Shown here piece after piece: positions 1 to 64,000 of a stretch of 64,000 nucleotides of DNA (position 1 is its first letter; each line of letters opens with the position of its first letter). The translations under genes were made by a program, and so were the position numbers. Source of the DNA: Anaerovibrio lipolyticus LB2005 (GTDB taxonomy: Bacteria; Bacillota; Negativicutes; Selenomonadales; Selenomonadaceae); contig NZ_JHYA01000005.1 in assembly GCF_000621545.1 (NCBI RefSeq), forward strand, positions 1 through 64,000, in the 5' to 3' direction. The notes under the pieces are model-generated. The model saw nothing but the letters and a program-made list of their open reading frames with translations. It ran no database searches and was not told where the DNA came from.

Positions 1-2
1 CA

Positions 3-62
3 GCTGCCTGCTTCTTATTAGGTTTTTCTAACGGCCGTGTTTGCGACGAAGAATATGCCTAA
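3..62 (+). CDS. C-terminal end of a truncated gene (partial)
   Basis: An open frame enters from the left edge and stops with TAA at 60-62, encoding a tail that ends GRVCDEEYA. It is followed after 20 bases by a good hairpin terminator, which supports a real gene end. Only about 19 residues are visible and I do not recognise the family. A chance open frame cannot be excluded. Confidence 0.35.
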   Translation, partial: AACFLLGFSNGRVCDEEYA

Positions 63-82
63 ATAACGAGCTTTAGTCTACG

Positions 83-113
83 AGAGCAGTTCATTATGAG
101 CTGCTCTTTTATT
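83..113 (+). terminator. Rho-independent terminator after the left-edge gene
   Basis: The arms AGAGCAG (83-89) and CTGCTCT (101-107) pair, the stem extends inwards with further pairs, and a T-rich run follows. It sits 20 bases after the stop of the truncated left-edge gene. Confidence 0.7.
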
Positions 114-691
114 GTGCCATTAGGTATATTTTTGAATAAAAGAATGCCCTGACTTGTGTGATCTGGATTGCTGTCTCCTTTTTATCATTTTGGATTTAAG
201 TCGTAAAATGATAAAAAATCATGGATTTAAAACAGCTAAGCGCTAGTATAAAGTCATGACATAAACGTGATATTGTGGTGCACCATATTGAAGAAAAAAC
301 AGTAATTACGGGTGGTTAGGGGAACTTTAAGTTAGGTGCATAGTTAAGTGTGTAAAGGGATAAAAAATTACATAGTATCAAGGTCAGATGGTCGTGAACC
401 CGAGTATGAGAAAATTGATAAATTTTAAGTATAGGAAAAGTGCCTGACTGCCTTGTATTATAGGACTGTCAGGCACTTTGAATTATAGTAGGGAGAATAG
501 CGGAAATAATGGATAGTTGTGTTAAGGGGCGGAGAAAATGTTATGCATACATTGTTAATGATACAATCATTGAGGTCCTTGGAAATGATTTACGGTTATA
601 GCATTATAAAAACTTATATAAAAAAGGGTTTACTAAAAATGTGTAGAACTGTTACATAGGATTAGTTAGAAGATATTATCTTTGAACCTAT
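114..691. other. Long intergenic stretch without an intact gene
   Basis: No convincing intact gene is present. A short frame at 348-428 on the plus strand ends in protein-like sequence (SDGREPEYEKIDKF, then TAA) and is followed directly by a perfect hairpin at 437-479, so it may be the worn 3' end of a lost gene. The remainder is AT-rich. The promoter of the secreted-protein gene at 725 should lie in its right end, but I could not assign -35 and -10 boxes. Confidence 0.4.
437..483. terminator. Perfect 12-bp inverted repeat, probable bidirectional terminator
   Basis: AAAGTGCCTGAC (437-448) and its exact reverse complement (468-479) flank a 19-base loop. T-rich sequence lies beyond both arms when each strand is read outwards, so it could stop transcription either way. 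No intact gene precedes it, which suggests it once served a gene now decayed. Confidence 0.6.
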
Positions 692-724
692 ATGTTTTAT
701 GTCCATGAAATGGAGGCTATTAGT

Positions 725-1246
725 ATGAAAAAAGTAATCTCATTATTGTCTTTTATTGTGGTCATGTGCTTTGCAGCAGTTTCGTTCGCCAATTACCCAT
801 CACACCTAAATGGCGACAGTAATTTTATTCTGGTAGATGGCCATATGGGAGTCGCATGGTATGTTGATCGTTCATCATTGAATGTTCAGAAATACGCACC
901 ACCAGAATATATTATTGCAGTAAATGTTGTTTCTGCCGATAGTGTCATTGGTGATGAACGGGATTTTTACTCAGGAGGTCAAGGTAAAATAACAGGTGTA
1001 AAGACATATAGGTTTTATTATAACTGGAATACAAAACGGATGTATCATGATAAGAATGGAACGTGGGATTATCTAGATCCTTGGGGATCATGGGCAGCTA
1101 CTGGTATTAGAATGCCAGCAGGCGAGATGGCCTTTTATTTGGCGTATAATCTGAAATTCTATGGTACGATACAGAAATATAGCGAATACAGTAAGTCGTA
1201 TTATGGACCATTTTCAGAAGACTTTTACAGGAATGCGCAATTATAG
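725..1246 (+). CDS. Small secreted protein of unknown function
   Basis: A 173-residue protein with a clear Sec signal peptide: MKKVISLL, a hydrophobic stretch, then an alanine-rich cleavage region near residues 20-23 (AAVSFA). The mature part is rich in Tyr, Trp and Asn and contains MGVAWYVDRSSL, a pattern I associate with small exported proteins of selenomonads, without known function. I chose the ATG at 725 because GGAGG (712-716) lies 8 bases upstream. An in-frame ATG at 692 would bury the signal peptide. It stands alone between a long gene-poor stretch and its own terminator at 1259. Confidence 0.75.
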   Translation: MKKVISLLSFIVVMCFAAVSFANYPSHLNGDSNFILVDGHMGVAWYVDRSSLNVQKYAPPEYIIAVNVVSADSVIGDERDFYSGGQGKITGVKTYRFYYNWNTKRMYHDKNGTWDYLDPWGSWAATGIRMPAGEMAFYLAYNLKFYGTIQKYSEYSKSYYGPFSEDFYRNAQL

Positions 1247-1258
1247 TATTGTAATTAG

Positions 1259-1294
1259 AAAGACCTGTTGGATTATTCCAGTGGGTCTTTTCTT
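1259..1294 (+). terminator. Terminator after the secreted-protein gene
   Basis: AAAGACC (1259-1265) pairs with GGTCTTT (1284-1290), followed by TCTT. The hairpin starts 12 bases after the stop codon at 1246. Confidence 0.65.
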
Positions 1295-1452
1295 AGAATG
1301 CATACTCTTCGTTTTTATCATGTTTACGTGTGAAGTGAATCGGGAGAAGTATCCTGAAGTTTAGTAGGAATACAGATTTGTGAGGGTTGAATAGAATCAT
1401 GGTCAGCTGGCAACCAAGAATAAGCCGGAGATATTACTGTTGGAGTAGGTAA

Positions 1453-1917
1453 ATGAATCGTATAGAATTAGAAACAGAACGTTTAAGGATATATGTAGCA
1501 TCATTGGCAGAAATGGAGCAGATTGTTGAGACACAAATTAGCGAGGAGCTCAAAAAAGCCTATAGGGAAATGCTGGATGGCTATCTTGGCCATCCTGAGC
1601 AGGGAGAGTGGTATGCAATTTGGCTGGTGGTACGCCATGACGGAGTGCGGGTCGGAAATTTATCTTTCAAGGGGCTCGATGAAGATGGCTCAGTGGAAAT
1701 TGGGTATGGTATAAATGCTGAATATCAGGGCAGAGGATATGCTACGGAAGCAGTCAAGGCTGTTGTTGACTGGTCCATGAACCAGGCTGGAGTATTGCGT
1801 GTGGAGGCTGAAACAGAGCCGTATAACAAAGCTTCGCAACGGGTATTGGCAAAATGCGGTTTTGTTCCCAATGGAATCATTGGCGAGGAAGGTCCTCGCT
1901 ATGTAAAAAAGGTATGA
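1453..1917 (+). CDS. GNAT family N-acetyltransferase (RimJ/RimL-like)
   Basis: A 154-residue protein with the GNAT fold. The N-terminal LETERLRIY is typical of the RimJ/RimL branch. The acetyl-CoA binding motif A is seen as VEIGYGINAEYQGRGYATEA, and NKASQRVLAKCGF is the usual C-terminal motif. The family transfers acetyl groups to amines of proteins or small molecules, and the substrate here cannot be read from sequence. The first 90 bases lack a strong ribosome binding site. It is monocistronic, in a gene-poor region. Confidence 0.8.
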   Translation: MNRIELETERLRIYVASLAEMEQIVETQISEELKKAYREMLDGYLGHPEQGEWYAIWLVVRHDGVRVGNLSFKGLDEDGSVEIGYGINAEYQGRGYATEAVKAVVDWSMNQAGVLRVEAETEPYNKASQRVLAKCGFVPNGIIGEEGPRYVKKV

Positions 1918-2271
1918 AAATATGTGTTGAATTTTAATGATACAAAGTTTGTGTGAATCGCTGTTTGGACAAGAAAAATAAAGAAACAATCAGATGCTGG
2001 GCATGGCAATTCTATGTCAACAGACAGCAAGAAATATTGGTCGGGGATTTTTTATTGCTTGGCACGGGCTGAGGGTTATTAATAGTAAGGGGAGTACAAA
2101 AGCCGTATGAGTGTAAAATTACGGTTATAGACAAAAAGTGCTTTGCGGATTATCAGGAGCTTCTATTTTGCAAAACGAAAACTATCAATTAATGTAAAAA
2201 TAATTGATTATCATAATATTATTATGTAAAATATAGAATATAATTAATAATATTATGTAGAGGTGGTAATT
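1918..2271. other. Intergenic region with a gene remnant and the yifB promoter region
   Basis: No intact gene. It contains a possible remnant at 2103-2192 (listed separately). The last 60 bases before yifB are very AT-rich with two near-copies of a TAATATTATTATGTA-like sequence (about 2215 and 2248), which could be promoter or operator sequence. Nothing else is recognisable. Confidence 0.4.
2103..2192 (+). pseudogene. Possible 5' remnant of a TIGR04076-like small protein
   Basis: An open frame reads YECKITVIDKKCFADYQELL and ends soon after in TAA at 2190. The KITVIxKKCFxDxQE pattern resembles what I recall of the start of the TIGR04076 family, whose members are much longer. There is no in-frame ATG with a ribosome binding site, so it is best read as a decayed fragment. 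The family link is from memory and uncertain. Confidence 0.3.
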
Positions 2272-3792
2272 GTGTTTGCGAAATGTTGTGGGGCTACTAC
2301 TTTGGGGGTGGATGGCCAGATAATAGATGTCGAAGTGGATGTGGCCAATGGCCTCCCAGGAGTGGAGATGATTGGGCTTCCGGATACCATGGTGCGGGAG
2401 GCAAAGGAACGGGTAAGGACTGCGGTAAAAAACTCTGGTATAAAAGTGATGCCACAGAAAGTGACAATAAATCTGGCTCCAGCTGGCATAAGAAAGGATA
2501 GTCCTGGCCTTGATTTGCCTATTGCTATGGCTATGATGGCTGCTTATGGCATAATATCTCAGGAAAGCATAGAGGGGAATTTGTTTTCTGGAGAGCTTTC
2601 ACTTGAAGGCCAGGTTAGAGGCGTTGCTGGGATTTTGCCTATGGCCATAAAAGCAAAGGAAATGGGGTTTAAGGGCTTTTTTGTGGCTGGGGAGAATGTG
2701 AATGAGGCCCTGCTGGTGGATGGGTTAGCGGTATATCGTGTGGAAACGTTGCAGGGGTTAATTGATTATCTGAACGGGAAGGTGTTTTGGGAGCAATCAA
2801 TAGCTTCGGAAGATGAACAGGAAGGGAAAGAGGTGGTCGAGGAGGATTTTGCTGATGTTCAGGGCCAGTTTGTGGCCAAACGGGCCTTTGAAATAGCGGC
2901 TGCAGGAGGACACAATATTTTACTGGTAGGCAGTCCCGGAGCTGGAAAGACCATGCTGGCCCGCCGTTTAAATTCTATATTGCCTGAAATGACCCTTGAG
3001 GAGGCTTTGGAGGTAACGAAGATTTACAGTATTTCTGGAATGCTGAAGAAAAATAGTGGTCTTGTAACCAAGAGACCTTTTAGAAGTCCTCATCATACTA
3101 CTTCAGCAGCAGCTATGATAGGTGGTGGCACTATTCCTCATCCCGGTGAGGTGAGCCTTAGCCATAATGGCGTACTTTTTTTGGATGAGTTGCCAGAATT
3201 TAGCAAGCAGGCTTTGGAGGCCTTGCGTCAGCCATTGGAGGATGGGGTGGTAAGCATTGCTAGAGTAAACGCATCGTTGACTTTTCCTTCCCGTATAATT
3301 TTGTGCTGTTCCATGAACCCATGCCCCTGCGGTTATTATAATGACCCGGAAAAACAGTGCGATTGCTCCTATCAGGAAATAAAGCGATACAACAGAAAAA
3401 TTTCGGGACCGTTGCTAGACAGGATAGATATTCAAATCAGGGTGCCACGGGTAACCTACAAGGAGTTAACAGCCACAGAAAAGGCGGAATCCTCAGTTGA
3501 TATTAGAAAAAGAGTGTCTGCGGCCAGAGATCGTCAGCTTCAAAGATTACGAAAATATGGCATTGTCTGCAATGCCCAAATGACCTCATCAATTTTAAAG
3601 AAAACCTGTAAAATTACCAAGGAAGCACAACAACTGCTACGTTCAGCATTTATTGATAAAAGTATGTCTGCACGTTCCTATGACAGAATAAAAAAGGTGG
3701 CTCAGACAATTGCAGATCTGGATAACAGTGATGAAATAAAGGGAATCCATCTGGCAGAGGCCATTCAGCTTAGGAATGAAATAGGAGTGTGA
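2272..3792 (+). CDS. comM: YifB/ComM family Mg-chelatase-like AAA+ ATPase
   Basis: A 506-residue cytoplasmic ATPase. The N-terminal ChlI-like domain carries GLPGVEMIGLPD and VREAKERVR. The central AAA+ domain has Walker A GSPGAGKT (about residues 220-227) and Walker B VLFLDELPE (about 301-309), and a C-terminal domain follows. The PCPCGYY and CDCSYQ cysteine cluster is characteristic. ComM in Vibrio and Acinetobacter is a hexameric helicase that aids branch migration during natural transformation. Many non-competent bacteria also have it. I chose the GTG at 2272 because GAGGTG (2260-2265) lies 6 bases upstream and the protein then starts as the family usually does. A GTG at 2263 lies inside that site. 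Confidence 0.9.
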   Translation: MFAKCCGATTLGVDGQIIDVEVDVANGLPGVEMIGLPDTMVREAKERVRTAVKNSGIKVMPQKVTINLAPAGIRKDSPGLDLPIAMAMMAAYGIISQESIEGNLFSGELSLEGQVRGVAGILPMAIKAKEMGFKGFFVAGENVNEALLVDGLAVYRVETLQGLIDYLNGKVFWEQSIASEDEQEGKEVVEEDFADVQGQFVAKRAFEIAAAGGHNILLVGSPGAGKTMLARRLNSILPEMTLEEALEVTKIYSISGMLKKNSGLVTKRPFRSPHHTTSAAAMIGGGTIPHPGEVSLSHNGVLFLDELPEFSKQALEALRQPLEDGVVSIARVNASLTFPSRIILCCSMNPCPCGYYNDPEKQCDCSYQEIKRYNRKISGPLLDRIDIQIRVPRVTYKELTATEKAESSVDIRKRVSAARDRQLQRLRKYGIVCNAQMTSSILKKTCKITKEAQQLLRSAFIDKSMSARSYDRIKKVAQTIADLDNSDEIKGIHLAEAIQLRNEIGV

Positions 3793-3833
3793 AACTGGAA
3801 ATTTAATATGAGGAATAAAAAGTGGAATAAAAA

Positions 3834-3869
3834 ATCGGGCCCTCACCATAGTGAAGGTCCGATCTTTTT
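3834..3869. terminator. Bidirectional terminator between yifB/comM and hsp20
   Basis: ATCGGGCC...GGTCCGAT forms a long stem with a four-base loop and one internal mismatch (3834-3863). There is a T-run after it on the plus strand, and an A-run before it that gives a T-run on the minus strand. It serves the convergent genes ending at 3792 and 3890. Confidence 0.8.
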
Positions 3870-3889
3870 TACTTACCCATGATTAACAG

Positions 3890-4348
3890 TTAGTGAATAG
3901 GAATCTCATGGGAGATTTCTTCAACAGGAGTGGATAGCTTTGGCATGGTAATTGTTAAGATACCATCCTTAAAATCGGCATTGCATTTATTCTCATCGAT
4001 GTTATCGATGTAGAATGAACGGCTCATGCTGCCGCAGTAGCGCTCACGGCGAATGAAATTGCCCTGATCATCCTTTTCATCCTTTGATTCTTCCTTGTTG
4101 GCAGAGATGGAAAGATAATTGTCTTTATAGGAAAGGTGTACATCTTCCTTGGCAAAGCCAGGCAACTCAGCCTTGAGTTCGTAGCTGTCACCATTATCCT
4201 TCACATCCACGTTGAAGGACTTGCCACTAAAACCTGTGTCGCTGAAGATGCTTGCAATAGGTTGACTCATCCAGTTGAACAGGCGATCGAAGCCGTCTTC
4301 CTCACGTGCCAAATCATTTCTCATTGCGAATGGAACTAAGCCTAACAT
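3890..4348 (-). CDS. hsp20: Small heat shock protein, Hsp20/alpha-crystallin family
   Basis: A 152-residue ATP-independent chaperone that holds unfolding proteins for refolding. The alpha-crystallin domain covers about residues 45-145: FNVDVKDNGDSYELKAELPGF, the conserved RRERYCGSMSRSF strand (R-x-R-x-x-x-F pattern), and the DGILTITMPK (G-x-L) signature. The short C-terminal tail ends HEIPIH, an I-x-I-type oligomerisation motif. The gene is convergent with yifB/comM and shares its terminator. Its upstream region holds a good promoter overlapped by three 8-bp GTCAA repeats, so heat or stress control is likely. Confidence 0.92.
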   Translation of the reverse strand: MLGLVPFAMRNDLAREEDGFDRLFNWMSQPIASIFSDTGFSGKSFNVDVKDNGDSYELKAELPGFAKEDVHLSYKDNYLSISANKEESKDEKDDQGNFIRRERYCGSMSRSFYIDNIDENKCNADFKDGILTITMPKLSTPVEEISHEIPIH

Positions 4349-4428
4349 AATAACGATCCCCTTTCATTTAGATAATTGATTAATTTGGTGAGGTGGGGGA
4401 TTTCTTCTTTTCCCCTTCCTCGATTATT

Positions 4429-4466
4429 ATTATATACTTATAAGTCAAAAAGTCAATAGGTCAAAA
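4429..4466 (-). promoter_or_regulatory. hsp20 promoter with three tandem GTCAA octamers
   Basis: Read on the minus strand there is a TTGACT -35 box (4456-4451), a 16-base spacer and a TATAAT -10 box (4434-4429). On the plus strand three direct repeats follow with an 8-base period: AGTCAAAA (4443), AGTCAATA (4451) and GGTCAAAA (4459). The units resemble CtsR heptads (A/G GTCAAA), but CtsR half-sites normally have a 10-base period, so CtsR control is only a possibility. Confidence 0.55.
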
Positions 4467-4527
4467 CGTAAAAAGTAAAAATTTTCATGTATGGATTTTA
4501 GCAGGGGAAAATGGCTTTATAATAAGG

Positions 4528-4554
4528 AAAAATATGAACAATGGCGTTATAATA
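4528..4554 (+). promoter_or_regulatory. Recurrent AAAATxTGAAC-N6-GTTATAATA element before nagB
   Basis: The element reads AAAAATATGAAC, AATGGC, GTTATAATA and lies about 45 bases before the nagB start. The same arrangement occurs before trpB, before the yjiH gene (twice) and before the ynzC-like gene (twice). TATAAT could be a -10 box, but TGAAC is only about 8 bases from it, too near for a normal -35 box. A related AATGGCTTTATAATA stands just upstream (4510). Confidence 0.5.
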
Positions 4555-4596
4555 TAGACAAAGAAGAGTGTTGTGTATAGAGGGGAGGTAGTCAGT

Positions 4597-5346
4597 ATGC
4601 GGGTTTTAATAACGGATTCTTATGATCAGATGGGATTGGAGGCAGCCAAGATTGTAGCTGGTCAGATTTATTTAAAGCCCAACAGCGTATTGGGATTGGC
4701 TACCGGCAGTACACCCCTTTCTATGTATGAGCGGCTTGTGGCGGTACACAGGACAGTTGGATTGGATTTTTCCGAGGTAACCACCTTTAATTTGGATGAA
4801 TATATTGGTATGGGACCGGACAATCCTCAAAGCTATCACTATTTCATGCAGGAAAACTTTTTCAAACACATTAATATCAAGCCGGAAAATGTCTACATTC
4901 CTAATGGCATGGCCCAGGATATAATAGCCGAGGGAGAGCGTTATGAGCAGCTTATAGCTGCCAAAGGCGGAATAGATTTGCAGGTATTGGGAATCGGGCA
5001 AAATGCCCACATTGGTTTTAATGAGCCTGATGTGAAATTTGCGGCCACAACCCATAAGGTGGAGCTGGACGAGGAAACTATACTGGCCAATTCCAGATTT
5101 TTTAATAATGTGGATGAAGTGCCACGGTATGCCATCAGCATGGGGATAAAGACTATAATGATGGCTGAGCATGTTATATTGCTGGCTAATGGCAGGAATA
5201 AGGCAAGGGCGGTCTATAAGGCTGTTTGTGGTGATGTTACCCCAGAGGCACCGGCTTCAATTTTGCAGCTGCATAGGGATGTGGTGGTTATTTTGGATAA
5301 AGAGGCGGCAGAGCTGCTGCCGGCAAATGTTGTTAGCATCGGATAA
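4597..5346 (+). CDS. nagB: Glucosamine-6-phosphate deaminase
   Basis: A 249-residue cytosolic enzyme that converts glucosamine-6-phosphate to fructose-6-phosphate and ammonia, the last step of amino sugar catabolism. LATGSTPLSMYERL is the phosphate-binding loop, FNLDEYIGM contains the catalytic Asp, and GQNAHIGFNEP contains the ring-opening His. The last motif usually reads G-x-N-G-H, so Ala replaces Gly here. I chose the ATG at 4597 because GGGGAGGT (4582-4589) lies 7 bases upstream and the product then begins MRVLI as in the family. No nagA or transporter gene is adjacent. Confidence 0.93.
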   Translation: MRVLITDSYDQMGLEAAKIVAGQIYLKPNSVLGLATGSTPLSMYERLVAVHRTVGLDFSEVTTFNLDEYIGMGPDNPQSYHYFMQENFFKHINIKPENVYIPNGMAQDIIAEGERYEQLIAAKGGIDLQVLGIGQNAHIGFNEPDVKFAATTHKVELDEETILANSRFFNNVDEVPRYAISMGIKTIMMAEHVILLANGRNKARAVYKAVCGDVTPEAPASILQLHRDVVVILDKEAAELLPANVVSIG

Positions 5347-5432
5347 ATTATGTAGCTGTAAATTGAGCTTTGTATAGGCGTAGTAGCATTTTGGAAACTG
5401 GATAAGAATGGTTTATGAAAGGGCATTGGAAA

Positions 5433-5645
5433 ATGACAGATATTGGAAAGATGCTTATAATTTTAGGAATAATTTTGGTTGTGGTAGGGTGTGTAATTCA
5501 CTTTGGAGGTAAATTCATTCCCTTTGGCAAGCTGCCCGGGGACATTAACGTGGTGGGGGAAAACAGCTCCTTTCATTTCCCCGTAATGACCTGCATTATC
5601 ATCAGTGTTGTTTTGAGTGTGATAGCCAATCTGTTTTTCAGGTGA
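5433..5645 (+). CDS. Small membrane protein, DUF2905 family
   Basis: A 70-residue protein with two predicted membrane helices (about residues 7-27 and 48-68) joined by a loop containing FIPFGKLPGDI, the signature of DUF2905. The function of the family is unknown. I prefer the start at 5433 because MTDIGKMLIILG matches the usual family N-terminus. An ATG at 5415 is also possible and neither has a strong ribosome binding site. The next gene follows after 8 bases, so the two are probably cotranscribed. Confidence 0.8.
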   Translation: MTDIGKMLIILGIILVVVGCVIHFGGKFIPFGKLPGDINVVGENSSFHFPVMTCIIISVVLSVIANLFFR

Positions 5646-5653
5646 GGTGCATT

Positions 5654-5989
5654 ATGGAGCAGTTTAAGCTGGAGATTTACATACCGGAAAGTCATTTTAA
5701 GGAACTGCAAAGGGCGTTGCAGTCTGTAGATGCAGGACACATTGGCAATTACGACAGCTGCCTGTCCTATAGCCGTGTCAGAGGCACCTGGAGACCTCTT
5801 GCTGGTTCGAATCCATATATAGGGGAAGAAAATGTCATAAGTGAGGAAGATGAGCTGAAGGTGGAGGTAAATGTTCTAAAAGAAAATCTGCCTAGTACCT
5901 TGCAGGCCATCAGGAGTGTCCACCCTTACGAAGAACCGCTCATAAATGTTATCCAACTTTATGAGTACACAGAAGATGACTCAATGTAA
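5654..5989 (+). CDS. NIF3/YqfO-type PII-like (CutA-like) domain protein
   Basis: A 111-residue stand-alone version of the small alpha/beta domain found inserted in YqfO/NIF3 proteins and related to PII and CutA. The telling motifs are the start FKLEIYIPESHFKEL, the GNYDSC stretch and the terminal HPYEEPLINV. Its biochemical role is unknown. The ATG at 5654 has GAGGTG (5644-5649) upstream, overlapping the stop of the previous gene. A hairpin terminator follows at 6005. Confidence 0.75.
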   Translation: MEQFKLEIYIPESHFKELQRALQSVDAGHIGNYDSCLSYSRVRGTWRPLAGSNPYIGEENVISEEDELKVEVNVLKENLPSTLQAIRSVHPYEEPLINVIQLYEYTEDDSM

Positions 5990-6004
5990 AACCAATCCAA
6001 ACCA

Positions 6005-6041
6005 AAAAGCCAAGAGTGTCAGATAAGCACTCTTGGCTTTT
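6005..6041. terminator. Bidirectional terminator
   Basis: The 14-bp arms AAAAGCCAAGAGTG and CACTCTTGGCTTTT flank a 9-base loop. It lies between convergent genes ending at 5989 and 6055 and has T-runs on both strands. Confidence 0.85.
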
Positions 6042-6054
6042 GCTTTTTGCATAT

Positions 6055-6858
6055 TTATTTGGTTTCCTTGGCTAGCTCTTGTATTTCTTCTTGTGTTAAG
6101 TCAACATATTCCATAATTTCATCTACAGTTTTATTTTTGGCCAGCATGCGTTTAGCAGTACGGCGTTCAGCTATTTTTTCTCCGTCATTGCGGGCTTCCT
6201 GCATTTTCATTTCAAAGGTCATATAGCTCACCTTCTCCTTTTCTTGGTGCTTTAAATCGTTTATAAGGTTTCTGATTTCATCTACAAAATTATTGGTAAC
6301 CGGAAGTCCTTTCATAAAATCAAGAAAGGCCTTAATATCCGGTGATACATCATCCAATGCTCCATCAGAGCAGAGAAAAATCTTTGTGGTCCCATCATCC
6401 AGTATAATGTTTTTGTCCTGGGAACAGTACGACCGAAAAGTGTACATGTGTCGCTTTCCATCAAACATAGCAAATGGGCACAGAAAGATAATAAAAGATT
6501 TCTTAAGTTCAGTATAACGCTTGGTTCCAGAAGATAATATATCCTTGTCAATCATTGACTGATAATATCTTGTGCGATACGCCAATTCGGTATCACCATA
6601 ATCTCTGACTTGCATCTCAATATCGTAGATGACATTATTGCCTTCAACATACACATCAAGGCGAATGCCTTTTCCAGTGTAGCTGCTTTCCAGAGTCTTT
6701 TCCGTTTCAAGATATTTTATATGATTGATTTTGATGTTAAGAATTTTCTCGATAAGTCGTTGGCAAATACGAGGATGACGCATAACCAGCTTGAACATAT
6801 AGTCATCGGCTATTGTCAGTTCCTCCCACGGTTTGATGGTACGTTGTGATTTCCCCAT
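6055..6858 (-). CDS. Rpn family recombination-promoting nuclease / PD-(D/E)XK nuclease family transposase-like protein
   Basis: A 267-residue protein of the Rpn/YhgA-like group. The N-terminal half contains LTIADDYMFKLVM, then RLDVYVEGNNVIYDIEMQ, which gives the D...D-x-E-x-Q pattern of this PD-(D/E)XK nuclease branch, then YRTRYYQSMID. The C-terminal region is helical and charged. E. coli Rpn proteins are DNases that promote RecA-independent recombination. Such genes are mobile and occur in many divergent copies in gut anaerobes. It marks the left edge of an AT-rich accessory segment. There is no sign of flanking terminal repeats. Confidence 0.82.
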   Translation of the reverse strand: MGKSQRTIKPWEELTIADDYMFKLVMRHPRICQRLIEKILNIKINHIKYLETEKTLESSYTGKGIRLDVYVEGNNVIYDIEMQVRDYGDTELAYRTRYYQSMIDKDILSSGTKRYTELKKSFIIFLCPFAMFDGKRHMYTFRSYCSQDKNIILDDGTTKIFLCSDGALDDVSPDIKAFLDFMKGLPVTNNFVDEIRNLINDLKHQEKEKVSYMTFEMKMQEARNDGEKIAERRTAKRMLAKNKTVDEIMEYVDLTQEEIQELAKETK

Positions 6859-7264
6859 AATGAACTTCCTCTCCTTGATTATAGCATATTTGTTAATAAT
6901 AATAGATAAAATTATATAAAAGGTTTAATATATATTTATGATACAACATTTATCCTAAATAATCTATAAACCAAGAGGGTGATTTTTTAAAATATTAATC
7001 AAAAATGTAAAACTAACAAAAAATATAAGCATAATGCACAGGGGAAAGGGAGAGAAAGAAAATATGTTCCACACAGAGGGCGTTTTTTTGCTCATTGTAT
7101 TATTGCAATTATTGTTTAATAGGGTAAAATGAAGCTGTAAATGATTATTAACTAATCGTTATGTAATAAGATATAAGTTTAAGCGTTATATTTCTTGATA
7201 ATTAAATTTAAAGAGTGGAAAAATGGCTATGTCTGATACATAATTCATAACAGGGGGGATTAAT
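6859..7264. other. AT-rich intergenic region, no gene seen
   Basis: About 400 bases of very AT-rich sequence between divergent genes. It must hold promoters for both, but I could not pick convincing boxes. A strong ribosome binding site (GGGGGG, about 7254-7259) precedes the radical-SAM gene at 7265. No repeat or RNA gene was recognised. Confidence 0.4.
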
Positions 7265-7729
7265 ATGCTTTACTACACAGAAGTAGATTTAAGTTCATAC
7301 GAAATCCCCGGTGAAACAACTTTGAATATTTATATTTCCGGTTGTCAAAATAGGTGCATAGATTGCCACTATCCGGAATTACAGTCAAATGAATATGGTG
7401 AGCCATTGAATTTGAATTTTAAAAGAATTATTGAATTATATAGTAACTATGCTACATGTATTTGCTTTATGGGAGAAGGAAAAGGAACAATAGTAGAGCG
7501 GGATGAAATGCAAGAATATATTGAACTTATACATCTGGCTTCAATGAAAGCAGCTCTTTATTGTGGGAGAGACACAACAATAGAATCATGGATGGAAGAA
7601 TTTGATTATGTAAAAATAGGTAGATTTTATCCTGACAAGGGACCATTAACAGCTCCTACAACAAATCAGAAAATGTATATGAAGGAAAGAAATAAGTGGA
7701 TCGATATTACATATTCATTTTATTGTTGA
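7265..7729 (+). CDS. NrdG-like radical SAM protein (4Fe-4S single-cluster domain)
   Basis: A 154-residue protein, the same length as E. coli NrdG, the activase of anaerobic ribonucleotide reductase. Cys27, Cys31 and Cys34 form the C-x3-C-x2-C cluster motif of that family (SGCQNRCIDC). The C-terminal DYVKIGRFYPDKGPL corresponds in position to the NrdG D-x-L-x-D-G-x-F region. The usual SGGDPL glycine motif is replaced by FMGEGKG, and no nrdD is nearby, so its target may not be ribonucleotide reductase. It is the first gene of a three-gene cassette with an unknown protein and a nuclease-like protein. Confidence 0.75.
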   Translation: MLYYTEVDLSSYEIPGETTLNIYISGCQNRCIDCHYPELQSNEYGEPLNLNFKRIIELYSNYATCICFMGEGKGTIVERDEMQEYIELIHLASMKAALYCGRDTTIESWMEEFDYVKIGRFYPDKGPLTAPTTNQKMYMKERNKWIDITYSFYC

Positions 7730-7784
7730 TGCGATAAAGTATAAACAGACTTTTATTTAAGATGTTTCACCAGAGGTGAATGAT

Positions 7785-8147
7785 ATGATTAAAAGCATCA
7801 TGGAAACAAGATATGAGGAGTATCTTTTAGAAGATGATACAGTTATAGAAATTGATGGAAAAACATTTTATAAAGCTGTCTATGTTGAAAAATTAAGTGA
7901 AATAAAAATGATGTTTATTACACTGCCATTTGCAATGTTTAACGAAAAATATGGTAATATCGAAGGGCAATTACTAATTGATGAGTTTGGAAATGTTTTC
8001 AAAATTAGAGGTTTAGAATAGATACGGTTTATAGGAAATACTCCAAGCTGGTATTTTGAATGTGGAAAAATTTTTATAGATGCTCCAGAAAACATTGATA
8101 TGTCAATTGGAGAGTATTTTGCTTTGGAAAGTGGTGATCACAAATGA
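7785..8147 (+). pseudogene. Unknown gene interrupted by an in-frame TAG
   Basis: From the ATG at 7785 (AGAGGTG at 7772-7778) the frame runs 78 codons to TAG at 8019-8021. It then stays open in the same frame for another 41 codons to TGA at 8145-8147. The downstream part reads as real protein (IGNTPSWYFECGKIF, MSIGEYFALESGDHK). The final TGA overlaps the ATG of the next gene (ATGA at 8144), the classic spacing of an intact operon. The whole is therefore best seen as one gene of about 120 codons split by a premature amber codon, a sequencing error or programmed readthrough. I do not recognise the family. Confidence 0.65.
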
Positions 8148-8722
8148 ATATAGCAAAGAAAACAGGTAATGAGCCCATAATGGATAATTCTGGTAGAAAA
8201 GTGTCTATCGTTCGGGATTATTGGGCGTGGGCATATTCTTCTTTGATTGGTAATACTGAACGAGGTCGTTTTGCAGAATATTTGGTGGCTACAGCGTTGG
8301 GAGTTAATCATGGCGTTAGGTCAGAATGGGACAAATATGATTTAAAAACTGATAGTGATATTTCTGTTGAGGTGAAGGCATCAGGATATATACAATCTTG
8401 GAAACAGCGTGAACTTAGTAAGCCAGTTTTTAGCATAAAACCAACAAGAGCATGGGATAGTGAAACTCATAAATATAATGTCGAGGCAAAACGGCAAGCT
8501 GATGTGTATGTATTCTGCCTTCATAATTATGAGCATAAAGATGTAGGCTTAAATCCGTTGGATATGAACCAGTGGGAATTTTATGTAATTGCTACTAAAA
8601 AGTTGAATGAAATAATGCCAACCCAGAAAACAGTTTCACTCAGTAAATTAAAGCGTTTGAATGTTATACAGTGTAATTATGATAATCTAAAACAGACTAT
8701 AGAAAATGCTGTTAACAAATAA
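8144..8722 (+). CDS. Putative PD-(D/E)XK-fold nuclease, unknown family
   Basis: A 192-residue protein without a named family that I recognise. The pattern fits a restriction-endonuclease fold: Glu45 in a helix (GRFAEYLVATALG), Asp66 (KYDL) and a Glu76-x-Lys78 strand (ISVEVKASG), followed by an aromatic region with YVFCLHNYEH. No membrane segment or signal peptide. The start overlaps the end of the preceding unknown gene by four bases, so the two are translationally coupled. Together with the radical-SAM gene it forms an AT-rich cassette, possibly a defence or nucleic-acid modification system. That role is inference only. Confidence 0.6.
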   Translation: MNIAKKTGNEPIMDNSGRKVSIVRDYWAWAYSSLIGNTERGRFAEYLVATALGVNHGVRSEWDKYDLKTDSDISVEVKASGYIQSWKQRELSKPVFSIKPTRAWDSETHKYNVEAKRQADVYVFCLHNYEHKDVGLNPLDMNQWEFYVIATKKLNEIMPTQKTVSLSKLKRLNVIQCNYDNLKQTIENAVNK

Positions 8723-8764
8723 TACTTAAATATGGTGCATTTCAATATCGAAGTTTTTATATTT

Positions 8765-8794
8765 AGACTGGCAGATGGGGATGCCAGTCTTTTT
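8765..8794 (+). terminator. Terminator of the radical-SAM/nuclease cassette
   Basis: The arms AGACTGGCA (8765-8773) and TGCCAGTCT (8782-8790) form a perfect 9-bp stem followed by TTTT. Confidence 0.85.
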
Positions 8795-8846
8795 GTTGCC
8801 GGGAGTTTTATTTTTCCTCAAAATAATGTCCATATTTAGGAGTTTA

Positions 8847-8891
8847 TTCCTTTATTTAGGAATGTTTTTGGATTTCCTATTATGGTATAAT
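8847..8891 (+). promoter_or_regulatory. Probable promoter region of the aroE operon
   Basis: TGGTATAAT gives an extended -10 box (TATAAT at 8886-8891). No good -35 box was found. Just upstream lies the perfect inverted repeat ATTCCT-TTATTT-AGGAAT (8847-8864), a possible operator, with a second TATTTAGGA unit before it. Confidence 0.4.
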
Positions 8892-8953
8892 ATTAAAGAT
8901 GTTCTTTTACTGGAAATAGATGTTTTTTGAGATAGTTTTGAGGTGTTTGGCTT

Positions 8954-9811
8954 ATGATTACTGGGAAGACGAAGACGCTGGCGGTTATTGGCAATCCTGT
9001 GGCCCATTCACTGTCACCAGTGTTTCAGAATGCGGCTATTGAGGCAGCAGGGCTGGATTACATTTATACGGCATTTCCTGTGACGGATGGCAAGCTGGAG
9101 GCGGCAATAAATGGCATGAGGGCCATGGAAATTTCTGGTCTGAACGTCACTATTCCCCATAAGGAAAGGGTTATGAAATACCTCGATTCTATTGACAAGG
9201 ATGCGGAAATCCTTGGGGCAGTGAACACCATTGTAAACAAGGATGGCGTTTTAACCGGTTATAATACGGATGTAAAGGGCTTTGTTGGCGGCATGAAGGA
9301 GAAGGGCTTTGAGCCAAAGGGGAAAAAAGCGGTTCTTCTTGGTGCCGGCGGGGCGGCCAGAGCCATTATTTGGGGCCTGATTCAGGAAGGGGTCGCTTCC
9401 CTTACTATTGGTGTACGCAATGTGCCAAAGGTTCGTCCTCTGGTGGAGTATTTTTCCAAATACATGGAAATAACCCTGCTTGACTGGAGCACTGCGGAGT
9501 TTGAGACTGCGTTGGAAAAGGCAGAGCTTCTTATAAATGCTACTCCACTGGGGATGTGTCCCTACGTGGAGACTATGCCGCCTGTGAACTGGGATAAGGT
9601 GCCAAAGGGGATTTTGGCCTATGATATTATCTATACGCCGGCGGAAACTCTTTTCTTGAAGACAGCCCGTGAGCATGGCTGTGAGACCCTCAATGGTGAG
9701 GCTATGCTTGTAGGTCAGGGGGCTGAGTCTATGCGTCTTTGGACTGGTATTGAGCCAGATACTGAGGTCATGAAGAAGGCCCTGCGTCAGGCTTTGGAAG
9801 AACGAAAATAA
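8954..9811 (+). CDS. aroE: Shikimate dehydrogenase
   Basis: A 285-residue NADP-dependent enzyme that reduces 3-dehydroshikimate to shikimate in the shikimate pathway. The substrate domain shows GNPVAHSLSP and LNVTIPHKE (catalytic Lys), and YNTDVKGF follows. The cofactor domain has GAGGAARAI, and the C-terminal part has GEAMLVGQGAESMRLWTG. It opens a long same-strand run that continues with ruvA after 22 bases. Its product feeds chorismate, used by the trp and tyrA pathways also present in this window. Confidence 0.95.
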   Translation: MITGKTKTLAVIGNPVAHSLSPVFQNAAIEAAGLDYIYTAFPVTDGKLEAAINGMRAMEISGLNVTIPHKERVMKYLDSIDKDAEILGAVNTIVNKDGVLTGYNTDVKGFVGGMKEKGFEPKGKKAVLLGAGGAARAIIWGLIQEGVASLTIGVRNVPKVRPLVEYFSKYMEITLLDWSTAEFETALEKAELLINATPLGMCPYVETMPPVNWDKVPKGILAYDIIYTPAETLFLKTAREHGCETLNGEAMLVGQGAESMRLWTGIEPDTEVMKKALRQALEERK

Positions 9812-9833
9812 TAAATCGGAGTTTTGTTTTTAG

Positions 9834-10448
9834 ATGATTGGTTTTTTAAAGGGAAAAATAGAATACATTTTTATAGATTATTGCCTTCTAGATGTAGGTG
9901 GTGTGGGCTACAGGGTATTTGTGTCCAATAATACCAGAGCCAGACTCAGACAGGGGAAGGATGCCATGCTGTTCACTCATCTCAGTGTTCGGGAGGATGC
10001 CATGCAGCTTTATGGCTTCTCCACTCAGGAGGAGTATGATCTGTTTCAGCTTCTTATTGCCATTAGTGGCATTGGTCCAAAGGTGGCCATGGGGATTATT
10101 GGCTCCATCACACCTGAAGGACTGGCTCAAGCAGTTCAGAACAAGAATGTAAAGGCTCTTACTGCACTGCCAGGGATTGGCAAAAAATCTGCAGAGCGTA
10201 TGATTCTTGAACTGAAGGATAAGCTGACCTTCAGTGGCAATGATGATGATATACAGCACGTTGGAGGTCTCTTCGGGGAATCCCAGGTGGGCGAGGATAT
10301 CTTAAGTGAGGCAACAGCGGCCCTTATTTCTCTTGGCTACAGTCAGGCGGAGGTCAATACAGCCTTCCAGAATATGGGAAAAATTGACCCCGAGTCTGAT
10401 GTACAGAATGTAATTAAGCTGGCGTTAAAGCAGCTTTCCAGGAGGTGA
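9834..10448 (+). CDS. ruvA: Holliday junction branch migration complex subunit RuvA
   Basis: A 204-residue DNA-binding subunit that holds Holliday junctions for RuvB. It starts with the OB-fold domain (MIGFLKGKIEYI, LDVGGVGYRVFV, THLSVREDAMQLYGF). Two helix-hairpin-helix motifs follow (LLIAISGIGPKVAMGI and LTALPGIGKKSAERMILELKDK), then a C-terminal RuvB-contact domain (AALISLGYSQAEV). ruvB follows after 6 bases. Confidence 0.96.
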   Translation: MIGFLKGKIEYIFIDYCLLDVGGVGYRVFVSNNTRARLRQGKDAMLFTHLSVREDAMQLYGFSTQEEYDLFQLLIAISGIGPKVAMGIIGSITPEGLAQAVQNKNVKALTALPGIGKKSAERMILELKDKLTFSGNDDDIQHVGGLFGESQVGEDILSEATAALISLGYSQAEVNTAFQNMGKIDPESDVQNVIKLALKQLSRR

Positions 10449-10454
10449 TAGGGG

Positions 10455-11474
10455 ATGGAGAAAATAAATTTTGGCGATGACCGAATTGTTACCATGAACG
10501 AGCAGTCAGGTGATGACTGGCAATATAGTCTGCGTCCCCGTCACTTGCGGGAATATATCGGTCAGGACAAGGCCAAGGATAATCTGGATATTTTTATAAA
10601 GGCGGCTCTCAACCGTCAGGAGGCCTTGGATCATGTGCTGCTTTATGGCCCTCCGGGATTGGGCAAGACCACCTTGGCGGGGATTATAGCCAATGAAATG
10701 GGGGTTAATTTTCGTATAACCTCTGGCCCTGCCATTAATCATTCCGGTGATTTGGCGGCACTTTTAACTAATCTTAATGAACGGGATGTACTCTTTATAG
10801 ATGAGATTCACCGCCTTTCACGAAATGTGGAGGAGGTGCTTTACTCTGCCATGGAGGATTTTGCCCTGGACATTGTTATCGGCAAGGGACCAAGTGCCCG
10901 CTCCATACGTCTTGATATTGCACCATTTACATTAATTGGTGCAACCACCAGAGCAGGAGCTCTGGCAGCTCCTTTGCGTGACCGCTTCGGCGTGATTTCC
11001 CGTCTTGAATACTACAAGCCTGAGGACTTGGTGCTGATTATAAAGCGGGCGGCGGAGATACTGGATATTGGTATAGAAGACAAGGGAGCACTGGAAATTG
11101 CCCGTCGTTCCCGTGGTACTCCACGTATTGCCAATCGCCTGTTAAAGCGCGTCCGGGATTTTGCCCAGGTAACAGGGGATGGGGTTATTACTGATCAGAT
11201 AGCGGATGAAGCCTTGATGCGTCTTGAGGTGGACAAGATGGGCCTTGACCACACTGACAGACGTATGCTGGATTCTATGATAAAGAAATTTGGTGGCGGA
11301 CCTGTGGGTATAGATACTCTGGCGGCGGCCATCAGTGAGGAAAACGACACTATTGAGGATGTCTATGAGCCATATCTTTTGCAGCTTGGGTTTATAAACC
11401 GTACTCCAAGGGGGCGGATGGTGACCAGAGCAGGCTATGAGCACATGGGCATACCTTATCCGGAGATGGAATAA
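10455..11474 (+). CDS. ruvB: Holliday junction branch migration DNA helicase RuvB
   Basis: A 339-residue AAA+ motor that drives branch migration. N-terminal [18 protein letters not shown]; Walker [10 protein letters not shown]; Walker [10 protein letters not shown]; sensor region [10 protein letters not shown]; arginine finger region PLRDRFG. The C-terminal winged helix carries [18 protein letters not shown] and RTPRGR. A strong ribosome binding site (AGGAGGTGATAG) overlaps the end of ruvA. The stop overlaps the queH start by one base. Confidence 0.97.
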
Positions 11475-12103
11475 TGAATTTATTGCTTCATATGTGCTGT
11501 GGGCCCTGCTCCTGTTATCCCGTGAAGAAGCTACGGGAGGACGGTATCGAGCCTACGGGATATTTCTTTAATCCCAATATTCACCCTTACAAGGAATGGG
11601 AAATGCGGCTTAATGCAGCCAAGGAATTTGCTCAGAAGGTGGATATGGAGATAATCACCGATGAAAATTATATATTGAGGGATTTTCTGAAGAAGGCTCT
11701 GGCAGCAGAGTCCGTGGAAAATGGTCGTTGTCGTATGTGCTACACCTGGCGCCTGGAGCAGGCGGCCAAGTATGCGGCGGAAAATGGCTTTGATGCATTT
11801 ACATCAACACTTTTTTACAGCATTTATCAGCAGCATGAGCTTATGAAGGAAACAGCCCAGCATTTTGCCGATATGTATGGCGTGAAGTTCTATTATGAGG
11901 ATTTTCGTCCCGGCTGGCAGGAAGGCATTGATATTAGCAAGGAGCTGGAGCTTTATCGTCAGCCATATTGTGGCTGTATCTTCAGCGAGGAAGAACGTTA
12001 CAGCAAGGCCATAAGAAAACAGCGGAAAAAGGAAGCCAAGGCCAGAAAAAGGGCTATGATGGAAGCTGCAGAACGGGCTAATAATAAGATTGAGGTGGAG
12101 TAG
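11474..12103 (+). CDS. queH: Epoxyqueuosine reductase QueH
   Basis: A 209-residue member of the former DUF208 family that reduces epoxyqueuosine to queuosine in tRNA, replacing QueG in many anaerobes. It begins LLLHMCCGPCSCYPV with the adjacent Cys pair (8-9). It also has RCRMCYTWRLEQ and the C-terminal YCGC motif, cysteines expected to bind metal or an Fe-S cluster. queA lies two genes downstream, so the two final steps of queuosine synthesis are encoded together. Confidence 0.93.
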   Translation: MNLLLHMCCGPCSCYPVKKLREDGIEPTGYFFNPNIHPYKEWEMRLNAAKEFAQKVDMEIITDENYILRDFLKKALAAESVENGRCRMCYTWRLEQAAKYAAENGFDAFTSTLFYSIYQQHELMKETAQHFADMYGVKFYYEDFRPGWQEGIDISKELELYRQPYCGCIFSEEERYSKAIRKQRKKEAKARKRAMMEAAERANNKIEVE

Positions 12104-13555
12104 ATGATGAAAAAATCCTTACATAAAAAAATCGCACAGTGTATGTTGGCAGCGTTTATTGGGTCCATTGGAACCATGGTGCTGACCTGTGGCATATCTG
12201 CTACTGAGGCCAGTGTTATCACTCCGGATACCGGCACCAAACCAGCTGCAGTACCTAAGAAGACAGATCCGCCTAAACCAACTTCTTCTTCAACCCATAA
12301 GGATGAGAAAAAAGAGGAGACTGCTCCAAATTGGAAGTGCAATGTCGGCGTAGATAATGTTATCCGAATTGGTGTTGGCACAGGAGTAGTAAAGGGTGTT
12401 ATTAGCTCCGTAAATGGTATGAATGCTCTTGGCGGTGATGATGGCAAAAAATATGGTGATTATAAGAGCAATATAGTTGCCAGCGTTTCTGCAGAGGGGA
12501 ATAAGCTGGTGGTGAATGGTAAAAACACCGGTGTATCTTCTTTGGTGTTTGCCCCTGTGGAGACAGCATCCAGTAGCAAGATTAAATATAATGGACACGA
12601 ATATCGCGGGCAGATGGTGGTCAGCGCTGAGGGAGGCAAATTGCTTATAGTAAATCGCCTGTCCTTGGAGGACTATATCAAAGGGGTACTGCCTTCTGAA
12701 ATGACTCCATCTTGGAACAGTGAGGCCTTGAAGGCTCAGGCGGTGGCGGCAAGAACCTTTGCCTTATATACAAAAAATCAGAAAGCCCATCTGGGCTCCG
12801 GCTACGATCTTTGTGATTCCACTCACTGTCAGGCCTATGATGGATTGGCAAATGAAGCGGATTCAACCTCGGTGGCGGTGGATGCCACCTATGGTCAGAT
12901 TATGACTTACCAAGGTAAGGCGATTTATGCACCATATCATTCTTCCTCTGGTGGTTCTACAGAAAACTCCGAGGATGTTTGGGGCAACTATCTGCCATAT
13001 CTGCGTTCAGTGCAGGATGACGACAGCAAATCCCCTTATCATAACTGGTCTGTACGTTTTACTGCGGCCCAGGTGCAAAAGCTGCTGAGTGCTGCGGGGA
13101 AAAATATTGGTCAGCTTAAGGGCATTTCCATGACAGCTGTGAAGGGTAGCTCCAGCGTCAATGGTGTGTTGGCCTCCGGAAGAGCAAACGGAGTTAAATT
13201 TGTGGGTACAGGTCAGACCATCGTATTGAGTGGTCAGGATGTGCGGAAGATTTTTGGTCTTAAGAGCACCTATTTCAATATTCGCACAGAGCGGCCAGCT
13301 ACCATACCGCCTATCAAGAAGGATGTTAAGGGCGCTGCTTCCACCCAGACTATTGATGCGGCTCCGGCAGCTATGCATGGCACAAATCTTAAGGTGGAGG
13401 GTGCCAATGTAGCCATAATTTTTGACGGACACGGCTTTGGTCATGGCTTGGGTATGGCTCAGTACGGTGCCAAGGCTATGGCAGATGCAGGTAAGAAATT
13501 TGATGAAATATTGCATCACTACTATACAGATGTGGAAATCACAAAGCTGTATTAA
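12104..13555 (+). CDS. spoIID: SpoIID/LytB domain protein (exported peptidoglycan lytic transglycosylase-like)
   Basis: A 483-residue exported protein with an N-terminal signal or anchor (KIAQCMLAAFIGSIGTMVLT) and a Pro/Thr-rich linker (about residues 35-70). A SpoIID-type domain follows from about residue 165, with LEDYIKGVLPSEM (conserved catalytic Glu), LKAQAVAARTFALYT and YHSSSGGSTENSEDVWG. The C-terminal HGFGHGLGMAQYGAKAMA is also diagnostic. In B. subtilis SpoIID cleaves denuded glycan strands during engulfment. In non-spore-forming selenomonads the role is probably in general wall remodelling. The start is the ATG at 12104 or 12107, with GAGGTGGAG just upstream. Confidence 0.88.
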   Translation: MMKKSLHKKIAQCMLAAFIGSIGTMVLTCGISATEASVITPDTGTKPAAVPKKTDPPKPTSSSTHKDEKKEETAPNWKCNVGVDNVIRIGVGTGVVKGVISSVNGMNALGGDDGKKYGDYKSNIVASVSAEGNKLVVNGKNTGVSSLVFAPVETASSSKIKYNGHEYRGQMVVSAEGGKLLIVNRLSLEDYIKGVLPSEMTPSWNSEALKAQAVAARTFALYTKNQKAHLGSGYDLCDSTHCQAYDGLANEADSTSVAVDATYGQIMTYQGKAIYAPYHSSSGGSTENSEDVWGNYLPYLRSVQDDDSKSPYHNWSVRFTAAQVQKLLSAAGKNIGQLKGISMTAVKGSSSVNGVLASGRANGVKFVGTGQTIVLSGQDVRKIFGLKSTYFNIRTERPATIPPIKKDVKGAASTQTIDAAPAAMHGTNLKVEGANVAIIFDGHGFGHGLGMAQYGAKAMADAGKKFDEILHHYYTDVEITKLY

Positions 13556-13577
13556 TATATGGGAGATAACTTAAATA

Positions 13578-14609
13578 ATGAAATTAACTGAATTTGACTA
13601 TAATTTACCAGAGGAGCTTATTGCCCAGACCCCGGTGGAGCCTAGAAATTCTTCCCGTCTTATGGTGCTGGATCCTTTGGATGAAACTATAGAGCATAGA
13701 CATTTTTATGATTTAAAGGAGTATTTGGAACCGGGGGATACCCTGATTTTCAATGATACCCGAGTTTTGCCAGCCAGACTTTTGGGGTGGCGTGAAGGCA
13801 CTGGCGGTAAGGTGGAGGTTTTCCTTCTCAGACGCATTGACGGTGATACATGGGAAACCTTGGTAAAACCGGGCAGAAAAGCCCGTGAAGGTCAGGTGGT
13901 CCGTTTTAGCGATGAGCTTACTTGCACTGTGCAGGATAGTACAGATTTTGGCGGCCGTATTGTAAAATTTAATTACGAAGGTATTTTTGAGGAGATTCTT
14001 GATCGCCTGGGGGAGACACCGTTACCTCCATATATCCATGAGAAGCTGGAGGACAGCGAGCGCTATCAGACGGTATATTCCCGTGAAAAGGGCTCTGCAG
14101 CTGCACCTACAGCTGGTCTGCACTTTACCAAGGAGCAGATGGCAGAATTGAAGGATATGGGAGTAAATTTAGGCTTTGTTACTCTTCATGTGGGGCTGGG
14201 AACCTTTAGACCAGTAAGCGTTGATAACATTGAAGAGCATGTTATGCACAAGGAATATTACAGTATTTCTCAGGAGACGGCAGATCTCATAAAGGCCACA
14301 AAAGTGGCAGGGAAGCGGGTTATTGCAGTGGGCACCACCTCTATCCGCACCCTGGAATCTGCAGCTACATCCGTGGGAGAGATAAATGGACGTACTGATT
14401 GGACAAATATCTTTATTTATCCTGGATATGAGTTTAAAATAGTAGATGGAATTATTACAAATTTTCATCTGCCTAAGTCTACCCTTATAATGCTGATCAG
14501 TGCCTTTGCGGGGCGTGAGTTCGTGCTGAAGGCCTATGAAACGGCAGTGGAGGAGAAATATAGATTCTTTTCATTTGGGGATGCTATGATGATAAAACGG
14601 AAGGGATAA
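13578..14609 (+). CDS. queA: S-adenosylmethionine:tRNA ribosyltransferase-isomerase
   Basis: A 343-residue enzyme that moves the ribosyl part of SAM onto preQ1 in tRNA, giving epoxyqueuosine, the substrate of the QueH encoded upstream. Motifs include [14 protein letters not shown] at the start, [49 protein letters not shown] and [10 protein letters not shown] at the end. It lies 22 bases after spoIID and 4 bases before folE. Confidence 0.96.
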
Positions 14610-14613
14610 TTCT

Positions 14614-15180
14614 ATGAAGAAAAAAGCTGTACAGGCCATGCAGGATTTTCTGGAAGCAGTGGGAGTCGATCTCAAGGCTTCAGGAATGGAAAAGACCCCT
14701 GAACGGGTTGCTGGGATGTATGAGTACCTGTTCAATGGAATAGGTGTCAGCACTGATGATGTGTGGGGAGAGCTTTTCAAGGTAGAAAATGAAGGCATAG
14801 TGGCTGTAAGGGATATCCCTTTTTATTCCATGTGTGAACATCATTTAGTGCCATTTTTTGGTAAGGTGTCCATAGCCTACAAGCCCCATGAAGGTTCCAT
14901 TGCTGGCTTTAGCAAGTTTACTCGCATGGTAGAAATTATTTCTCATCGGCCGCAGCTTCAGGAGCGCATGACTGAGGATATCGCCAGGGCTGTGGAGCAG
15001 GGCTTGAAGGCTGATGGCGTGCTGGTAATCGTGGAGGCACAACAGCTTTGCATGATTATGCGGGGAGATATGGCCCATGGTTCAAAGACAATAACATCTT
15101 CCACCCGTGGCTGCTTCAAGAGCGACAGGGAGAGCTATCATCAGGCCTGGAATATGTTAGGATGGGATAATAATGAGTAA
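14614..15180 (+). CDS. folE: GTP cyclohydrolase 1
   Basis: A 188-residue enzyme that opens GTP to 7,8-dihydroneopterin triphosphate, the first step of folate synthesis. The zinc and catalytic residues are visible in FYSMCEHHLVPFFG (Cys, His) and AQQLCMIMRG (second Cys). KTPERVAGMYEYL is typical of the N-terminal region, and SSTRGCF of the C-terminal region. The end overlaps folP by 8 bases. Starting from folE the operon contains folE, folP, folB and folK in order. Confidence 0.96.
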   Translation: MKKKAVQAMQDFLEAVGVDLKASGMEKTPERVAGMYEYLFNGIGVSTDDVWGELFKVENEGIVAVRDIPFYSMCEHHLVPFFGKVSIAYKPHEGSIAGFSKFTRMVEIISHRPQLQERMTEDIARAVEQGLKADGVLVIVEAQQLCMIMRGDMAHGSKTITSSTRGCFKSDRESYHQAWNMLGWDNNE

Positions 15181-16024
15181 GAGAGTTTATAAGTGGCCCG
15201 ATGGAAAGCAGCTGGAGATTGGCTCCCGCACACTGATTATGGGGATTTTAAATGTTACCCCTGATTCATTTTCCGATGGGGGCAAATGGAATACTGTGGA
15301 TCATGCCTTGCAGCACATGAAGGAAATGGTGGACGCAGGGGCGGATATTATAGATATAGGTGCTGAATCCAGCAGACCAGGTTTTAAAACCATGTCGGCA
15401 GATGAAGAAATAGAAAGACTGAGTCATTTCTTGGAGCCGGTGCTTAAAGAATGCCCGGTGCCTGTTTCCATAGATACCTTTAAGGCTGATACTGCTGAAT
15501 ATGCAGCCTCGAAGGGAGTACATATTCTGAATGATATTTGGGGCCTTCAGTATAAGGAGGAGCCGGGGAAAATGGCCCGGGTAGCTGCCAAATATGATTT
15601 GCCAGTAGTGGTTATGCACAATCGGGATTCTAAGGAATATGATATAGATATAATGGATTCCATGAGGAATTTTTTCAGTGATAGCATTAAGATTGCCAAA
15701 GCAGCTGGGATGAAGGAGAAAAATATAATTCTTGATCCGGGCATTGGCTTTGGCAAAACCGTGGAAGGTAATCTTTATGTAATGCAAAATCTGGAAAAAA
15801 TAAAAAATATAGATGGCCTGGACTATCCTGTATTGCTGGGTACCAGCCGTAAGAGCTTTATTGGCAATACCTTGGATTTGCCTGTGGAGGAGCGCATGGA
15901 GGCTACGGGAGCCACCTGTGTTATGGGCATAATGAAGGGATGCGATATTATGCGCATTCACGATGTTTTGCCTATTTCCCGTATGTGCCGTATAACGGAT
16001 GCTATTTTGGAGGCGAAAGCGTGA
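15173..16024 (+). CDS. folP: Dihydropteroate synthase
   Basis: A 283-residue TIM-barrel enzyme that joins 6-hydroxymethyl-dihydropterin pyrophosphate with p-aminobenzoate; it is the target of sulfonamides. GILNVTPDSFSDGG is the first signature, DIGAESSRPG the second, and ILDPGIGFGKT with LLGTSRKSFIG completes the pterin and PABA sites. The N-terminus (YKWPDGKQLEIG) is a short lead before the barrel. The stop overlaps the GTG of folB (GTGA). Confidence 0.96.
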   Translation: MSKRVYKWPDGKQLEIGSRTLIMGILNVTPDSFSDGGKWNTVDHALQHMKEMVDAGADIIDIGAESSRPGFKTMSADEEIERLSHFLEPVLKECPVPVSIDTFKADTAEYAASKGVHILNDIWGLQYKEEPGKMARVAAKYDLPVVVMHNRDSKEYDIDIMDSMRNFFSDSIKIAKAAGMKEKNIILDPGIGFGKTVEGNLYVMQNLEKIKNIDGLDYPVLLGTSRKSFIGNTLDLPVEERMEATGATCVMGIMKGCDIMRIHDVLPISRMCRITDAILEAKA

Positions 16025-16395
16025 CGGATAGTGTTTTTCTTGAGGGGATGGAATTCTTTGGCAGACACGGGGTTTTGCCGGAGGAACAGCGGCTGGGTCA
16101 GCGGTTTATTGTTGATCTGGTCATGAATTTGGATTTGCATAAGGCAGGGTACAACGATGATTTGGAGGCTACTGTTAATTATGCAGAGGTTTTTGCCCGG
16201 GTTAAGGAGATCGTGGAGGGAGTTCCAGTTAAATTGCTGGAATGCTTGGCGGACAGAATTGCCCAGGCAGTATTTGAAGGCTTTTCCATGGTGGAAAGTC
16301 TGGAGGTCACCATTCATAAGCCCGGGGCTCCAATACCCGGTATCTTTAAGGACGCTCAAATAAAAATTCGGCGTCAGCGACATGAATATATTTAA
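16021..16395 (+). CDS. folB: Dihydroneopterin aldolase
   Basis: A 124-residue enzyme that cleaves dihydroneopterin to 6-hydroxymethyl-dihydropterin and glycolaldehyde. Motifs: LEGMEFFGRHGVLPEEQ at the start, TVNYAEVF in the middle, LLECLADRIAQ, and VTIHKPGAPIPGIF near the end. I chose the GTG at 16021, which overlaps the folP stop as GTGA. An open frame extends upstream into folP, but only this start gives a family-like N-terminus (VTDSVFLEGMEFFG). Confidence 0.94.
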   Translation: MTDSVFLEGMEFFGRHGVLPEEQRLGQRFIVDLVMNLDLHKAGYNDDLEATVNYAEVFARVKEIVEGVPVKLLECLADRIAQAVFEGFSMVESLEVTIHKPGAPIPGIFKDAQIKIRRQRHEYI

Positions 16396-16458
16396 GTGTT
16401 TTAAATATAGAGAGAGTTATGTTTTTATGTATTAAGCGCAAGTAAAGGAATGAGTGAA

Positions 16459-16971
16459 ATGAAGAAGACGTATGAGTGCTACATCAGTATCGGTTCCAAC
16501 ATGGGGGATAAGGAAGCGACCATCAGAAAGGCTATCAAAATGTTAGCTGCTTCAGACAAAATTCATTTAGTCAGTGTATCATCCTTCTATGAAACACCAC
16601 CATGGGGGAAGTCCGATCAGCCATTGTTTTTTAATGGTGCCATGTGTGTAAGTACAGAGCTTGAGCCTCTGGAGCTTTTACATGTGTGTCAGGATATAGA
16701 AAAGCAGCTGGGGCGTGTTCGTCACACTCATTGGGGACCTCGGACCATAGACCTTGACCTTCTTTACATTGAAGGGGTGGAGATGGATACACCGGAGCTT
16801 ACTCTACCTCATAAGCACATGCTGGATAGGGCATTTGTGCTGGTTCCTTTGTCTGAGATTGCTCCGGGCCTTCGGATAAAAGGTAAATTTATCGGGGATT
16901 ACCTTCTTCATGCCAGAGACAAGGACGATATGGTGCTGATTAAGAGAATACGTCAAAGACAGGAAGCATAA
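16459..16971 (+). CDS. folK: 2-amino-4-hydroxy-6-hydroxymethyldihydropteridine pyrophosphokinase
   Basis: A 170-residue kinase that transfers pyrophosphate from ATP to 6-hydroxymethyl-dihydropterin, supplying FolP. ISIGSNMGD is the N-terminal signature. VSSFYETPPWG and the metal- and ATP-binding GPRTIDLDLLYIEG follow, then LPHKHMLDRAFVLVPL. I prefer the ATG at 16459 since AAAGGA (16444-16449) is 9 bases upstream. An ATG at 16450 touches that site. Confidence 0.94.
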   Translation: MKKTYECYISIGSNMGDKEATIRKAIKMLAASDKIHLVSVSSFYETPPWGKSDQPLFFNGAMCVSTELEPLELLHVCQDIEKQLGRVRHTHWGPRTIDLDLLYIEGVEMDTPELTLPHKHMLDRAFVLVPLSEIAPGLRIKGKFIGDYLLHARDKDDMVLIKRIRQRQEA

Positions 16972-16984
16972 GGGGTGAATAGTT

Positions 16985-17365
16985 ATGATTTGTCAGAAGT
17001 GTGGCAGCCAGCTTAATATGGATGGTACCTGCCCTAATTGTGGGCAGGGTAATGTGCGTATTATGGAAAAGTCTGAGATTAACGCCTATGACGGCATAAC
17101 TATTGAAGAAAACAGCTATGAGCAGGAGAATGCCCGGACTGAAAAAAATGATAGCTCTTTTGGCGGGTTTGGTGGTTTTGGAGGCTCTGATAGGGGGCCT
17201 CGCATCATCCGTTTTTCCTCTGGAAGCAGTACCCTTACCAAGCTGTTGTTTGCCGTAGCCATAGCTCTGCTGGTGGCAGGGGTGGTTTTTGTTGCCTTGC
17301 CCCTTATGGTTTTGGCTGTCATTGTGGGGTTGGCAGTCTATATGATTTACAGTTTTTTAACATAA
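16985..17365 (+). CDS. Zinc-ribbon membrane protein of unknown function
   Basis: A 126-residue protein. The N-terminal zinc ribbon has two C-x2-C knuckles (CQKCG near residue 3 and CPNCG near residue 16). A polar linker with a GGFGGFGG repeat follows (about residues 60-68). The C-terminal half is hydrophobic with one long or two short membrane helices (about residues 85-125). Such proteins are common in Firmicutes and of unknown role. It is the last gene of the aroE-folK run; the trp leader promoter follows at 17399. Confidence 0.75.
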   Translation: MICQKCGSQLNMDGTCPNCGQGNVRIMEKSEINAYDGITIEENSYEQENARTEKNDSSFGGFGGFGGSDRGPRIIRFSSGSSTLTKLLFAVAIALLVAGVVFVALPLMVLAVIVGLAVYMIYSFLT

Positions 17366-17398
17366 AATTAATAAAAATACAAAAGTTTACATTTTTTG

Positions 17399-17427
17399 TT
17401 GACAGCCAGTGAAATTTATATTATTAT
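17399..17427 (+). promoter_or_regulatory. Promoter of the trp operon leader
   Basis: TTGACA (17399-17404) and TATTAT (17422-17427) are separated by 17 bases. It lies just upstream of the T-box leader. Confidence 0.7.
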
Positions 17428-17454
17428 AGCGGTGTTGATAATTGAATATTCAAA

Positions 17455-17801
17455 TCATTGATTGGGAAATAGTAGCTATTCCAACTTTTGATAGCGAGCA
17501 GGTGCCGGGTATTATTCGGAGGTGGAATGACCTGTGAAAAGCGTTTAGTGAATGGTCCCGAGAGAGTCCACCGAAAGCATTGGTTGTGATTAGGCTGGAA
17601 CGGTTGCCACCGTTATTGGGCTGCGGTATCGGACATAGTTCCCGTACTTAAGAGGGTGATATTACCAGTGGCGTAGACATTTTATCTCGGTAAGGGATAA
17701 AATGTTTTTTTATTACACGAATGATATCACTGAAATTGGGTGGCACAGCGAAACCATTTCGCCCCATGTATAACCATAAAGGGTTGTACATGGGGATTTT
17801 T
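17455..17801 (+). ncRNA. T-box leader (Trp) of the trp operon
   Basis: Stem I base GGGA (17464-17467) pairs with TCCC (17556-17559). It encloses the S-turn elements AGTA (17471-17474) and GAA (17550-17552). A TGG triplet directly after GAA (17553-17555) is the likely Trp specifier. The T-box sequence GGGTGGCACAGCG (17738-17750) is followed by a terminator with CCCCATGTA (17762-17770) and its complement up to 17793, then TTTTTT. Binding of uncharged tRNA-Trp should favour the antiterminator and switch on trpFCBAEG. An extra hairpin, ACATTTTATC to GATAAAATGT (17677-17705) with seven T residues, lies in the stem III position. The specifier register is my inference. Confidence 0.8.
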
Positions 17802-17819
17802 TAATTAGCCTTCCCCTTT

Positions 17820-17880
17820 TAGGAAGCACCTAAAGGTACTAGGAGCAAAGCTCCGTCGGTGGCAGCCGAAGGCTGATGGA
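17820..17880 (+). other. GC-richer hairpin segment between the T-box terminator and trpF
   Basis: About 60 bases with two small hairpins (GGAGCAAAGCTCC and a GGCAGCCGAAGGCTG-type stem), higher in GC than the surrounding leader. It could be a short interspersed repeat or affect trpF translation. No second copy was noticed in the window. The trpF ribosome binding site (GATGAGGT) follows at its right end. Confidence 0.3.
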
Positions 17881-17892
17881 TGAGGTAACAAT

Positions 17893-18510
17893 ATGATAAG
17901 AGTAAAGATATGTGGCATAAGGGATATAAAAGCGGCCCAAGCAGCAAACGCAGCTGATTTCATGGGCTTTATTATGAGTGACAGGTTCAGACGCTACTGT
18001 CCACCGGATATAGTAAAGCATATCTGCAGCACGGTGCAGGGGCCAAGAAAAGTGGGGGTCTTTGTGGATCAGCCTATAAATGAGGTTAATGAAATAGCCG
18101 AGTATTGTGGCCTTGACATGGTACAGCTTCATGGACATGAAAATATAAAGTACGCTGAGAAAATACAAAAGCCCATTATAAAAGCATTTCGCTATGGTGA
18201 GGATTTCTCACTGGAAGGGGCTGAGGCCTATCCTGCAGAGTATATCCTTATAGACAGCTATAGCAAAGCTACTGTGGGGGGCAGCGGTATCAGCTTCAAA
18301 TGGCGGGAGGCCGCCAGTACCATAAAGCAATTGAAAAAGCCCTATATAATAGCCGGCGGGATATCTGCAGATACTTTACAGGAGGCCATAAAGATATTTA
18401 ATCCTTATGGAATAGATGCTTCAGGGGCCATGGAAATAGAGGGAAGGAAGTCACCGGAGCTGATTAGGAAATTTTTGTCAGCGGCAGGAAAGAAAGTGGT
18501 GGAAACATGA
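17893..18510 (+). CDS. trpF: Phosphoribosylanthranilate isomerase
   Basis: A 205-residue TIM-barrel enzyme of tryptophan synthesis (Amadori rearrangement of phosphoribosylanthranilate). VKICGIRDIKAAQAA is the N-terminal signature with the catalytic Cys. GFIMSDRFRR, LDMVQLHGHE (with FVDQPI before it), ILIDSYSKATVGGSGISF and IAGGISADTLQEA are the further barrel motifs. It is the first gene after the T-box leader. The stop overlaps trpC by four bases. Confidence 0.95.
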   Translation: MIRVKICGIRDIKAAQAANAADFMGFIMSDRFRRYCPPDIVKHICSTVQGPRKVGVFVDQPINEVNEIAEYCGLDMVQLHGHENIKYAEKIQKPIIKAFRYGEDFSLEGAEAYPAEYILIDSYSKATVGGSGISFKWREAASTIKQLKKPYIIAGGISADTLQEAIKIFNPYGIDASGAMEIEGRKSPELIRKFLSAAGKKVVET

Positions 18511-19277
18511 GAGATTACTTAGCAGAAATTGTTGCCAAAAAACGGGATATTGTGGAAGCCGCAAAGGCTCAGCTTCCCTTGAGGGAGTTAAAGGAACGAG
18601 TGGAAAAAGGCAACTTCGCCATGTGCTCCCAGTTCCAGAAAAGAGAGTGGAACCTCATAGCCGAGTGCAAGCTGCAGTCCCCTTCCAAGGGAAAATTCAA
18701 TCATCCCTATTCAGTTTTGGACTTGGCCAGGATGTATGAAAAAAATGGAGCCAGCATGCTGTCGGTGCATACGGATCCACATTTTTTAGGAAAGAATGAG
18801 GATTTGGTGGAGGTAAGAAAGGCAGTGAAAATTCCTCTCCTGCGTAAGGATTTCATTATAGATGAGTACCAGATTTACGAGGCCAGGATGCTGGGGGCTG
18901 ATGCGGTTCTGCTGATAGCCAGAATCCTTAGCCAAAAGCAGCTGGAGGATTATCTGAATCTGACATGGAGCCTGGGAATGGATGCCCTGGTAGAGGTACA
19001 TGACAGTGAGGACATGGAAAAGGCCATGAAAACACCAGCCAAGTTTATTGGTATCAACAACCGAAACTTGAAGCTGTTTAAAACCACCATTGATAACACC
19101 TTGGAGCTTCTGCCTCTGGTGGAGGACAACCGGACCGTTATCAGTGAAAGTGGTATACATACCCTGGATGAGGTAAGGATGCTTCATGAAGCTGGAGTAG
19201 ACGGCATATTGGTGGGTGAGGGCCTGTCCACAGCAGAGGATGTGGAAAAAGCTACCCGGGAATTTGCCCTATTATGA
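18507..19277 (+). CDS. trpC: Indole-3-glycerol phosphate synthase
   Basis: A 256-residue TIM-barrel enzyme that closes the indole ring. AECKLQSPSKGKF is a variant of the common E-x-K-x-x-S-P-S-K-G phosphate and catalytic motif. LSVHTDPHFLGKNEDL, PLLRKDFIIDEYQIYEARMLGADAVLLI, IGINNRNLKLFKT and ISESGIHTLDEV are typical. The ATG overlaps the end of trpF. A 63-base gap with a recurrent promoter-like element separates it from trpB. Confidence 0.95.
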   Translation: MRDYLAEIVAKKRDIVEAAKAQLPLRELKERVEKGNFAMCSQFQKREWNLIAECKLQSPSKGKFNHPYSVLDLARMYEKNGASMLSVHTDPHFLGKNEDLVEVRKAVKIPLLRKDFIIDEYQIYEARMLGADAVLLIARILSQKQLEDYLNLTWSLGMDALVEVHDSEDMEKAMKTPAKFIGINNRNLKLFKTTIDNTLELLPLVEDNRTVISESGIHTLDEVRMLHEAGVDGILVGEGLSTAEDVEKATREFALL

Positions 19278-19283
19278 TAAAAA

Positions 19284-19310
19284 GAAAATTTAAACAATGA
19301 AGTTATAGAA
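19284..19310 (+). promoter_or_regulatory. Recurrent AAAATTTxAAC-N6-GTTATA element before trpB
   Basis: GAAAATTTAAAC, AATGAA, GTTATAGAA matches the element seen before nagB, the yjiH gene and the ynzC-like gene. It lies about 30 bases before the trpB start inside the trp operon, so an internal promoter or a regulator site is possible. Confidence 0.45.
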
Positions 19311-19340
19311 TGTGAAAGTGATTGGTAGGAGGAATAAATT

Positions 19341-20525
19341 ATGTCAAAGGGAAGATTTGGAAAATATGGTGGTCAGTATGTGCCTGAAATTGTAATGCCT
19401 GTCTTGACGGAGCTGGAGGCAGCCTATGAAAAATATAAAAACGACCCGGAATTTTTGGCGGAGCTAAGAAAGTATTATGTGGAGTATGCGGGACGTCCTA
19501 CCCTTCTATATTATGCGGAGAAGCTCACCAAGCATTATGGTGGTGCAAAGATATTTTTAAAGAGAGAGGATTTGCTTCATACTGGTGCCCATAAAATTAA
19601 CAACGCTTTGGGACAGGTGTTGCTGGCCAAGAGAATGGGCAAAAACAGGGTTATTGCAGAAACCGGTGCTGGCCAGCACGGTGTGGCCACAGCAACAGTG
19701 GCAGCTCTCTTTGGAATGGAGTGCAAGGTGTTTATGGGGGCAGTTGACATGGAGCGTCAGAAGCTGAATGTTTTCAGAATGAAGCTCCTGGGAGCTGAGG
19801 TGGTTCCCGTTACCACCGGAACCTCCACACTAAAGGATGCCACCAGCGAGGCTATTCGGTACTGGGCGGCACATATTGAGGACACTCATTATATTATCGG
19901 TTCTGCAGTAGGGCCTCATCCATATCCAACCATGGTTCGTGATTTCCAGTCTGTTATTGGCAGGGAAATCAGAGAGCAGATTAAAGAAGAGACTGGTGGG
20001 CGCCTTGATTATCTCATAGCCTGTGTAGGTGGCGGCTCTAATGCCATTGGTACCTTCTATGAATTCAGAAATGACCAGTCTGTAAAGAAGTTTGGCGTGG
20101 AGGCTGCTGGTCGCGGCCCGGCAGTAGGGGACAATGCCCAGACCCTTTCCAATCCTGCCAGCCGTCCAGGTGTCCTTCACGGTGCTTATAGCTATTTGGC
20201 CCAGGATGAGGATGGTCAGGTTATAGAGGTTTATTCCATTTCCGCAGGTCTTGATTATCCAGGGGTAGGCCCGGAGCATGCCATGTTCCACGAGGAGGGC
20301 GTGGTGAAATATGTGGGAATTAACGATAAAGAGGCAATTGATGCCTTCCAGCTCCTTTGCCGTGAGGAGGGGATTATCCCGGCTGTGGAAAGCTCCCACG
20401 CTTTGGCATATCTTGAAAAGCTCATGCCAAATACAAAGAAGGATGAAGTGGTGGTAGTTACCCTGTCCGGTCGTGGTGACAAGGACGTACAGCAGGTGGC
20501 AAAGGTATTGGGAGAGGAGATTTGA
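19341..20525 (+). CDS. trpB: Tryptophan synthase beta chain
   Basis: A 394-residue PLP enzyme that condenses indole with serine. [13 protein letters not shown] is the family start. [20 protein letters not shown] contains the PLP-binding Lys, [17 protein letters not shown] follows, and [13 protein letters not shown] is the phosphate loop. [15 protein letters not shown] is also visible. It forms the alpha2-beta2 complex with the trpA product encoded next. A good GGAGGAAT site precedes the start. Confidence 0.97.
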
Positions 20526-20527
20526 TT

Positions 20528-21319
20528 ATGAGTCGTTTACAGGATAAATTTAATGAGCTTCAGTCTGCACATAAAAAGGGCTTAGTTATTTATCTTACTG
20601 CTGGCATTCCCGATGCTAATGGCACCCTTGAGGCAGTGAAAACAGCAGTTGATAACGGTGCAGATGTAATAGAGCTGGGGATTCCCTTCTCTGACCCTAT
20701 GGCTGATGGCCCAGTTATTCAGTCAGCCTCCTATAAGGCAATTCAAAAGGGCATGACCCTAAAGAAGGTGCTGGAGCTGGTCCGTGAGATCCGTAAGTTT
20801 AGCCAGGTGCCTATATTGGGCATGGGCTATATAAATGTGATGCTTAATTATGGCTTTGAAAAGCTGGCGGTAGATGCCAAAACAGCTGGCCTTGATGGCT
20901 TTATTATTCCCGATGTGCCCCATGAGGAGTCAGGGGATATGAAAAGGGTATGCAAGGAGCAGGGACTTCATTTGGTGGAATTCGTAACACCGGGCACCAC
21001 TGACCAGCGTATAAGTGAGACCTGCACTACAGCAGATGGCTTTATTTATTGCGTATCTGTAAACGGGGTAACGGGTGTCAGAAAAATTGATTACAGTCCA
21101 ATTAATAAGGTAATTGAACACGTAAAAAAGCAAACGGATACCCCTTGTGCCGTAGGCTTTGGTATTGGTTCCCCTGAGGCAGCGGTGGACGCTGCTCAGA
21201 AGGCAGATGCTGTTATTATGGGATCCGCTGTTGTAAGACTGGTAATGGAAAATAAGCTGGATGAGGCTGGTAAACTCATTGGCGATATTCGTCACGCTCT
21301 GGATAAGAAGGTGAACTAA
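20528..21319 (+). CDS. trpA: Tryptophan synthase alpha chain
   Basis: A 263-residue TIM barrel that cleaves indole-3-glycerol phosphate to indole and glyceraldehyde-3-phosphate. ITY-type start LVIYLTAGIPD; DVIELGIPFSDPMADGPVIQ with the catalytic Glu and Asp; GFIIPDVPHEES; YCVSVNGVTG; VGFGIGSPEA. I chose the ATG at 20528, two bases after the trpB stop, with GGAGAGGAG as its ribosome binding site. trpE starts directly after the stop. Confidence 0.96.
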   Translation: MSRLQDKFNELQSAHKKGLVIYLTAGIPDANGTLEAVKTAVDNGADVIELGIPFSDPMADGPVIQSASYKAIQKGMTLKKVLELVREIRKFSQVPILGMGYINVMLNYGFEKLAVDAKTAGLDGFIIPDVPHEESGDMKRVCKEQGLHLVEFVTPGTTDQRISETCTTADGFIYCVSVNGVTGVRKIDYSPINKVIEHVKKQTDTPCAVGFGIGSPEAAVDAAQKADAVIMGSAVVRLVMENKLDEAGKLIGDIRHALDKKVN

Positions 21320-22816
21320 ATGAAGCTGACACCATCATTGGAGGATTTTAAGGAAAAAGCGAAAAAAGCAAATATGGTGGCCCTCAGCATGCCAATTTCC
21401 ACTGACCTCGATACTCCTGTATCCATTTTTTATAAGCTGGTAGGAGAAGAAAAGGGATTTTTGCTGGAATCTGTGGATGCCCATCAGAAATTTGGTCGCT
21501 TTTCCTTTATAGGGGCAGAGCCTTTTATAAAAATGCAGGTCTATAAAAATCGCCTTATGATTCAGGAGGAGGACGAAATGCGGGCGGTGGACGGCGACCC
21601 TGTAACAGCCATAAATAAGTATATGGCCGGTCTTAACAGTGCCATCGGCAATTTTGAGCTGCCTTTGGCCAATGGTGGCGCCGTAGGTTATTTTAATTAC
21701 GAGATTTCTGCTGTATTTGACCGAGTGCGCAATGTTCAGGTGGAAGATGAGGAGCTGTTGGGGCAGTTTATGATTTGCCGCATCCTTATGGTGTTTGATC
21801 AGCAGAAAAATGCCTCTCAGCTAATTTATCTGGCCAGTGTGAAGAATGGCCAGGATTTGGATGAGGTGTACGGAAAAGCACAGCAGCGGATGAAGGAACT
21901 GGAGGATAAGCTGTATGCCGCAGTAAAGACTCCAAAGGTAAAGGTGGCAAAGCGTAAGGAAAAGGTGGATTTTCTTGGGAAATACGGGAAGATGCCTGAT
22001 GATTTTGCTACAACCATTAAGAAATGCAAGGACTATATTATAGCTGGAGATATTTTTCAGGTGGTGCCTTCAAGACAGTTTCGTGAAAAGATTACCAAAC
22101 CAGCTTTTCACTTCTATCGTCGCCTTCGTCAGGTAAATCCTTCCCCGTATATGTTTTATTTGAATTTTGGCAAAAAGAAGTTTGTGGCGGCTTCTCCGGA
22201 GATGCTGGTAAAGGTAGCGGGGAAGCAGGTTTATACCTATCCGATTGCGGGAACCCGTCGCCGTGGAGCCTCTGAGGAGGAAGACCAGGCTCTTGAGAAG
22301 GAGCTGAAGGCAGATATAAAGGAGCGGGCAGAGCATTCCATGCTGGTGGATTTGGCCAGAAACGACATCGGCCGTATCAGTGAGCCTGGCAGTGTGGTGG
22401 TAACCAAGCTGCAGGAGGTGGAGCGGTTCTCCCATGTGATGCACATGGTATCTGAGGTTATGGGTACTCTGAAAAAGGGCTTTACACCAATGGATGTTAT
22501 TAAGGCTTGCTTCCCCGCAGGGACTGTAAGCGGTGCTCCAAAGCTGCGGGCCATGGAAATTATTCAGGAGCTGGAGCCAGTAAAACGTGGGGCTTACTCG
22601 GGAACAGTGGGATATATGGATTTCAATGGCAATATGGATATGTGTATTACCCTGAGAACAATGGTCATTGACGGAGATAATGCCTTTATTCAGTCCGGGG
22701 CTGGTATAGTGTATGATTCCCAGGCAGAATTTGAGTATAATGAAATTTTGCAGAAATCCAAGGCTATGTTCAAGGTTGTGGAGGAGGTGGAGAATGATGT
22801 TGTTGCTTTTAGATAA
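21320..22816 (+). CDS. trpE: Anthranilate synthase component I
   Basis: A 498-residue chorismate-using enzyme that makes anthranilate with the TrpG amidotransferase. N-terminal FLLES (about residues 47-51) is the tryptophan feedback-binding motif, so allosteric inhibition is expected. The C-terminal chorismate-binding domain shows IFQVVPSRQF, YMFYLNFG, AASPEMLVKV, PIAGTRRRG, DLARNDIGR and FPAGTVSGAPKLRAMEII. It begins immediately after the trpA stop. The end overlaps trpG by 23 bases. Confidence 0.96.
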   Translation: MKLTPSLEDFKEKAKKANMVALSMPISTDLDTPVSIFYKLVGEEKGFLLESVDAHQKFGRFSFIGAEPFIKMQVYKNRLMIQEEDEMRAVDGDPVTAINKYMAGLNSAIGNFELPLANGGAVGYFNYEISAVFDRVRNVQVEDEELLGQFMICRILMVFDQQKNASQLIYLASVKNGQDLDEVYGKAQQRMKELEDKLYAAVKTPKVKVAKRKEKVDFLGKYGKMPDDFATTIKKCKDYIIAGDIFQVVPSRQFREKITKPAFHFYRRLRQVNPSPYMFYLNFGKKKFVAASPEMLVKVAGKQVYTYPIAGTRRRGASEEEDQALEKELKADIKERAEHSMLVDLARNDIGRISEPGSVVVTKLQEVERFSHVMHMVSEVMGTLKKGFTPMDVIKACFPAGTVSGAPKLRAMEIIQELEPVKRGAYSGTVGYMDFNGNMDMCITLRTMVIDGDNAFIQSGAGIVYDSQAEFEYNEILQKSKAMFKVVEEVENDVVAFR

Positions 22817-23372
22817 CTATGATTCCTTCACCTACAATGTATATCAGCTGCTGTGTGATTTAGGCGCCAAGGTGGAGGTAATCCGCAATGATATGGCCAC
22901 AGTGAAGGAAATTGCAAAAAAGGGCTATGAGGCCATAGTAATTTCTCCAGGACCAGGTGTTCCCAAGGATGCGGGAATTACGGAGGAGCTTATAAATACC
23001 ATGAAGGGCAAGGTACCGATTCTTGGGATATGCTTGGGGCATCAGGCAATTGGAGAGGTATTTGGCGGCAGGGTAATTGGTGCCGGTGAAATCTGTCATG
23101 GCAAGACATCCCCTATTAAACATAATGGAGAGGAAATATATAAGGGGCTGCCACAGCAGATTGAGGTGGGCAGATATCACTCACTTATCGTGTCACTGGA
23201 TGGGTTGCCAGATTGTTTGGAGGTAACTTCAGAGCTGGCAGATGGTACTATTATGGGCTTAAAGCATAAAGAATACCCTATTTATGGGATGCAATTCCAT
23301 CCCGAATCTATCCTGACCCCCCAGGGTAGAACCATGATGAAGAATTTTTTGTCATTGATAAATTTGAAATGA
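22794..23372 (+). CDS. trpG: Anthranilate synthase component II (glutamine amidotransferase)
   Basis: A 193-residue class I amidotransferase that supplies ammonia to TrpE, and may also serve p-aminobenzoate synthesis for the folate genes in this window. LLLDNYDSFTYNVYQLL, VISPGPGVPKDAG, GICLGHQAIGEVFGG (nucleophile Cys) and YGMQFHPESILTPQG (catalytic His and Glu) are all present. I chose the ATG at 22794 (or 22797), just after GGAGGTGG inside the end of trpE. trpD, which often follows trpG, is absent; a terminator follows at 23408. Confidence 0.95.
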   Translation: MMLLLLDNYDSFTYNVYQLLCDLGAKVEVIRNDMATVKEIAKKGYEAIVISPGPGVPKDAGITEELINTMKGKVPILGICLGHQAIGEVFGGRVIGAGEICHGKTSPIKHNGEEIYKGLPQQIEVGRYHSLIVSLDGLPDCLEVTSELADGTIMGLKHKEYPIYGMQFHPESILTPQGRTMMKNFLSLINLK

Positions 23373-23407
23373 AAACTTTTAGATGGTGTTTCATACTTTA
23401 TTTTTTT

Positions 23408-23447
23408 AGAAGATATTGTCATATCCCCCGACAATATCTTCTTTGTT
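23408..23447 (+). terminator. Terminator of the trp operon
   Basis: The 13-bp arms AGAAGATATTGTC and GACAATATCTTCT (23408-23442) flank a 9-base loop, followed by TTGTTTT. Confidence 0.85.
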
Positions 23448-23548
23448 TTCCTTGACGGCAGTGAAATAATGTGATAATACATAATAAATTGAAGTGTGGA
23501 CGTTTTTTTTGCTATGAAATCTTAGTGAATCAAATCCAAAGGAGGCAG

Positions 23549-23578
23549 ATGAGCTTTAGATTTCGTGTAAGGGCGTAG
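23549..23578 (+). CDS. Possible 9-residue leader peptide upstream of the WYL regulator gene
   Basis: AAAGGAGG (23538-23545) stands close before ATG AGC TTT, giving the peptide MSFRFRVRA and a TAG. The spacing of 3 bases is short. A perfect 9-bp hairpin (GTGCAAAAT, ATC, ATTTTGCAC at 23578-23598) begins at the stop codon. This geometry suggests translation-dependent control, but it may be chance. Confidence 0.3.
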   Translation: MSFRFRVRA

Positions 23579-23598
23579 TGCAAAATATCATTTTGCAC
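23578..23598. repeat. Perfect inverted repeat upstream of the WYL regulator gene
   Basis: GTGCAAAAT-ATC-ATTTTGCAC. The nearly symmetrical 21-base site could be a hairpin in RNA or a dimer-binding operator, perhaps for autoregulation by the WYL protein encoded 33 bases later. Confidence 0.5.
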
Positions 23599-23630
23599 GG
23601 AGTTTACTATGTTGACCAGGAGGGATTTTC

Positions 23631-24674
23631 GTGGCATATGATTATATAAATGATGGAAATATTGATGCTGACGCCTTGCAAAAGGGAATAAAGGGCAATA
23701 AAAAGGCCCGTATGCTACAGCTCCTGAAAATGCTTAATGAAGAAACTGACGAGGAGCACCCTCTTTCCACAAATGAAATTATTGCCAAAATGAAGGAACT
23801 TGGGCTGGAGGTTAACCGTAAAACCGTAAAGGACGATGTGGACCTTCTGATTGCCTTTGGCTACGATGTGGTGATAATAAAATCCTCCAACAATTCCTTT
23901 TACATGGGGGAGAGAAATTTTGAGTTGTCAGAGCTCAAAATGATGGTGGATGCTATTTCTGCTTCTAAAATTATTTCCACCAAGGCCAGCAATTCCCTTA
24001 TTGAAAAGCTGCAGCATCTGTGCAGTAAATATCAGGCGGAGGAGCTGCTTTGGAACAGGGATGTAAATATAAGCATTAAGCCATACAGTAAGAACGTTAA
24101 TCTGATTATTGACAAGCTCACTAAAGCCATCGGCAAGAAGCGGCGAGTAAATTTTAAGTATAATGAGTATAATATAAATAAGGAGCTTCAGCCACGCCAC
24201 GATGGCAAGGTTTACGATATAAGCCCATATTTTCTGGTGTGGAATGAGGACCATTACTATCTGGTAGGCAATGAGTACAGCACCAAAACCACCAAGACCT
24301 TCCGTATAGATCGTATCGATGGATCATCATTGGTGGTTTCCAAGGAACAGGCGGTGAGAAAGCCGGAACGCGACCTTCTCTCAAAGTATTCCCAGCGTAC
24401 CTTCAGCATGATGGCTGACGAGAAAAATGAGCGTACGGTGGTGCTTCGCTGCAAAAATAATTTGATTACCATTATGGTGGACCGCTTTGGTGTTGATGTT
24501 GATACCAAGATTGTGGATAAAAATCACTTTGATTTGACGGCAAAGCTATATGTGACCAAGGGCTTTTTTAGCTGGCTTGCCAAGTTTGGGGATGATATCA
24601 AGGTAATTAGTCCTCCTCAGGTGGCCAATGACTATAAGGAATATCTTGAGAAAATACTCATGCAGTATAAATAG
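23631..24674 (+). CDS. WYL domain transcriptional regulator
   Basis: A 347-residue cytoplasmic regulator. The N-terminal winged helix-turn-helix covers about residues 25-90 (MLQLLKMLNEET, STNEIIAKMKELGLEVNRKTVKDDVDLLIAFGYDV). The WYL domain (about 150-245) reads IGKKRRVNFKYNEY, ISPYFLVWNEDHYYLVG and FRIDRIDG. WYL domains sense ligands such as nucleic acids or small molecules. The start is GTG at 23631 with AGGAGGG upstream. No obvious target gene is adjacent; RNase J follows after 187 bases. Confidence 0.85.
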   Translation: MAYDYINDGNIDADALQKGIKGNKKARMLQLLKMLNEETDEEHPLSTNEIIAKMKELGLEVNRKTVKDDVDLLIAFGYDVVIIKSSNNSFYMGERNFELSELKMMVDAISASKIISTKASNSLIEKLQHLCSKYQAEELLWNRDVNISIKPYSKNVNLIIDKLTKAIGKKRRVNFKYNEYNINKELQPRHDGKVYDISPYFLVWNEDHYYLVGNEYSTKTTKTFRIDRIDGSSLVVSKEQAVRKPERDLLSKYSQRTFSMMADEKNERTVVLRCKNNLITIMVDRFGVDVDTKIVDKNHFDLTAKLYVTKGFFSWLAKFGDDIKVISPPQVANDYKEYLEKILMQYK

Positions 24675-24861
24675 TTGAGAAGGGTGGCTGCTTTGACAGT
24701 CACCTTTTAAATTTATGGCTTTACAAAAATGATATAAATATCCTATAATGGAGTGTAATGAGCTGTTCGGATAAATAATCTTATTAGATTTGTGAGACGG
24801 TTAATACGGTTCGGATTTTATCATAAATATGTTTATATAACTAAATATGGAGGTGTGATTT

Positions 24862-26523
24862 TTGCCAAAAGAGAAAAAATTACAAATTATTCCTTTGGGC
24901 GGATTAGGTGAAATCGGCAAAAATATGACAGTGGTGCGGTACGGCGAAGAGATACTGCTTATTGATGCCGGTTTGATGTTTCCGGATGAGGAAATGCTGG
25001 GTATAGATCTGGTTATTCCTGATTTTACTTTTCTGGTGGAGAATCGGGAGCATGTTAAGGCTATTGTGTTGACCCATGGGCATGAGGACCATATTGGTGC
25101 ACTGCCTTATGTGCTGAAGCAGATAGACGCTCCAGTGTACGGTACAAGACTTACCCTGGGTATCCTTGAAGGACGTCTGAAGGAAAATGGAGTAAGCAAT
25201 GATATGCTCCGCCCTGTTAAGCAGGGGGATAGTATCAAGGCTGGCTCCTTTAACGTGAATTTTATTCGCGTGAACCACAGTATTCCTGATGCCGTGGGTC
25301 TGGCTATTACAACCCCTATGGGCACCATTGTTCATACTGGTGACTTTAAGCTGGACTACACTCCGATTGACGGAAAAATGACGGATTTCAGACGTTTTTC
25401 CGATTTGGGCAACAAGGGTGTACTGGTTTTGATGGCGGACAGTACCAATGCTGAGCGCCTTGGCCATACTCCTAGTGAAAGCACTGTGGGTGCTTCCTTT
25501 GAAAAGGCCTTCCATAATGCAAGTTCCCGCATTATAGTAGCTACCTTCTCATCCAATGTTCACAGAATACAGCAGATTATTAACACTGCTGTAACCTATA
25601 AGCGAAAAGTGGCTGTTTTGGGGCGCAGCATGGTAAATGTTGTGAATATTTCCCGTGAGCTGGGTTATATTACTGCTCCAGAGGGAACTATTATCGATAT
25701 TGATGAGATTAATAATTATCCGGCTAATCAGGTGGTGGTTATTACCACTGGCAGTCAGGGCGAGCCTATGTCTGCACTGACCCGGATGTCCCAGTCTGAC
25801 CATCGTAAGGTGGGCATTGTTCCAGGGGACACAATTATTATTTCTGCTACCCCTATTCCAGGCAATGAAAAGCTGGTTTCCAGAACCATAGATAATCTCC
25901 TTAAGCTGGGTGCTCACGTGGTATATGGCCGCGAAAACGGTATCCATGTATCAGGCCATGCCAGCCAGGAAGAACTTAAACTGATGCACAATCTGGTGCG
26001 TCCTAAGTTCTTTATCCCAGTTCATGGTGAGTACCGTCATCTGGTGAAGCATGCTAAGCTGGCCCAGGAGCTGGGTATGAAGAAGGAAAATATCTTCATC
26101 GGCGAAAATGGTCAGATTTTGGAATTTACCAAGAACAAGGGCGTAGTAGCCGGCAAGGTTACCTCTGGCCGTATACTAGTTGATGGCCTTGGTGTAGGTG
26201 ATGTTGGTAATATCGTTCTTCGTGATCGTCGTCAGCTGTCCCAGGATGGTATTATTATCATCGTGGTTACTATGGACAAGGAACAGGGCGTTGTGGTGGC
26301 AGGTCCTGATATTGTCAGCCGTGGTTTTGTTTATGTTCGTGAATCCGAAGAGCTCATGGATGATGTCCGTACCCGTGTTGAGGAAGCTCTGGCTCGTTGT
26401 GAGGACGAGGGTATCACTGAATGGTCTGGCCTTAAGTCAGCCATGCGTGATGCACTGGGACGCTATATCTTCGAGCGCACCCGTCGCCGTCCAATGATTT
26501 TGCCAATTATTATGGAAATTTGA
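24862..26523 (+). CDS. rnj: Ribonuclease J
   Basis: A 553-residue metallo-beta-lactamase/beta-CASP ribonuclease with endo- and 5'-3' exonuclease activity, central to mRNA decay in Firmicutes. LIDAGLMFPDEEMLGID, LTHGHEDHIGALPY (zinc-binding His and Asp), HTGDFKLDYTP, ATFSSNVHRIQQI, TTGSQGEPMSAL and PVHGEYRHL mark the catalytic core, followed by the C-terminal dimerisation domain. The start is TTG at 24862, with GGAGGTG a few bases upstream. It has its own terminator at 26531. Confidence 0.95.
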   Translation: MPKEKKLQIIPLGGLGEIGKNMTVVRYGEEILLIDAGLMFPDEEMLGIDLVIPDFTFLVENREHVKAIVLTHGHEDHIGALPYVLKQIDAPVYGTRLTLGILEGRLKENGVSNDMLRPVKQGDSIKAGSFNVNFIRVNHSIPDAVGLAITTPMGTIVHTGDFKLDYTPIDGKMTDFRRFSDLGNKGVLVLMADSTNAERLGHTPSESTVGASFEKAFHNASSRIIVATFSSNVHRIQQIINTAVTYKRKVAVLGRSMVNVVNISRELGYITAPEGTIIDIDEINNYPANQVVVITTGSQGEPMSALTRMSQSDHRKVGIVPGDTIIISATPIPGNEKLVSRTIDNLLKLGAHVVYGRENGIHVSGHASQEELKLMHNLVRPKFFIPVHGEYRHLVKHAKLAQELGMKKENIFIGENGQILEFTKNKGVVAGKVTSGRILVDGLGVGDVGNIVLRDRRQLSQDGIIIIVVTMDKEQGVVVAGPDIVSRGFVYVRESEELMDDVRTRVEEALARCEDEGITEWSGLKSAMRDALGRYIFERTRRRPMILPIIMEI

Positions 26524-26530
26524 TATTTAT

Positions 26531-26560
26531 AAAAGGGGACTGTCGTGTACAGTCCTTTTT
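26531..26560 (+). terminator. Terminator after RNase J
   Basis: AAAAGGGGACTG pairs with CAGTCCTTTTT around a 7-base loop, starting 8 bases after the stop. Confidence 0.8.
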
Positions 26561-26593
26561 ATATGGTAAATATTTTTAAGTATGGAGATTTCC

Positions 26594-26622
26594 TTGCGAA
26601 AAATCCCATAATGTGATATAGT
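26594..26622 (+). promoter_or_regulatory. Promoter of the pyr operon
   Basis: TTGCGA (26594-26599), a 17-base spacer with TG before the -10 box, then TATAGT (26617-26622). It lies about 30 bases before the PyrR-binding sequence. Confidence 0.55.
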
Positions 26623-26651
26623 TCTTTACAGTTGAATATGACCTTTGAAAT

Positions 26652-26774
26652 TAGTCCTGTGAGGCTGATAAAGGAAGCTGGTAAGATAGTGCGCTATCAA
26701 TATTTACTAGGATAACTATATCTAAAAGCAGATTTTAGCTTTCTTGTGCCTCGGCATGAGAAAGCTTTTTTTGT
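26652..26774 (+). promoter_or_regulatory. PyrR-type attenuator leader of the pyr operon
   Basis: TAGTCCTGTGAGGCTGATAA and the following AGG (26652-26674) match the known PyrR-binding anti-antiterminator loop, A-G-U-C-C-x-G-x-G-A-G-G-C-U. Downstream a terminator forms from AGCTTTCTTGTGCC and GGCATGAGAAAGCT (26737-26766) followed by seven T residues. When UMP is plentiful, PyrR should stabilise the anti-antiterminator and cause termination before pyrB. No pyrR gene is in this window. Confidence 0.85.
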
Positions 26775-26838
26775 GCAAAAGTTATCATAACGTACATTTC
26801 ACAGCTGGTGGGGTCAAATGAATAAAGGAGTGATTGTC

Positions 26839-27786
26839 TTGGATAATTCTAAAGTAAACCTTCGCGGTAAAGATGTGCTGGCTCTGGCAGATTTTTCCAA
26901 GGAGGAAATCCAGGTAATTCTGGAAAGTGCCAAGGAGATGAAAAATATTATTCATCGCGACATCAAAAAGGTACCGGCTCTTCGCGGCAAGTCCATTGTG
27001 ACCTTGTTCTACGAGCCAAGTACCCGTACCCGTTCATCCTTTGAACTGGCTGGAAAATATTTGGGAGCCGATGTAGTAAATATTACTGCAGGTACTTCCA
27101 GTATTGTGAAGGGTGAGAGCCTTCGTGATACCCTGTATACTGTTGAAGCCATGGGAGTAGATGCCATCGTTATGCGCCACAAGGCCGAGGGTGCTGCTGA
27201 ATACGCTTCCAAGGTGGCAAGCCCGGTAATCATAAACGCTGGTGATGGTGCTCATGCCCACCCTTCCCAAGGACTGTTGAATCTCTTTACTGTACAGGAG
27301 CATAAGGGACATCTTGAGGGCCTGAAGTACGTTATTTTAGGTGATATTACCCATAGCCGCGTTGCCCGTTCGGACATTCAGGGGATGCGGAAGATGGGTG
27401 TTGAGGTCCATTTGGCTGGTCCTAGAACTCTTATGCCAAGATTCCTCTTTGAGGAGGAGGGCATTGTGATTCATGACAATGTGGAGGATGCCATTAAGAA
27501 CGCGGACGTAATCAATGTTCTTCGCATCCAGCTGGAGCGCCAGAAGGCTGGCCTTTTCCCATCCCCAAGAGAATATGCCCGTATCTACGGCTTAAATGAT
27601 AAGCGTTTGGCTCTGGCCAAGGATGATGTGCTTGTACTGCATCCGGGCCCAATGAACAAGGGACTGGAAATTTCTCCATTCGTAGCTTATGGCGACCATT
27701 CCGCCATTCAGGAGCAGGTTCAGAACGGTGTAGCAGTTCGTATGGCTATTCTGACCCACGCATTGATTGGAGGTAACAAGGCATGA
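26839..27786 (+). CDS. pyrB: Aspartate carbamoyltransferase catalytic subunit
   Basis: A 315-residue enzyme that joins carbamoyl phosphate and aspartate, the committed step of UMP synthesis. FYEPSTRTRSSFE is the carbamoyl-phosphate motif. HPSQGLLNLFT and VLHPGPMNKGLEI complete the active site. I prefer the TTG at 26839 because AAGGAG (26825-26830) is 8 bases upstream and the product then starts MDNSKVNLRG. An ATG at 26818 would add seven residues with a weaker site. No pyrI regulatory subunit is present. The stop overlaps pyrC (ATGA). Confidence 0.94.
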   Translation: MDNSKVNLRGKDVLALADFSKEEIQVILESAKEMKNIIHRDIKKVPALRGKSIVTLFYEPSTRTRSSFELAGKYLGADVVNITAGTSSIVKGESLRDTLYTVEAMGVDAIVMRHKAEGAAEYASKVASPVIINAGDGAHAHPSQGLLNLFTVQEHKGHLEGLKYVILGDITHSRVARSDIQGMRKMGVEVHLAGPRTLMPRFLFEEEGIVIHDNVEDAIKNADVINVLRIQLERQKAGLFPSPREYARIYGLNDKRLALAKDDVLVLHPGPMNKGLEISPFVAYGDHSAIQEQVQNGVAVRMAILTHALIGGNKA

Positions 27787-29075
27787 AGACATTGATTAAG
27801 GGTGGCAGAGTAATCGATCCTGCCAATTCATTTGATAAGGTTGCTGATGTATTAATCGAGGATGGCAAAATCGCCAAGGTGGCAGGCAATATTAAGAGTG
27901 TCGCTGATGAGGTTATTGATGCTGAGGGCAAGATTGTGTGCCCTGGTTTTATTGATATGCACGTTCATCTTCGTGAGCCAGGCCAGGAGGCCAAGGAGGA
28001 TTTTGAGTCCGGTTCCAAGGCTGCGGCAGCAGGTGGATATACTACTGTAGCCACCATGCCAAATACCAACCCTGTAGTGGATACTGCGGCTATGGTGCGT
28101 TCTTTGCAGAAGCGGGCTGAGGATGCGGCAGTGGTTCACATTGAGATTATCGGTGCCGTTACCAAGGGCCAGAAGGGTGAAGAAATGGCTGAGATGGGGG
28201 ATATGACCCAGGCCGGTGCTGTGGCCTTTTCTGATGATGGTCATTTCACCAAGTCTGCCAAGGTAATGCTTAACTGCTATGATTATCTGAAGTCCTTTGA
28301 TAAGGTAATCATCAACCATGAGGAGGAGCCAAGCCTCATTGAGGAAGGGGTAATGAACGAAAGCCACAGAAGTGCCATGCTGGGCATGAAGGGCCGTCCA
28401 ACAGTAGCTGAGGATATTGCGGTGTACCGTGATATTGCTCTGGCTGAATATGCAGGAGCAAGGGTTCATGTGGCCCACATCAGTTCTGCCAATGCGGTAG
28501 ATCTGGTTCGTCAGGCCAAGAAGCGTGGTGTAAAGGTTACTGCTGAGGCTACTCCACAGCATCTCACCATGACTGATGATATGGTAAATCTCTTTGACAG
28601 CTCCACCAAGGTTAATCCACCGCTGCGTCAGCAGAAGGACGTGGAGGCAGTGCTGGAAGGTATTAAGGATGGTACTATTGATTGTATCGTGACTGACCAT
28701 TCCCCACATGCCCAGGAGGAAAAGGATAGAGAATATATTTATGCACCAAGCGGCTTTCCAGGATTGGAAACCTCCCTTGGCTGCCTTATGACTGATTTAG
28801 TGGCTCCTGGCAAGCTGGATGTGGTTACCATGATTTCCAAGCTCACTGCTGAGCCAGCAAAGATTTTCGATTTGAATGCGGGCAGCCTCTCCGTAGGCAT
28901 GCCAGCTGATATAACTGTAATTGACCCTGAGCTGGAATGGACTGTGGATGAAAAGAAATTCTATACCAGGGGCTCCCATTCTCCGTTTATTGGCCGCAAG
29001 TTCAAGGGCAAGGCTGTTAAGACCTTGGTGGACGGCAAGCTGGTAATGGACGATGGCGTAGTTTTGGAGGTGTAA
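27783..29075 (+). CDS. pyrC: Dihydroorotase
   Basis: A 430-residue type I dihydroorotase, a zinc amidohydrolase that cyclises carbamoyl aspartate. IDMHVHLREPGQEAKEDF carries the H-x-H metal motif. TVATMPNTNPVVD, VHVAHISSANAVDLV, EATPQHLTM and CIVTDHSPHAQEEK (metal Asp) are all in place. The ATG overlaps the pyrB stop by four bases. carA follows after 2 bases. Confidence 0.96.
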   Translation: MKTLIKGGRVIDPANSFDKVADVLIEDGKIAKVAGNIKSVADEVIDAEGKIVCPGFIDMHVHLREPGQEAKEDFESGSKAAAAGGYTTVATMPNTNPVVDTAAMVRSLQKRAEDAAVVHIEIIGAVTKGQKGEEMAEMGDMTQAGAVAFSDDGHFTKSAKVMLNCYDYLKSFDKVIINHEEEPSLIEEGVMNESHRSAMLGMKGRPTVAEDIAVYRDIALAEYAGARVHVAHISSANAVDLVRQAKKRGVKVTAEATPQHLTMTDDMVNLFDSSTKVNPPLRQQKDVEAVLEGIKDGTIDCIVTDHSPHAQEEKDREYIYAPSGFPGLETSLGCLMTDLVAPGKLDVVTMISKLTAEPAKIFDLNAGSLSVGMPADITVIDPELEWTVDEKKFYTRGSHSPFIGRKFKGKAVKTLVDGKLVMDDGVVLEV

Positions 29076-29077
29076 TC

Positions 29078-30151
29078 TTGAAAGGAAAACTTATTCTCGA
29101 GGATGGCAGCGTCTTCACTGGAGATCTGTTAAATGAATACAAAGCCACCGGCGAGGTGGTGTTTAATACTGGTATGACCGGTTATCAGGAGATACTTACT
29201 GACCCATCCTATTGCAGTCAGATTGTTACCCTGACATTCCCACTCATTGGCAATTACGGCGTGGCAGATAAATTTATGCAGTCCAGAAAATCCTTTGTAA
29301 ACGGATTTATTATCGGTGAGCTCTGTGATGAGGGCAGTAACTGGCAGAAGGAAAATGAGCTGGCAAAGTTTTTGAATGACCAGAAGATTCCTTGCCTTTA
29401 TAATGTTGATACCCGTGCGGTTACCAGAACCATCCGTTCCCAGGGCTGCATGAAGGGTATTATCGTATCCGAGGATGCCAGCCAAGAGGAAATAGATAAG
29501 CTCATGGCTGTGCCAATTAAGCAGGATGTGGTGGCTGAGGTTACTACTCCTGAAACCTATGTAATGGATAATGATGGCCCTCATGTTGTGGTGATGGATT
29601 TTGGCATCAAGCAGAATATATTGAATTCTCTCCATAATCTTGGCTGCAAGCTCACAGTAGTGCCTGCCGATACCAAGGCTGATGAGATTATGGCCATGAA
29701 TCCAGATGGAATTTTCCTCTCCAATGGTCCTGGAGATCCAAAGGATGTTCCGGAGGTTATTGAGGAAGTGAAGAAGCTCATTGGCAAGAAGCCAATGTTT
29801 GGCATTTGCTTGGGCCATCAGCTGATTTCTCTGGCTCTTGGGGCAAACACCTATAAATTGAAATTTGGTCATCGTGGTTCCAATCAGCCAGTAAAGAATC
29901 TCCTTAACGGCCGGGTTCATATTTCTTCCCAGAATCATGGCTATGCTGTAGAGGAAGCATCTTTGAAGGAGCTTCCTTTGGAGGTTACTCACATTAATGT
30001 TAATGATGGCACTGTGGAGGGTATGCGTCATACATCTCTGCCATTGTTCTCCGTCCAGTATCATCCTGAGGCTTCCCCGGGTCCTGACGACAATATGTAT
30101 CTGTTCGATCAGTTCTGGACACTTTTAACTGGCGAGACAAAGGGGGAATAA
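29078..30151 (+). CDS. carA: Carbamoyl-phosphate synthase small chain
   Basis: A 357-residue glutaminase subunit that feeds ammonia to CarB. The N-terminal domain starts GKLILEDGSVFTG and contains NTGMTGYQEILTDPSY. The class I amidotransferase domain has LSNGPGDPKDVP, GICLGHQLISLALG (nucleophile Cys) and SVQYHPEASPGPDD (His and Glu). The start is TTG at 29078 with GGAGGTG upstream. Its place in the pyr operon argues for UMP-linked control. Confidence 0.95.
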   Translation: MKGKLILEDGSVFTGDLLNEYKATGEVVFNTGMTGYQEILTDPSYCSQIVTLTFPLIGNYGVADKFMQSRKSFVNGFIIGELCDEGSNWQKENELAKFLNDQKIPCLYNVDTRAVTRTIRSQGCMKGIIVSEDASQEEIDKLMAVPIKQDVVAEVTTPETYVMDNDGPHVVVMDFGIKQNILNSLHNLGCKLTVVPADTKADEIMAMNPDGIFLSNGPGDPKDVPEVIEEVKKLIGKKPMFGICLGHQLISLALGANTYKLKFGHRGSNQPVKNLLNGRVHISSQNHGYAVEEASLKELPLEVTHINVNDGTVEGMRHTSLPLFSVQYHPEASPGPDDNMYLFDQFWTLLTGETKGE

Positions 30152-30154
30152 TCA

Positions 30155-33100
30155 GTGCCAAAGAAGGAAAATTTGAAGAAGGTTATCGTTATTGGTTCCG
30201 GCCCGATTATTATCGGACAGGCGGCTGAGTTTGACTACGCAGGCTCCCAGGCTTGTCGAGCCCTTAAAGAGGAAGGCTTGGAGGTTGTATTGGTAAACAG
30301 CAATCCAGCCACCATTATGACAGATAAGCACATGGCTGACCGCGTATATATTGAGCCATTAACTGTAGAGTTTATGGAGCATATTATCAGCAAGGAAAAG
30401 CCGGATGGACTTTTGGCTACATTGGGTGGCCAGGCTGGTCTGAATCTTGCTGTACAGCTTTCTGAACAGGGCATTTTGGAAAAGTACAACGTGGAGCTTT
30501 TGGGCACTTCCTTAAAGGCCATTGAGCAGGCAGAGGACAGAGAGCTGTTTAAGGAAACCATGAACAAGCTGGGTGAGCCTATCCCTGAGTCCACCATTGT
30601 TGAGGACGTGGAGTCCGCCGTACAGTTTGCCAATGAAATCGGCTATCCTCTTATCGTTCGTCCTGCCTATACCATGGGTGGCACTGGCGGCGGTATTGCT
30701 GACAATGAGGAAGAGCTGGTGGACATCGTCATAAAGGGACTTAAGTATTCCATGATTGGTCAGGTCCTCATTGAGCGTAGTGTGGCCGGCTGGAAGGAAA
30801 TTGAGTACGAGGTAATGCGTGACGGCAACGACAACTGTATTACCATCTGTAATATGGAAAACTTTGATCCTGTAGGTGTTCATACTGGTGATTCCATTGT
30901 TGTGGCACCATCCCAGACCCTTACAGACCATGAATATCAGATGCTGAGAAGCGCCAGCATTCGCATTATCCGCGAGCTGGGTATTGAGGGCGGCTGTAAT
31001 GCCCAGTATGCTCTGGATCCTAATTCCAACCAATATTATGTAATAGAGGTAAATCCTCGTGTAAGCCGTTCTTCAGCATTGGCTTCCAAGGCAACTGGTT
31101 ACCCAATTGCCAAGGTATCCGCCAAGATTGCTATTGGATACAGTCTGGATGAGATTACCAATGCTGTAACCCAGAAGACCAAGGCTTGCTTTGAGCCAGC
31201 CCTTGACTACTGCGTGGTTAAGTTCCCACGCTGGCCTTTTGATAAGTTCGTGTATGCAGACAAGACTCTGGGAACTCAGATGAAGGCTACTGGCGAGGTT
31301 ATGTCCATTGACAGAAACTTTGAGGGAGCTATTTTAAAGGCGGTCCGTTCCCTGGAAATCGGTGTACACCGTCTTCACATGGAGGATATGGATGCCTGGG
31401 ATGATGAAAAGGTTATTAAGGCTCTTTCAAAATGCAATGATGAGCGCCTCTTTGTAATAGCCGAGGCCATGCGCCGTGGCATTGCTGATGTGGATGGTAT
31501 TCATAACATTACTAAAATAGATAAATGGTTCCTGCGGAAAATCAAGAAGATTACAGATCTGGAGCTCAGAATTCAGAATGAGCAGATTACTCCTAGTCTT
31601 ATGCTGGCAGCCAAGGACGTTGGACTGGCTGATCGCTCCATTGCCGAACTGGCCGGGAAGACCACTGATGAAATTCGTACCCTTAGAAAGACCATGAACA
31701 TTCTGCCATGCTATAAGATGGTAGATACCTGTGCTGCTGAGTTTGAGGCTGCAACCCCTTACTATTATTCTACCTTTCATGCTCAGGAGGATGAGGTGGA
31801 TACCTCCAGCAAGCGTCGCAAGGTTCTGGTGTTGGGCTCTGGCCCGATTCGCATTGGTCAGGGTGTGGAGTTCGATTATTGCTCCGTACATTCAGTATGG
31901 GCTCTCCGTCAGATGGGCATAGAGGCCATTATTGTCAACAATAACCCTGAAACCGTATCCACTGACTTTGATATTTCCGATAGACTTTACTTTGAGCCAT
32001 TGACCTCTGAGGATGTTCTTAACATTATTGACAAGGAAAAGCCAGAGGGGGTTATCGTACAGTTTGGCGGGCAGACGGCCATTAATTTGGCTGAGGACCT
32101 CAGCAAGGCCGGGGTTAAAATCTTCGGTACTTCTGTAAATGATATTGACCGGGCAGAGGACAGAGAGCGCTTTGATGAGGTGCTCACTCAGACCGGTATT
32201 CCTAGACCACAGGGCATCAGCGTAACCAATTTGGAGGATGCCATCAAGGGTGCAGCTGAAATTGGCTATCCTGTAATGGTTCGTCCTTCCTATGTATTGG
32301 GCGGCCGTGCTATGGAAATCGTGTATAACGAGGAAGAGCTTATTGACTACATGGGCCGTGCAGTAAAGGTGACTCCGGAGCATCCGGTTCTGGTGGACCG
32401 CTATATGCAGGGCACTGAGGTTGAAGTGGATGCTATTTCCGATGGTGTGGATGTAATAATTCCGGGCATTATGGAGCATATCGAGCGGGCTGGTGTTCAT
32501 TCCGGTGACTCCATTGCGGTGTACCCACCACAGACCCTGCCACAAAAGGTAAAATATACCATTGTGGATTACACTAAGCGCCTGGCAGTAGGTCTCCATG
32601 TAAAGGGCCTTATGAATATCCAGTATGTTGTGGCCAATGATGAGGTCTTCGTAATCGAGGTAAATCCTCGTTCCTCCCGTACAGTGCCATTCCTCAGCAA
32701 GGTAACAGATGTTCAGATGGTGGATATTGCCACCCAGATTGCCATGGGCTCCACAATTAAGGAGCTTGGCTTCAAGCCAGGTCTGGTAAGCCCTAAGCAT
32801 TATGTGGCAGTAAAGGCCCCAGTATTCTCCTTCAATAAGATGGCTGATGTAGATATATCCCTTGGTCCAGAGATGAAGTCCACTGGCGAGGTTATGGGTA
32901 TCGACTACCACTATAACCGTGCTCTGTATAAGGCTATGACCGGTGCGGGCATGAATATTCCTGTAAATGGAACAATCCTGTTCACTGTGGCCAACAAGGA
33001 TAAGGACGAGATGAAGCAGCTGGCCAAGGCCTTCTCTGAGCTTGGCTTTAAGCTGGTGGCTACTGCCGGCAGTGCCAAGGCCATCAAGTCTATGGGCATT

Positions 33101-33391
33101 GATGTTGAGGTAGTGGGCAAGATGCACGAACGTAGCGTGGACATTATCCAGCAGATCAAGAAGGGCCGTATCCACATGGTAATCAATACTATGACCCAGA
33201 ATCAGGGCAAGAGCGTAGTACACGACGGCTTCAAGATTCGTCGTGCTACGGTGGAGCATGCTATCCCATGTCTCACTTCTCTGGATACTGCCTGGGAGGT
33301 GCTGAATGTACTGGAGTTCATGCGGGAGCGTCGCTTAGTTTATAGCCTGGCTATTCAGGATTATGTAGGCGGCGGCTACGATTTAGCTTAA
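30155..33391 (+). CDS. carB: Carbamoyl-phosphate synthase large chain
   Basis: A 1078-residue enzyme with two homologous ATP-grasp halves. The first begins [21 protein letters not shown] and the second [20 protein letters not shown] (about residue 555). Each contains an ATP-grasp loop ([12 protein letters not shown] and [11 protein letters not shown]) and a VIEVNPR motif. The C-terminal methylglyoxal-synthase-like allosteric domain (about 940-1078) reads [20 protein letters not shown] and [10 protein letters not shown]. The length is normal. GTG start. Confidence 0.97.
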
Positions 33392-33400
33392 GGAGGAAAA

Positions 33401-34117
33401 ATGGCAGATAATCGTTTGATTGTAGCCCTTGATTTTCATAAATTTGAGGATGTGGAGAAGCTGGTGGATACTCTTGGTGACAGCGTCAGCTACTACAAGG
33501 TAGGCATGGAGCTTTTCTACAGCGAGGGAGCCAAGGTTATTTCTTACCTTAAAGAAAAGGGCAAAAATATCTTTTTGGACCTGAAGCTCCACGATATTCC
33601 AAACACTGTGGCTGAGGGACTTTGCTCTCTTATGGTACAGGGGGCGGATATTATGAACGTTCACGCTTCCGGTGGTTTTACCATGATGAAAACAGCGGCG
33701 GACAGAGTTCATAAGAAGGCTGAGGAGATGGGTATTCCATGTCCAAAGCTGATTGCTGTAACTATCCTTACCAGCATAAATCAGGAGGATTGGCAAGGAC
33801 TTGGTATGCAGTGTGAAATTCGTGAGCAGGTGGTTCGTCTGGCCAAGCTCACCAAAGAAGCTGGACTTGATGGAGTGGTGGCTTCGCCTCAGGAGGCGAA
33901 AGCCATTCGTGAAGCCTGTGGCCCGGATTTTCTGATAATTACTCCCGGGGTGCGCCCTGCGGGAGCCAGCATTGATGACCAGAGTCGAATTGCCACTCCT
34001 GAAGCAGCACTGAAAAATGGCGCTAGCCATCTGGTGGTTGGACGTCCTATTCGGGCAGCTGAGAATCCAAAGGAAGCTGCAGAAGCTATAATTAAAGAAA
34101 TGGAGAGTGTAAAATAA
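33401..34117 (+). CDS. pyrF: Orotidine 5'-phosphate decarboxylase
   Basis: A 238-residue TIM barrel that decarboxylates OMP to UMP. LIVALDFHKFEDVEKLVD is the N-terminal substrate motif. FLDLKLHDIPNTV carries the D-x-K-x-x-D catalytic set. VNVHAS-type MNVHASGGFTMM, GVVASPQEAKAIR, IITPGVRPAG and LVVGRPI complete the family pattern. The usual pyrK and pyrD genes are not found between carB and pyrF. The stop overlaps the pyrE start by one base. Confidence 0.96.
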   Translation: MADNRLIVALDFHKFEDVEKLVDTLGDSVSYYKVGMELFYSEGAKVISYLKEKGKNIFLDLKLHDIPNTVAEGLCSLMVQGADIMNVHASGGFTMMKTAADRVHKKAEEMGIPCPKLIAVTILTSINQEDWQGLGMQCEIREQVVRLAKLTKEAGLDGVVASPQEAKAIREACGPDFLIITPGVRPAGASIDDQSRIATPEAALKNGASHLVVGRPIRAAENPKEAAEAIIKEMESVK

Positions 34118-34710
34118 TGGCAGAATTAAAAGCTCTTACAGAAAAAGAAGTAGAGGATATGCTTCTGGAAACCGGTGCAATTATGGAAGGGCATTTCCTT
34201 TTGACCTCCGGCCTTCACAGTCCGCGCTATGTGGAGAAGTTCAACGTACTTCAGAAGCCTGAATATACAGAAAAGCTGTGTCAGGCCATGGCAGCCAAGT
34301 TTGTTGATGCCAATATTGAGACAGTGGTGGGCCCTGTAACCGGCGGTATTCTGCTGGCTCACGAAACTGGCAAGGCACTGGGCACCAGAGCTATATTCAC
34401 CGAGCGTGAAAACGGCAAGATGACCTTCCGTCGTGGCTTTACTCTCCATGAAGGTGAGCGTGTTCTCATCGTTGAGGATATTGTTACCACTGGCGGTTCC
34501 ATCCGCGAGGTTATTGATGTGGTTAAGGAGCATGGCGGTATTCCAGTGGCTGTAAGCATGCTGGTGGACCGTAGCGGCGGCAGGGCAACCTTCGGCGATG
34601 TACCAAGCACTGCACTCTTGCACATGGATGTGCAGACCTATGAACCAGATAACTGCCCACTTTGCAAGCAGGGTGTGCCAATGACCAAGAGAGGCAGGAC
34701 AGGAAAATAA
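34117..34710 (+). CDS. pyrE: Orotate phosphoribosyltransferase
   Basis: A 197-residue type I phosphoribosyltransferase that makes OMP from orotate and PRPP. GHFLLTSGLHSPRYVEKFN is the N-terminal motif. VVGPVTGGILLAHETG and VLIVEDIVTTGGSIREVI (PRPP-binding loop) are clear. The C-terminal CPLCKQG pair of cysteines occurs in the longer bacterial subgroup. Last gene of the pyr operon; terminator at 34742. Confidence 0.96.
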   Translation: MAELKALTEKEVEDMLLETGAIMEGHFLLTSGLHSPRYVEKFNVLQKPEYTEKLCQAMAAKFVDANIETVVGPVTGGILLAHETGKALGTRAIFTERENGKMTFRRGFTLHEGERVLIVEDIVTTGGSIREVIDVVKEHGGIPVAVSMLVDRSGGRATFGDVPSTALLHMDVQTYEPDNCPLCKQGVPMTKRGRTGK

Positions 34711-34741
34711 TTTGCTAACAGAATAAGAAAAGCTGTAGATA

Positions 34742-34777
34742 CCGTCAGGGGAATGTCTTCCTCTGGCGGATTTTTTT
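34742..34777 (+). terminator. Terminator of the pyr operon
   Basis: CCGTCAGGGG (34742-34751) pairs with CCTCTGGCGG (34760-34769), with two G-T pairs, followed by seven T residues. Confidence 0.85.
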
Positions 34778-34904
34778 GCTAATTATCCATTGCATAAAAT
34801 TCCATAATAATGTATTATATTATGCGTTGGTGTTCTGAATTAAAATTCACTATTAACCCATATTTTTTGGATAAAAATTAATTTTATGTGAATTTTATGA
34901 ATAT

Positions 34905-34979
34905 AACGAGGTGAACATGTTTTCCACCTCGTTGAAACGCTGATTGGAATATTTTTCTTTTCTTGGAGAAAAGAAAAAT
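34905..34979. repeat. Two inverted repeats upstream of the yjiH gene
   Basis: The first is AACGAGGTG (34905-34913) with its complement at 34925-34933. The second is ATTTTTCTTTTCT (34951-34963) with its complement at 34967-34979, separated by TGG. Neither is followed by a T-run, so they look more like operators or leader hairpins than terminators. Together with the tandem element at 34973-35022 they fill the 328-base gap after pyrE; no gene was seen there. Confidence 0.5.
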
Positions 34980-35022
34980 TTGAACAATGGCATTATAGAA
35001 AAATTTGAACAATTAATTTATA
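34973..35022 (+). repeat. 25-bp tandem repeat of the AAAATTTGAAC-N6-TTATA element
   Basis: Two adjacent 25-base units: GAAAAATTTGAACAATGGC plus ATTATA at 34973-34997, and GAAAAATTTGAACAATTAA plus TTTATA at 34998-35022. It ends 16 bases before the yjiH start. It is the same element as before nagB, trpB and the ynzC-like gene, and may be a promoter or regulator site. Confidence 0.6.
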
Positions 35023-35038
35023 CACGAAGGGGATATTT

Positions 35039-36418
35039 ATGCAGGCTATGGTAGAAAAGCAGGATGTAGCACAGCAGGAAACTTCAGAAAAGGGTTACAA
35101 TATTTCGGATATTTTTAAATTTTTAGGGTGTTCATTATTTGGCTGCTTTATGTTTTTATATCCTTGGGATACCACAGGGGGGACATATAATACAGCTCTC
35201 AGCGTGCTGACGGAGGCACTGGATAAGGCCATTCAGGAAAATGTTCCTTGGCTCCTCACGGTAGTGGTGGTATTTTCTGCTATAAGTGCTTTGGTGGGCT
35301 GTTTCTGGAAAATTCAGAAGTCTGGCAGATTCAGCTGGATTTTTCCGCTGATGTTTGTATCGAAGCCCTATGCTCTGACTCGATTTATTGCCTTGGCAGT
35401 AACTATATGCGTTGTTTTTGAGGTTGGCCCTGAGGCAGTTCGCAGTGAGGACGTGGGGGGCAGCATGGTTTCATTGGCACAGACCTTGATTGCTATTGCT
35501 GTTACCCTAAGTTTTGTACTTCCCTTCCTTACGGATTGTGGTATTATGGAGTTCATGGGCATATTGCTGCGACCACTGATTCGCCCACTATTTAAGGTTC
35601 CGGGTCGTGCTTCGGTGGATCTTATTGCATCCTGGCTGGCTTCATCGAATACGGCTGTATTGATTACTGGCAATCAGCACCAGAATGGTTATTACAGCAA
35701 GCGTGAGGCTGCTTCCATTATGACCAATTTCTCCTTGGTTTCCATTCCGTTTTGTATGGTTGTTGCTGAAACTCTGAATGTAACCAATCATTTTCTGCTT
35801 CTTTATGGTTCCGTTACGGCTATAGGCTTGATGTTAGCTATGATAGGGGTACGCATTCCGCCATTGTCCAATATTCCGGATGAGTATTGCGGTGAGAAAA
35901 ATATTAATGAGGAAGTGCCTGAATCCACATCCCTTGTGGGCTGGGCATGGATAGCAGCCATGAAGCGTGCCAAAAAGTTTGGCTTTATGAATGCGCTGGA
36001 TGCGGCAGGCAAAATGACTATTGGTATTATTATGGATCTTATTCCAATTGTTATTGCCTGGGGTACCTTGGGTTCTCTGCTGGTTAATGAGACCTCCATT
36101 ATGCAGTGGATTTCCTATCCTATGGGGGCATACATGAGCTTCCTTGGGGTTGAGGGTGCCTTTGATATTGCTCCAGCAACATTGGTGGGCTTTATCGATA
36201 TGTTCATACCAGCTCTTATCACCAGCCCAGATTTGCCTGAGCAGACCCGCTTTTTGGTGGCAGGATTGTCTTTGGTACAGATTATTTATCTCACCGAGGT
36301 GGGAAGCATTATTGTTAAGTCTAATGTGGGACTTGATATGAAGCGTCTCTTTGTTATTTTCTTGGAGCGTACAATAATTGCTTTGCCATTGTTGGCTTTT
36401 ATATCCAAATCTTTGTAA
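35039..36418 (+). CDS. yjiH: YjiH family membrane protein (nucleoside-recognition/GATE domain)
   Basis: A 459-residue inner-membrane protein with about ten hydrophobic segments. An N-terminal cytoplasmic stretch of about 30 residues precedes the first helix (FLGCSLFGCFMFLY). Gate-type repeats appear near 165-225 (LPFLTDCGIMEFMGILLRPL, ASWLASSNTAVLITGNQ) and 330-420. The family is widespread in Firmicutes; its substrate is not established. It is monocistronic, with a distinctive upstream region and a terminator at 36438. Confidence 0.8.
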   Translation: MQAMVEKQDVAQQETSEKGYNISDIFKFLGCSLFGCFMFLYPWDTTGGTYNTALSVLTEALDKAIQENVPWLLTVVVVFSAISALVGCFWKIQKSGRFSWIFPLMFVSKPYALTRFIALAVTICVVFEVGPEAVRSEDVGGSMVSLAQTLIAIAVTLSFVLPFLTDCGIMEFMGILLRPLIRPLFKVPGRASVDLIASWLASSNTAVLITGNQHQNGYYSKREAASIMTNFSLVSIPFCMVVAETLNVTNHFLLLYGSVTAIGLMLAMIGVRIPPLSNIPDEYCGEKNINEEVPESTSLVGWAWIAAMKRAKKFGFMNALDAAGKMTIGIIMDLIPIVIAWGTLGSLLVNETSIMQWISYPMGAYMSFLGVEGAFDIAPATLVGFIDMFIPALITSPDLPEQTRFLVAGLSLVQIIYLTEVGSIIVKSNVGLDMKRLFVIFLERTIIALPLLAFISKSL

Positions 36419-36437
36419 ATTAATACATTATTTTAAT

Positions 36438-36462
36438 GGGGATCGGGTAACGGTCCCCTTTT
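36438..36462 (+). terminator. Terminator after the yjiH gene
   Basis: GGGGATCG (36438-36445) pairs with CGGTCCCC (36451-36458), followed by TTTT. Confidence 0.75.
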
Positions 36463-36607
36463 AATTTGTCAATGTATGCAAAAAAATACAATAATATGAA
36501 TTTTTTTATTGTAGAATGGTGTTGAATGTAATAAAATACACTCTGAAAGTATATTTCATTATATTAGGTATACTTAATATTTATAGAAAAGGTCGTGTTA
36601 ATGTGAT

Positions 36608-37789
36608 ATGAAAAGTTTCAGACTTACCGAAAAGGAAATGAACGCAATGGCAGAACGGATTCAGACCCCGTTTCTGGTAACATCACTGGATAAGGTGGCA
36701 GAGAACTACCGCTTCCTGCGGACCCACTTGCCTCGGACTGGTGTGTATTATGCTATTAAGGCAAATCCCACCCCAGAGGTTTTGCAGATGCTGGCAGAAA
36801 TTGGCTCCCATTTTGATGTGGCCTCTGCTGGTGAAATTGAAGCACTGGCAGAGCTGGGGGTTGATGGTTCCCGAATGATTTATGCCAATCCTGTTAAGGA
36901 TGCTAAAGGACTGCAGGCAGCTGTGGATAATGGCGTAAATCGATTTACCTTCGACGATGAATCCGAGATTTCAAAGATGGCCGATGCTGTTCCAGGTGCT
37001 GATGTGCTGGTTCGTATACAGGTTCGCAACAACAAGGCGTTGGTGGACCTGAATACCAAGTTCGGGGCACCAATGGATGAGGCACTGGATCTTTTGGAAC
37101 AGGCAGAAAAGGCTGGACTTCATGCCAAAGGGATTTGCTTTCATGTTGGCAGTCAATCCCTTTCAACAGCGGCTTATGAAGAGGCTCTGCTCTTAGTTCG
37201 TAATCTTTTCGATGAGGCTGAGGCCCGTGGTATGCACTTAACCGATCTGGATATCGGCGGTGGGTTCCCAATCCCTGATGCCGATGGACTGGCCGTGGAC
37301 TTGGTAGCAATGATGGAGTCCATTAACCATCAGCTTGATCGTCTTTTTCCGGATACAAAGGTGTGGATGGAGCCAGGAAGATTTATGTGTGGTACAGCAG
37401 TAAATCTGGTAACATCTGTAATTGGTACAAAGAATCGAGGGGGCAACCCTTGGTATATTCTTGATGAAGGGATTTATGGCTGCTTTTCAGGAATAATGTA
37501 TGACCACTGGACATATCCTTTGCATTGCTTTGGCAAGGGACCCCTTAAGGCATCTACCTTTGGTGGGCCAAGCTGTGATGGCATAGATGTGCTTTACCGT
37601 GATTTTATGGCACCAAAGCTGTCTGTAGGGGACAGGGTATTGGTAACTGAAATGGGTTCCTATACCAGCGTCAGCGCTTCCCGCTTTAATGGCTTTGAGT
37701 TGGCGCCAAACTTTATTTTTGAGGAACAGCCTGAGTATTCAGCCAGATTGTCTGATGAGGAGGAAGAAACAGACGATATGGCTATTTAA
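36608..37789 (+). CDS. ldc: Lysine/ornithine decarboxylase (PLP, alanine-racemase-like fold)
   Basis: A 393-residue group IV decarboxylase. Lys51 in YYAIKANPTP is the PLP Schiff-base residue, DIGGGFP the phosphate loop and Cys323 in CDGIDVLY the second-subunit catalytic Cys. The sequence pattern closely follows what I recall of the Selenomonas ruminantium lysine/ornithine decarboxylase, which has the same length. There the enzyme makes cadaverine that is bound to peptidoglycan and tethers the outer membrane through SLH-domain OmpM proteins. That role is likely here, though orthology is from memory. Substrate preference (Lys versus Orn) cannot be settled by eye. A terminator follows at 37811. 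Confidence 0.93.
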   Translation: MKSFRLTEKEMNAMAERIQTPFLVTSLDKVAENYRFLRTHLPRTGVYYAIKANPTPEVLQMLAEIGSHFDVASAGEIEALAELGVDGSRMIYANPVKDAKGLQAAVDNGVNRFTFDDESEISKMADAVPGADVLVRIQVRNNKALVDLNTKFGAPMDEALDLLEQAEKAGLHAKGICFHVGSQSLSTAAYEEALLLVRNLFDEAEARGMHLTDLDIGGGFPIPDADGLAVDLVAMMESINHQLDRLFPDTKVWMEPGRFMCGTAVNLVTSVIGTKNRGGNPWYILDEGIYGCFSGIMYDHWTYPLHCFGKGPLKASTFGGPSCDGIDVLYRDFMAPKLSVGDRVLVTEMGSYTSVSASRFNGFELAPNFIFEEQPEYSARLSDEEEETDDMAI

Positions 37790-37810
37790 AGTGTTAAATA
37801 TATGATTACC

Positions 37811-37854
37811 TACCGCTAATTTGCTTGATTGGTCAGATTAGCGGTAAATTTTTT
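37811..37854 (+). terminator. Terminator after the lysine decarboxylase gene
   Basis: TACCGCTAAT (37811-37820) and ATTAGCGGTA (37837-37846) form a perfect 10-bp stem, followed by AATTTTTT. It ends just before the ribosome binding site of the next gene. Confidence 0.85.
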
Positions 37855-37867
37855 AAGGAAAAGGTAT

Positions 37868-38707
37868 ATGGAAATGCTAAATATTGGAAATCATGTGTCT
37901 TCATCAAAGGGCTATCTTGCCATGGGCAAGGAAATTACCAGCATAAATGGCAATGTATTTGCTTTTTTCACCCGAAATCCCCGGGGAGGTAAAGCTAAAG
38001 ATATCAATGAATCTGACGTAAAAAAGTTTTTGGAATATAAGAAGGAACATAATATTGGTACGCTGGTAGCCCACGCACCATATACATTGAATCCTTGTGC
38101 TGCAAAGCCAGAGCTTCGTGAATTTGCCCACGATGTTATGGCTGATGATCTGGTGCGCATGGAATATACCCCGGGGAATCTCTATAATTTCCACCCAGGA
38201 AGCCATGTCCAGCAGGGTGTTGAAGTGGCTATTGGACTTATTAGTGAACTACTCAATAATGTTCTCAAAAAGGAACAAAGTACAACGGTGTTGCTTGAAA
38301 CCATGTCCGGTAAGGGAACAGAGGTTGGACGCAGCTTTCAGGAGCTTAAGGCAATTATTGACAGAGTTGATTTAAAGGAACAGCTTGGAGTATGCCTTGA
38401 TACATGCCATGTTTACAGCGCAGGCTATGATATCGTAAATGACCTTGATGGGGTACTGAAGGAATTTGACAGGATAATTGGCATAGACCGTCTGCGGGCA
38501 ATTCATCTTAATGACAGTATGACTCCATTTGGATCCAACAAGGACCGTCACGAAAAGATAGGTGATGGTACCATTGGCCTGGAGGCTTTTGTAAGGATTA
38601 TTAATCACCCTCAACTGAAAAATCTGCCATTTATTCTGGAAACTCCAAACGATAATGCAGGCTATGCCCATGAAATAGCAATACTTCGCAAGGCATATAA
38701 GGAATAA
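37868..38707 (+). CDS. nfo: Deoxyribonuclease IV (apurinic/apyrimidinic endonuclease)
   Basis: A 279-residue TIM-barrel zinc enzyme that cuts DNA at abasic sites in base excision repair. [18 protein letters not shown] is the N-terminal signature, with [25 protein letters not shown] (zinc His), [23 protein letters not shown] and [28 protein letters not shown] following in order. The start is the ATG at 37868 (or 37874). AAGGAAAAGGT lies directly upstream. It is separated from the decarboxylase gene by a terminator. Confidence 0.95.
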
Positions 38708-38715
38708 GATAAATG

Positions 38716-38749
38716 TCCCTACAAGACTTTTGAAAAAAGCTTGTAGGGA
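38716..38749 (+). terminator. Hairpin after nfo, possible weak terminator
   Basis: TCCCTACAAG (38716-38725) pairs with CTTGTAGGGA (38740-38749). The T-run is poor (TGATTTATAT), so termination would be weak. Confidence 0.5.
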
Positions 38750-38834
38750 TGATTTATATATGTATATTATTTATTGCAAAGATGTGGTATAATAATTTGT
38801 CTTAATAGTAATAGCAAAAAAGGAGCGATATGTA

Positions 38835-40100
38835 TTGACTGAGAAAATACCTCATGTTGTTATAGTTGGTGCAGGCTTTGGTGGCGTTGCAGCCATGAAG
38901 GCCCTTAAAAATGTAAATGTAAAGATTACATGGGTGGACAGAACTAATTATCATCTGTTCCAGCCACTGTTGTACCAGTTATCCACGGCGGTGCTTTCCA
39001 CAGATGATATCTCTTTCCCGGTAAGAGCCATGTTCCGTAAGCGGAAAAATATGGATTTATTTATGGCCAAGGCCACTGGCATTGATGGTAAAAATAAAAT
39101 TCTCCATACAAACCACGGAGATATTTCCTATGATTATCTTATTGTGGCGGCTGGTGCCACTAATAACTTTTTTGGCATGGAAAATGTGGAGAAATATTCC
39201 TATGGTATGAAGACCATTCAAGAGGCCCTTCATATCAGAAATCATGCCCTTCACATGTTTGAGCGTGCCAATAAGCAGGAAGACAGCGAAGAGGAGCGCC
39301 GTAAAATGCTTACATTTGTATGTGTAGGTGGTGGCCCGACAGGTGTGGAGGAAGCTGGTGCACTGGCAGAGCTGGTGGCCGTTCAGAAGCTTGACTATCC
39401 GAATCTGAACTTTGATGAAGTTAGTATAAAGCTCATAGAGGCCACTGACAGAGTCTTGCCTATGATGCCTGAAAATCTTCAAAAATATACTCTTGATGTT
39501 TTGAAGAAAAAGGGTGTTGAGGTAATGCTGAATACCCAGGTGGCAGATTGCAGCGAGGATGGACTGACCTTGAAGGATGGTACTTTCATTCCGAGCAGGA
39601 CTGTAATTTGGGCAGCCGGTGTCCGGGCACATGATTTGGCATCTACCATTGGCGCTGAGTGTGACAGGGCTGGTCGTGTAATAGTGGAAAAAACATTGCA
39701 GGTTCCAGGTTATCCAGAGATTTTTGCCATCGGTGATAATGCTCATTTCATACAGGATGGCAGGCCTTTGCCAACGGTTGCTCCGGTGGCTAATCAGGAG
39801 GCCAGGGCCGCAGCTGATAACATTGTTCGCATGATTAAGGGCGAAAAGTTGCGGGAATTTGTCTACAAGGATTATGGCAGTATGGCTACTATTGGCCGTT
39901 GTGAAGCTGTAGTTTCCTGGGGCTTCCTCAAAATTGGTGGCTTCTGGGCCTGGATGATTTGGATGTTCCTGCATTTGTTACGACTGGAGGGCGCCCATGA
40001 GGACATTACTGTAGGTATAAAATGGTTCTGGAACTTTATTTCTGGTACCCGCCTTGGTCGTATAATTACAAATATTAGATTCGAAGAGCTGGAAAAGTAA
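38835..40100 (+). CDS. ndh: Type II NADH dehydrogenase (NDH-2)
   Basis: A 421-residue FAD-dependent, non-proton-pumping NADH:quinone oxidoreductase. VVIVGAGFGGVAAMKAL is the FAD-binding dinucleotide fold, YLIVAAGAT follows, and VCVGGGPTGVEEAGALAEL is the NADH-binding fold. IFAIGDNAHF is the second FAD motif. The C-terminal WAWMIWMFLHLLRL is an amphipathic membrane-binding helix. The start is TTG at 38835 with AAGGAGC upstream; the nearby ATG at 38829 meets a stop at once. Its presence implies menaquinone or similar quinone chemistry. Confidence 0.9.
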   Translation: MTEKIPHVVIVGAGFGGVAAMKALKNVNVKITWVDRTNYHLFQPLLYQLSTAVLSTDDISFPVRAMFRKRKNMDLFMAKATGIDGKNKILHTNHGDISYDYLIVAAGATNNFFGMENVEKYSYGMKTIQEALHIRNHALHMFERANKQEDSEEERRKMLTFVCVGGGPTGVEEAGALAELVAVQKLDYPNLNFDEVSIKLIEATDRVLPMMPENLQKYTLDVLKKKGVEVMLNTQVADCSEDGLTLKDGTFIPSRTVIWAAGVRAHDLASTIGAECDRAGRVIVEKTLQVPGYPEIFAIGDNAHFIQDGRPLPTVAPVANQEARAAADNIVRMIKGEKLREFVYKDYGSMATIGRCEAVVSWGFLKIGGFWAWMIWMFLHLLRLEGAHEDITVGIKWFWNFISGTRLGRIITNIRFEELEK

Positions 40101-40115
40101 ATAATAGCCTGAAAT

Positions 40116-40162
40116 AAAAATGTCGCCGAACTGTTTTTGAAACAATCTGGCGACATTTTTTT
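40116..40162. terminator. Bidirectional terminator between ndh and tmcAL
   Basis: AAAAATGTCGCC (40116-40127) pairs with GGCGACATTTTT (40149-40160), with further pairing inside the loop. It serves the convergent genes ending at 40100 and 40161. Confidence 0.85.
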
Positions 40163-41387
40163 AATCACGGTCAATATAAATCGGTGACATGGTGAAGTCC
40201 TTATTTAGCTCTGGCACGTTTTGACAGAGCTGATAAATATTGTTGTACTGCATATCATAATATAGTTGCCTGTGGAGAGGTGTTGGCAGGTTCTTGCTTA
40301 TAAAATCACGACGGTTGATGTACTGGGTTATTTTTGTAATAACAGGTATGGAAGCCGTCTTTTTTATTTTCCTTATCATGTTTCGGCCACGATTATCAAA
40401 AGCCAGAACTCTTATGTAAGCTACTCCCGTACTATCTGCCTCATCCATCAGCTCTTTCTTTATGTCCAAAAGAATAGCGTGAATAAGGCGGTTGATTCTT
40501 GTCCTTTGATAGCGCTTGCCAATAAGCTGATTGATAAATTCTGTAAGAGTTAGCGCAAAGGCGGCATCTATCAGCTTGTATTCAAGCCCTTCATTGATGG
40601 AATATATTTCCCTGAGTTTTTCAGGAGGGGTGTGTAAAATTTTTAATTGGAGGGCAGGATAGAGCTTTTCTAATGATCCCATATCTTTGGTGGTTAGCTG
40701 GGACAGCAGTCTGAAGGTGGTTTCGGGTACAACCTTTGATAATTCATCATTATTTGACAGAGTTACCATTTGTCGTATGGCAGTGCCACTGGCATATCCT
40801 CCCACAGCTTCCATGTCGTTGTGGGCAGTGCCGATTCGTTTAAGTGGCATGACCTCAATGCTGGAGCCTAATGCCTTAAGTGCCTTTAAATATTCAATAG
40901 CCAAAATAGTATTAGGCTCCTTCAGAACATCAATGCTTGTGTCAGTGAGTTCAGCTATAATCTGGGCTGTAGCTACTGCATAGGAAGTGCCTTGCTTTAA
41001 TAGCTCTTGCAGCTTATTTTTATGGATTGAAGTATTTATGGAAGCGGCCTTGGACAGCATGCTGATATCAGGATATTCTGTACTGAAAGCCAGCTTGTCT
41101 ACTACGCCTAATTGATGTAGAAGAGAAACACCGCCAAAGGCAAAATGCTGGGCACTACGGCAGGAAAAAACAGCGGGGATTTCCAGCACCAGATTTGCAC
41201 CGTTTTCAACAGCCAGAAAAGCCCGTTGCCACTTGTCCAATATTGGCAATTCGCCCCGCTGACTAATGCCACCACTGATACAGGCAATGATATCTGTATC
41301 GTTTCCTAATTTATCCCGAATTTTATTTATTTGATAGCGATGTCCATTGTGAAATGGATTGTATTCTGCGATTATACCCGTAATCAT
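40161..41387 (-). CDS. tmcAL: tRNA(Met) cytidine acetate ligase
   Basis: A 408-residue enzyme, formerly YlbM, that activates acetate with ATP and forms N4-acetylcytidine at the wobble base of elongator tRNA-Met. GIIAEYNPFHNGH carries the nucleotidyltransferase H-x-G-H motif. SGGISQRGELPILDKWQRA, LVLEIPAVFSCRSAQHFA and LAFSTE are further family motifs. I chose the ATG at 41387 because GGAG is 6 bases upstream on this strand. A TTG at 41399 overlaps that site. It is divergent from mnmA, another tRNA-modifying gene. Confidence 0.9.
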   Translation of the reverse strand: MITGIIAEYNPFHNGHRYQINKIRDKLGNDTDIIACISGGISQRGELPILDKWQRAFLAVENGANLVLEIPAVFSCRSAQHFAFGGVSLLHQLGVVDKLAFSTEYPDISMLSKAASINTSIHKNKLQELLKQGTSYAVATAQIIAELTDTSIDVLKEPNTILAIEYLKALKALGSSIEVMPLKRIGTAHNDMEAVGGYASGTAIRQMVTLSNNDELSKVVPETTFRLLSQLTTKDMGSLEKLYPALQLKILHTPPEKLREIYSINEGLEYKLIDAAFALTLTEFINQLIGKRYQRTRINRLIHAILLDIKKELMDEADSTGVAYIRVLAFDNRGRNMIRKIKKTASIPVITKITQYINRRDFISKNLPTPLHRQLYYDMQYNNIYQLCQNVPELNKDFTMSPIYIDRD

Positions 41388-41552
41388 AGTTATCTCCAAG
41401 GTAGATAATAGTTCTTAGGTTATTTTAGCAGAGTTAAAAAGAATCATAAATGGTATGGGGGATATTTTTTCATAAAATGGAAAAATCCAAGTAATAGTCG
41501 TATAATAGAGTAGGTGTATAAGGTATGAAAGTTTCCTTAGGAGGTTTACTAT

Positions 41553-42629
41553 ATGAAGAAAAAAGTGGCTGTGGCCATGAGCGGTGGTGTTGATAGCTCT
41601 CTTGTAGCTACACTTTTAAAGGAAGAAGGCTATGAGGTTATTGGCATTACCATGCGTCTAAGTGATGAAGGGCGTGGTTTTTGTCTTTCTCCAGAGGCTG
41701 AGGCGGCAGCGCTGGTTTCTGTAAAGGATGCTCAACGAGTTGCTGAGCAGTTGGGTATTCAGCATTATGTGGCTGATTTCCGGGATATGTTTAAAACCAA
41801 GGTTATAGATTATTTTTTGGATGAATATGCTCAGGGGCGTACACCTAATCCTTGTGTGGCCTGCAATCCTCAGATAAAGTTTGGGGCCCTTTTAAATAAG
41901 GCCCAGGAGCTGGGAGCTGATTTTTTTGCCACTGGTCATTACGCCCGCATTAAGCAGGATGAAAATGGCAGATATGGTCTATATACTGGTGTAGATAAGC
42001 ATAAGGACCAATCCTATGCCCTATATCGTATAAAACAAGATGTTTTAAAGCATATAATTTTGCCGCTTGGGGAGTTTACCAAAGTGAAAACCCGGGAATT
42101 GGCAGAGAAATATGGTCTGGTGGTGGCTAAAAAGGCTGAAAGTCAGGAGGTTTGCTTCGTTCCTGATGATGATTATAAGGCCATGCTGAAAAGGTTCCGC
42201 CCTCAATGTTTGAAGCCAGGTGATATTGTGGATCTTCAAGGCAATGTGTTGGGCCACCATGAGGGGGTACCTCTGTATACCATCGGTCAGCGCAAGGGGT
42301 TGGGGATTGCATATCCGGAGCCACTTTATGTAGTTAAGCTGGATATGGCTAAAAATCAAGTGGTTGTAGGCAATAATCAGGCTGTATTTGCAGAAAGCCT
42401 TATTGCTGAAAAAATGAATTGGCTGGCCTTTGATGAACTTAAGGAACCAATTAAGGTAAATGCCCGCATTCGTTATGGTGCAAGAGAGGGAATGGGGGTC
42501 GTGGCACCACTTGATAATGGCAGAGTAAAGGTTACCTTTGATAATCCACAAAGAGCTGTAACGCCTGGACAGTCTGTAGTTTTCTATAATGGAGACCAGG
42601 TTGTGGGCGGCGGAATCATAGTTGAATAA
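41553..42629 (+). CDS. mnmA: tRNA-specific 2-thiouridylase MnmA
   Basis: A 358-residue enzyme that thiolates U34 of Lys, Glu and Gln tRNAs. AMSGGVDSSLVA is the PP-loop and GITMRL follows. TPNPCVACNPQIKF carries the first catalytic Cys, with FFATGHYARI after it. KKAESQEVCFVPD contains the second catalytic Cys, and YTIGQRKGLGIA is the C-terminal barrel motif. A -10-like TATAAT (41501-41506) lies in the divergent region. An AGGAGG site precedes the start. Confidence 0.96.
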   Translation: MKKKVAVAMSGGVDSSLVATLLKEEGYEVIGITMRLSDEGRGFCLSPEAEAAALVSVKDAQRVAEQLGIQHYVADFRDMFKTKVIDYFLDEYAQGRTPNPCVACNPQIKFGALLNKAQELGADFFATGHYARIKQDENGRYGLYTGVDKHKDQSYALYRIKQDVLKHIILPLGEFTKVKTRELAEKYGLVVAKKAESQEVCFVPDDDYKAMLKRFRPQCLKPGDIVDLQGNVLGHHEGVPLYTIGQRKGLGIAYPEPLYVVKLDMAKNQVVVGNNQAVFAESLIAEKMNWLAFDELKEPIKVNARIRYGAREGMGVVAPLDNGRVKVTFDNPQRAVTPGQSVVFYNGDQVVGGGIIVE

Positions 42630-42657
42630 TTATTATATATAAAGGGAAGTGTCTAGT

Positions 42658-43707
42658 ATGAGCAGCTTTGCACAATCTGTAAAGTACAGACTATTTGCTA
42701 TTCTGGCAGTGGCCGTAGTGGCTGTAATTGGCGGTGTATGGTGGTACGCGGCATATTATACTAATACGCCGGAATATACCATACAGATGATTCAGGAATG
42801 TATAGAGAATCACGACAAGGATAAGATTAAGAAATATATAGATTTTGACCACCTGTTGGATACCAGCAGCGATGCTCTGCTGGAAGGATTGGTGGATGCC
42901 AGCATACCAGCTGTGGGGGATGCCAAGGATGCAGTAAGCAGTTTTAGCCGTATGTTTAAGGCTCCTGTGATTATGAGCTTGCAGATGGCTATTGATAATT
43001 ATGTTGAAAATGGTCAGTGGGCCAAGAGCAACGGTACTGAGGGTATGGGCACTATAGATGCAGATATGGTGCTGCAAAAGTCAGGCCTGGGGGCAACTTC
43101 CTTCAGAAAGCTGGACAGTATGGCTGTGGATAGTGATAATGGTACGGCTGTTGCCAAGGTACGGGTGTTCCAGGAAGAAGCCAACGAGGAATTTATCCTT
43201 GATGTGGAATTTGTAAAGAAGGATGATGGCGGCTGGCAGTTATATGAAATCACCAATTTAAAGGATTTTATTACCATGGTGAACCATTCCCGCCGTGATA
43301 ATGTCAAGCAATATCTTGATCAATCCTCTACAATTATGTCCAATCATGATAGCAAGGTAATGTCCTTGGAGCAGGAGGTAAGTAGTATCCTTAATGGTGG
43401 TTCACTGGGAAACGCTGATACCAGAAAAGATCTTAAAAATATTATGGAAGACAAGGTGATTCCTGAGTGGCAGGCCAGAAAGAGCGAGCTGGAGGCTATG
43501 AGCGTGCCACCGGCAGCTGGCACACTCCATAGGCTCAGAATTAAGATTTGCGATTTGCATATTGAGTATGCTAAGGGCTATGCTAAATGGATGGATGATA
43601 AAAATGCTTCTACCATCAGAACAGCTGATGCCGCACTGAAGCAGGCCAGAACTCTGGAAAAGGAAGCAGAGCTCTTGACCAAGCAGGTAAATTCACATAT
43701 TAAGTAA
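42658..43707 (+). CDS. Membrane-anchored protein with DUF2939-like N-terminus
   Basis: A 349-residue protein. Residues 12-32 form one membrane helix (LFAILAVAVVAVIGGVWW). The following TPEYTIQMIQECIENHDKDK resembles DUF2939 proteins, which start their extracytoplasmic part this way. The middle has a repeated alpha/beta pattern (KLDSMAVDSDNGTAVAKVRV) and the C-terminus is a long charged helix with coiled-coil character (LKQARTLEKEAELLTKQ). Function unknown. The ATG at 42658 has GGGAAG upstream. The next gene, also membrane-anchored with a coiled coil, follows after 20 bases. Confidence 0.6.
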   Translation: MSSFAQSVKYRLFAILAVAVVAVIGGVWWYAAYYTNTPEYTIQMIQECIENHDKDKIKKYIDFDHLLDTSSDALLEGLVDASIPAVGDAKDAVSSFSRMFKAPVIMSLQMAIDNYVENGQWAKSNGTEGMGTIDADMVLQKSGLGATSFRKLDSMAVDSDNGTAVAKVRVFQEEANEEFILDVEFVKKDDGGWQLYEITNLKDFITMVNHSRRDNVKQYLDQSSTIMSNHDSKVMSLEQEVSSILNGGSLGNADTRKDLKNIMEDKVIPEWQARKSELEAMSVPPAAGTLHRLRIKICDLHIEYAKGYAKWMDDKNASTIRTADAALKQARTLEKEAELLTKQVNSHIK

Positions 43708-43727
43708 TAATAAGGAAGAGTAATTAA

Positions 43728-44522
43728 ATGAGTGACAATTTTGATAAGACCCAGCCTATACCACGGGTAACAGATGATATGGCAGACCAAAAAACTCAGC
43801 TGATTAATTATAATCAGGTGAGAAGGTTGGAGCCAATTAATGTAAACCAGAGACAGCAGTTAAATAACGGTGTAGGCCATCATCAGCAGACCCCACCGCC
43901 TAAACCACCCAAAAAGAGCGGTAAGGGAAAACTGGCCTTTACTCTGATTCTGGCCTTTGTAGTGGCTTTGTTGGCGGGGCTGTTTATTTCAGGATATATG
44001 AGTGAGCAGACCAGCAGGGAGACGCAGCTGAAGACTCAGCAGGAGCTCTCGGACCGTGAGGCCAGAAATGCCGAGGGAAAACAGAATGACCTCAGCTCCA
44101 AGAAAAAGCAGTTGGATCAGCGTATTAAGGATTTGGAAGCCCAGCAGCAGGCAGCAAAATCAGAGGCTGATAAGCTAAAGGGCAAAAATGAGCAGATTGA
44201 TAAGGCCAAGAAGGATAAGTCAGGTGCTGAGAAGGTAATTGATAAATTTACCGGCAAGGACGCCAAGGATGAAAAGGCCGCCAAGGAATCTGCCAAAGAA
44301 GAGGAGCAGGCCTTAAATAAGGTGGAGGAGCTAAACCGCTCTATTCAGGAAGCCAAGGAAACCTATGAGGAGGTTAATCGTCAGCTGGATGAATTGGAGG
44401 CTATGCGCCAGAAGGCTATAAGGACCAAGGAAGAGGCTGAGAGGGTTTACAACGAAAACAAGGGGCTTATTGATACTATTGTTCATTATGTGGAGCAGGG
44501 GATATCCCTTTTTAGTAGATAA
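43728..44522 (+). CDS. Membrane-anchored coiled-coil protein of unknown function
   Basis: A 264-residue protein I do not recognise. The N-terminal cytoplasmic part (about residues 1-65) is polar, with a TQPIPRV/KTQLINY-like stretch and a Pro-rich piece (QTPPPKPPKKSGKG). A single membrane helix (about 68-90, LAFTLILAFVVALLAGLFI) follows. The rest is a long charged coiled coil (about 95-245) rich in Lys, Glu and Ala. The layout suggests a structural or scaffold role at the inner membrane. It is paired with the DUF2939-like gene upstream. Confidence 0.6.
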   Translation: MSDNFDKTQPIPRVTDDMADQKTQLINYNQVRRLEPINVNQRQQLNNGVGHHQQTPPPKPPKKSGKGKLAFTLILAFVVALLAGLFISGYMSEQTSRETQLKTQQELSDREARNAEGKQNDLSSKKKQLDQRIKDLEAQQQAAKSEADKLKGKNEQIDKAKKDKSGAEKVIDKFTGKDAKDEKAAKESAKEEEQALNKVEELNRSIQEAKETYEEVNRQLDELEAMRQKAIRTKEEAERVYNENKGLIDTIVHYVEQGISLFSR

Positions 44523-44586
44523 TAGAACTGAATTGGCCTGGAAAAGGATTTGTTGTTAAATCAATATTAATATGGAGGTTTTTACA

Positions 44587-45525
44587 TTGAAAAAATATTT
44601 ATTGTTGGCAATATCACTGATTTGTGTTTTTGCAGTAATGGTATCTGGTTGTGGTAATAAGCAGTCTGATAAGGAATTGCAGGCCGTAACTGTTGGTGTA
44701 ATGCCGGATATTGATTCTGTGCCAATTATTATTGCCCAGGAAAAGGGATATTTTGCTGAAGAGGGCCTTAAGGTAAATATTCAGCAGTTTAAGAGTGCCA
44801 TGGATAGAGATGCAGCCCTTCAGAGCGGTAATCTGGATGGTGCCATTTCTGACCTTTTGGCCGTTGCCTTTGCCAAGAGTGGTGGCTTTGATGTTAAGGT
44901 AACTGCCTATACTGATGGCGATTACAAGCTCATCGCCGGCAAGAATGAAAATGTAGCTTCTCCAAAGGATTTGGCTGGCAAGGATGTGGCAGTGTCCAAG
45001 AATACCATCATTGAGTATGTAACTGACCAGATTTCTGTATCCCAGAGTATGAAGGAAGACAGCATTAACAAGGTAGTAATTCCTCAGATTCCAACTCGTT
45101 TGGAAATGCTTCAGAATGGCAAGCTGGCAGCAGCAACTCTTCCGGAACCAATGGGAAGTATTGCTGTAGCCAATGGCTGCAAGTTCATTACTGATTCCGA
45201 GCAGCTGGGCATTAACCCTGGTGTTATGATGTTTACTGCCAAATGTGTGGATAACAAAAAGGCTGAGCTTCAGGCCTTCTATCGTGCTTATAACAAGGCT
45301 GTAAAGTATCTTAATGAGCATCCTCAGGACGAATATATGGACCTCATTATTGAAAAGAGTGGTTTCCCGGCAATCGCCAAGACTGCCCTGAAGCTGCCTA
45401 AGTATCGTGAAGCAGGACTTCCACAGGAGAAGGATGTAGTTGATTGCATGAAATGGATGAATTCCAAGGGACTCATTAAGCAGGAATTCTCCTACAAGGA
45501 TCTGGTTGTAGATTTATTTAAATAA
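44587..45525 (+). CDS. ABC transporter substrate-binding lipoprotein (NMT1/SsuA-like)
   Basis: A 312-residue exported lipoprotein with a signal peptide ending in the lipobox VSGC. The type II periplasmic binding fold of the NMT1/ThiY/SsuA branch is indicated by GVMPDIDSVPIIIAQEKGYFAEEGLKV (given here as two motifs: GVMPDIDSVPI and AQEKGYFAEEGL), DGAISDLLAVAFA and LPEPMGSIAV. The ligand is unknown; sulfonates, nitrate, thiamine precursors and others are possible in this group. I chose the TTG at 44587 with GGAGG (44574-44578) upstream. The ATG at 44572 lies in that site. ATPase and permease genes follow. Confidence 0.82.
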   Translation: MKKYLLLAISLICVFAVMVSGCGNKQSDKELQAVTVGVMPDIDSVPIIIAQEKGYFAEEGLKVNIQQFKSAMDRDAALQSGNLDGAISDLLAVAFAKSGGFDVKVTAYTDGDYKLIAGKNENVASPKDLAGKDVAVSKNTIIEYVTDQISVSQSMKEDSINKVVIPQIPTRLEMLQNGKLAAATLPEPMGSIAVANGCKFITDSEQLGINPGVMMFTAKCVDNKKAELQAFYRAYNKAVKYLNEHPQDEYMDLIIEKSGFPAIAKTALKLPKYREAGLPQEKDVVDCMKWMNSKGLIKQEFSYKDLVVDLFK

Positions 45526-45549
45526 TCAGTTAGATAGTTGGTTTCAGAC

Positions 45550-46314
45550 ATGATTAGTATTGAAAATTTATCAGTGAATTATAAATCTGATAGTGATGTC
45601 TATACGGCTATATCCGGAATTAATCTTACAATTCCGGAGGGTGGCACCTTGGCGGTGATTGGTCCTTCAGGATGTGGCAAGTCCACGTTGCTGAAGGCTA
45701 TTGCCGGCCTTATTCCGGAGTATGAAGGTACCATCAAAATAAATGGAGATGAGGTTAATCCTAAAAAGCAGACCATTGGCTTTATGCCCCAGAATTATGG
45801 TCTGCTTCCTTGGCGTACGGTTATTGACAATATAAGGTTGGGGATGAAGATAAAGCGTGCGCCGGAGCTTCTGGACCGAAAGGTTTTAAAGAAGCTGATG
45901 CGTCAGCTGGGCATTGAAGGCCTGGGACATCGTTATCCTACTGAGCTTAGTGGTGGACAACAGCAACGGGTGGCATTGGCCAGAGTCTTTGCCCTGCAAC
46001 CGGATGTGCTGCTAATGGATGAGCCTTTCTCTGCTCTTGATGCCATTACACGGGAAGAAATGCAGGATATTTTTCTGAAGCTCTGGCAAAAGAATAATGT
46101 TTCCACAATTTTTGTTACGCATTATGTGGAAGAGGCACTGTACCTTGGTCAGAGAATTGCCATATTGTCGGCCAGCTCCGGCAATATAAACCGTATTGTT
46201 GACAATCCACTTTTCGGCGGCAAGGATATTCGTCAAAATCCTGAATTCTTTGAAATGAGCTTAAAGCTGAAAAATTCTATTAAGAAGGACTGGAATCAGG
46301 CATGGGAAAATTAG
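45550..46314 (+). CDS. ABC transporter ATP-binding protein (SsuB/TauB-like)
   Basis: A 254-residue importer ATPase. Walker A GPSGCGKST, Q-loop MPQNYGLLPW, signature LSGGQQQRVALAR, Walker B VLLMDEPFSALD and switch His in FVTHYVEEAL are all present. The LLPW element at the Q-loop is typical of the nitrate/sulfonate/taurine branch. The start is the ATG at 45550; its ribosome binding site is weak. The end overlaps the permease gene by 13 bases. Confidence 0.88.
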   Translation: MISIENLSVNYKSDSDVYTAISGINLTIPEGGTLAVIGPSGCGKSTLLKAIAGLIPEYEGTIKINGDEVNPKKQTIGFMPQNYGLLPWRTVIDNIRLGMKIKRAPELLDRKVLKKLMRQLGIEGLGHRYPTELSGGQQQRVALARVFALQPDVLLMDEPFSALDAITREEMQDIFLKLWQKNNVSTIFVTHYVEEALYLGQRIAILSASSGNINRIVDNPLFGGKDIRQNPEFFEMSLKLKNSIKKDWNQAWEN

Positions 46315-47045
46315 TGAGTTTATGGTATCTCCTGGCAGCTGTTGTATTGACCATAATTTGGTTTATTGTATCTCAACTGGTGGATTTGCCCATTATTCCA
46401 TCCCCGGTTCTGGTGGTGGAGAATTTAGCTGATATATTTATGAAATATATCGCCATTCACAGCCTATATAGTCTTTGGCGTATAGGAGCGGGCTTACTCT
46501 TAGCAGTTGCTGTGGGACTCCCTTTGGGGGTAATAATGGGGTATTTTCCTCAGACCGACCGATTTTTGGCTCCTGTTGTCTATCTGACATATCCTATTCC
46601 TAAGATTGCCCTGCTGCCAATACTTATGCTGTTGTTTGGAGTAGGGGAGCTTTCCAAGGTATTTATGATATTTCTGATTATAGTGTTTCAGGTGGTGGTG
46701 GCTGTCCGTGACGGCATAAGAGCCATTCCCAATGAAACCTATTATCCCTTGTATTCTCTTGGCGCTTCCTTTAAGGATATTTTCTTTGAGGTTTTATGGC
46801 CTGCATCCCTGCCGAAGTTTATTACGGCCATCAGGGTAGCATTGGCCACAGCAATTTCCGTATTGTTTTTTACTGAGACTTTTGGTACACAATATGGAAT
46901 GGGATATTTTATTATGGATGCCTGGCTTAGGGTAAATTATCTGGAGATGTATTCTGGAATTGTGGTACTTAGCCTGCTAGGGCTTATCCTATTTACAACT
47001 ATTGATCTTATAGAAAGAAATGCTTGCCATTGGCAGTATAAATAA
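46302..47045 (+). CDS. ABC transporter permease (SsuC/ThiX-like)
   Basis: A 247-residue inner-membrane protein with about six helices of the BPD_transp_1 type. LWRIGAGLLLAVAVGLPLGV is the usual permease entry motif. YPIPKIALLPILMLLFGVGE and the ATPase-coupling loop LGASFKDIFFEVLWPASLPKF (a glycine-containing EAA-type loop) follow. It completes a single-substrate importer with the two preceding genes. No riboswitch was seen upstream of the operon to reveal the ligand. Confidence 0.88.
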   Translation: MGKLVSLWYLLAAVVLTIIWFIVSQLVDLPIIPSPVLVVENLADIFMKYIAIHSLYSLWRIGAGLLLAVAVGLPLGVIMGYFPQTDRFLAPVVYLTYPIPKIALLPILMLLFGVGELSKVFMIFLIIVFQVVVAVRDGIRAIPNETYYPLYSLGASFKDIFFEVLWPASLPKFITAIRVALATAISVLFFTETFGTQYGMGYFIMDAWLRVNYLEMYSGIVVLSLLGLILFTTIDLIERNACHWQYK

Positions 47046-47223
47046 GATATAAATAAGGTAGAAAAGTACCAAGGTAAAAGTTTTGGTCTGATGAATTTCG
47101 TATATACTATGCAGTATAATTACTATATATAAAAATATATAGTTAAAATAGTTATAGGATGAATTATCCAAAAAACGAAAAAGAGAGAGATTTTTTTACC
47201 AAATAGTGAAAGGGGGATAGGAT

Positions 47224-47523
47224 ATGGCTGTAGAAGTTAAGAATGTGGTGGAAATCTTTGTGGACCAATACCTGGATAAAACCTTGGATAGTATTCCTGG
47301 AGTTTGTCGCTGTGAGCAGTGCGTGGCTGACATTAAGGCCATTACATTGAATTCCATGAAGCCTAAGTATGTCAGCAGTGCAAGAGGAGAAGTGCTTAGT
47401 AAGCTGAAGACCTTCGCCCAGGGGAATCAGGTGGAGCTGCTTTGTATCGTAAAGAAAGCAGCAGACATGGTTATGACCAACCCACATCATGATGTGGTGA
47501 AGAAAAAAGGTAATGTCCTATAG
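47224..47523 (+). CDS. comFB: ComFB family late competence protein
   Basis: A 99-residue protein. CRCEQCVADIKAITLNSMKPKYV is the ComFB signature (here split: CRCEQC, then ADIKAITLNSMKPKYV), with cysteines that probably bind zinc. The family is linked by name to late competence in B. subtilis, but the function is not settled, and in cyanobacteria members bind c-di-nucleotides. It is monocistronic, with GTGAAAGGGGGATAGG upstream, and a terminator shared with the convergent carboxyltransferase gene. Confidence 0.82.
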   Translation: MAVEVKNVVEIFVDQYLDKTLDSIPGVCRCEQCVADIKAITLNSMKPKYVSSARGEVLSKLKTFAQGNQVELLCIVKKAADMVMTNPHHDVVKKKGNVL

Positions 47524-47538
47524 CTATTTTGGTAATCA

Positions 47539-47570
47539 AAAAGACCTATCGCAATGCGATAGGTCTTTTC
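47539..47570. terminator. Bidirectional terminator
   Basis: AAAAGACCTATCGC pairs with GCGATAGGTCTTTT around AAT. It lies between convergent genes ending at 47523 and 47609. Confidence 0.88.
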
Positions 47571-47608
47571 TTGTTAGTTTAGGGTATTTAAAACGTTATG
47601 CGTACAAA

Positions 47609-48979
47609 TTATCTATTGTTCTTGAAGAACTCCAATGCTACAGGTGGGAACAGAGCATAGGAGAGTACATCTTCCTCAGAAGCATTTGGATAACCCTTTT
47701 CAGCCAATTCCTTCTTGAAGTCAGCTACCTTAGGCTCCTTGGCATCTGCTACAGCACAGTCGGTAATCATATCCTCAGGCTTAATCTTCATAGCCTTGAG
47801 AACTTCTTCCTTAACTGGTTTTGGAGTCTTACCAAACTTACCACGGGCCAGATCCTTAACCTCGTTAGGAACCATGGTGTAACGTGGCTGACCGTTAGCC
47901 ATCATAATAACGTTCATGGTAGCCATAGTACCAACAATCTGGGAAGATGGAGTTACAAGTGGAGGGAAACCAAGGTCTTCACGAACCTTAGGCATCTCGT
48001 CCAACAGCTCCTGATACTTATCAGCAGCGCCCATTTCCTTCAGCTGGTTAACCATGTTGGAAAGCATACCGCCTGGAATCTGGAAATCCAATACTTTTGG
48101 ATTAACATCGAAGTAACCAGGGAGGTTGAATTCCTTCATAATTTCCTTCTTAACGCCCAGGAAGTGCTTTGCAATAGGCTCCATAACCTGACGGTCGAGC
48201 TTGGTATCTCTTTCCAGACCTTCCAGAGTAGCGATCATAGTCTCAGTACAAGGCTGGGAAGTATCGTTAGCCAGTGGAGAAAGTGCGCAGTCAATGATAT
48301 CAACGCCTGCCTCGATAGCCTTCAGATAAGTCATGGAACCGAAACCGGAGGTGTAGTGAGTGTGAAGCTCAATTGGAAGACCAACCTGTGCTTTCAGCTT
48401 CTTAACCAAATCCTCGGCTACATAAGGCTTCAACAGACCGGACATATCTTTAATACAGATGGAATGAACACCCATCTTCTTCAGCTCAATTGCCAGATCA
48501 ACGAAGGTCTGGTTAGTATGGAATGGGCTGATGGTGTAAACGAGACAGCCCTGTACATGTGGCTTCTCTTTTGCTTTCAGAGCAGCATCAATAGCTGTAC
48601 GGAGATTAGTTACATCATTCAGTGCATCGAAAATACGGAATACGCCAACACCGTGCTCGGAAGCCTTGTTAACGAAGGCACGTACAACATCATCAGAGTA
48701 GTGGTTGTAACCCAGAAGATTCTGGCCACGCAGCAGCATCTGAATAGGAGTCTTCTTGAGGTGAGCCTTAAGAGTATCAAGGCGCTCCCATGGATCCTCA
48801 TTCAAGAAACGAAGGCAGCTATCAAAAGTAGCACCGCCCCATGCCTCAAGAGCATTGTAGCCGATATTGTCAAGAGCCTCTAACTGAGGAAGCATCTGAC
48901 CAATACGCATACGGGTTGCCAACAGTGACTGATGGGCGTCACGGAGAACGGTTTCAGTAATTTTTACTGGATTTGACAT
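47609..48979 (-). CDS. oadA: Carboxyltransferase: oxaloacetate decarboxylase alpha / pyruvate carboxylase B-type subunit without biotin domain
   Basis: A 456-residue enzyme of the PYC/OADA group. The HMGL-like TIM barrel starts ITETVLRDAHQSLLATRM. It has WGGATFDSCLRFL, LLRGQNLLGY, ICIKDMSG (the carbamylated or catalytic Lys) and ELHTHYTSG (metal His pair). The PYC_OADA domain covers about residues 295-450 (FQIPGGMLSNM, VTPSSQIVGT). The chain ends where a linker and a biotinyl domain would begin in a full-length alpha subunit of about 600 residues. Biotin must therefore sit on another protein, as in transcarboxylase 5S or split pyruvate carboxylases. It fits succinate-propionate metabolism of selenomonads. 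Confidence 0.88.
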   Translation of the reverse strand: MSNPVKITETVLRDAHQSLLATRMRIGQMLPQLEALDNIGYNALEAWGGATFDSCLRFLNEDPWERLDTLKAHLKKTPIQMLLRGQNLLGYNHYSDDVVRAFVNKASEHGVGVFRIFDALNDVTNLRTAIDAALKAKEKPHVQGCLVYTISPFHTNQTFVDLAIELKKMGVHSICIKDMSGLLKPYVAEDLVKKLKAQVGLPIELHTHYTSGFGSMTYLKAIEAGVDIIDCALSPLANDTSQPCTETMIATLEGLERDTKLDRQVMEPIAKHFLGVKKEIMKEFNLPGYFDVNPKVLDFQIPGGMLSNMVNQLKEMGAADKYQELLDEMPKVREDLGFPPLVTPSSQIVGTMATMNVIMMANGQPRYTMVPNEVKDLARGKFGKTPKPVKEEVLKAMKIKPEDMITDCAVADAKEPKVADFKKELAEKGYPNASEEDVLSYALFPPVALEFFKNNR

Positions 48980-49133
48980 ATTATAACATCTCCTTAAAAA
49001 TATAATATTAAATTCCCCGAAATATATTGCTTATCCCCTTAAGCAATCTTCAATTCAAGTATAAGTTGTATGATAATTTTTGTCAAACAAATTTGCCAGT
49101 TATTAATACCAAATAATGCCATTCGCTACTAAA

Positions 49134-49328
49134 TCAGTGTTGCATATTTTTTGGAAGCTCATCCACAATTTCAATATTATCCAAAACGGATTTCATATTT
49201 TCCCTGAAGCTCACCAGATATGCCTGACGAAGCTCAGTCTGGCGTTCCTTTTCTTCAGGGGTAAGGCCCACAGTGCGCTGTTTTCTGGATAAAGTATTTA
49301 TTTCTTCAATCAGTTCTTTGGTAATCAT
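49134..49328 (-). CDS. DUF896 family small protein (YnzC-like)
   Basis: A 64-residue helical protein with the family sequence ELIEEINTLSRKQRTVGLT, then EEKERQTELRQAYL and FRENMKSVL. In B. subtilis YnzC is a small protein linked to the SOS region; its role is unknown. An AGGAGGAAAC ribosome binding site precedes the ATG on the minus strand. The upstream region holds two copies of the recurrent TTTGAAC element. Confidence 0.85.
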   Translation of the reverse strand: MITKELIEEINTLSRKQRTVGLTPEEKERQTELRQAYLVSFRENMKSVLDNIEIVDELPKNMQH

Positions 49329-49365
49329 GTTTCCTCCTAATAATATATCAATTCAAATACTGAGA

Positions 49366-49392
49366 TATTATAACGCAGCTGTTCAAATTTTT
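49366..49392 (-). promoter_or_regulatory. Recurrent TTTGAAC element, copy proximal to the ynzC-like gene
   Basis: On the minus strand it reads AAAAATTTGAAC, AGCTGC, GTTATAATA. It lies about 40 bases before the ynzC-like start and matches the nagB, trpB and yjiH copies. Confidence 0.55.
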
Positions 49393-49451
49393 CCATTTAT
49401 GGAAAAATATTCTTATGCGGCGTTTCAACGAGACATTAGGTATTATTGTCG

Positions 49452-49478
49452 AGTTATAACGCAGTTGTTCAAATTTTT
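49452..49478 (-). promoter_or_regulatory. Recurrent TTTGAAC element, copy distal to the ynzC-like gene
   Basis: On the minus strand it reads AAAAATTTGAAC, AACTGC, GTTATAACT. Similarity to the proximal copy extends into the flanking CCATAAA sequence, so a segment of about 40 bases has been duplicated with a period near 86 bases. Confidence 0.55.
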
Positions 49479-49612
49479 ACGTTTATGGAAATTTGCCCAC
49501 CATAAGTTTAAGAAAAGTGTTAATAAATAATCATAATTATGGTATAATCATAAAATACTGTAAAGGTATTCCATTACAGCAAAAAAATCGGATAAAGGGA
49601 GAGAATAGGAGT

Positions 49613-49882
49613 ATGAAATTAGTAGTAACCATCTTTGGAAAAGACCAGGTCGGCATTATTGCCAATGTAAGTAATATCTTGGCTGCGAAGAAGGTAAATA
49701 TTACCAGCGTAAACCAGAATATCGTGGATGGCTTTTTTAACATGATTATGATGGCTGAGCTTACCGATTCCTCTGTAAAATTGGCCGAAATTCAAAAGGA
49801 GCTCAAAGAAAAGGGGCATGAAATGAACCTGGAAATTAAGGTTCAGAATCAGGAAATTTTCAATATCATGCATAATGTTTAA
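49613..49882 (+). CDS. ACT domain protein (UPF0237)
   Basis: An 89-residue protein consisting of one ACT domain: VVTIFGKDQVGIIANVSNIL, then VNITSVNQNIVDGFFNM. ACT domains bind amino acids or similar small ligands. The family is normally found, as here, next to a UPF0210 gene, which suggests a joint role. I chose the ATG at 49613 (GGAGAGAATAGGAG upstream). The open frame extends further upstream but without family-like sequence. Confidence 0.9.
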   Translation: MKLVVTIFGKDQVGIIANVSNILAAKKVNITSVNQNIVDGFFNMIMMAELTDSSVKLAEIQKELKEKGHEMNLEIKVQNQEIFNIMHNV

Positions 49883-49946
49883 ATGTGTGGTGTGAAGCAG
49901 GATTCGAGATGAAAGTTAGTATTGAGCCATTTTGGAGGGCTGTTTT

Positions 49947-51308
49947 GTGATTACAATTGATAACATCTTAGAAACAAACCGCATGATTACGGAGAACAAG
50001 CTGGATGTCCGTACTATTACCATGGGCATTTCTCTTCGTGACTGTGCGCATCCCAATATTAATCAGTTCTGTAAAAATGTATATGACAAGATTACCAAAA
50101 GCGCCGAGTTTTTGGTAAAGACCGGTGAAGATATTGAAGCCAAGTATGGTATACCTATTATTCACAAGCGTATTTCTGTAACACCTATAGCCATTGCTGC
50201 TGAGGCCTGTGAAACAGACTCCTTTGTTCCTGTTGCTGAGGTTTTGGATAAGGCGGCAAAAGAGGTAGGGGTAAACTTTATTGGTGGATTTTCTGCCTTG
50301 GTGGAAAAGGGCTTTACCAAGGGGGACAAGATTCTTATTGACTCTATTCCACAGGCCCTGTCTACCACAGATGTGGTTTGCTCATCTGTAAATCTTGGTT
50401 CAACTAAGGCTGGAATAAATATGGATTGTGTGCGCCAGATGGGTGAAGTAATTAAGCGTACTGCTGAGCTTACCCGCGACCAGGATGCTTTGGGATGTGC
50501 TAAGCTGGTAGTATTTTGCAATGCTCCGGGGGATAATCCGTTTATGGCAGGAGCCTTCCATGGGGTCAGTGAAGCAGAGAAGGTTGTCAGTGTGGGTGTC
50601 AGCGGACCAGGTGTGGTGAAGCACGCCCTTGAAGATCTCAAGGGGGCAGATTTTACTGAGGTGGCTGAAACAATTAAGAAAACTGCCTTTAAGATTACCC
50701 GTGTGGGTCAGCTGGTAGCCCGTGAGGCTTCCCGTCGTCTGGGTGTGCCTTTTGGGATTATTGACCTCTCTTTGGCACCAACTCCGGCTGTAGGTGATTC
50801 TGTGGCCAATGTGTTGGAGGAGATGGGCCTGGAGAGCTGTGGTGCGCCTGGTACTACTGCGGCTTTGGCTCTTCTTAATGATGCGGTGAAGAAGGGTGGA
50901 CTTATGGCATCATCCCATGTAGGTGGCCTCTCCGGAGCATTTATTCCGGTAAGTGAAGATCAGGGGATGATTGAAGCCATTGAGTGTGGTTCCCTTTCTA
51001 TTGAAAAGCTGGAAGCCATGACCTGCGTATGCTCTGTAGGTCTTGATATGATTGCTGTGGAAGGTGATACCACCGCTGCAACGATTTCTGGTATTATAGC
51101 TGATGAGGCGGCAATTGGTATGATTAATAACAAGACTACTGCTGTCCGTGTTATTCCGGTACCAGGCAAGAAGGTGGGAGACAGTGTGGAATTTGGCGGT
51201 CTTCTGGGTCGGTGTCCTATTGTTAAGGTTCGTAACAACTGGAGCTCTGAGGCCTTTATTGCCAGAGGTGGCCGTATTCCGGCACCATTGCGCAGCCTGA
51301 CTAACTAA
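49947..51308 (+). CDS. UPF0210 (DUF711) family protein
   Basis: A 453-residue protein related to pyruvate formate-lyase-like folds by structure annotation (PFL family), with no established reaction. Conserved parts include [77 protein letters not shown] and [11 protein letters not shown]. The start is GTG at 49947, with GGAGG 8 bases upstream. Coupled with the ACT-domain gene before it. The final base overlaps an open frame leading into nth. Confidence 0.9.
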
Positions 51309-51328
51309 TGCTTCATTTAGGTGAAAAA

Positions 51329-51964
51329 ATGAGAGTAACCAAAAAAATTAAGGAAAAACAGATAGAGATTCTTGGGCAGATTTATGCCGGGGCCAAGCCG
51401 GAGCTGGTATACAGCAATCCCTTTGAGCTTTTAATAGCGGTTATATTATCTGCCCAATGTACAGATAAACGGGTAAATATTACCACAGCCCGTCTTTTTG
51501 CCAAGGCACCTGATGCTCAGTCCATAGTTGATATGGGTGTTGATGCGTTGGAGCAGGAGATTCGTGATTGCGGTCTTTTTCGCAGCAAAGCAAAAAATAT
51601 TATGGCCACCTGCCGGACTTTGGTGGAGGAATTCGACGGGGAGGTTCCGGAGGATTTTGATACTTTGTTGAAGCTACCAGGCGTGGGACGAAAGACAGCC
51701 AACGTGGTAAGCTCTGTGGCCTTTAACAGACCGGCCATTGCGGTGGATACCCATGTGTTCCGCATTTCCAATCGTCTTAAGCTGGCAACGGGAGAGACAC
51801 CTATGGAGGTGGAGCAGGGGCTGATGAAAGCAATTCCCAAGGAGAAGTGGTCAGATGCTCATCATTGGCTTATATGGCATGGTCGTAAAATATGTAAGGC
51901 GAGAAAGCCTTTATGTGCGGAATGTCCATTAGCAGAGGTATGTCCAAGCAATGAAATGAAATAA
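51329..51964 (+). CDS. nth: Endonuclease III
   Basis: A 211-residue DNA glycosylase/AP lyase that removes oxidised pyrimidines. LIAVILSAQCTDKRVN is the N-terminal motif and LPGVGRKTANVVSS the helix-hairpin-helix with the catalytic Lys nearby. VDTHVFRISNRL contains the catalytic Asp. The C-terminal 4Fe-4S loop is C-x6-C-x2-C-x5-C. I chose the ATG at 51329 because AGGTGA is 5 bases upstream. An ATG at 51308 exists but starts within the previous stop. Confidence 0.95.
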   Translation: MRVTKKIKEKQIEILGQIYAGAKPELVYSNPFELLIAVILSAQCTDKRVNITTARLFAKAPDAQSIVDMGVDALEQEIRDCGLFRSKAKNIMATCRTLVEEFDGEVPEDFDTLLKLPGVGRKTANVVSSVAFNRPAIAVDTHVFRISNRLKLATGETPMEVEQGLMKAIPKEKWSDAHHWLIWHGRKICKARKPLCAECPLAEVCPSNEMK

Positions 51965-51990
51965 TAGCGTAGAGTTTTGGAGTGAGACAA

Positions 51991-52443
51991 TTGATTTATC
52001 GTAAGGCAAAGTTTATTGATATAGAAGAAATATATGAGCTGGTTAATCATTATGCGGAGGAGGGACTGATGCTGGCCCGCTCACGCAATGCTCTCTATGA
52101 ATCTCTGCGTGATATGATTGTGGCCATTGATGAAAAGGATGGTATCGTGGGAGTAGGAGGACTCCATATTACATGGGAGTTTATGGCGGAAATTCGTTCA
52201 CTGGCAGTAGACCCTGCCCACAGCCGTCGGGGAATTGGCCGTGAAATTGTTCATAGACTCATTGAAGAGGGTAAAGAGCTGGGGATTAGCCAAGTCTTTA
52301 CATTGACCTATCAGGAGAAGTTTTTTGAAAAATGCGGTTTTAAGGTAATCAGCAAGGATGAGCTTCCACACAAGATTTGGAAGGAATGTATTGATTGCCC
52401 TAAATTCCCTAACTGTAACGAAATTGCCATGTTGTTTGAATAA
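51991..52443 (+). CDS. GNAT acetyltransferase, N-acetylglutamate synthase-like
   Basis: A 150-residue protein resembling the acetyltransferase domain of ArgA-type N-acetylglutamate synthases. IYRKAKFIDIEEIYELVNHYAEEGLML is the family start (shown as RKAKFIDIEEIYELVNHYA and EEGLML). IRSLAVDPAHSRRGIGREIV is the acetyl-CoA motif and FFEKCGFKVI the C-terminal motif, followed by a Cys cluster (CIDCPKFPNC). Acetylation of glutamate for arginine synthesis is plausible but not proven. I prefer the TTG at 51991 since GGAG (51979-51982) lies 8 bases upstream. GTG at 51982 overlaps that site. Confidence 0.8.
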   Translation: MIYRKAKFIDIEEIYELVNHYAEEGLMLARSRNALYESLRDMIVAIDEKDGIVGVGGLHITWEFMAEIRSLAVDPAHSRRGIGREIVHRLIEEGKELGISQVFTLTYQEKFFEKCGFKVISKDELPHKIWKECIDCPKFPNCNEIAMLFE

Positions 52444-52448
52444 TTTGC

Positions 52449-52477
52449 TTGACACTAAATAAACACATTGCTATAAT
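52449..52477 (+). promoter_or_regulatory. Consensus promoter of the aroF-tyrA leader
   Basis: TTGACA (52449-52454), a 17-base spacer, TATAAT (52472-52477). Both boxes match the sigma-A consensus exactly. Confidence 0.85.
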
Positions 52478-52485
52478 TAGGCACA

Positions 52486-52757
52486 TGAAGTGTAAAGCAT
52501 GTTCATATTGAAAAGGCATTGAGCGAGAGAAGTAATCAGCAGAGCTTTTCAGAGAGCTGTGGGATGGTGCAACACAGCAGGTGAAACTGACGAAATACAC
52601 TCGTGAGCTGCAGGCTGAACTAATAGTAGGCCTTGTCGGAAGCCCCCGTTATCGTAGGCTAGGGTATGTTAGTACCCGAAGAGAGTGGCTTGCCAAGGCA
52701 AGCAGGGTGGTACCGCGAGTGATGACTCGTCCCTGTTACAGGGGCGAGTTTTTTTAT
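52486..52757 (+). ncRNA. T-box leader (probably Tyr) of aroF-tyrA
   Basis: Stem I contains AGTA (52531-52534), AGAGAG with the CTGTG/CACAG arm, and the GATGGTGCAA loop. The S-turn GAA (52592-52594) is followed by A and TAC (52596-52598), then A, which has the same register as known glycine T-boxes and gives a Tyr specifier. The T-box AGGGTGGTACCGCG (52704-52717) is a perfect consensus. The terminator is ACTCG-T-CCC with GGGGCGAGT (52725-52749) and seven T residues. Uncharged tRNA-Tyr should switch on DAHP synthase and prephenate dehydrogenase. Confidence 0.9.
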
Positions 52758-52825
52758 TTTCTGCCTGTACATTTTCTTCAAACTAACGAATTTTGCAGTA
52801 TTGTTTATTTGAGGAGGAAAAAATT

Positions 52826-53839
52826 ATGATTATTGTAATGGCACCAGGTTCAACAGCAGAGGATTTAGAGAGAGTAAAAACTAAAATAAAGTCTGAGGGA
52901 CTTGATTATCATTTGTCCACTGGTACTTCCCGTACTATTGTTGGCGTTATTGGTGATAAGAAGGCTATCAGCGAGCTGGAGATGCATTGTGCTCTGCCGG
53001 GGGTAGAAAAAACTGTTCGTATAACTGAGAAATATAAATTGGTTAGCCGCGAATTCAAGCAGGAAAATTCTGTTATTGATGTTGGTGGTGTAAAAATTGG
53101 TGGACCGGAGCCTGTGGTAATGGCAGGGCCATGTGCCGTGGAAAGCATGGATCAGCTTATGGAAGCAGCTGAGGCTGTTGCTGCCGGTGGTGCCCAGTTC
53201 CTTCGTGGTGGTGCTTACAAGCCTCGCACTTCCCCTTATGATTTCCAGGGAATGGCTGAGGATGGTCTGCAGATGCTTCGTAAGGCCGCAGATAAATTCA
53301 ACTTGAAGGTTGTAACTGAGGTGCTGGACCAGCGCACCGTGGAGGAAGTGGCAGAGTACACAGATGTGCTTCAGATTGGTGCTCGTAATATGCAAAATTT
53401 CCAGCTTCTGAAGGAGGTTGGCCGTGCTGGCAGACCTGTTCTTCTTAAAAGAGGTCTATGTGCTACCATCAAGGAATGGCTTAATGCTGCTGAATATGTT
53501 ATGAGCTCAGGCTGTGATGATGTTATTTTCTGCGAGCGTGGTATCCGTACCTATGAAACCTATACCAGAAACACTTTGGATCTTAGTGCAGTGGTTGCTG
53601 TTAAGGAATTGTCCCATTTGCCTATTATTGTGGATCCAAGCCATGGTACTGGCCGTCGCAGCATGGTAAGTCCAATGGCAAAGGCAGCTATAGCTGCCGG
53701 GGCTGATGGCCTTATTATAGAGGTACATCCACATCCGGAGGTGGCTCTTTGCGATGGAGATCAGTCCTTGACTCCGGAGGAATTTAAAAAGGTAATGGCT
53801 GAAATTAAGCGTATGTCCGCCATTTTAAGGGAGGAATAG
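52826..53839 (+). CDS. aroF: 3-deoxy-7-phosphoheptulonate synthase (type I-beta DAHP synthase)
   Basis: A 337-residue enzyme for the first step of the shikimate pathway. The N-terminal ferredoxin-like regulatory domain (about residues 1-70, IIVMAPGSTAEDLERV) resembles that of the Thermotoga enzyme, which mediates feedback by aromatic amino acids. The barrel shows VMAGPCAVES, FLRGGAYKPRTSPYDFQG, LQIGARNMQNF, LLKRGLCATIKEWL and IVDPSHGTGRR. AGGAGG lies before the ATG at 52826. It is controlled by the T-box leader upstream. tyrA follows after 3 bases. Confidence 0.96.
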   Translation: MIIVMAPGSTAEDLERVKTKIKSEGLDYHLSTGTSRTIVGVIGDKKAISELEMHCALPGVEKTVRITEKYKLVSREFKQENSVIDVGGVKIGGPEPVVMAGPCAVESMDQLMEAAEAVAAGGAQFLRGGAYKPRTSPYDFQGMAEDGLQMLRKAADKFNLKVVTEVLDQRTVEEVAEYTDVLQIGARNMQNFQLLKEVGRAGRPVLLKRGLCATIKEWLNAAEYVMSSGCDDVIFCERGIRTYETYTRNTLDLSAVVAVKELSHLPIIVDPSHGTGRRSMVSPMAKAAIAAGADGLIIEVHPHPEVALCDGDQSLTPEEFKKVMAEIKRMSAILREE

Positions 53840-53842
53840 TCA

Positions 53843-54733
53843 ATGGCCAGATTAAATCTTGCCATAATCGGTGTGGGGCTTATAGGAGGTTCATTAGGCC
53901 TTTGTTTGAAAGATAAGCTGGGAGATGATATTTACATAACCGGTCAGTGCCGTACCCTGAAATCCATGGATTTGGCCATGGAAATGGGGGCAGTTGATTT
54001 TGCTTCTTCTGATATTGAAGAAGTGGTTAAGGATGCAGATGTTATCTTCCTTAGTACCCCTGTATTGCAGATGGTGCCTATGGTGGAGAAAATGCTTCCA
54101 TATTTAAAGTCAGGTGCTATCATAACTGATGCCGGAAGTACAAAGCAGTTTATTTGGAAAAATCTGCAGAAGATTTTGCCACCGGATATTTATTACGTTG
54201 CAGGGCATCCAATGACTGGCCGTGAGATGAGTGGCGTTACGGCAGCCAAGAAGGACCTCTTTGAAAATAAGTGCTATGTAATAGTAGAAAATACCGGAGC
54301 GCCTAAGGAAGCTACGGATAAGATTTGTGAGCTGGTAAGGCTCACCGGGGCGGATTTGGAAACTCTGGATATAGCTCAGCACGACCGTTGTGCTTCAGTA
54401 ATAAGTCATATTCCTCATGTGGCGGCGGCAGGCCTGGTAACGCTTTTGAATCGCAGTCATGGTGATATGGAAGCCTGCCTTAAGCTGGCGGGAGGCGGAT
54501 TTAAGGATACCACCCGTATAGCTTCCTCTAACGCAGATATGTGGGCAGACATTTGCATGACTAATCAGGAGGCTATAACCAATCATTTGAAGCTGTTGCA
54601 GGGGATTTTGGCAGAGGTTATTGTGGCCATAGAAAGCGGGGACCGTCAGGCGGTTCACGACTATTTTGCGGAATCAAAAAAGCGGCGTGACAGTATTTTG
54701 GAACAGACCAAGAATATGTATGAATTGATTTAA
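53843..54733 (+). CDS. tyrA: Prephenate dehydrogenase
   Basis: A 296-residue NAD(P)-dependent enzyme leading to 4-hydroxyphenylpyruvate and tyrosine. LAIIGVGLIGGSLGLCL is the dinucleotide fold. FLSTPVLQM, ITDAGSTKQFIW, VAGHPMTGREMSGV and HIPHVAAAGLV are conserved dehydrogenase motifs. There is no C-terminal ACT domain, so tyrosine control probably acts through the T-box. The pairing with aroF supports the Tyr reading of that T-box. Confidence 0.94.
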   Translation: MARLNLAIIGVGLIGGSLGLCLKDKLGDDIYITGQCRTLKSMDLAMEMGAVDFASSDIEEVVKDADVIFLSTPVLQMVPMVEKMLPYLKSGAIITDAGSTKQFIWKNLQKILPPDIYYVAGHPMTGREMSGVTAAKKDLFENKCYVIVENTGAPKEATDKICELVRLTGADLETLDIAQHDRCASVISHIPHVAAAGLVTLLNRSHGDMEACLKLAGGGFKDTTRIASSNADMWADICMTNQEAITNHLKLLQGILAEVIVAIESGDRQAVHDYFAESKKRRDSILEQTKNMYELI

Positions 54734-54754
54734 ACAGAGTTATTTTTTTCTGGG

Positions 54755-54785
54755 AAAAGTCCTCTTTAAAAGGGGACTTTTTTTA
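54755..54785 (+). terminator. Terminator of the aroF-tyrA operon
   Basis: AAAAGTCC (54755-54762) pairs with GGACTTTT at the right side, with further internal pairing, and continues into a T-run. Confidence 0.8.
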
Positions 54786-54885
54786 TTAATAATAATATTT
54801 TATTAAAAATATAGAAGGAAAAAAGACTGTTGATAGAGAATATTTACTTGCAAAACCTTTTTATCAAGTAGGGGAGGAAGTTATC

Positions 54886-56604
54886 ATGCAATTAATGGAT
54901 AATTTGAAGGTGGCCTATAAATTACTTATTTTGGCCGTAATTGCTGCCTTGGGCTTGGCAGTTATAAGCTTTTTCGGGTTAGGAGCCTTACAAAAATCAC
55001 AGGATGATATGACTCATTTGTACGATGTTAATGTTATGGGATTGGTTCATTTGGGTGATGCCCGACAGGGAATGAGATCAGCTCAGACCATGACTGTAAT
55101 CATGACTACAGTACAAAATGATCCGGCCCGTATGCAGGACCTTAAGCAAAAATTTGATAATGCAGTAAAGGAAACTAATGAGAGTCTTGAAGCATTTAAC
55201 AAAGCAAATAGTGGAGTAGCAGAAACGGCTGAACAGTATGCAAAGACTGTTAAGGATTGGAATGAATTAAAACAGGGGCTGACAAACTCTGTAAATCTTT
55301 CCCAAAGTGGTCAGCAGGCCGCTGGTCTGGAAGCATATAATGCCGGTGCAAAGTCAGCAACTACGGTGGCCAGCGATTTGGTAAAGCTGGCCGATGATGC
55401 AGCCAAGGCTGCTGACGCCATTGATAAGCAAAATGATGAAGAAAGTGCAGCAGCCAGACGTAATATGATTGTTCTGAGTGTACTTACTTTGGTGATTTTG
55501 GTGGGTGCTGCCATGTGGATTACTAAGGCTATCACTTCTCCACTCAATAAGATGATGGGGATTTGCCGTAAGCTGCGTGATGGTGATTTCCGTACTGATA
55601 ACAATGGTGTAGCTCGTGGTGATGAGTTTGGTGATATGGAAAGAGCTATTGACGATGTTTGTGTTACTCTCAATAAGCTGATGCGCCAGATTAGCCGTTC
55701 CTCCGAGCAGCTTGCTGCCAGCTCCGAGGAGTTGACAGCTTCCGCCGGTCAGTCCGCCCAGGCCTCCGATCAGGTGGCTCAGAACGTAACCACATCTGCC
55801 AGTGCAGTTATTGAACAGCAGCAATTGTTGCAGGATATGAGGGCTTCTGTAGATAAATCCAATGAGGCAGTTGAGAATCTTGGTAATGTTGCCGGGGCAG
55901 TTACCAACGAAGCCAAGTCTGCCAACGATCAGGCAGCGGATGGTACTAAGGCCATTGAATTTGCTGTTCAGCAGATTCTGTCTGCTGAGGCTATTGTTAA
56001 AGAGTCGGCTGATACTGTTAATAAGCTGGGGCAGAGCTCCCAGGAAATTGGTCAGATTGTGGAGACGATTTCCGGTATTGCGGGACAAACCAATTTGCTG
56101 GCTCTGAATGCTGCTATTGAGGCAGCCCGTGCAGGTGAGCAGGGCCGTGGATTTGCCGTTGTAGCAGAAGAGGTAAGAAAGCTGGCTGAGGAGTCACAGA
56201 ATGCTGCTCAGCAGATTACCTCCCTTATTAAGGGGATACAGGATAATACAAGTGATGCAGTTGCATCCATGGAAAAGGGTAGCAAAGCTGTTCGCGAAGG
56301 AAGTGCTTCCGTTGAAAAGCTGCGTGAGACCTTCCAGGCTATCAATGCAGCCTCCAATGGTGTAGTAGAGCGTGCTCAGAACATGATTGAGGAGCTCCAT
56401 GCCGTATCTGAGGATACCCAAAATATCAATGAAAAATCTGTGCGTATTGCCGGCAAGGGCGATGAAGTATCTCAGGAAATGGAAAGCGTTTCTGCTGCTT
56501 CCGAGGAGCAGAGTGCTTCTGCAACAGAGATAGCTGATGCCAGCCAGTCCTTGGCTAATTTGGCTCAGGAATTGCAGACTTCATTGCAGAAGTTCAGATT
56601 CTAA
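54886..56604 (+). CDS. Methyl-accepting chemotaxis protein
   Basis: A 572-residue transmembrane receptor. TM1 is about residues 12-34 ([20 protein letters not shown]). A four-helix-bundle ligand domain follows (about 35-185), then TM2 (about 195-214, [18 protein letters not shown]) and a HAMP domain ([20 protein letters not shown]). The long signalling domain contains the CheA/CheW-contact tip [20 protein letters not shown]. It signals to a CheA-CheW array not encoded here. The ligand is unknown. GGGGAGGAAG lies before the ATG. Confidence 0.93.
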
Positions 56605-56624
56605 AGTAATCTAATAAAAACAAC

Positions 56625-56671
56625 AAAAAAGGTATGTGTGAGATGTTTCCATTTCGGCACATACCTTTTTT
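56625..56671. terminator. Bidirectional terminator
   Basis: AAAAAGGTATGTG pairs with CACATACCTTTTT. It lies between the convergent chemoreceptor gene and the gene ending at 56691. Confidence 0.85.
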
Positions 56672-56690
56672 AGTGCGGTGATTGATTAAG

Positions 56691-58019
56691 TTAATCCTCA
56701 GATTCAGGCTGGGGCTGTTCCTCTTTTTGAGTACAGATAATCTTATCAACTCTGTACTTATCCAGACGGCTTATTTCAAAGGTGAAGTCATCCCATTCAA
56801 CCGTTTCTCCCTTTTTAGGAATATAACCAAAGAGGGAAGTGACGAAGCCACCCATGGTCTGGTAATAGTCCTGTTCTTCCTCAGGCAGTTCATCAATATC
56901 GAACTTTTCCTTAAAGTCATCAATGGAGCACATTCCGTCAATGTACCATTCATTGTCGTCCTTTGGCACAATCTGTAGTTGCTCCTGTTCGTTTACATTA
57001 TTTGTATCCCCAATAAGCTCCAAAAGAATATCCTGTAGGGTAATAAATCCAATTACGCCGCCGTATTCGTCAAGCACCACCGCCTCATGGATACCTGATT
57101 CCTTAAACTGCTCCAGTACACGGAAGGTTTCCATGGAGCGGGGAATGAACATTGGTTTACGTATAAATGGCTCAAGCTCCAATGATTCATTATTTAATGC
57201 AGCGTTCAGAATATCCTTGGTATATATTACCCCGCAGAATTCGTCAAGGCTATCACGGCCTACAGGGATAATATACTCTGACGAGCTCTTTATCATATCA
57301 AGATTGTGTTCCAAGGAATCGTTTATATCCAGCCACATCATCTGGGTTCGAGGAGTCATTAGGGAATAAGCTGTTTGGTCACTCATGTGGAATACCCGGT
57401 CTACTAAATCCTGCTCGGTTTTTTCAAAGGTTCCATCCTCTGTACCCTGCTCGATAAGGTCCTTTACTTCGTCCTCAGTGACCACATCCTCATATTTCAG
57501 ATTAATACCGAAGAAGCTGAGGAAGAAGCTGGCAGAGGCTTCAAGAATGGCTGTAATCGGTCTGGTGACCTTTACTAGAGTGCGCAATGTGCCTTGGCAG
57601 TTAATGAGCGTCTGCTCAGGATGACGCATAGCAATGGAGTTTGGCAAAAATTCGGAAAGAAGAAGGGTGAAATAGGTAACCACTACAATGCTAGCCACCA
57701 AGGCAACTGTATCATGATATGGCACGAAGCTAATATATTCTCCTACCACAGGTGAAAGCAGAACACTGGTGGCAACACCCATCAATATGCTGACCAAAGT
57801 TATGCCAATCTGAACCACAACGAATGCCAGCTCCGGTGCCTCGAAAAGCTCCAGGGCAGCTTTGGCATCCGGGACATTGTCATCAACCATTTTTTCCAAT
57901 CGGCTTTTATGACTTTCTGTAAGAGCTGTCTCAGCCATGGCAAAAAAAACATTAATCAGCATTAAAACAAATATTATGGCAAATATGAGTGTGGGGTGAT
58001 AGGTATCCAAAAAAAGCAC
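56691..58019 (-). CDS. CNNM/CorC-type membrane protein (HlyC/CorC, 'hemolysin family')
   Basis: A 442-residue membrane protein. The N-terminal CNNM (DUF21) domain with three to four helices runs to about residue 190 (FVLMLINVFFAMAETAL, LAFVVVQIGITLVSILMGVA). Two CBS domains follow (about 205-330: MTPRTQMMWLDI, FKESGIHEAVVLDEYGGVIG). The C-terminal CorC_HlyC domain is about 345-425 (WYIDGMCSIDDF, GGFVTSLFGYIPKKGE). Relatives transport Mg2+ or Na+; the 'hemolysin' name is historical. Confidence 0.9.
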   Translation of the reverse strand: MLFLDTYHPTLIFAIIFVLMLINVFFAMAETALTESHKSRLEKMVDDNVPDAKAALELFEAPELAFVVVQIGITLVSILMGVATSVLLSPVVGEYISFVPYHDTVALVASIVVVTYFTLLLSEFLPNSIAMRHPEQTLINCQGTLRTLVKVTRPITAILEASASFFLSFFGINLKYEDVVTEDEVKDLIEQGTEDGTFEKTEQDLVDRVFHMSDQTAYSLMTPRTQMMWLDINDSLEHNLDMIKSSSEYIIPVGRDSLDEFCGVIYTKDILNAALNNESLELEPFIRKPMFIPRSMETFRVLEQFKESGIHEAVVLDEYGGVIGFITLQDILLELIGDTNNVNEQEQLQIVPKDDNEWYIDGMCSIDDFKEKFDIDELPEEEQDYYQTMGGFVTSLFGYIPKKGETVEWDDFTFEISRLDKYRVDKIICTQKEEQPQPESED

Positions 58020-58092
58020 ATCCTTTATGTATTGAGATTTAATAGTTTAAATTATATTTTATCATTATTTTGGTAGTATATCTATATTTTCC

Positions 58093-58161
58093 TTGACATA
58101 GAAATAAAGTGATTATATTATAATTTATGTTATGTAACATATGTTGCATAACATAAATTAT
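58093..58161 (+). promoter_or_regulatory. TetR-gene promoter overlapped by a 42-bp near-perfect palindrome
   Basis: TTGACA (58093-58098) and TATTAT (58116-58121) form a promoter with a 17-base spacer. A palindrome spans 58120-58161: 20 of 21 base pairs are symmetrical, the single mismatch being T58135 against G58146. Its arms read ATAATTTATGTTATG and CATAACATAAATTAT. It covers the -10 box and the transcription start, as expected for an autorepressor site. Confidence 0.75.
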
Positions 58162-58178
58162 AGTAAGGAGAATATGCC

Positions 58179-58802
58179 ATGCCACCACGAGTTAAATTCC
58201 AAAAAGAAGATATTGTCAGTGCAGCAGTAAATATCGCTAGGAAAAAAGGGATTGAGGCTGTTACTGCCCGTGAGGTAGCGGCAGAGCTTGGGGTATCCAC
58301 AAGACCTATTTTTACATGGTTTGAAACTATTGAACAGCTTAAGGGAGAAGTATATAAACAGGCTCAGGAGTATTATCGTAGTTATATTCGGGATGGGCTT
58401 AAAGAGAAGATACCCTTTTTGGGGGTTGGCCATCAATACATCCATTTTGCCAAGGAGGAGCCGGAGCTGTATAAACTATTATTTTTAACCAAATCCAGTG
58501 ATTCCTTAGGAGGTGCTATGGAGGCATTGGAGCTGTCACAAAATTTGGTACGGGAATCTATAATGAATATATATAATATGAATGCATATACAGCGGATTG
58601 CTATTTCCGTAATTTGTGGCTGGTAGCCTTCAGTATGGCTACCCTTATTGTAACTGATGATTGTCCTTATACAGATAAAGAGATAAGTAGTATTTTTACG
58701 GAGATGAGTCTTGCGGTGTGTAAGGCATATAAGGAAATCCCGGGCTTGGCAAAGGGAAACTATGATAGGGATGCAATATTCAAGGAATTGGTAAGGAAAT
58801 AA
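58179..58802 (+). CDS. TetR/AcrR family transcriptional regulator
   Basis: A 207-residue repressor-type protein. The N-terminal helix-turn-helix (about residues 8-52) reads KEDIVSAAVNIARKKGIEAV, REVAAELGVSTRPIFTWF. The C-terminal ligand domain is helical, and FAKEEPELYKLLFLT recalls the TetR_C_33 type. The start at 58179 has AAGGAG 8 bases upstream. The large palindrome over its own promoter argues for autoregulation. No efflux pump or other typical target is adjacent. Confidence 0.88.
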   Translation: MPPRVKFQKEDIVSAAVNIARKKGIEAVTAREVAAELGVSTRPIFTWFETIEQLKGEVYKQAQEYYRSYIRDGLKEKIPFLGVGHQYIHFAKEEPELYKLLFLTKSSDSLGGAMEALELSQNLVRESIMNIYNMNAYTADCYFRNLWLVAFSMATLIVTDDCPYTDKEISSIFTEMSLAVCKAYKEIPGLAKGNYDRDAIFKELVRK

Positions 58803-58879
58803 TATATAGTTAGTATTGGATTCAAGTCAATTTAAATATGATTTCTAGGGCGAATTGCAGATTGAAAGGATGGGGGATT

Positions 58880-59572
58880 ATGAAAATTATAGGATTGCTC
58901 GGGGGAATGAGTTGGGAAAGTACAGTTACCTATTATGAGATATTGAATAGAACTGTTGCTGAAAAGCTGGGAGGCTATCACAGCGCTAAAATTATGATGT
59001 ATAATGTGGACTTTGCCCCTCTGGAAAATAACATGGCCACTGGTAACTGGGCCGGCAATGCTGAGATTTTATCAAAGGCTGCTAAGCGCTTGGAGGATGC
59101 TGGAGCGGAGTTTATCGTTATTGCCACTAATACAATGCACAAGCTGGTGCCGGATATAGAGAAGAAAATTAATATACCTATTTTACATATTGCCGATACC
59201 ACGGCTAAGAAGATAAAAGAGGACGGTTTGACCAAGGTTGGTTTCTTGGGAACCAAGTTTTCCATGACTCAGGATTTTTTACATGAGCGATTCAGAAAGG
59301 CTGGTCTTGAGGTAATCATACCTGATGAAGCAGATATTGAGCTGGTAAATAATGTTATATTTGATGAGCTGTGCTTGGGAAAGGTTTTGGAATCATCCCG
59401 CAAAGAGTATCAACGCATTATATCTTCCATGAAGGCGCAAGGAGCAGAGGGCGTTATCCTTGGCTGTACGGAAATTGGTATGCTGATATCCGCTGAGGAT
59501 AGTGTACTTCCAGTATATGATACTACCCTGATTCATGCCCGTGAGGCAGCTTTAAAGGCTTTGGATGATTAA
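58880..59572 (+). CDS. Aspartate/glutamate racemase family protein
   Basis: A 230-residue cofactor-independent racemase of the YgeA/RacX type. IGLLGGMSWESTVTYYEILN is the family start. FIVIATNTMHKLVPDI supplies the first active-site position, with Thr where Cys is common. GVILGCTEIGMLI supplies the second catalytic Cys, and VYDTTLIHAREA ends the chain. With N-T-M in place of the usual N-T-x-H/C pattern, substrate and activity are uncertain. I chose the ATG at 58880 with AAAGGATGGGGG upstream. Confidence 0.85.
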   Translation: MKIIGLLGGMSWESTVTYYEILNRTVAEKLGGYHSAKIMMYNVDFAPLENNMATGNWAGNAEILSKAAKRLEDAGAEFIVIATNTMHKLVPDIEKKINIPILHIADTTAKKIKEDGLTKVGFLGTKFSMTQDFLHERFRKAGLEVIIPDEADIELVNNVIFDELCLGKVLESSRKEYQRIISSMKAQGAEGVILGCTEIGMLISAEDSVLPVYDTTLIHAREAALKALDD

Positions 59573-59635
59573 ATGTAAGGGAACGTTAATTATTTTTGAA
59601 AAAGTGTTTGTTCATAATTTAGAGGGGAAAATTGG

Positions 59636-60229
59636 ATGACTGTAATATTGTATGTTCATGGAAAGGGCGGCAGTGCAGCGGAGGCCGATCATTATAAGGC
59701 ACTGTTCCCGGATGCTGAGGTTGTTGGCCTGGATTATAAGACCAGCTCACCTTGGGAAACGGGAAAAGAGATAAGGGCCTTCGTGGAGAAGCTGAAAACG
59801 CAGTATGACAATGTAATACTGGTGGCCAATAGTATTGGTGCCTTTTTCAGCATGAATGGAAATCTGGATGGACTTGTTCAGAAGGCCTATTTCATTTCGC
59901 CTATTGTGAATATGGAACGGCTCATTGAGGATATGATGATGTGGGCCAATGTAACGGAGGCTGAGCTGGAGGCCAAGGGGGTCATATCCACGGAGTTTGG
60001 GGAGGATTTGTCCTGGGAGTATTTGGACTATGTGCGGAATCATCCCATTAACTGGAATGTGCCGACCAGGATACTGTATGGCAGTGAGGATAAGCTGACT
60101 TCCCTGGCAACTATGGAGAAATTTGCAGAGATGCATAGCGCCCAACTGACTGTTATGGAGAAGGGTGAGCATTGGTTCCACACCGAGGAGCAAATGGAGT
60201 TTTTGGATAATTGGATTATGACAAATTAG
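59636..60229 (+). CDS. Alpha/beta hydrolase
   Basis: A 197-residue soluble hydrolase. ILYVHGKGGSAAEADHY is the oxyanion region. VILVANSIGAFFSM carries the nucleophile Ser in an A-N-S-I-G elbow instead of G-x-S-x-G. ILYGSEDKLTSLATME provides the Asp and EHWFHTEEQMEFLDNW the His. The substrate is unknown. The following acetyltransferase gene starts 21 bases downstream, so the two may be cotranscribed. Confidence 0.85.
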   Translation: MTVILYVHGKGGSAAEADHYKALFPDAEVVGLDYKTSSPWETGKEIRAFVEKLKTQYDNVILVANSIGAFFSMNGNLDGLVQKAYFISPIVNMERLIEDMMMWANVTEAELEAKGVISTEFGEDLSWEYLDYVRNHPINWNVPTRILYGSEDKLTSLATMEKFAEMHSAQLTVMEKGEHWFHTEEQMEFLDNWIMTN

Positions 60230-60250
60230 TATTAGAAAGAAGCGAGAAAA

Positions 60251-60889
60251 TTGAATAATAAAGATATAATAATTCGTCGGGAAACAGAGAAGGACTATCG
60301 TGCTGTAGAAAATATGGTACGGGAAGCATTTTGGAATGTGTACCGTCCCGGATGCGTGGAGCACTATGTACTGCATAAGCTGAGACATGATAGAGATTTT
60401 GTGCCGGAGCTGGACTTTGTTATGGAAAAGGGAGGCGAAATTATTGGCCAGAATATATTTATGCGGGCTAGTATTAAGGCTGATAACGGGGAAATGATAC
60501 CAGTTATGGCTATGGGGCCGATATCCATTGCACCAAAGTATAAGAGGCAGGGATATGGCAAGCTGTTGCTGGATTATTGCCTTGAGCAGGCGTCAAAGCT
60601 GGGCTGTGGAGCCATGTGTTTTGAAGGTAATATTGATTTTTACGGTAAGAGTGGCTTTACTTATGCCAGCGAATTCGGCATCCGCTATCATGGACTTCCG
60701 GAAGGGGTTGACGCGTCCTTCTTTCTTTGTAAAGAGCTAAAGCCAGGGTATTTGGCTGGTATTACTGGTGAATATGCACCACCGGCAGGCTATATGGTGG
60801 CTGAGGAAAATCCGGCAGAGTTTGAGGCCTTCGAGGCTCAATTTCCACCAAAGGAAAAGAAGGTCCTGCCAGGACAGATTTTCGGGTAA
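60251..60889 (+). CDS. GNAT family N-acetyltransferase
   Basis: A 212-residue acetyltransferase. IIIRRETEKDYRAVENMVREAFW is the usual start (split: IIIRRETEKDYRAVE, NMVREAFW), with MAMGPISIAPKYKRQGYGKLLL as acetyl-CoA motif A (MGPISIAPKYKRQGYGKLLL) and FEGNIDFYGKSGFTYAS as the C-terminal motif. The last third (from about residue 150) is longer than a minimal GNAT and contains CKELKPGYLAG. The start is a TTG at 60251 with GAAAGAAGCGAG upstream. A terminator follows directly. Confidence 0.85.
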   Translation: MNNKDIIIRRETEKDYRAVENMVREAFWNVYRPGCVEHYVLHKLRHDRDFVPELDFVMEKGGEIIGQNIFMRASIKADNGEMIPVMAMGPISIAPKYKRQGYGKLLLDYCLEQASKLGCGAMCFEGNIDFYGKSGFTYASEFGIRYHGLPEGVDASFFLCKELKPGYLAGITGEYAPPAGYMVAEENPAEFEAFEAQFPPKEKKVLPGQIFG

Positions 60890-60895
60890 TGGTAA

Positions 60896-60932
60896 AGCGG
60901 CAGGTGTCAGAAATGGCACCTGCCGCTATTTT
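60896..60932 (+). terminator. Terminator after the acetyltransferase gene
   Basis: AGCGGCAGGTGTC (60896-60908) pairs with GGCACCTGCCGCT (60915-60927), with one G-T pair, followed by ATTTTG. Confidence 0.8.
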
Positions 60933-60970
60933 GATGTTATGTAGTGTTATTTAGTTATCAAAGTAATTAG

Positions 60971-61063
60971 TTTAATTATGTCATTTCTATATTTAATTTA
61001 GTCATACATTACAAAAATGACTAAATTAAAACTATTGACTACCAAATTGAAATGGATTATGAT
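60971..61063 (+). promoter_or_regulatory. Promoter of the fic gene with TTTAATT-type operator repeats
   Basis: TTGACT (61035-61040), a 17-base spacer, TATGAT (61058-61063). Immediately upstream is a perfect 14-bp inverted repeat: TTTAATTTAGTCAT (60992-61005) and its complement (61017-61030), 11 bases apart. A third half-site, TTTAATTATGTCAT, lies at 60971-60984. This looks like a repressor or activator site. Confidence 0.65.
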
Positions 61064-61128
61064 TAATGTGAATTAACTTTATCATGGTTATAGTAGGTGA
61101 TAAAGCTTGATCGGCGTGAGGTAGTTAA

Positions 61129-62178
61129 ATGAAAGATTATAGTTATAAAGAAAAATGGGAAAAATTACTAATCCCCGAGATTGTAAAGAAACTGACAATT
61201 ATTAATGAGTTTAAGGGGGAACAGCGTCTTTTTATTGAGGCACATAAGGATGAATTAAAGGAGCTATTTGAACTGGCTAAAATACAAAGTACGGAAGCCT
61301 CGAATAGGATAGAAGGAATCTTTACAGTTGATGACAGATTAAAAAATTTGGTACAGCAAAAGACCACTCCACGAAACAGGGATGAGTCTGAAATAGCGGG
61401 TTATCGTGATGTTCTTAATACTATCCACGAAAGTTATGATTATATACCGATTAATGTTAATTTTTTCCTGCAATTACACAGGGATTTATATAAGTATATC
61501 GGCAGTGTTGATGGTGGCGTTTTTAAGACCTCAGACAATATTATAAGGGAAATAGATGAAAATGGTAATGAGAAAATAAGATTTAATCCAGTGCCTGCCT
61601 GGGAAACACCGGAAGCATTGGAAGAATTGTGCAAGGCTTTTAAAGAGGCTATGGATGATGTCGATCCATTGATTTTAATGGGAATGTTTATCCTGGATTT
61701 TTTGTGTATTCATCCCTTTAATGACGGTAATGGACGAATGAGCAGATTGCTTACATTGCTATTGCTTTATAAGTCAGGATTTATTGTAGGGAAATACATT
61801 AGTATAGAAAAGATTATTGAAGAAACAAAAGAAACATATTATGAAGCTCTACAAGATAGCTCTATAGGTTGGCACGAAAATACCAATGATTATAAGCCTT
61901 TTGTAAATTATATGCTGGGAGTAATAGTTGCTGCTTATAGAGAATTTGAATCAAGAGTAAAGCTGGTAGCAAATGCTAAACTTTCTAAGCCAGAGAGAAT
62001 TCGGGAAATAATAAAAGCGCATATAGGTACTATAACGAAAGCTGAGCTTTTAGAAACAAATCCAGATATTAGTGATACAACAGTACAGAGGACTTTGGCA
62101 GAGCTCTTGAAAAATAATGAGATAAAGAAAATCGGCGGAGGCCGCTACACAAAGTATGTGTGGAATGTGGAGGATTAA
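61129..62178 (+). CDS. Fic family protein with inhibitory helix and C-terminal winged helix
   Basis: A 349-residue protein of the Fic (AMPylation) family. The N-terminal part carries the inhibitory motif S58-N-R-I-E62-G63, (S/T)-x-x-x-E-(G/N), which blocks ATP binding until displaced (class II Fic). The catalytic HPFNDGNGRMSR begins at His195. A winged helix-turn-helix lies at about 290-345 (AHIGTITKAELLETNPDISD, TVQRTLAELLKNNEI), so it may also bind DNA. It directly precedes hsdM by 4 bases, so it belongs to the type I restriction locus. The upstream operator fits autoregulation. Confidence 0.92.
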   Translation: MKDYSYKEKWEKLLIPEIVKKLTIINEFKGEQRLFIEAHKDELKELFELAKIQSTEASNRIEGIFTVDDRLKNLVQQKTTPRNRDESEIAGYRDVLNTIHESYDYIPINVNFFLQLHRDLYKYIGSVDGGVFKTSDNIIREIDENGNEKIRFNPVPAWETPEALEELCKAFKEAMDDVDPLILMGMFILDFLCIHPFNDGNGRMSRLLTLLLLYKSGFIVGKYISIEKIIEETKETYYEALQDSSIGWHENTNDYKPFVNYMLGVIVAAYREFESRVKLVANAKLSKPERIREIIKAHIGTITKAELLETNPDISDTTVQRTLAELLKNNEIKKIGGGRYTKYVWNVED

Positions 62179-62182
62179 TAAC

Positions 62183-63685
62183 ATGATTACTGGTGAATTA
62201 AAAAACAAGATAGATGGACTTTGGGATATATTTGCAGCCGGTGGACTGGTAAATCCCCTTGAGGTTATTGAACAAATTACATACTTGATGTTTATCAGGG
62301 ATTTGGATGATGTAGACAACAAGCGGGAAAAAGAAAGTGCTATGTTGGGACTGCCATATAAGAGTATTTTCGCTGATGATGTGAAAATAGGGGAACGCTC
62401 TATTAATGGGAAACAGCTTAAATGGTCTGTATTCCATGATTTTCCAGCAGGCAGAATGTACACTGTAATGCAGGAATGGGTTTTTCCTTTTATCAAAGAT
62501 TTGCATGGTGACAAAAACAGTGCTTACAGCAAATATATGGACGATGCTATTTTCAAATTGCCTACACCGCTCCTGCTGTCTAAGGTGGTTGACTCATTAG
62601 ATGAAATCTATGAACTGATGAATGCCAATCAATCTATTGATGTTCGTGGTGATGTTTATGAATACCTCTTGAATAAAATTGCTTCAGCTGGCAGAAATGG
62701 CCAATTCAGAACCCCTAGACATATTATTCGTATGATGGTAGAAATGGTGGATCCTAAAGCTGATGATGTGATTTGTGATCCTGCTTGTGGTACTTCTGGC
62801 TTTTTGGTATCTGCTGCAGAATATTTAAAAGACAACAAGAAAGAGGAAATATTTTTCAATAAAGAGAAAAAAGAGCATTACATGAATACCATGTTCAATG
62901 GCTTCGATATGGATAGAACCATGCTTCGTATCGGTGCGATGAACATGATGACCCATGGTATTGAAAATCCGTTTATTGAATATCGTGACAGCTTATCTGA
63001 TCAAAATGAAGACAGTGAAAAATATTCCCTTATTTTGGCTAATCCGCCATTTAAGGGAAGTCTTGATGCGGATGCAGTATCTTCGGATCTGCTTAAAGTA
63101 TGTAAGACTAAGAAAACGGAGCTGCTGTTTTTGGCATTGTTCTTACGGATGTTAAAAGTAGGCGGAAGATGTGCTTGTATAGTTCCTGATGGAGTGTTGT
63201 TTGGATCCTCCAAAGCACATAAAGCTATTCGCCAGGCCATAGTGGATGAAAATAGATTGGAAGCAGTTATTTCTATGCCATCTGGAGTATTCAAACCTTA
63301 TGCTGGAGTGTCCACGGCTATCCTTGTTTTTACTAAGACTGGCCACGGCGGAACGGATAAGGTATGGTTCTACGATATGAAAGCAGATGGCTTTAGCCTG
63401 GATGATAAGCGCCAGCCTGTACAGGAAAATGATATTTCGGATATTGTTGCCAGATATGGCAATTTGGAGACTGAAGCAGACAGAAAACGCACTGAGCAGT
63501 CTTTCTTTGTACCAGTGCAGGAAATCAAGGATAATGACTATGATTTATCCATAAATAAGTACAAAGAAATTGAGTATGTACCAGTAGAGTATCCACCAAC
63601 CAGCGAAATCATGGCAAATATTCGCCGGCTTGAACAGGAAATAAAGAATGAGATGGACGAGCTGGAAAAGCTGTTGAAAGTGTGA
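62183..63685 (+). CDS. hsdM: Type I restriction-modification system, N6-adenine methyltransferase subunit
   Basis: A 500-residue methyltransferase. The N-terminal helical domain starts LKNKIDGLWDIFAAGGLVNP and has LMFIRDLDDVD. The SAM motif is DPACGTSGFLVSA (from Asp199) and the catalytic motif NPPF (from Asn287). The C-terminus ends in a helix (EQEIKNEMDELEKLL) for contact with HsdS. The ATG at 62183 follows the fic stop by 4 bases. Its HsdS and HsdR partners should lie beyond the window edge. Confidence 0.95.
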   Translation: MITGELKNKIDGLWDIFAAGGLVNPLEVIEQITYLMFIRDLDDVDNKREKESAMLGLPYKSIFADDVKIGERSINGKQLKWSVFHDFPAGRMYTVMQEWVFPFIKDLHGDKNSAYSKYMDDAIFKLPTPLLLSKVVDSLDEIYELMNANQSIDVRGDVYEYLLNKIASAGRNGQFRTPRHIIRMMVEMVDPKADDVICDPACGTSGFLVSAAEYLKDNKKEEIFFNKEKKEHYMNTMFNGFDMDRTMLRIGAMNMMTHGIENPFIEYRDSLSDQNEDSEKYSLILANPPFKGSLDADAVSSDLLKVCKTKKTELLFLALFLRMLKVGGRCACIVPDGVLFGSSKAHKAIRQAIVDENRLEAVISMPSGVFKPYAGVSTAILVFTKTGHGGTDKVWFYDMKADGFSLDDKRQPVQENDISDIVARYGNLETEADRKRTEQSFFVPVQEIKDNDYDLSINKYKEIEYVPVEYPPTSEIMANIRRLEQEIKNEMDELEKLLKV

Positions 63686-63701
63686 GGAAGGGTAATTTTT
63701 C

Positions 63702-64000
63702 ATGGGAAACGATAAAATACAGTTATTTGAAGATCAGCCTATAAGGGTCGCGTGGGCCGAGGATGAGGAAGAATGGTACTTTTCGATAGTGGATGTGGTT
63801 GGTGTGTTGACGGAACAACCTAATACAGACGGAGCACGTAATTACTGGAAAGTATTAAAAAACAGGTTAAAAGAGGAAGGAAGTCAACTGGTTACAAATT
63901 GTAACCAGTTGAAAATGACAGCACAGGATGGTAAGAAAAGGCTAACTGATGTGGCAAATACAGAGCAATTACTTCGCCTGATTCAGTCCATCCCATCAAA
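63702..64000 (+). CDS. Bro-N domain protein (phage antirepressor-like), partial
   Basis: The first 99 residues of a gene that runs off the right edge. IQLFEDQPIRVAWAEDEEEW and YFSIVDVVGVLTE, NYWKVLKNRLKEEG are Bro-N (BRO family) features, followed by LTDVANTEQLLRLIQSIPS. Bro-N proteins are DNA-binding antirepressors of phages and are also often found among type I restriction genes, as here. GAGGAAGGG precedes the ATG. Its codons 62-70 form a perfect DNA palindrome at 63885-63911. Confidence 0.85.
   Translation, partial: MGNDKIQLFEDQPIRVAWAEDEEEWYFSIVDVVGVLTEQPNTDGARNYWKVLKNRLKEEGSQLVTNCNQLKMTAQDGKKRLTDVANTEQLLRLIQSIPS
63885..63911. repeat. 27-bp perfect palindrome inside the Bro-N gene
   Basis: CAACTGGTTACAA (63885-63897), a central A, then the exact complement (63899-63911). 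It encodes QLVTNCNQL. Part of the symmetry may follow from a conserved peptide, but every one of 13 pairs matches. Confidence 0.6.

Follow-up and report, generated by a model that had tools for sequence, protein, structure and literature searches.

Three small genes lie one after another on the same strand within positions 7265-8722 of the 64,000-nucleotide stretch of Anaerovibrio lipolyticus LB2005 DNA analyzed here, hereafter called the window. Do they form a functional unit, and if not, what are they? A previous sequence-only reading had proposed that these genes, here named P1, P2, and P3, constitute a cassette devoted to defense or nucleic-acid processing and located in an accessory island. 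Its description of the locus was borne out in part. The three ORFs are on one strand (Table 1), the last two overlap as ATGA (8144-8147), suggesting that P2 and P3 are co-transcribed here, and the setting is AT-rich, with a G+C content of 0.33 over positions 5990-8765 compared with 0.434 in the window as a whole and 0.495 in aroE.

Table 1. Features of the locus upstream of aroE, with positions in the window.
Feature	Position	Strand	Basis
Variable accessory slot upstream of aroE, containing Rpn, P1, P2, and P3	5963..8765	.	blastn against nine syntenic regions; G+C content
Rpn-family recombination-promoting nuclease gene	6055..6858	-	TIGR01784, E 1.4e-28, 100.5 bits, above the cut-off of 52.1
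P1, NrdG3-like radical-SAM protein, 154 aa	7265..7729	+	TIGR02826, PHROG 626, clade of six
P1 C-x3-C-x2-C cluster motif (C27, C31, C34)	7343..7366	+	invariant in 11 aligned sequences
P1 G70-E71-G72, shared across the clade; G-G in relatives	7472..7480	+	motif comparison, tree alignment
P2, ORF interrupted by an in-frame TAG, from a rare family without a name; possible GTG start at 7776	7785..8147	+	homolog in L198
In-frame TAG within P2; homology extends past the stop	8019..8021	+	comparison with the L198 homolog
P3, PD-(D/E)XK nuclease-like protein, 192 aa, NhoI/PvuII-like predicted fold, no common partner	8144..8722	+	family alignment, model, fold search
P3 E45, putative metal ligand, invariant	8276..8278	+	59-sequence alignment
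P3 D66, putative metal ligand, conservation of 90% or more	8339..8341	+	59-sequence alignment
P3 E76-V77-K78, (D/E)XK motif; E76 and K78 invariant	8369..8377	+	59-sequence alignment
Terminator-like stem-loop, flanking site	8765..8790	+	diverged copy in G008
aroE, shikimate dehydrogenase (read from sequence), right flank of the slot	8954..9811	+	relatives in 15 of 16 genus genomes, own included

We compared the surroundings of the three genes with nine syntenic regions using blastn. Four regions aligned to both sides of the slot and the other five to the aroE side only. The alignment with the sister genome G008, whose aroE is 98% identical to that of the window, stopped at 5962 and resumed at 8766, with approximately 2.7 kb of different genes in between. 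Read from the sequence, these include a PIN-toxin/antitoxin pair and a transposase spread over two ORFs. Genome G002 also aligned to 5962 and resumed at 8796, with about 140 bases between the two points. Genome G014 aligned to 6239 and from 8830, its slot containing a fragment that matches the C-terminal part of Rpn, while G013 aligned to 4485 and resumed further out, only at 8882. P1, P2, and P3 sit in a variable AT-rich accessory island that adjoins aroE and the Rpn gene, in agreement with the sequence-only reading, whose Rpn assignment also holds (Table 1). The locus looks like a gene-swapping hotspot that gathers separate accessory genes. Three terminator-like stems were observed in this region when 0.4 were expected from shuffled sequences. 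One of them is the stem at position 8765, which had been taken as the single terminator of the three genes; the stem is there, but because a diverged copy lies at the same place in G008 with other genes, it belongs to the site and not to P1-P3.

The search for the three genes together elsewhere was negative. None of the 132 P3 loci fetched (two of which, L012 and L020, come from one contig) encoded P1 or P2 within the flanks examined (E ≤ 0.01). Likewise, P3 was absent from all 20 P1-family loci fetched, and P2 was found in one of these. On present evidence there is thus no three-gene unit, and we rejected the cassette as it had been proposed. A genuine but rare defense cassette, in which P1 would alter a nucleotide or activate a partner, P2 would link, and P3 would cut DNA, could account for the common strand, the ATGA overlap, the AT-rich island beside Rpn, and the joint presence of P1 and P2 homologs in one mobile element. 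Yet the combination is missing from both sets of loci, a stop codon interrupts P2, and PADLOC matches neither P1 nor the part of P2 that precedes the stop, and we consider this explanation very unlikely.

An in-frame TAG, overlooked in the sequence-only reading, interrupts the second gene (Table 1). Scans of the 81 residues before the stop against Pfam, NCBIfam, PADLOC, and PHROGs gave no clear match. The whole frame had no match in plasmids or phages and two weak matches in 380 genomes of the class, both of which were rejected as relatives, one (L164) being a partial 30% match within a 292-aa frame and the other (L165) lying antisense to another ORF. A homolog of 124 aa was found in the mobile-element contig L198 (L198:7445-7819, E 4e-9 at a database size of 1e6); its alignment with P2 scored 121 compared with a maximum of 57 among 2000 shuffles. 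It lies 1.8 kb downstream of a P1 homolog (52% identity to P1), on a contig without P3, and a link between P1 and P2 may therefore exist. A viral scan using both P2 sequences returned nothing beyond L198. As homology continues across the TAG, P2 of the window is best read as a full-length gene with a stop, or as a sequence error. P2 would be the broken remnant of a rare small protein, found once more near a P1 relative. A single-sequence model of P2 reached a pLDDT of 41.4 and was set aside. Contig L198 also carries, as read from its sequence, two large serine recombinases and HTH proteins, as well as an 868-aa protein (L198:447-3053) whose first part weakly matches STAND NTPases, possibly the product of a defense gene.

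The stop codon in P2 could also be a sign that the cargo of the whole locus is decaying and that P1 and P3 are turning into pseudogenes as well, and the Rpn C-terminal fragment at the same site in G014 is consistent with such decay. P1 and P3 are, however, full length with their motifs intact, which makes general decay quite unlikely.

For P1, alignment confirmed both the C-x3-C-x2-C cluster (Table 1) and the absence of an SGGDP-type motif that had been noted previously, neither SGGD nor SGGE being present. P1 matched NrdG3 (TIGR02826) at E 3.5e-27 with 95.1 bits, short of the 151.7 bits set as the curated cut-off. The profile for the small subunit of anaerobic ribonucleotide reductase, PHROG 626, matched at E 2.6e-6, and Pfam Fer4_12 slightly under the Pfam cut-off. 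P1 resembles NrdG3 in its CxxxCxxCH cluster, its length, and its TTNQ motif, and it is 29-35% identical to the thirteen nrdD-linked members compared. The NrdG3 family is defined by pairing with an nrdD gene. P1 differs from it in its lower score, in G-E-G instead of G-G, in the absence of an adjacent nrdD, and in its position in a separate supported clade. With canonical NrdG (TIGR02491) it shares the radical-SAM cluster motif and an NQ near the C-terminus, but it is 20% identical to the NrdG of its own genome and scores 20.3 bits where the cut-off is 126.1. Prokaryotic viperins are also members of the radical-SAM superfamily; unlike them, P1 matched no PADLOC family at E ≤ 1, whereas it matches NrdG models, and a viperin identity was rejected. 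In NrdG and radical-SAM activases, a GGE-type motif serves SAM binding. No such motif was found in the tblastn segments of the six clade members, all of which read G-E-G (in the tree alignment, the last G of L154 is separated by gaps). With this change, P1 could have lost the usual way of binding SAM.

The clade containing P1 has six members (support 98/96), namely the window, four other genomes (G194, G215, G280, and G419), and one contig from a viral collection. Judged from its sequences, it is a small group with a putatively altered SAM motif and with no adjacent nrdD in the flanks seen. Using tblastn, nrdD was found neither in the 64-kb window nor in the available flanks of the other five members; on one side, three of these flanks extend over no more than 351, 449, and 1394 bases. 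The other fifteen relatives among the 21 loci compared have the G-G motif, and nrdD lies within 1 kb in 14 of them, the exception being the Lak phage locus L204. The contrast between G-E-G without nrdD and G-G with nrdD gives a Fisher p of 1.3e-4, a descriptive value, because the pattern had been spotted in the first loci before it was tallied over all 21, which are not independent draws. The G-G motif of L156 was taken from the tree alignment, and L197, which also has G-G, is placed by the tree with canonical NrdG. Relatives beside nrdD were seen in gut phages (crAss-like ones and others), in a Vibrio phage, in a plasmid record each from Prevotella and Pseudomonas, and in class and phylum genomes. 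The clade itself was present in 4 of 380 genomes of the class sample and 2 of 398 genomes of the phylum sample, the window's own included in each. Such a clade was not described among the matches listed in the literature on NrdG and defense or on NrdG3/TIGR02826.

The lack of an nrdD partner reported earlier is true within the 64-kb window, but two nrdD genes and one canonical nrdG are found elsewhere in the genome. This nrdG scores over the cut-off on contig C4, and P1 was rejected as the housekeeping NrdG of the genome. P1 could still be a spare activase for a host NrdD, for example the second one, beside which no NrdG was seen. The presence of two nrdD genes for one canonical nrdG agrees with this idea, as does the retention of the cysteine and TTNQ motifs. 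On the other hand, P1 is absent from three genomes of the same genus (G008, G014, and G013) that likewise contain two nrdD genes and one nrdG above the cut-off, and the P1 carriers from other genera (G194, G215, and G280) have their own nrdG. Altogether, each of the 10 genomes checked, including four P1 carriers, has a canonical nrdG over the cut-off. We find a spare activase rather doubtful. Given the genome's own canonical nrdG, the three sister genomes with as many nrdD genes but no P1, and a clade without nrdD in the available flanks, P1 is probably not just the NrdG of a distant nrdD, a possibility that had been raised at the outset. In G194 (contig C61) and G215 (contig C148), which belong to one genus, the NrdD matches each hold a stretch with one in-frame TGA, which may encode selenocysteine or result from a gene break or an assembly error.

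Most likely, P1 is an orphan NrdG-type activase that would act in trans. Its [4Fe-4S] cluster should cleave SAM to yield a 5'-deoxyadenosyl radical, through which a class III ribonucleotide reductase, or an enzyme related to it, would acquire its glycyl radical in trans. A different and highly speculative role would be that of a decoy or altered activase, the orphan clade binding the class III ribonucleotide reductase of a phage in trans and blocking or misdirecting its activation. The clade would be sister to phage-carried NrdG3, and the replacement of G-G by G-E-G at the SAM site would serve the decoy role. We give little credence to this proposal; if it were true, the phage would be starved of DNA precursors under anaerobic conditions.

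The residues of P3 that had been singled out as a restriction-type site (E45, D66, and E76-x-K78) are conserved over an alignment of 59 sequences, from which three of the first-chosen loci (L037, L135, and L137) were omitted. R40, E45, E76, and K78 are invariant in this alignment, and N37, G41, and D66 are at least 90% conserved. The predicted structure (pLDDT 93.8) has a helix at residues 37-52 and a strand at residues 74-81. Among the matches listed, the best was NhoI (Z 10.1, 113 residues, 3.2 Å), followed by Eco15I (Z 9.7) and the homing endonuclease I-Ssp6803I (Z 8.7); the Holliday junction resolvase 2fco (Z 6.8), PvuII (Z 6.6), and EcoRV (Z about 5) were also retrieved, at values below 8 that, according to the tool's warning, may reflect merely a common arrangement. 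A restriction fold is confidently predicted for P3, in line with the nuclease fold expected by the sequence-only reading. No PDB chain matched P3 or its profile by sequence, and a fold search with P3 in a viral library gave only weak matches. The PADLOC name mREase_II was considered for P3 and rejected, as 15 of the 59 members match this model at E ≤ 0.01 with a best E of 1.4e-4. The model was found in 2 of 398 genomes, and one of these hits (L191) carries Q-x-K in a protein distinct from P3.

The BisI family of 5mC-dependent restriction enzymes, of which NhoI and Eco15I are members, works without a methyltransferase and has a PD-QxK catalytic motif and an (H/R)(V/I/T/M) methyl-binding motif (PMC11347163). 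P3 shares with this family the overall fold of its nearest predicted neighbors among the matches listed, as well as an Asn-x7-Glu spacing, N37/E45 of P3 corresponding to Asn42/Glu50 of NhoI (PMC11347163), a likeness that is suggestive only. It departs from the BisI family by having E-x-K, with an invariant E76, in place of Q-x-K, and by the lack of a sequence or profile match to PDB chains, and we do not class it as a BisI enzyme. P3 also falls in the fold class of the PvuII/EcoRV-type restriction endonucleases. Enzymes of the latter type come with a methyltransferase, whereas P3 showed no methyltransferase as a common partner.

One scan of bacterial genomes revealed 519 P3 relatives in genome contigs. 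We analyzed the best 80 of these 519 loci, reduced to 79 because no P3 ORF was recovered in L037. Viral contigs yielded a further 45 relatives, and P3 relatives were also detected in 14 plasmid records and in 3 phage records, of which two represent one and the same phage. In the genus of the window, P3 is present in 1 of 15 other genomes (G003, contig C51). An integrase gene lies within 700 bases downstream of P3 on the same strand in 24 of 46 phage/viral loci. In 17 of the 46, this integrase is accompanied by an HTH gene within 700 bases upstream, a count that rests on one HTH seed and on loci of which several are near-identical and not independent. With the same integrase and HTH seeds, nothing was found within 700 bases of P3 in the 79 genome loci, so that the phage placement applies to part of the family only. 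The position of P3 between an HTH gene and an integrase fits a defense role. Of the defense or nucleic-acid-processing cassette proposed earlier, the recurring unit is lost, while the predicted restriction fold of P3 and this placement, which fits but does not prove defense, are retained.

The immediate neighbors of P3 in the genome loci include no common partner. We scanned 141 of 144 listed neighbor proteins (excluding two of L083 and one of L089), trimmed at 900 residues. Among the first 25 families listed, some neighbors match type I/IIG R-M, AbiEi, and other PADLOC models, and many are housekeeping proteins. Searching the 79 loci for C5-methyltransferase motifs, without a positive control, returned none. 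ORFs with a [DNS]PP[YFW] motif were found in 19 of the 79, some being real-looking amino-methyltransferases and some chance occurrences. Since some loci lie near amino-methyltransferase-like or R-M genes, P3 is an orphan only in the sense that it has no common partner.

Could P3 instead serve mobile elements, as a homing-type or junction-cutting nuclease, rather than defense? The fold matches to I-Ssp6803I and the Holliday junction resolvase would suit such a function, and so would the integrase adjoining P3 in about half of the phage/viral loci. NhoI and Eco15I, however, have higher Z values, P3 frequently occurs alone on the chromosome, and its neighbors include some that match R-M, AbiEi or other defense models. 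We therefore see a homing or junction-cutting function as possible but somewhat unlikely.

Several P3 loci have neighbors of their own. In a Selenomonadaceae MAG (L017:962-1642), a 226-aa radical-SAM protein (PF04055) of another family overlaps the start of the P3 gene and is itself preceded by a gene that reads as FtsZ-like. Two Selenomonadaceae-type loci (L018:4258-4959 and L019:664-1374) encode similar endonuclease/exonuclease/phosphatase-like proteins upstream of P3, as read from the sequence. In two different organisms (L021:4587-4922 and L025:4599-4934), a 111-aa protein of an unnamed family is encoded 24 bases upstream of P3, the two copies being 89% identical to each other; a relationship between this protein and P2 found no support (hhalign probability of 0.3%). 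Four closely related loci (L047, L099, L100, and L101) have a NUDIX-like gene, again read from the sequence, immediately after P3. In Rhodococcus (L015, L069, L071, and L089), P3 is located approximately 200 bases upstream of a large helicase whose N-terminus reads as restriction-endonuclease-like.

Taken together, we consider it slightly more probable than not that the slot holds independent accessory genes, with P3 a solitary restriction-type nuclease, P1 an orphan NrdG3-type activase, and P2 broken remains. A solitary restriction-type nuclease is also the most likely role for P3. It would be a metal-dependent PD-(D/E)XK endonuclease of NhoI/PvuII fold, probably homodimeric, and it may cut incoming, perhaps modified, DNA in defense of its host. 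Host DNA would be spared by a need for base modification or for a rare site, a need that is most likely because no common methyltransferase partner was observed in the family.

None of the libraries searched gives the P3 family its own name, and the interval between an HTH gene and an integrase, where P3 lies in some of its phage/viral loci, is the expected place of a superinfection-exclusion gene. As for the P1 clade, whose members come from one mobile element and a few genomes in the phylum to which the window belongs, it could illustrate how an activase does without a dedicated partner.
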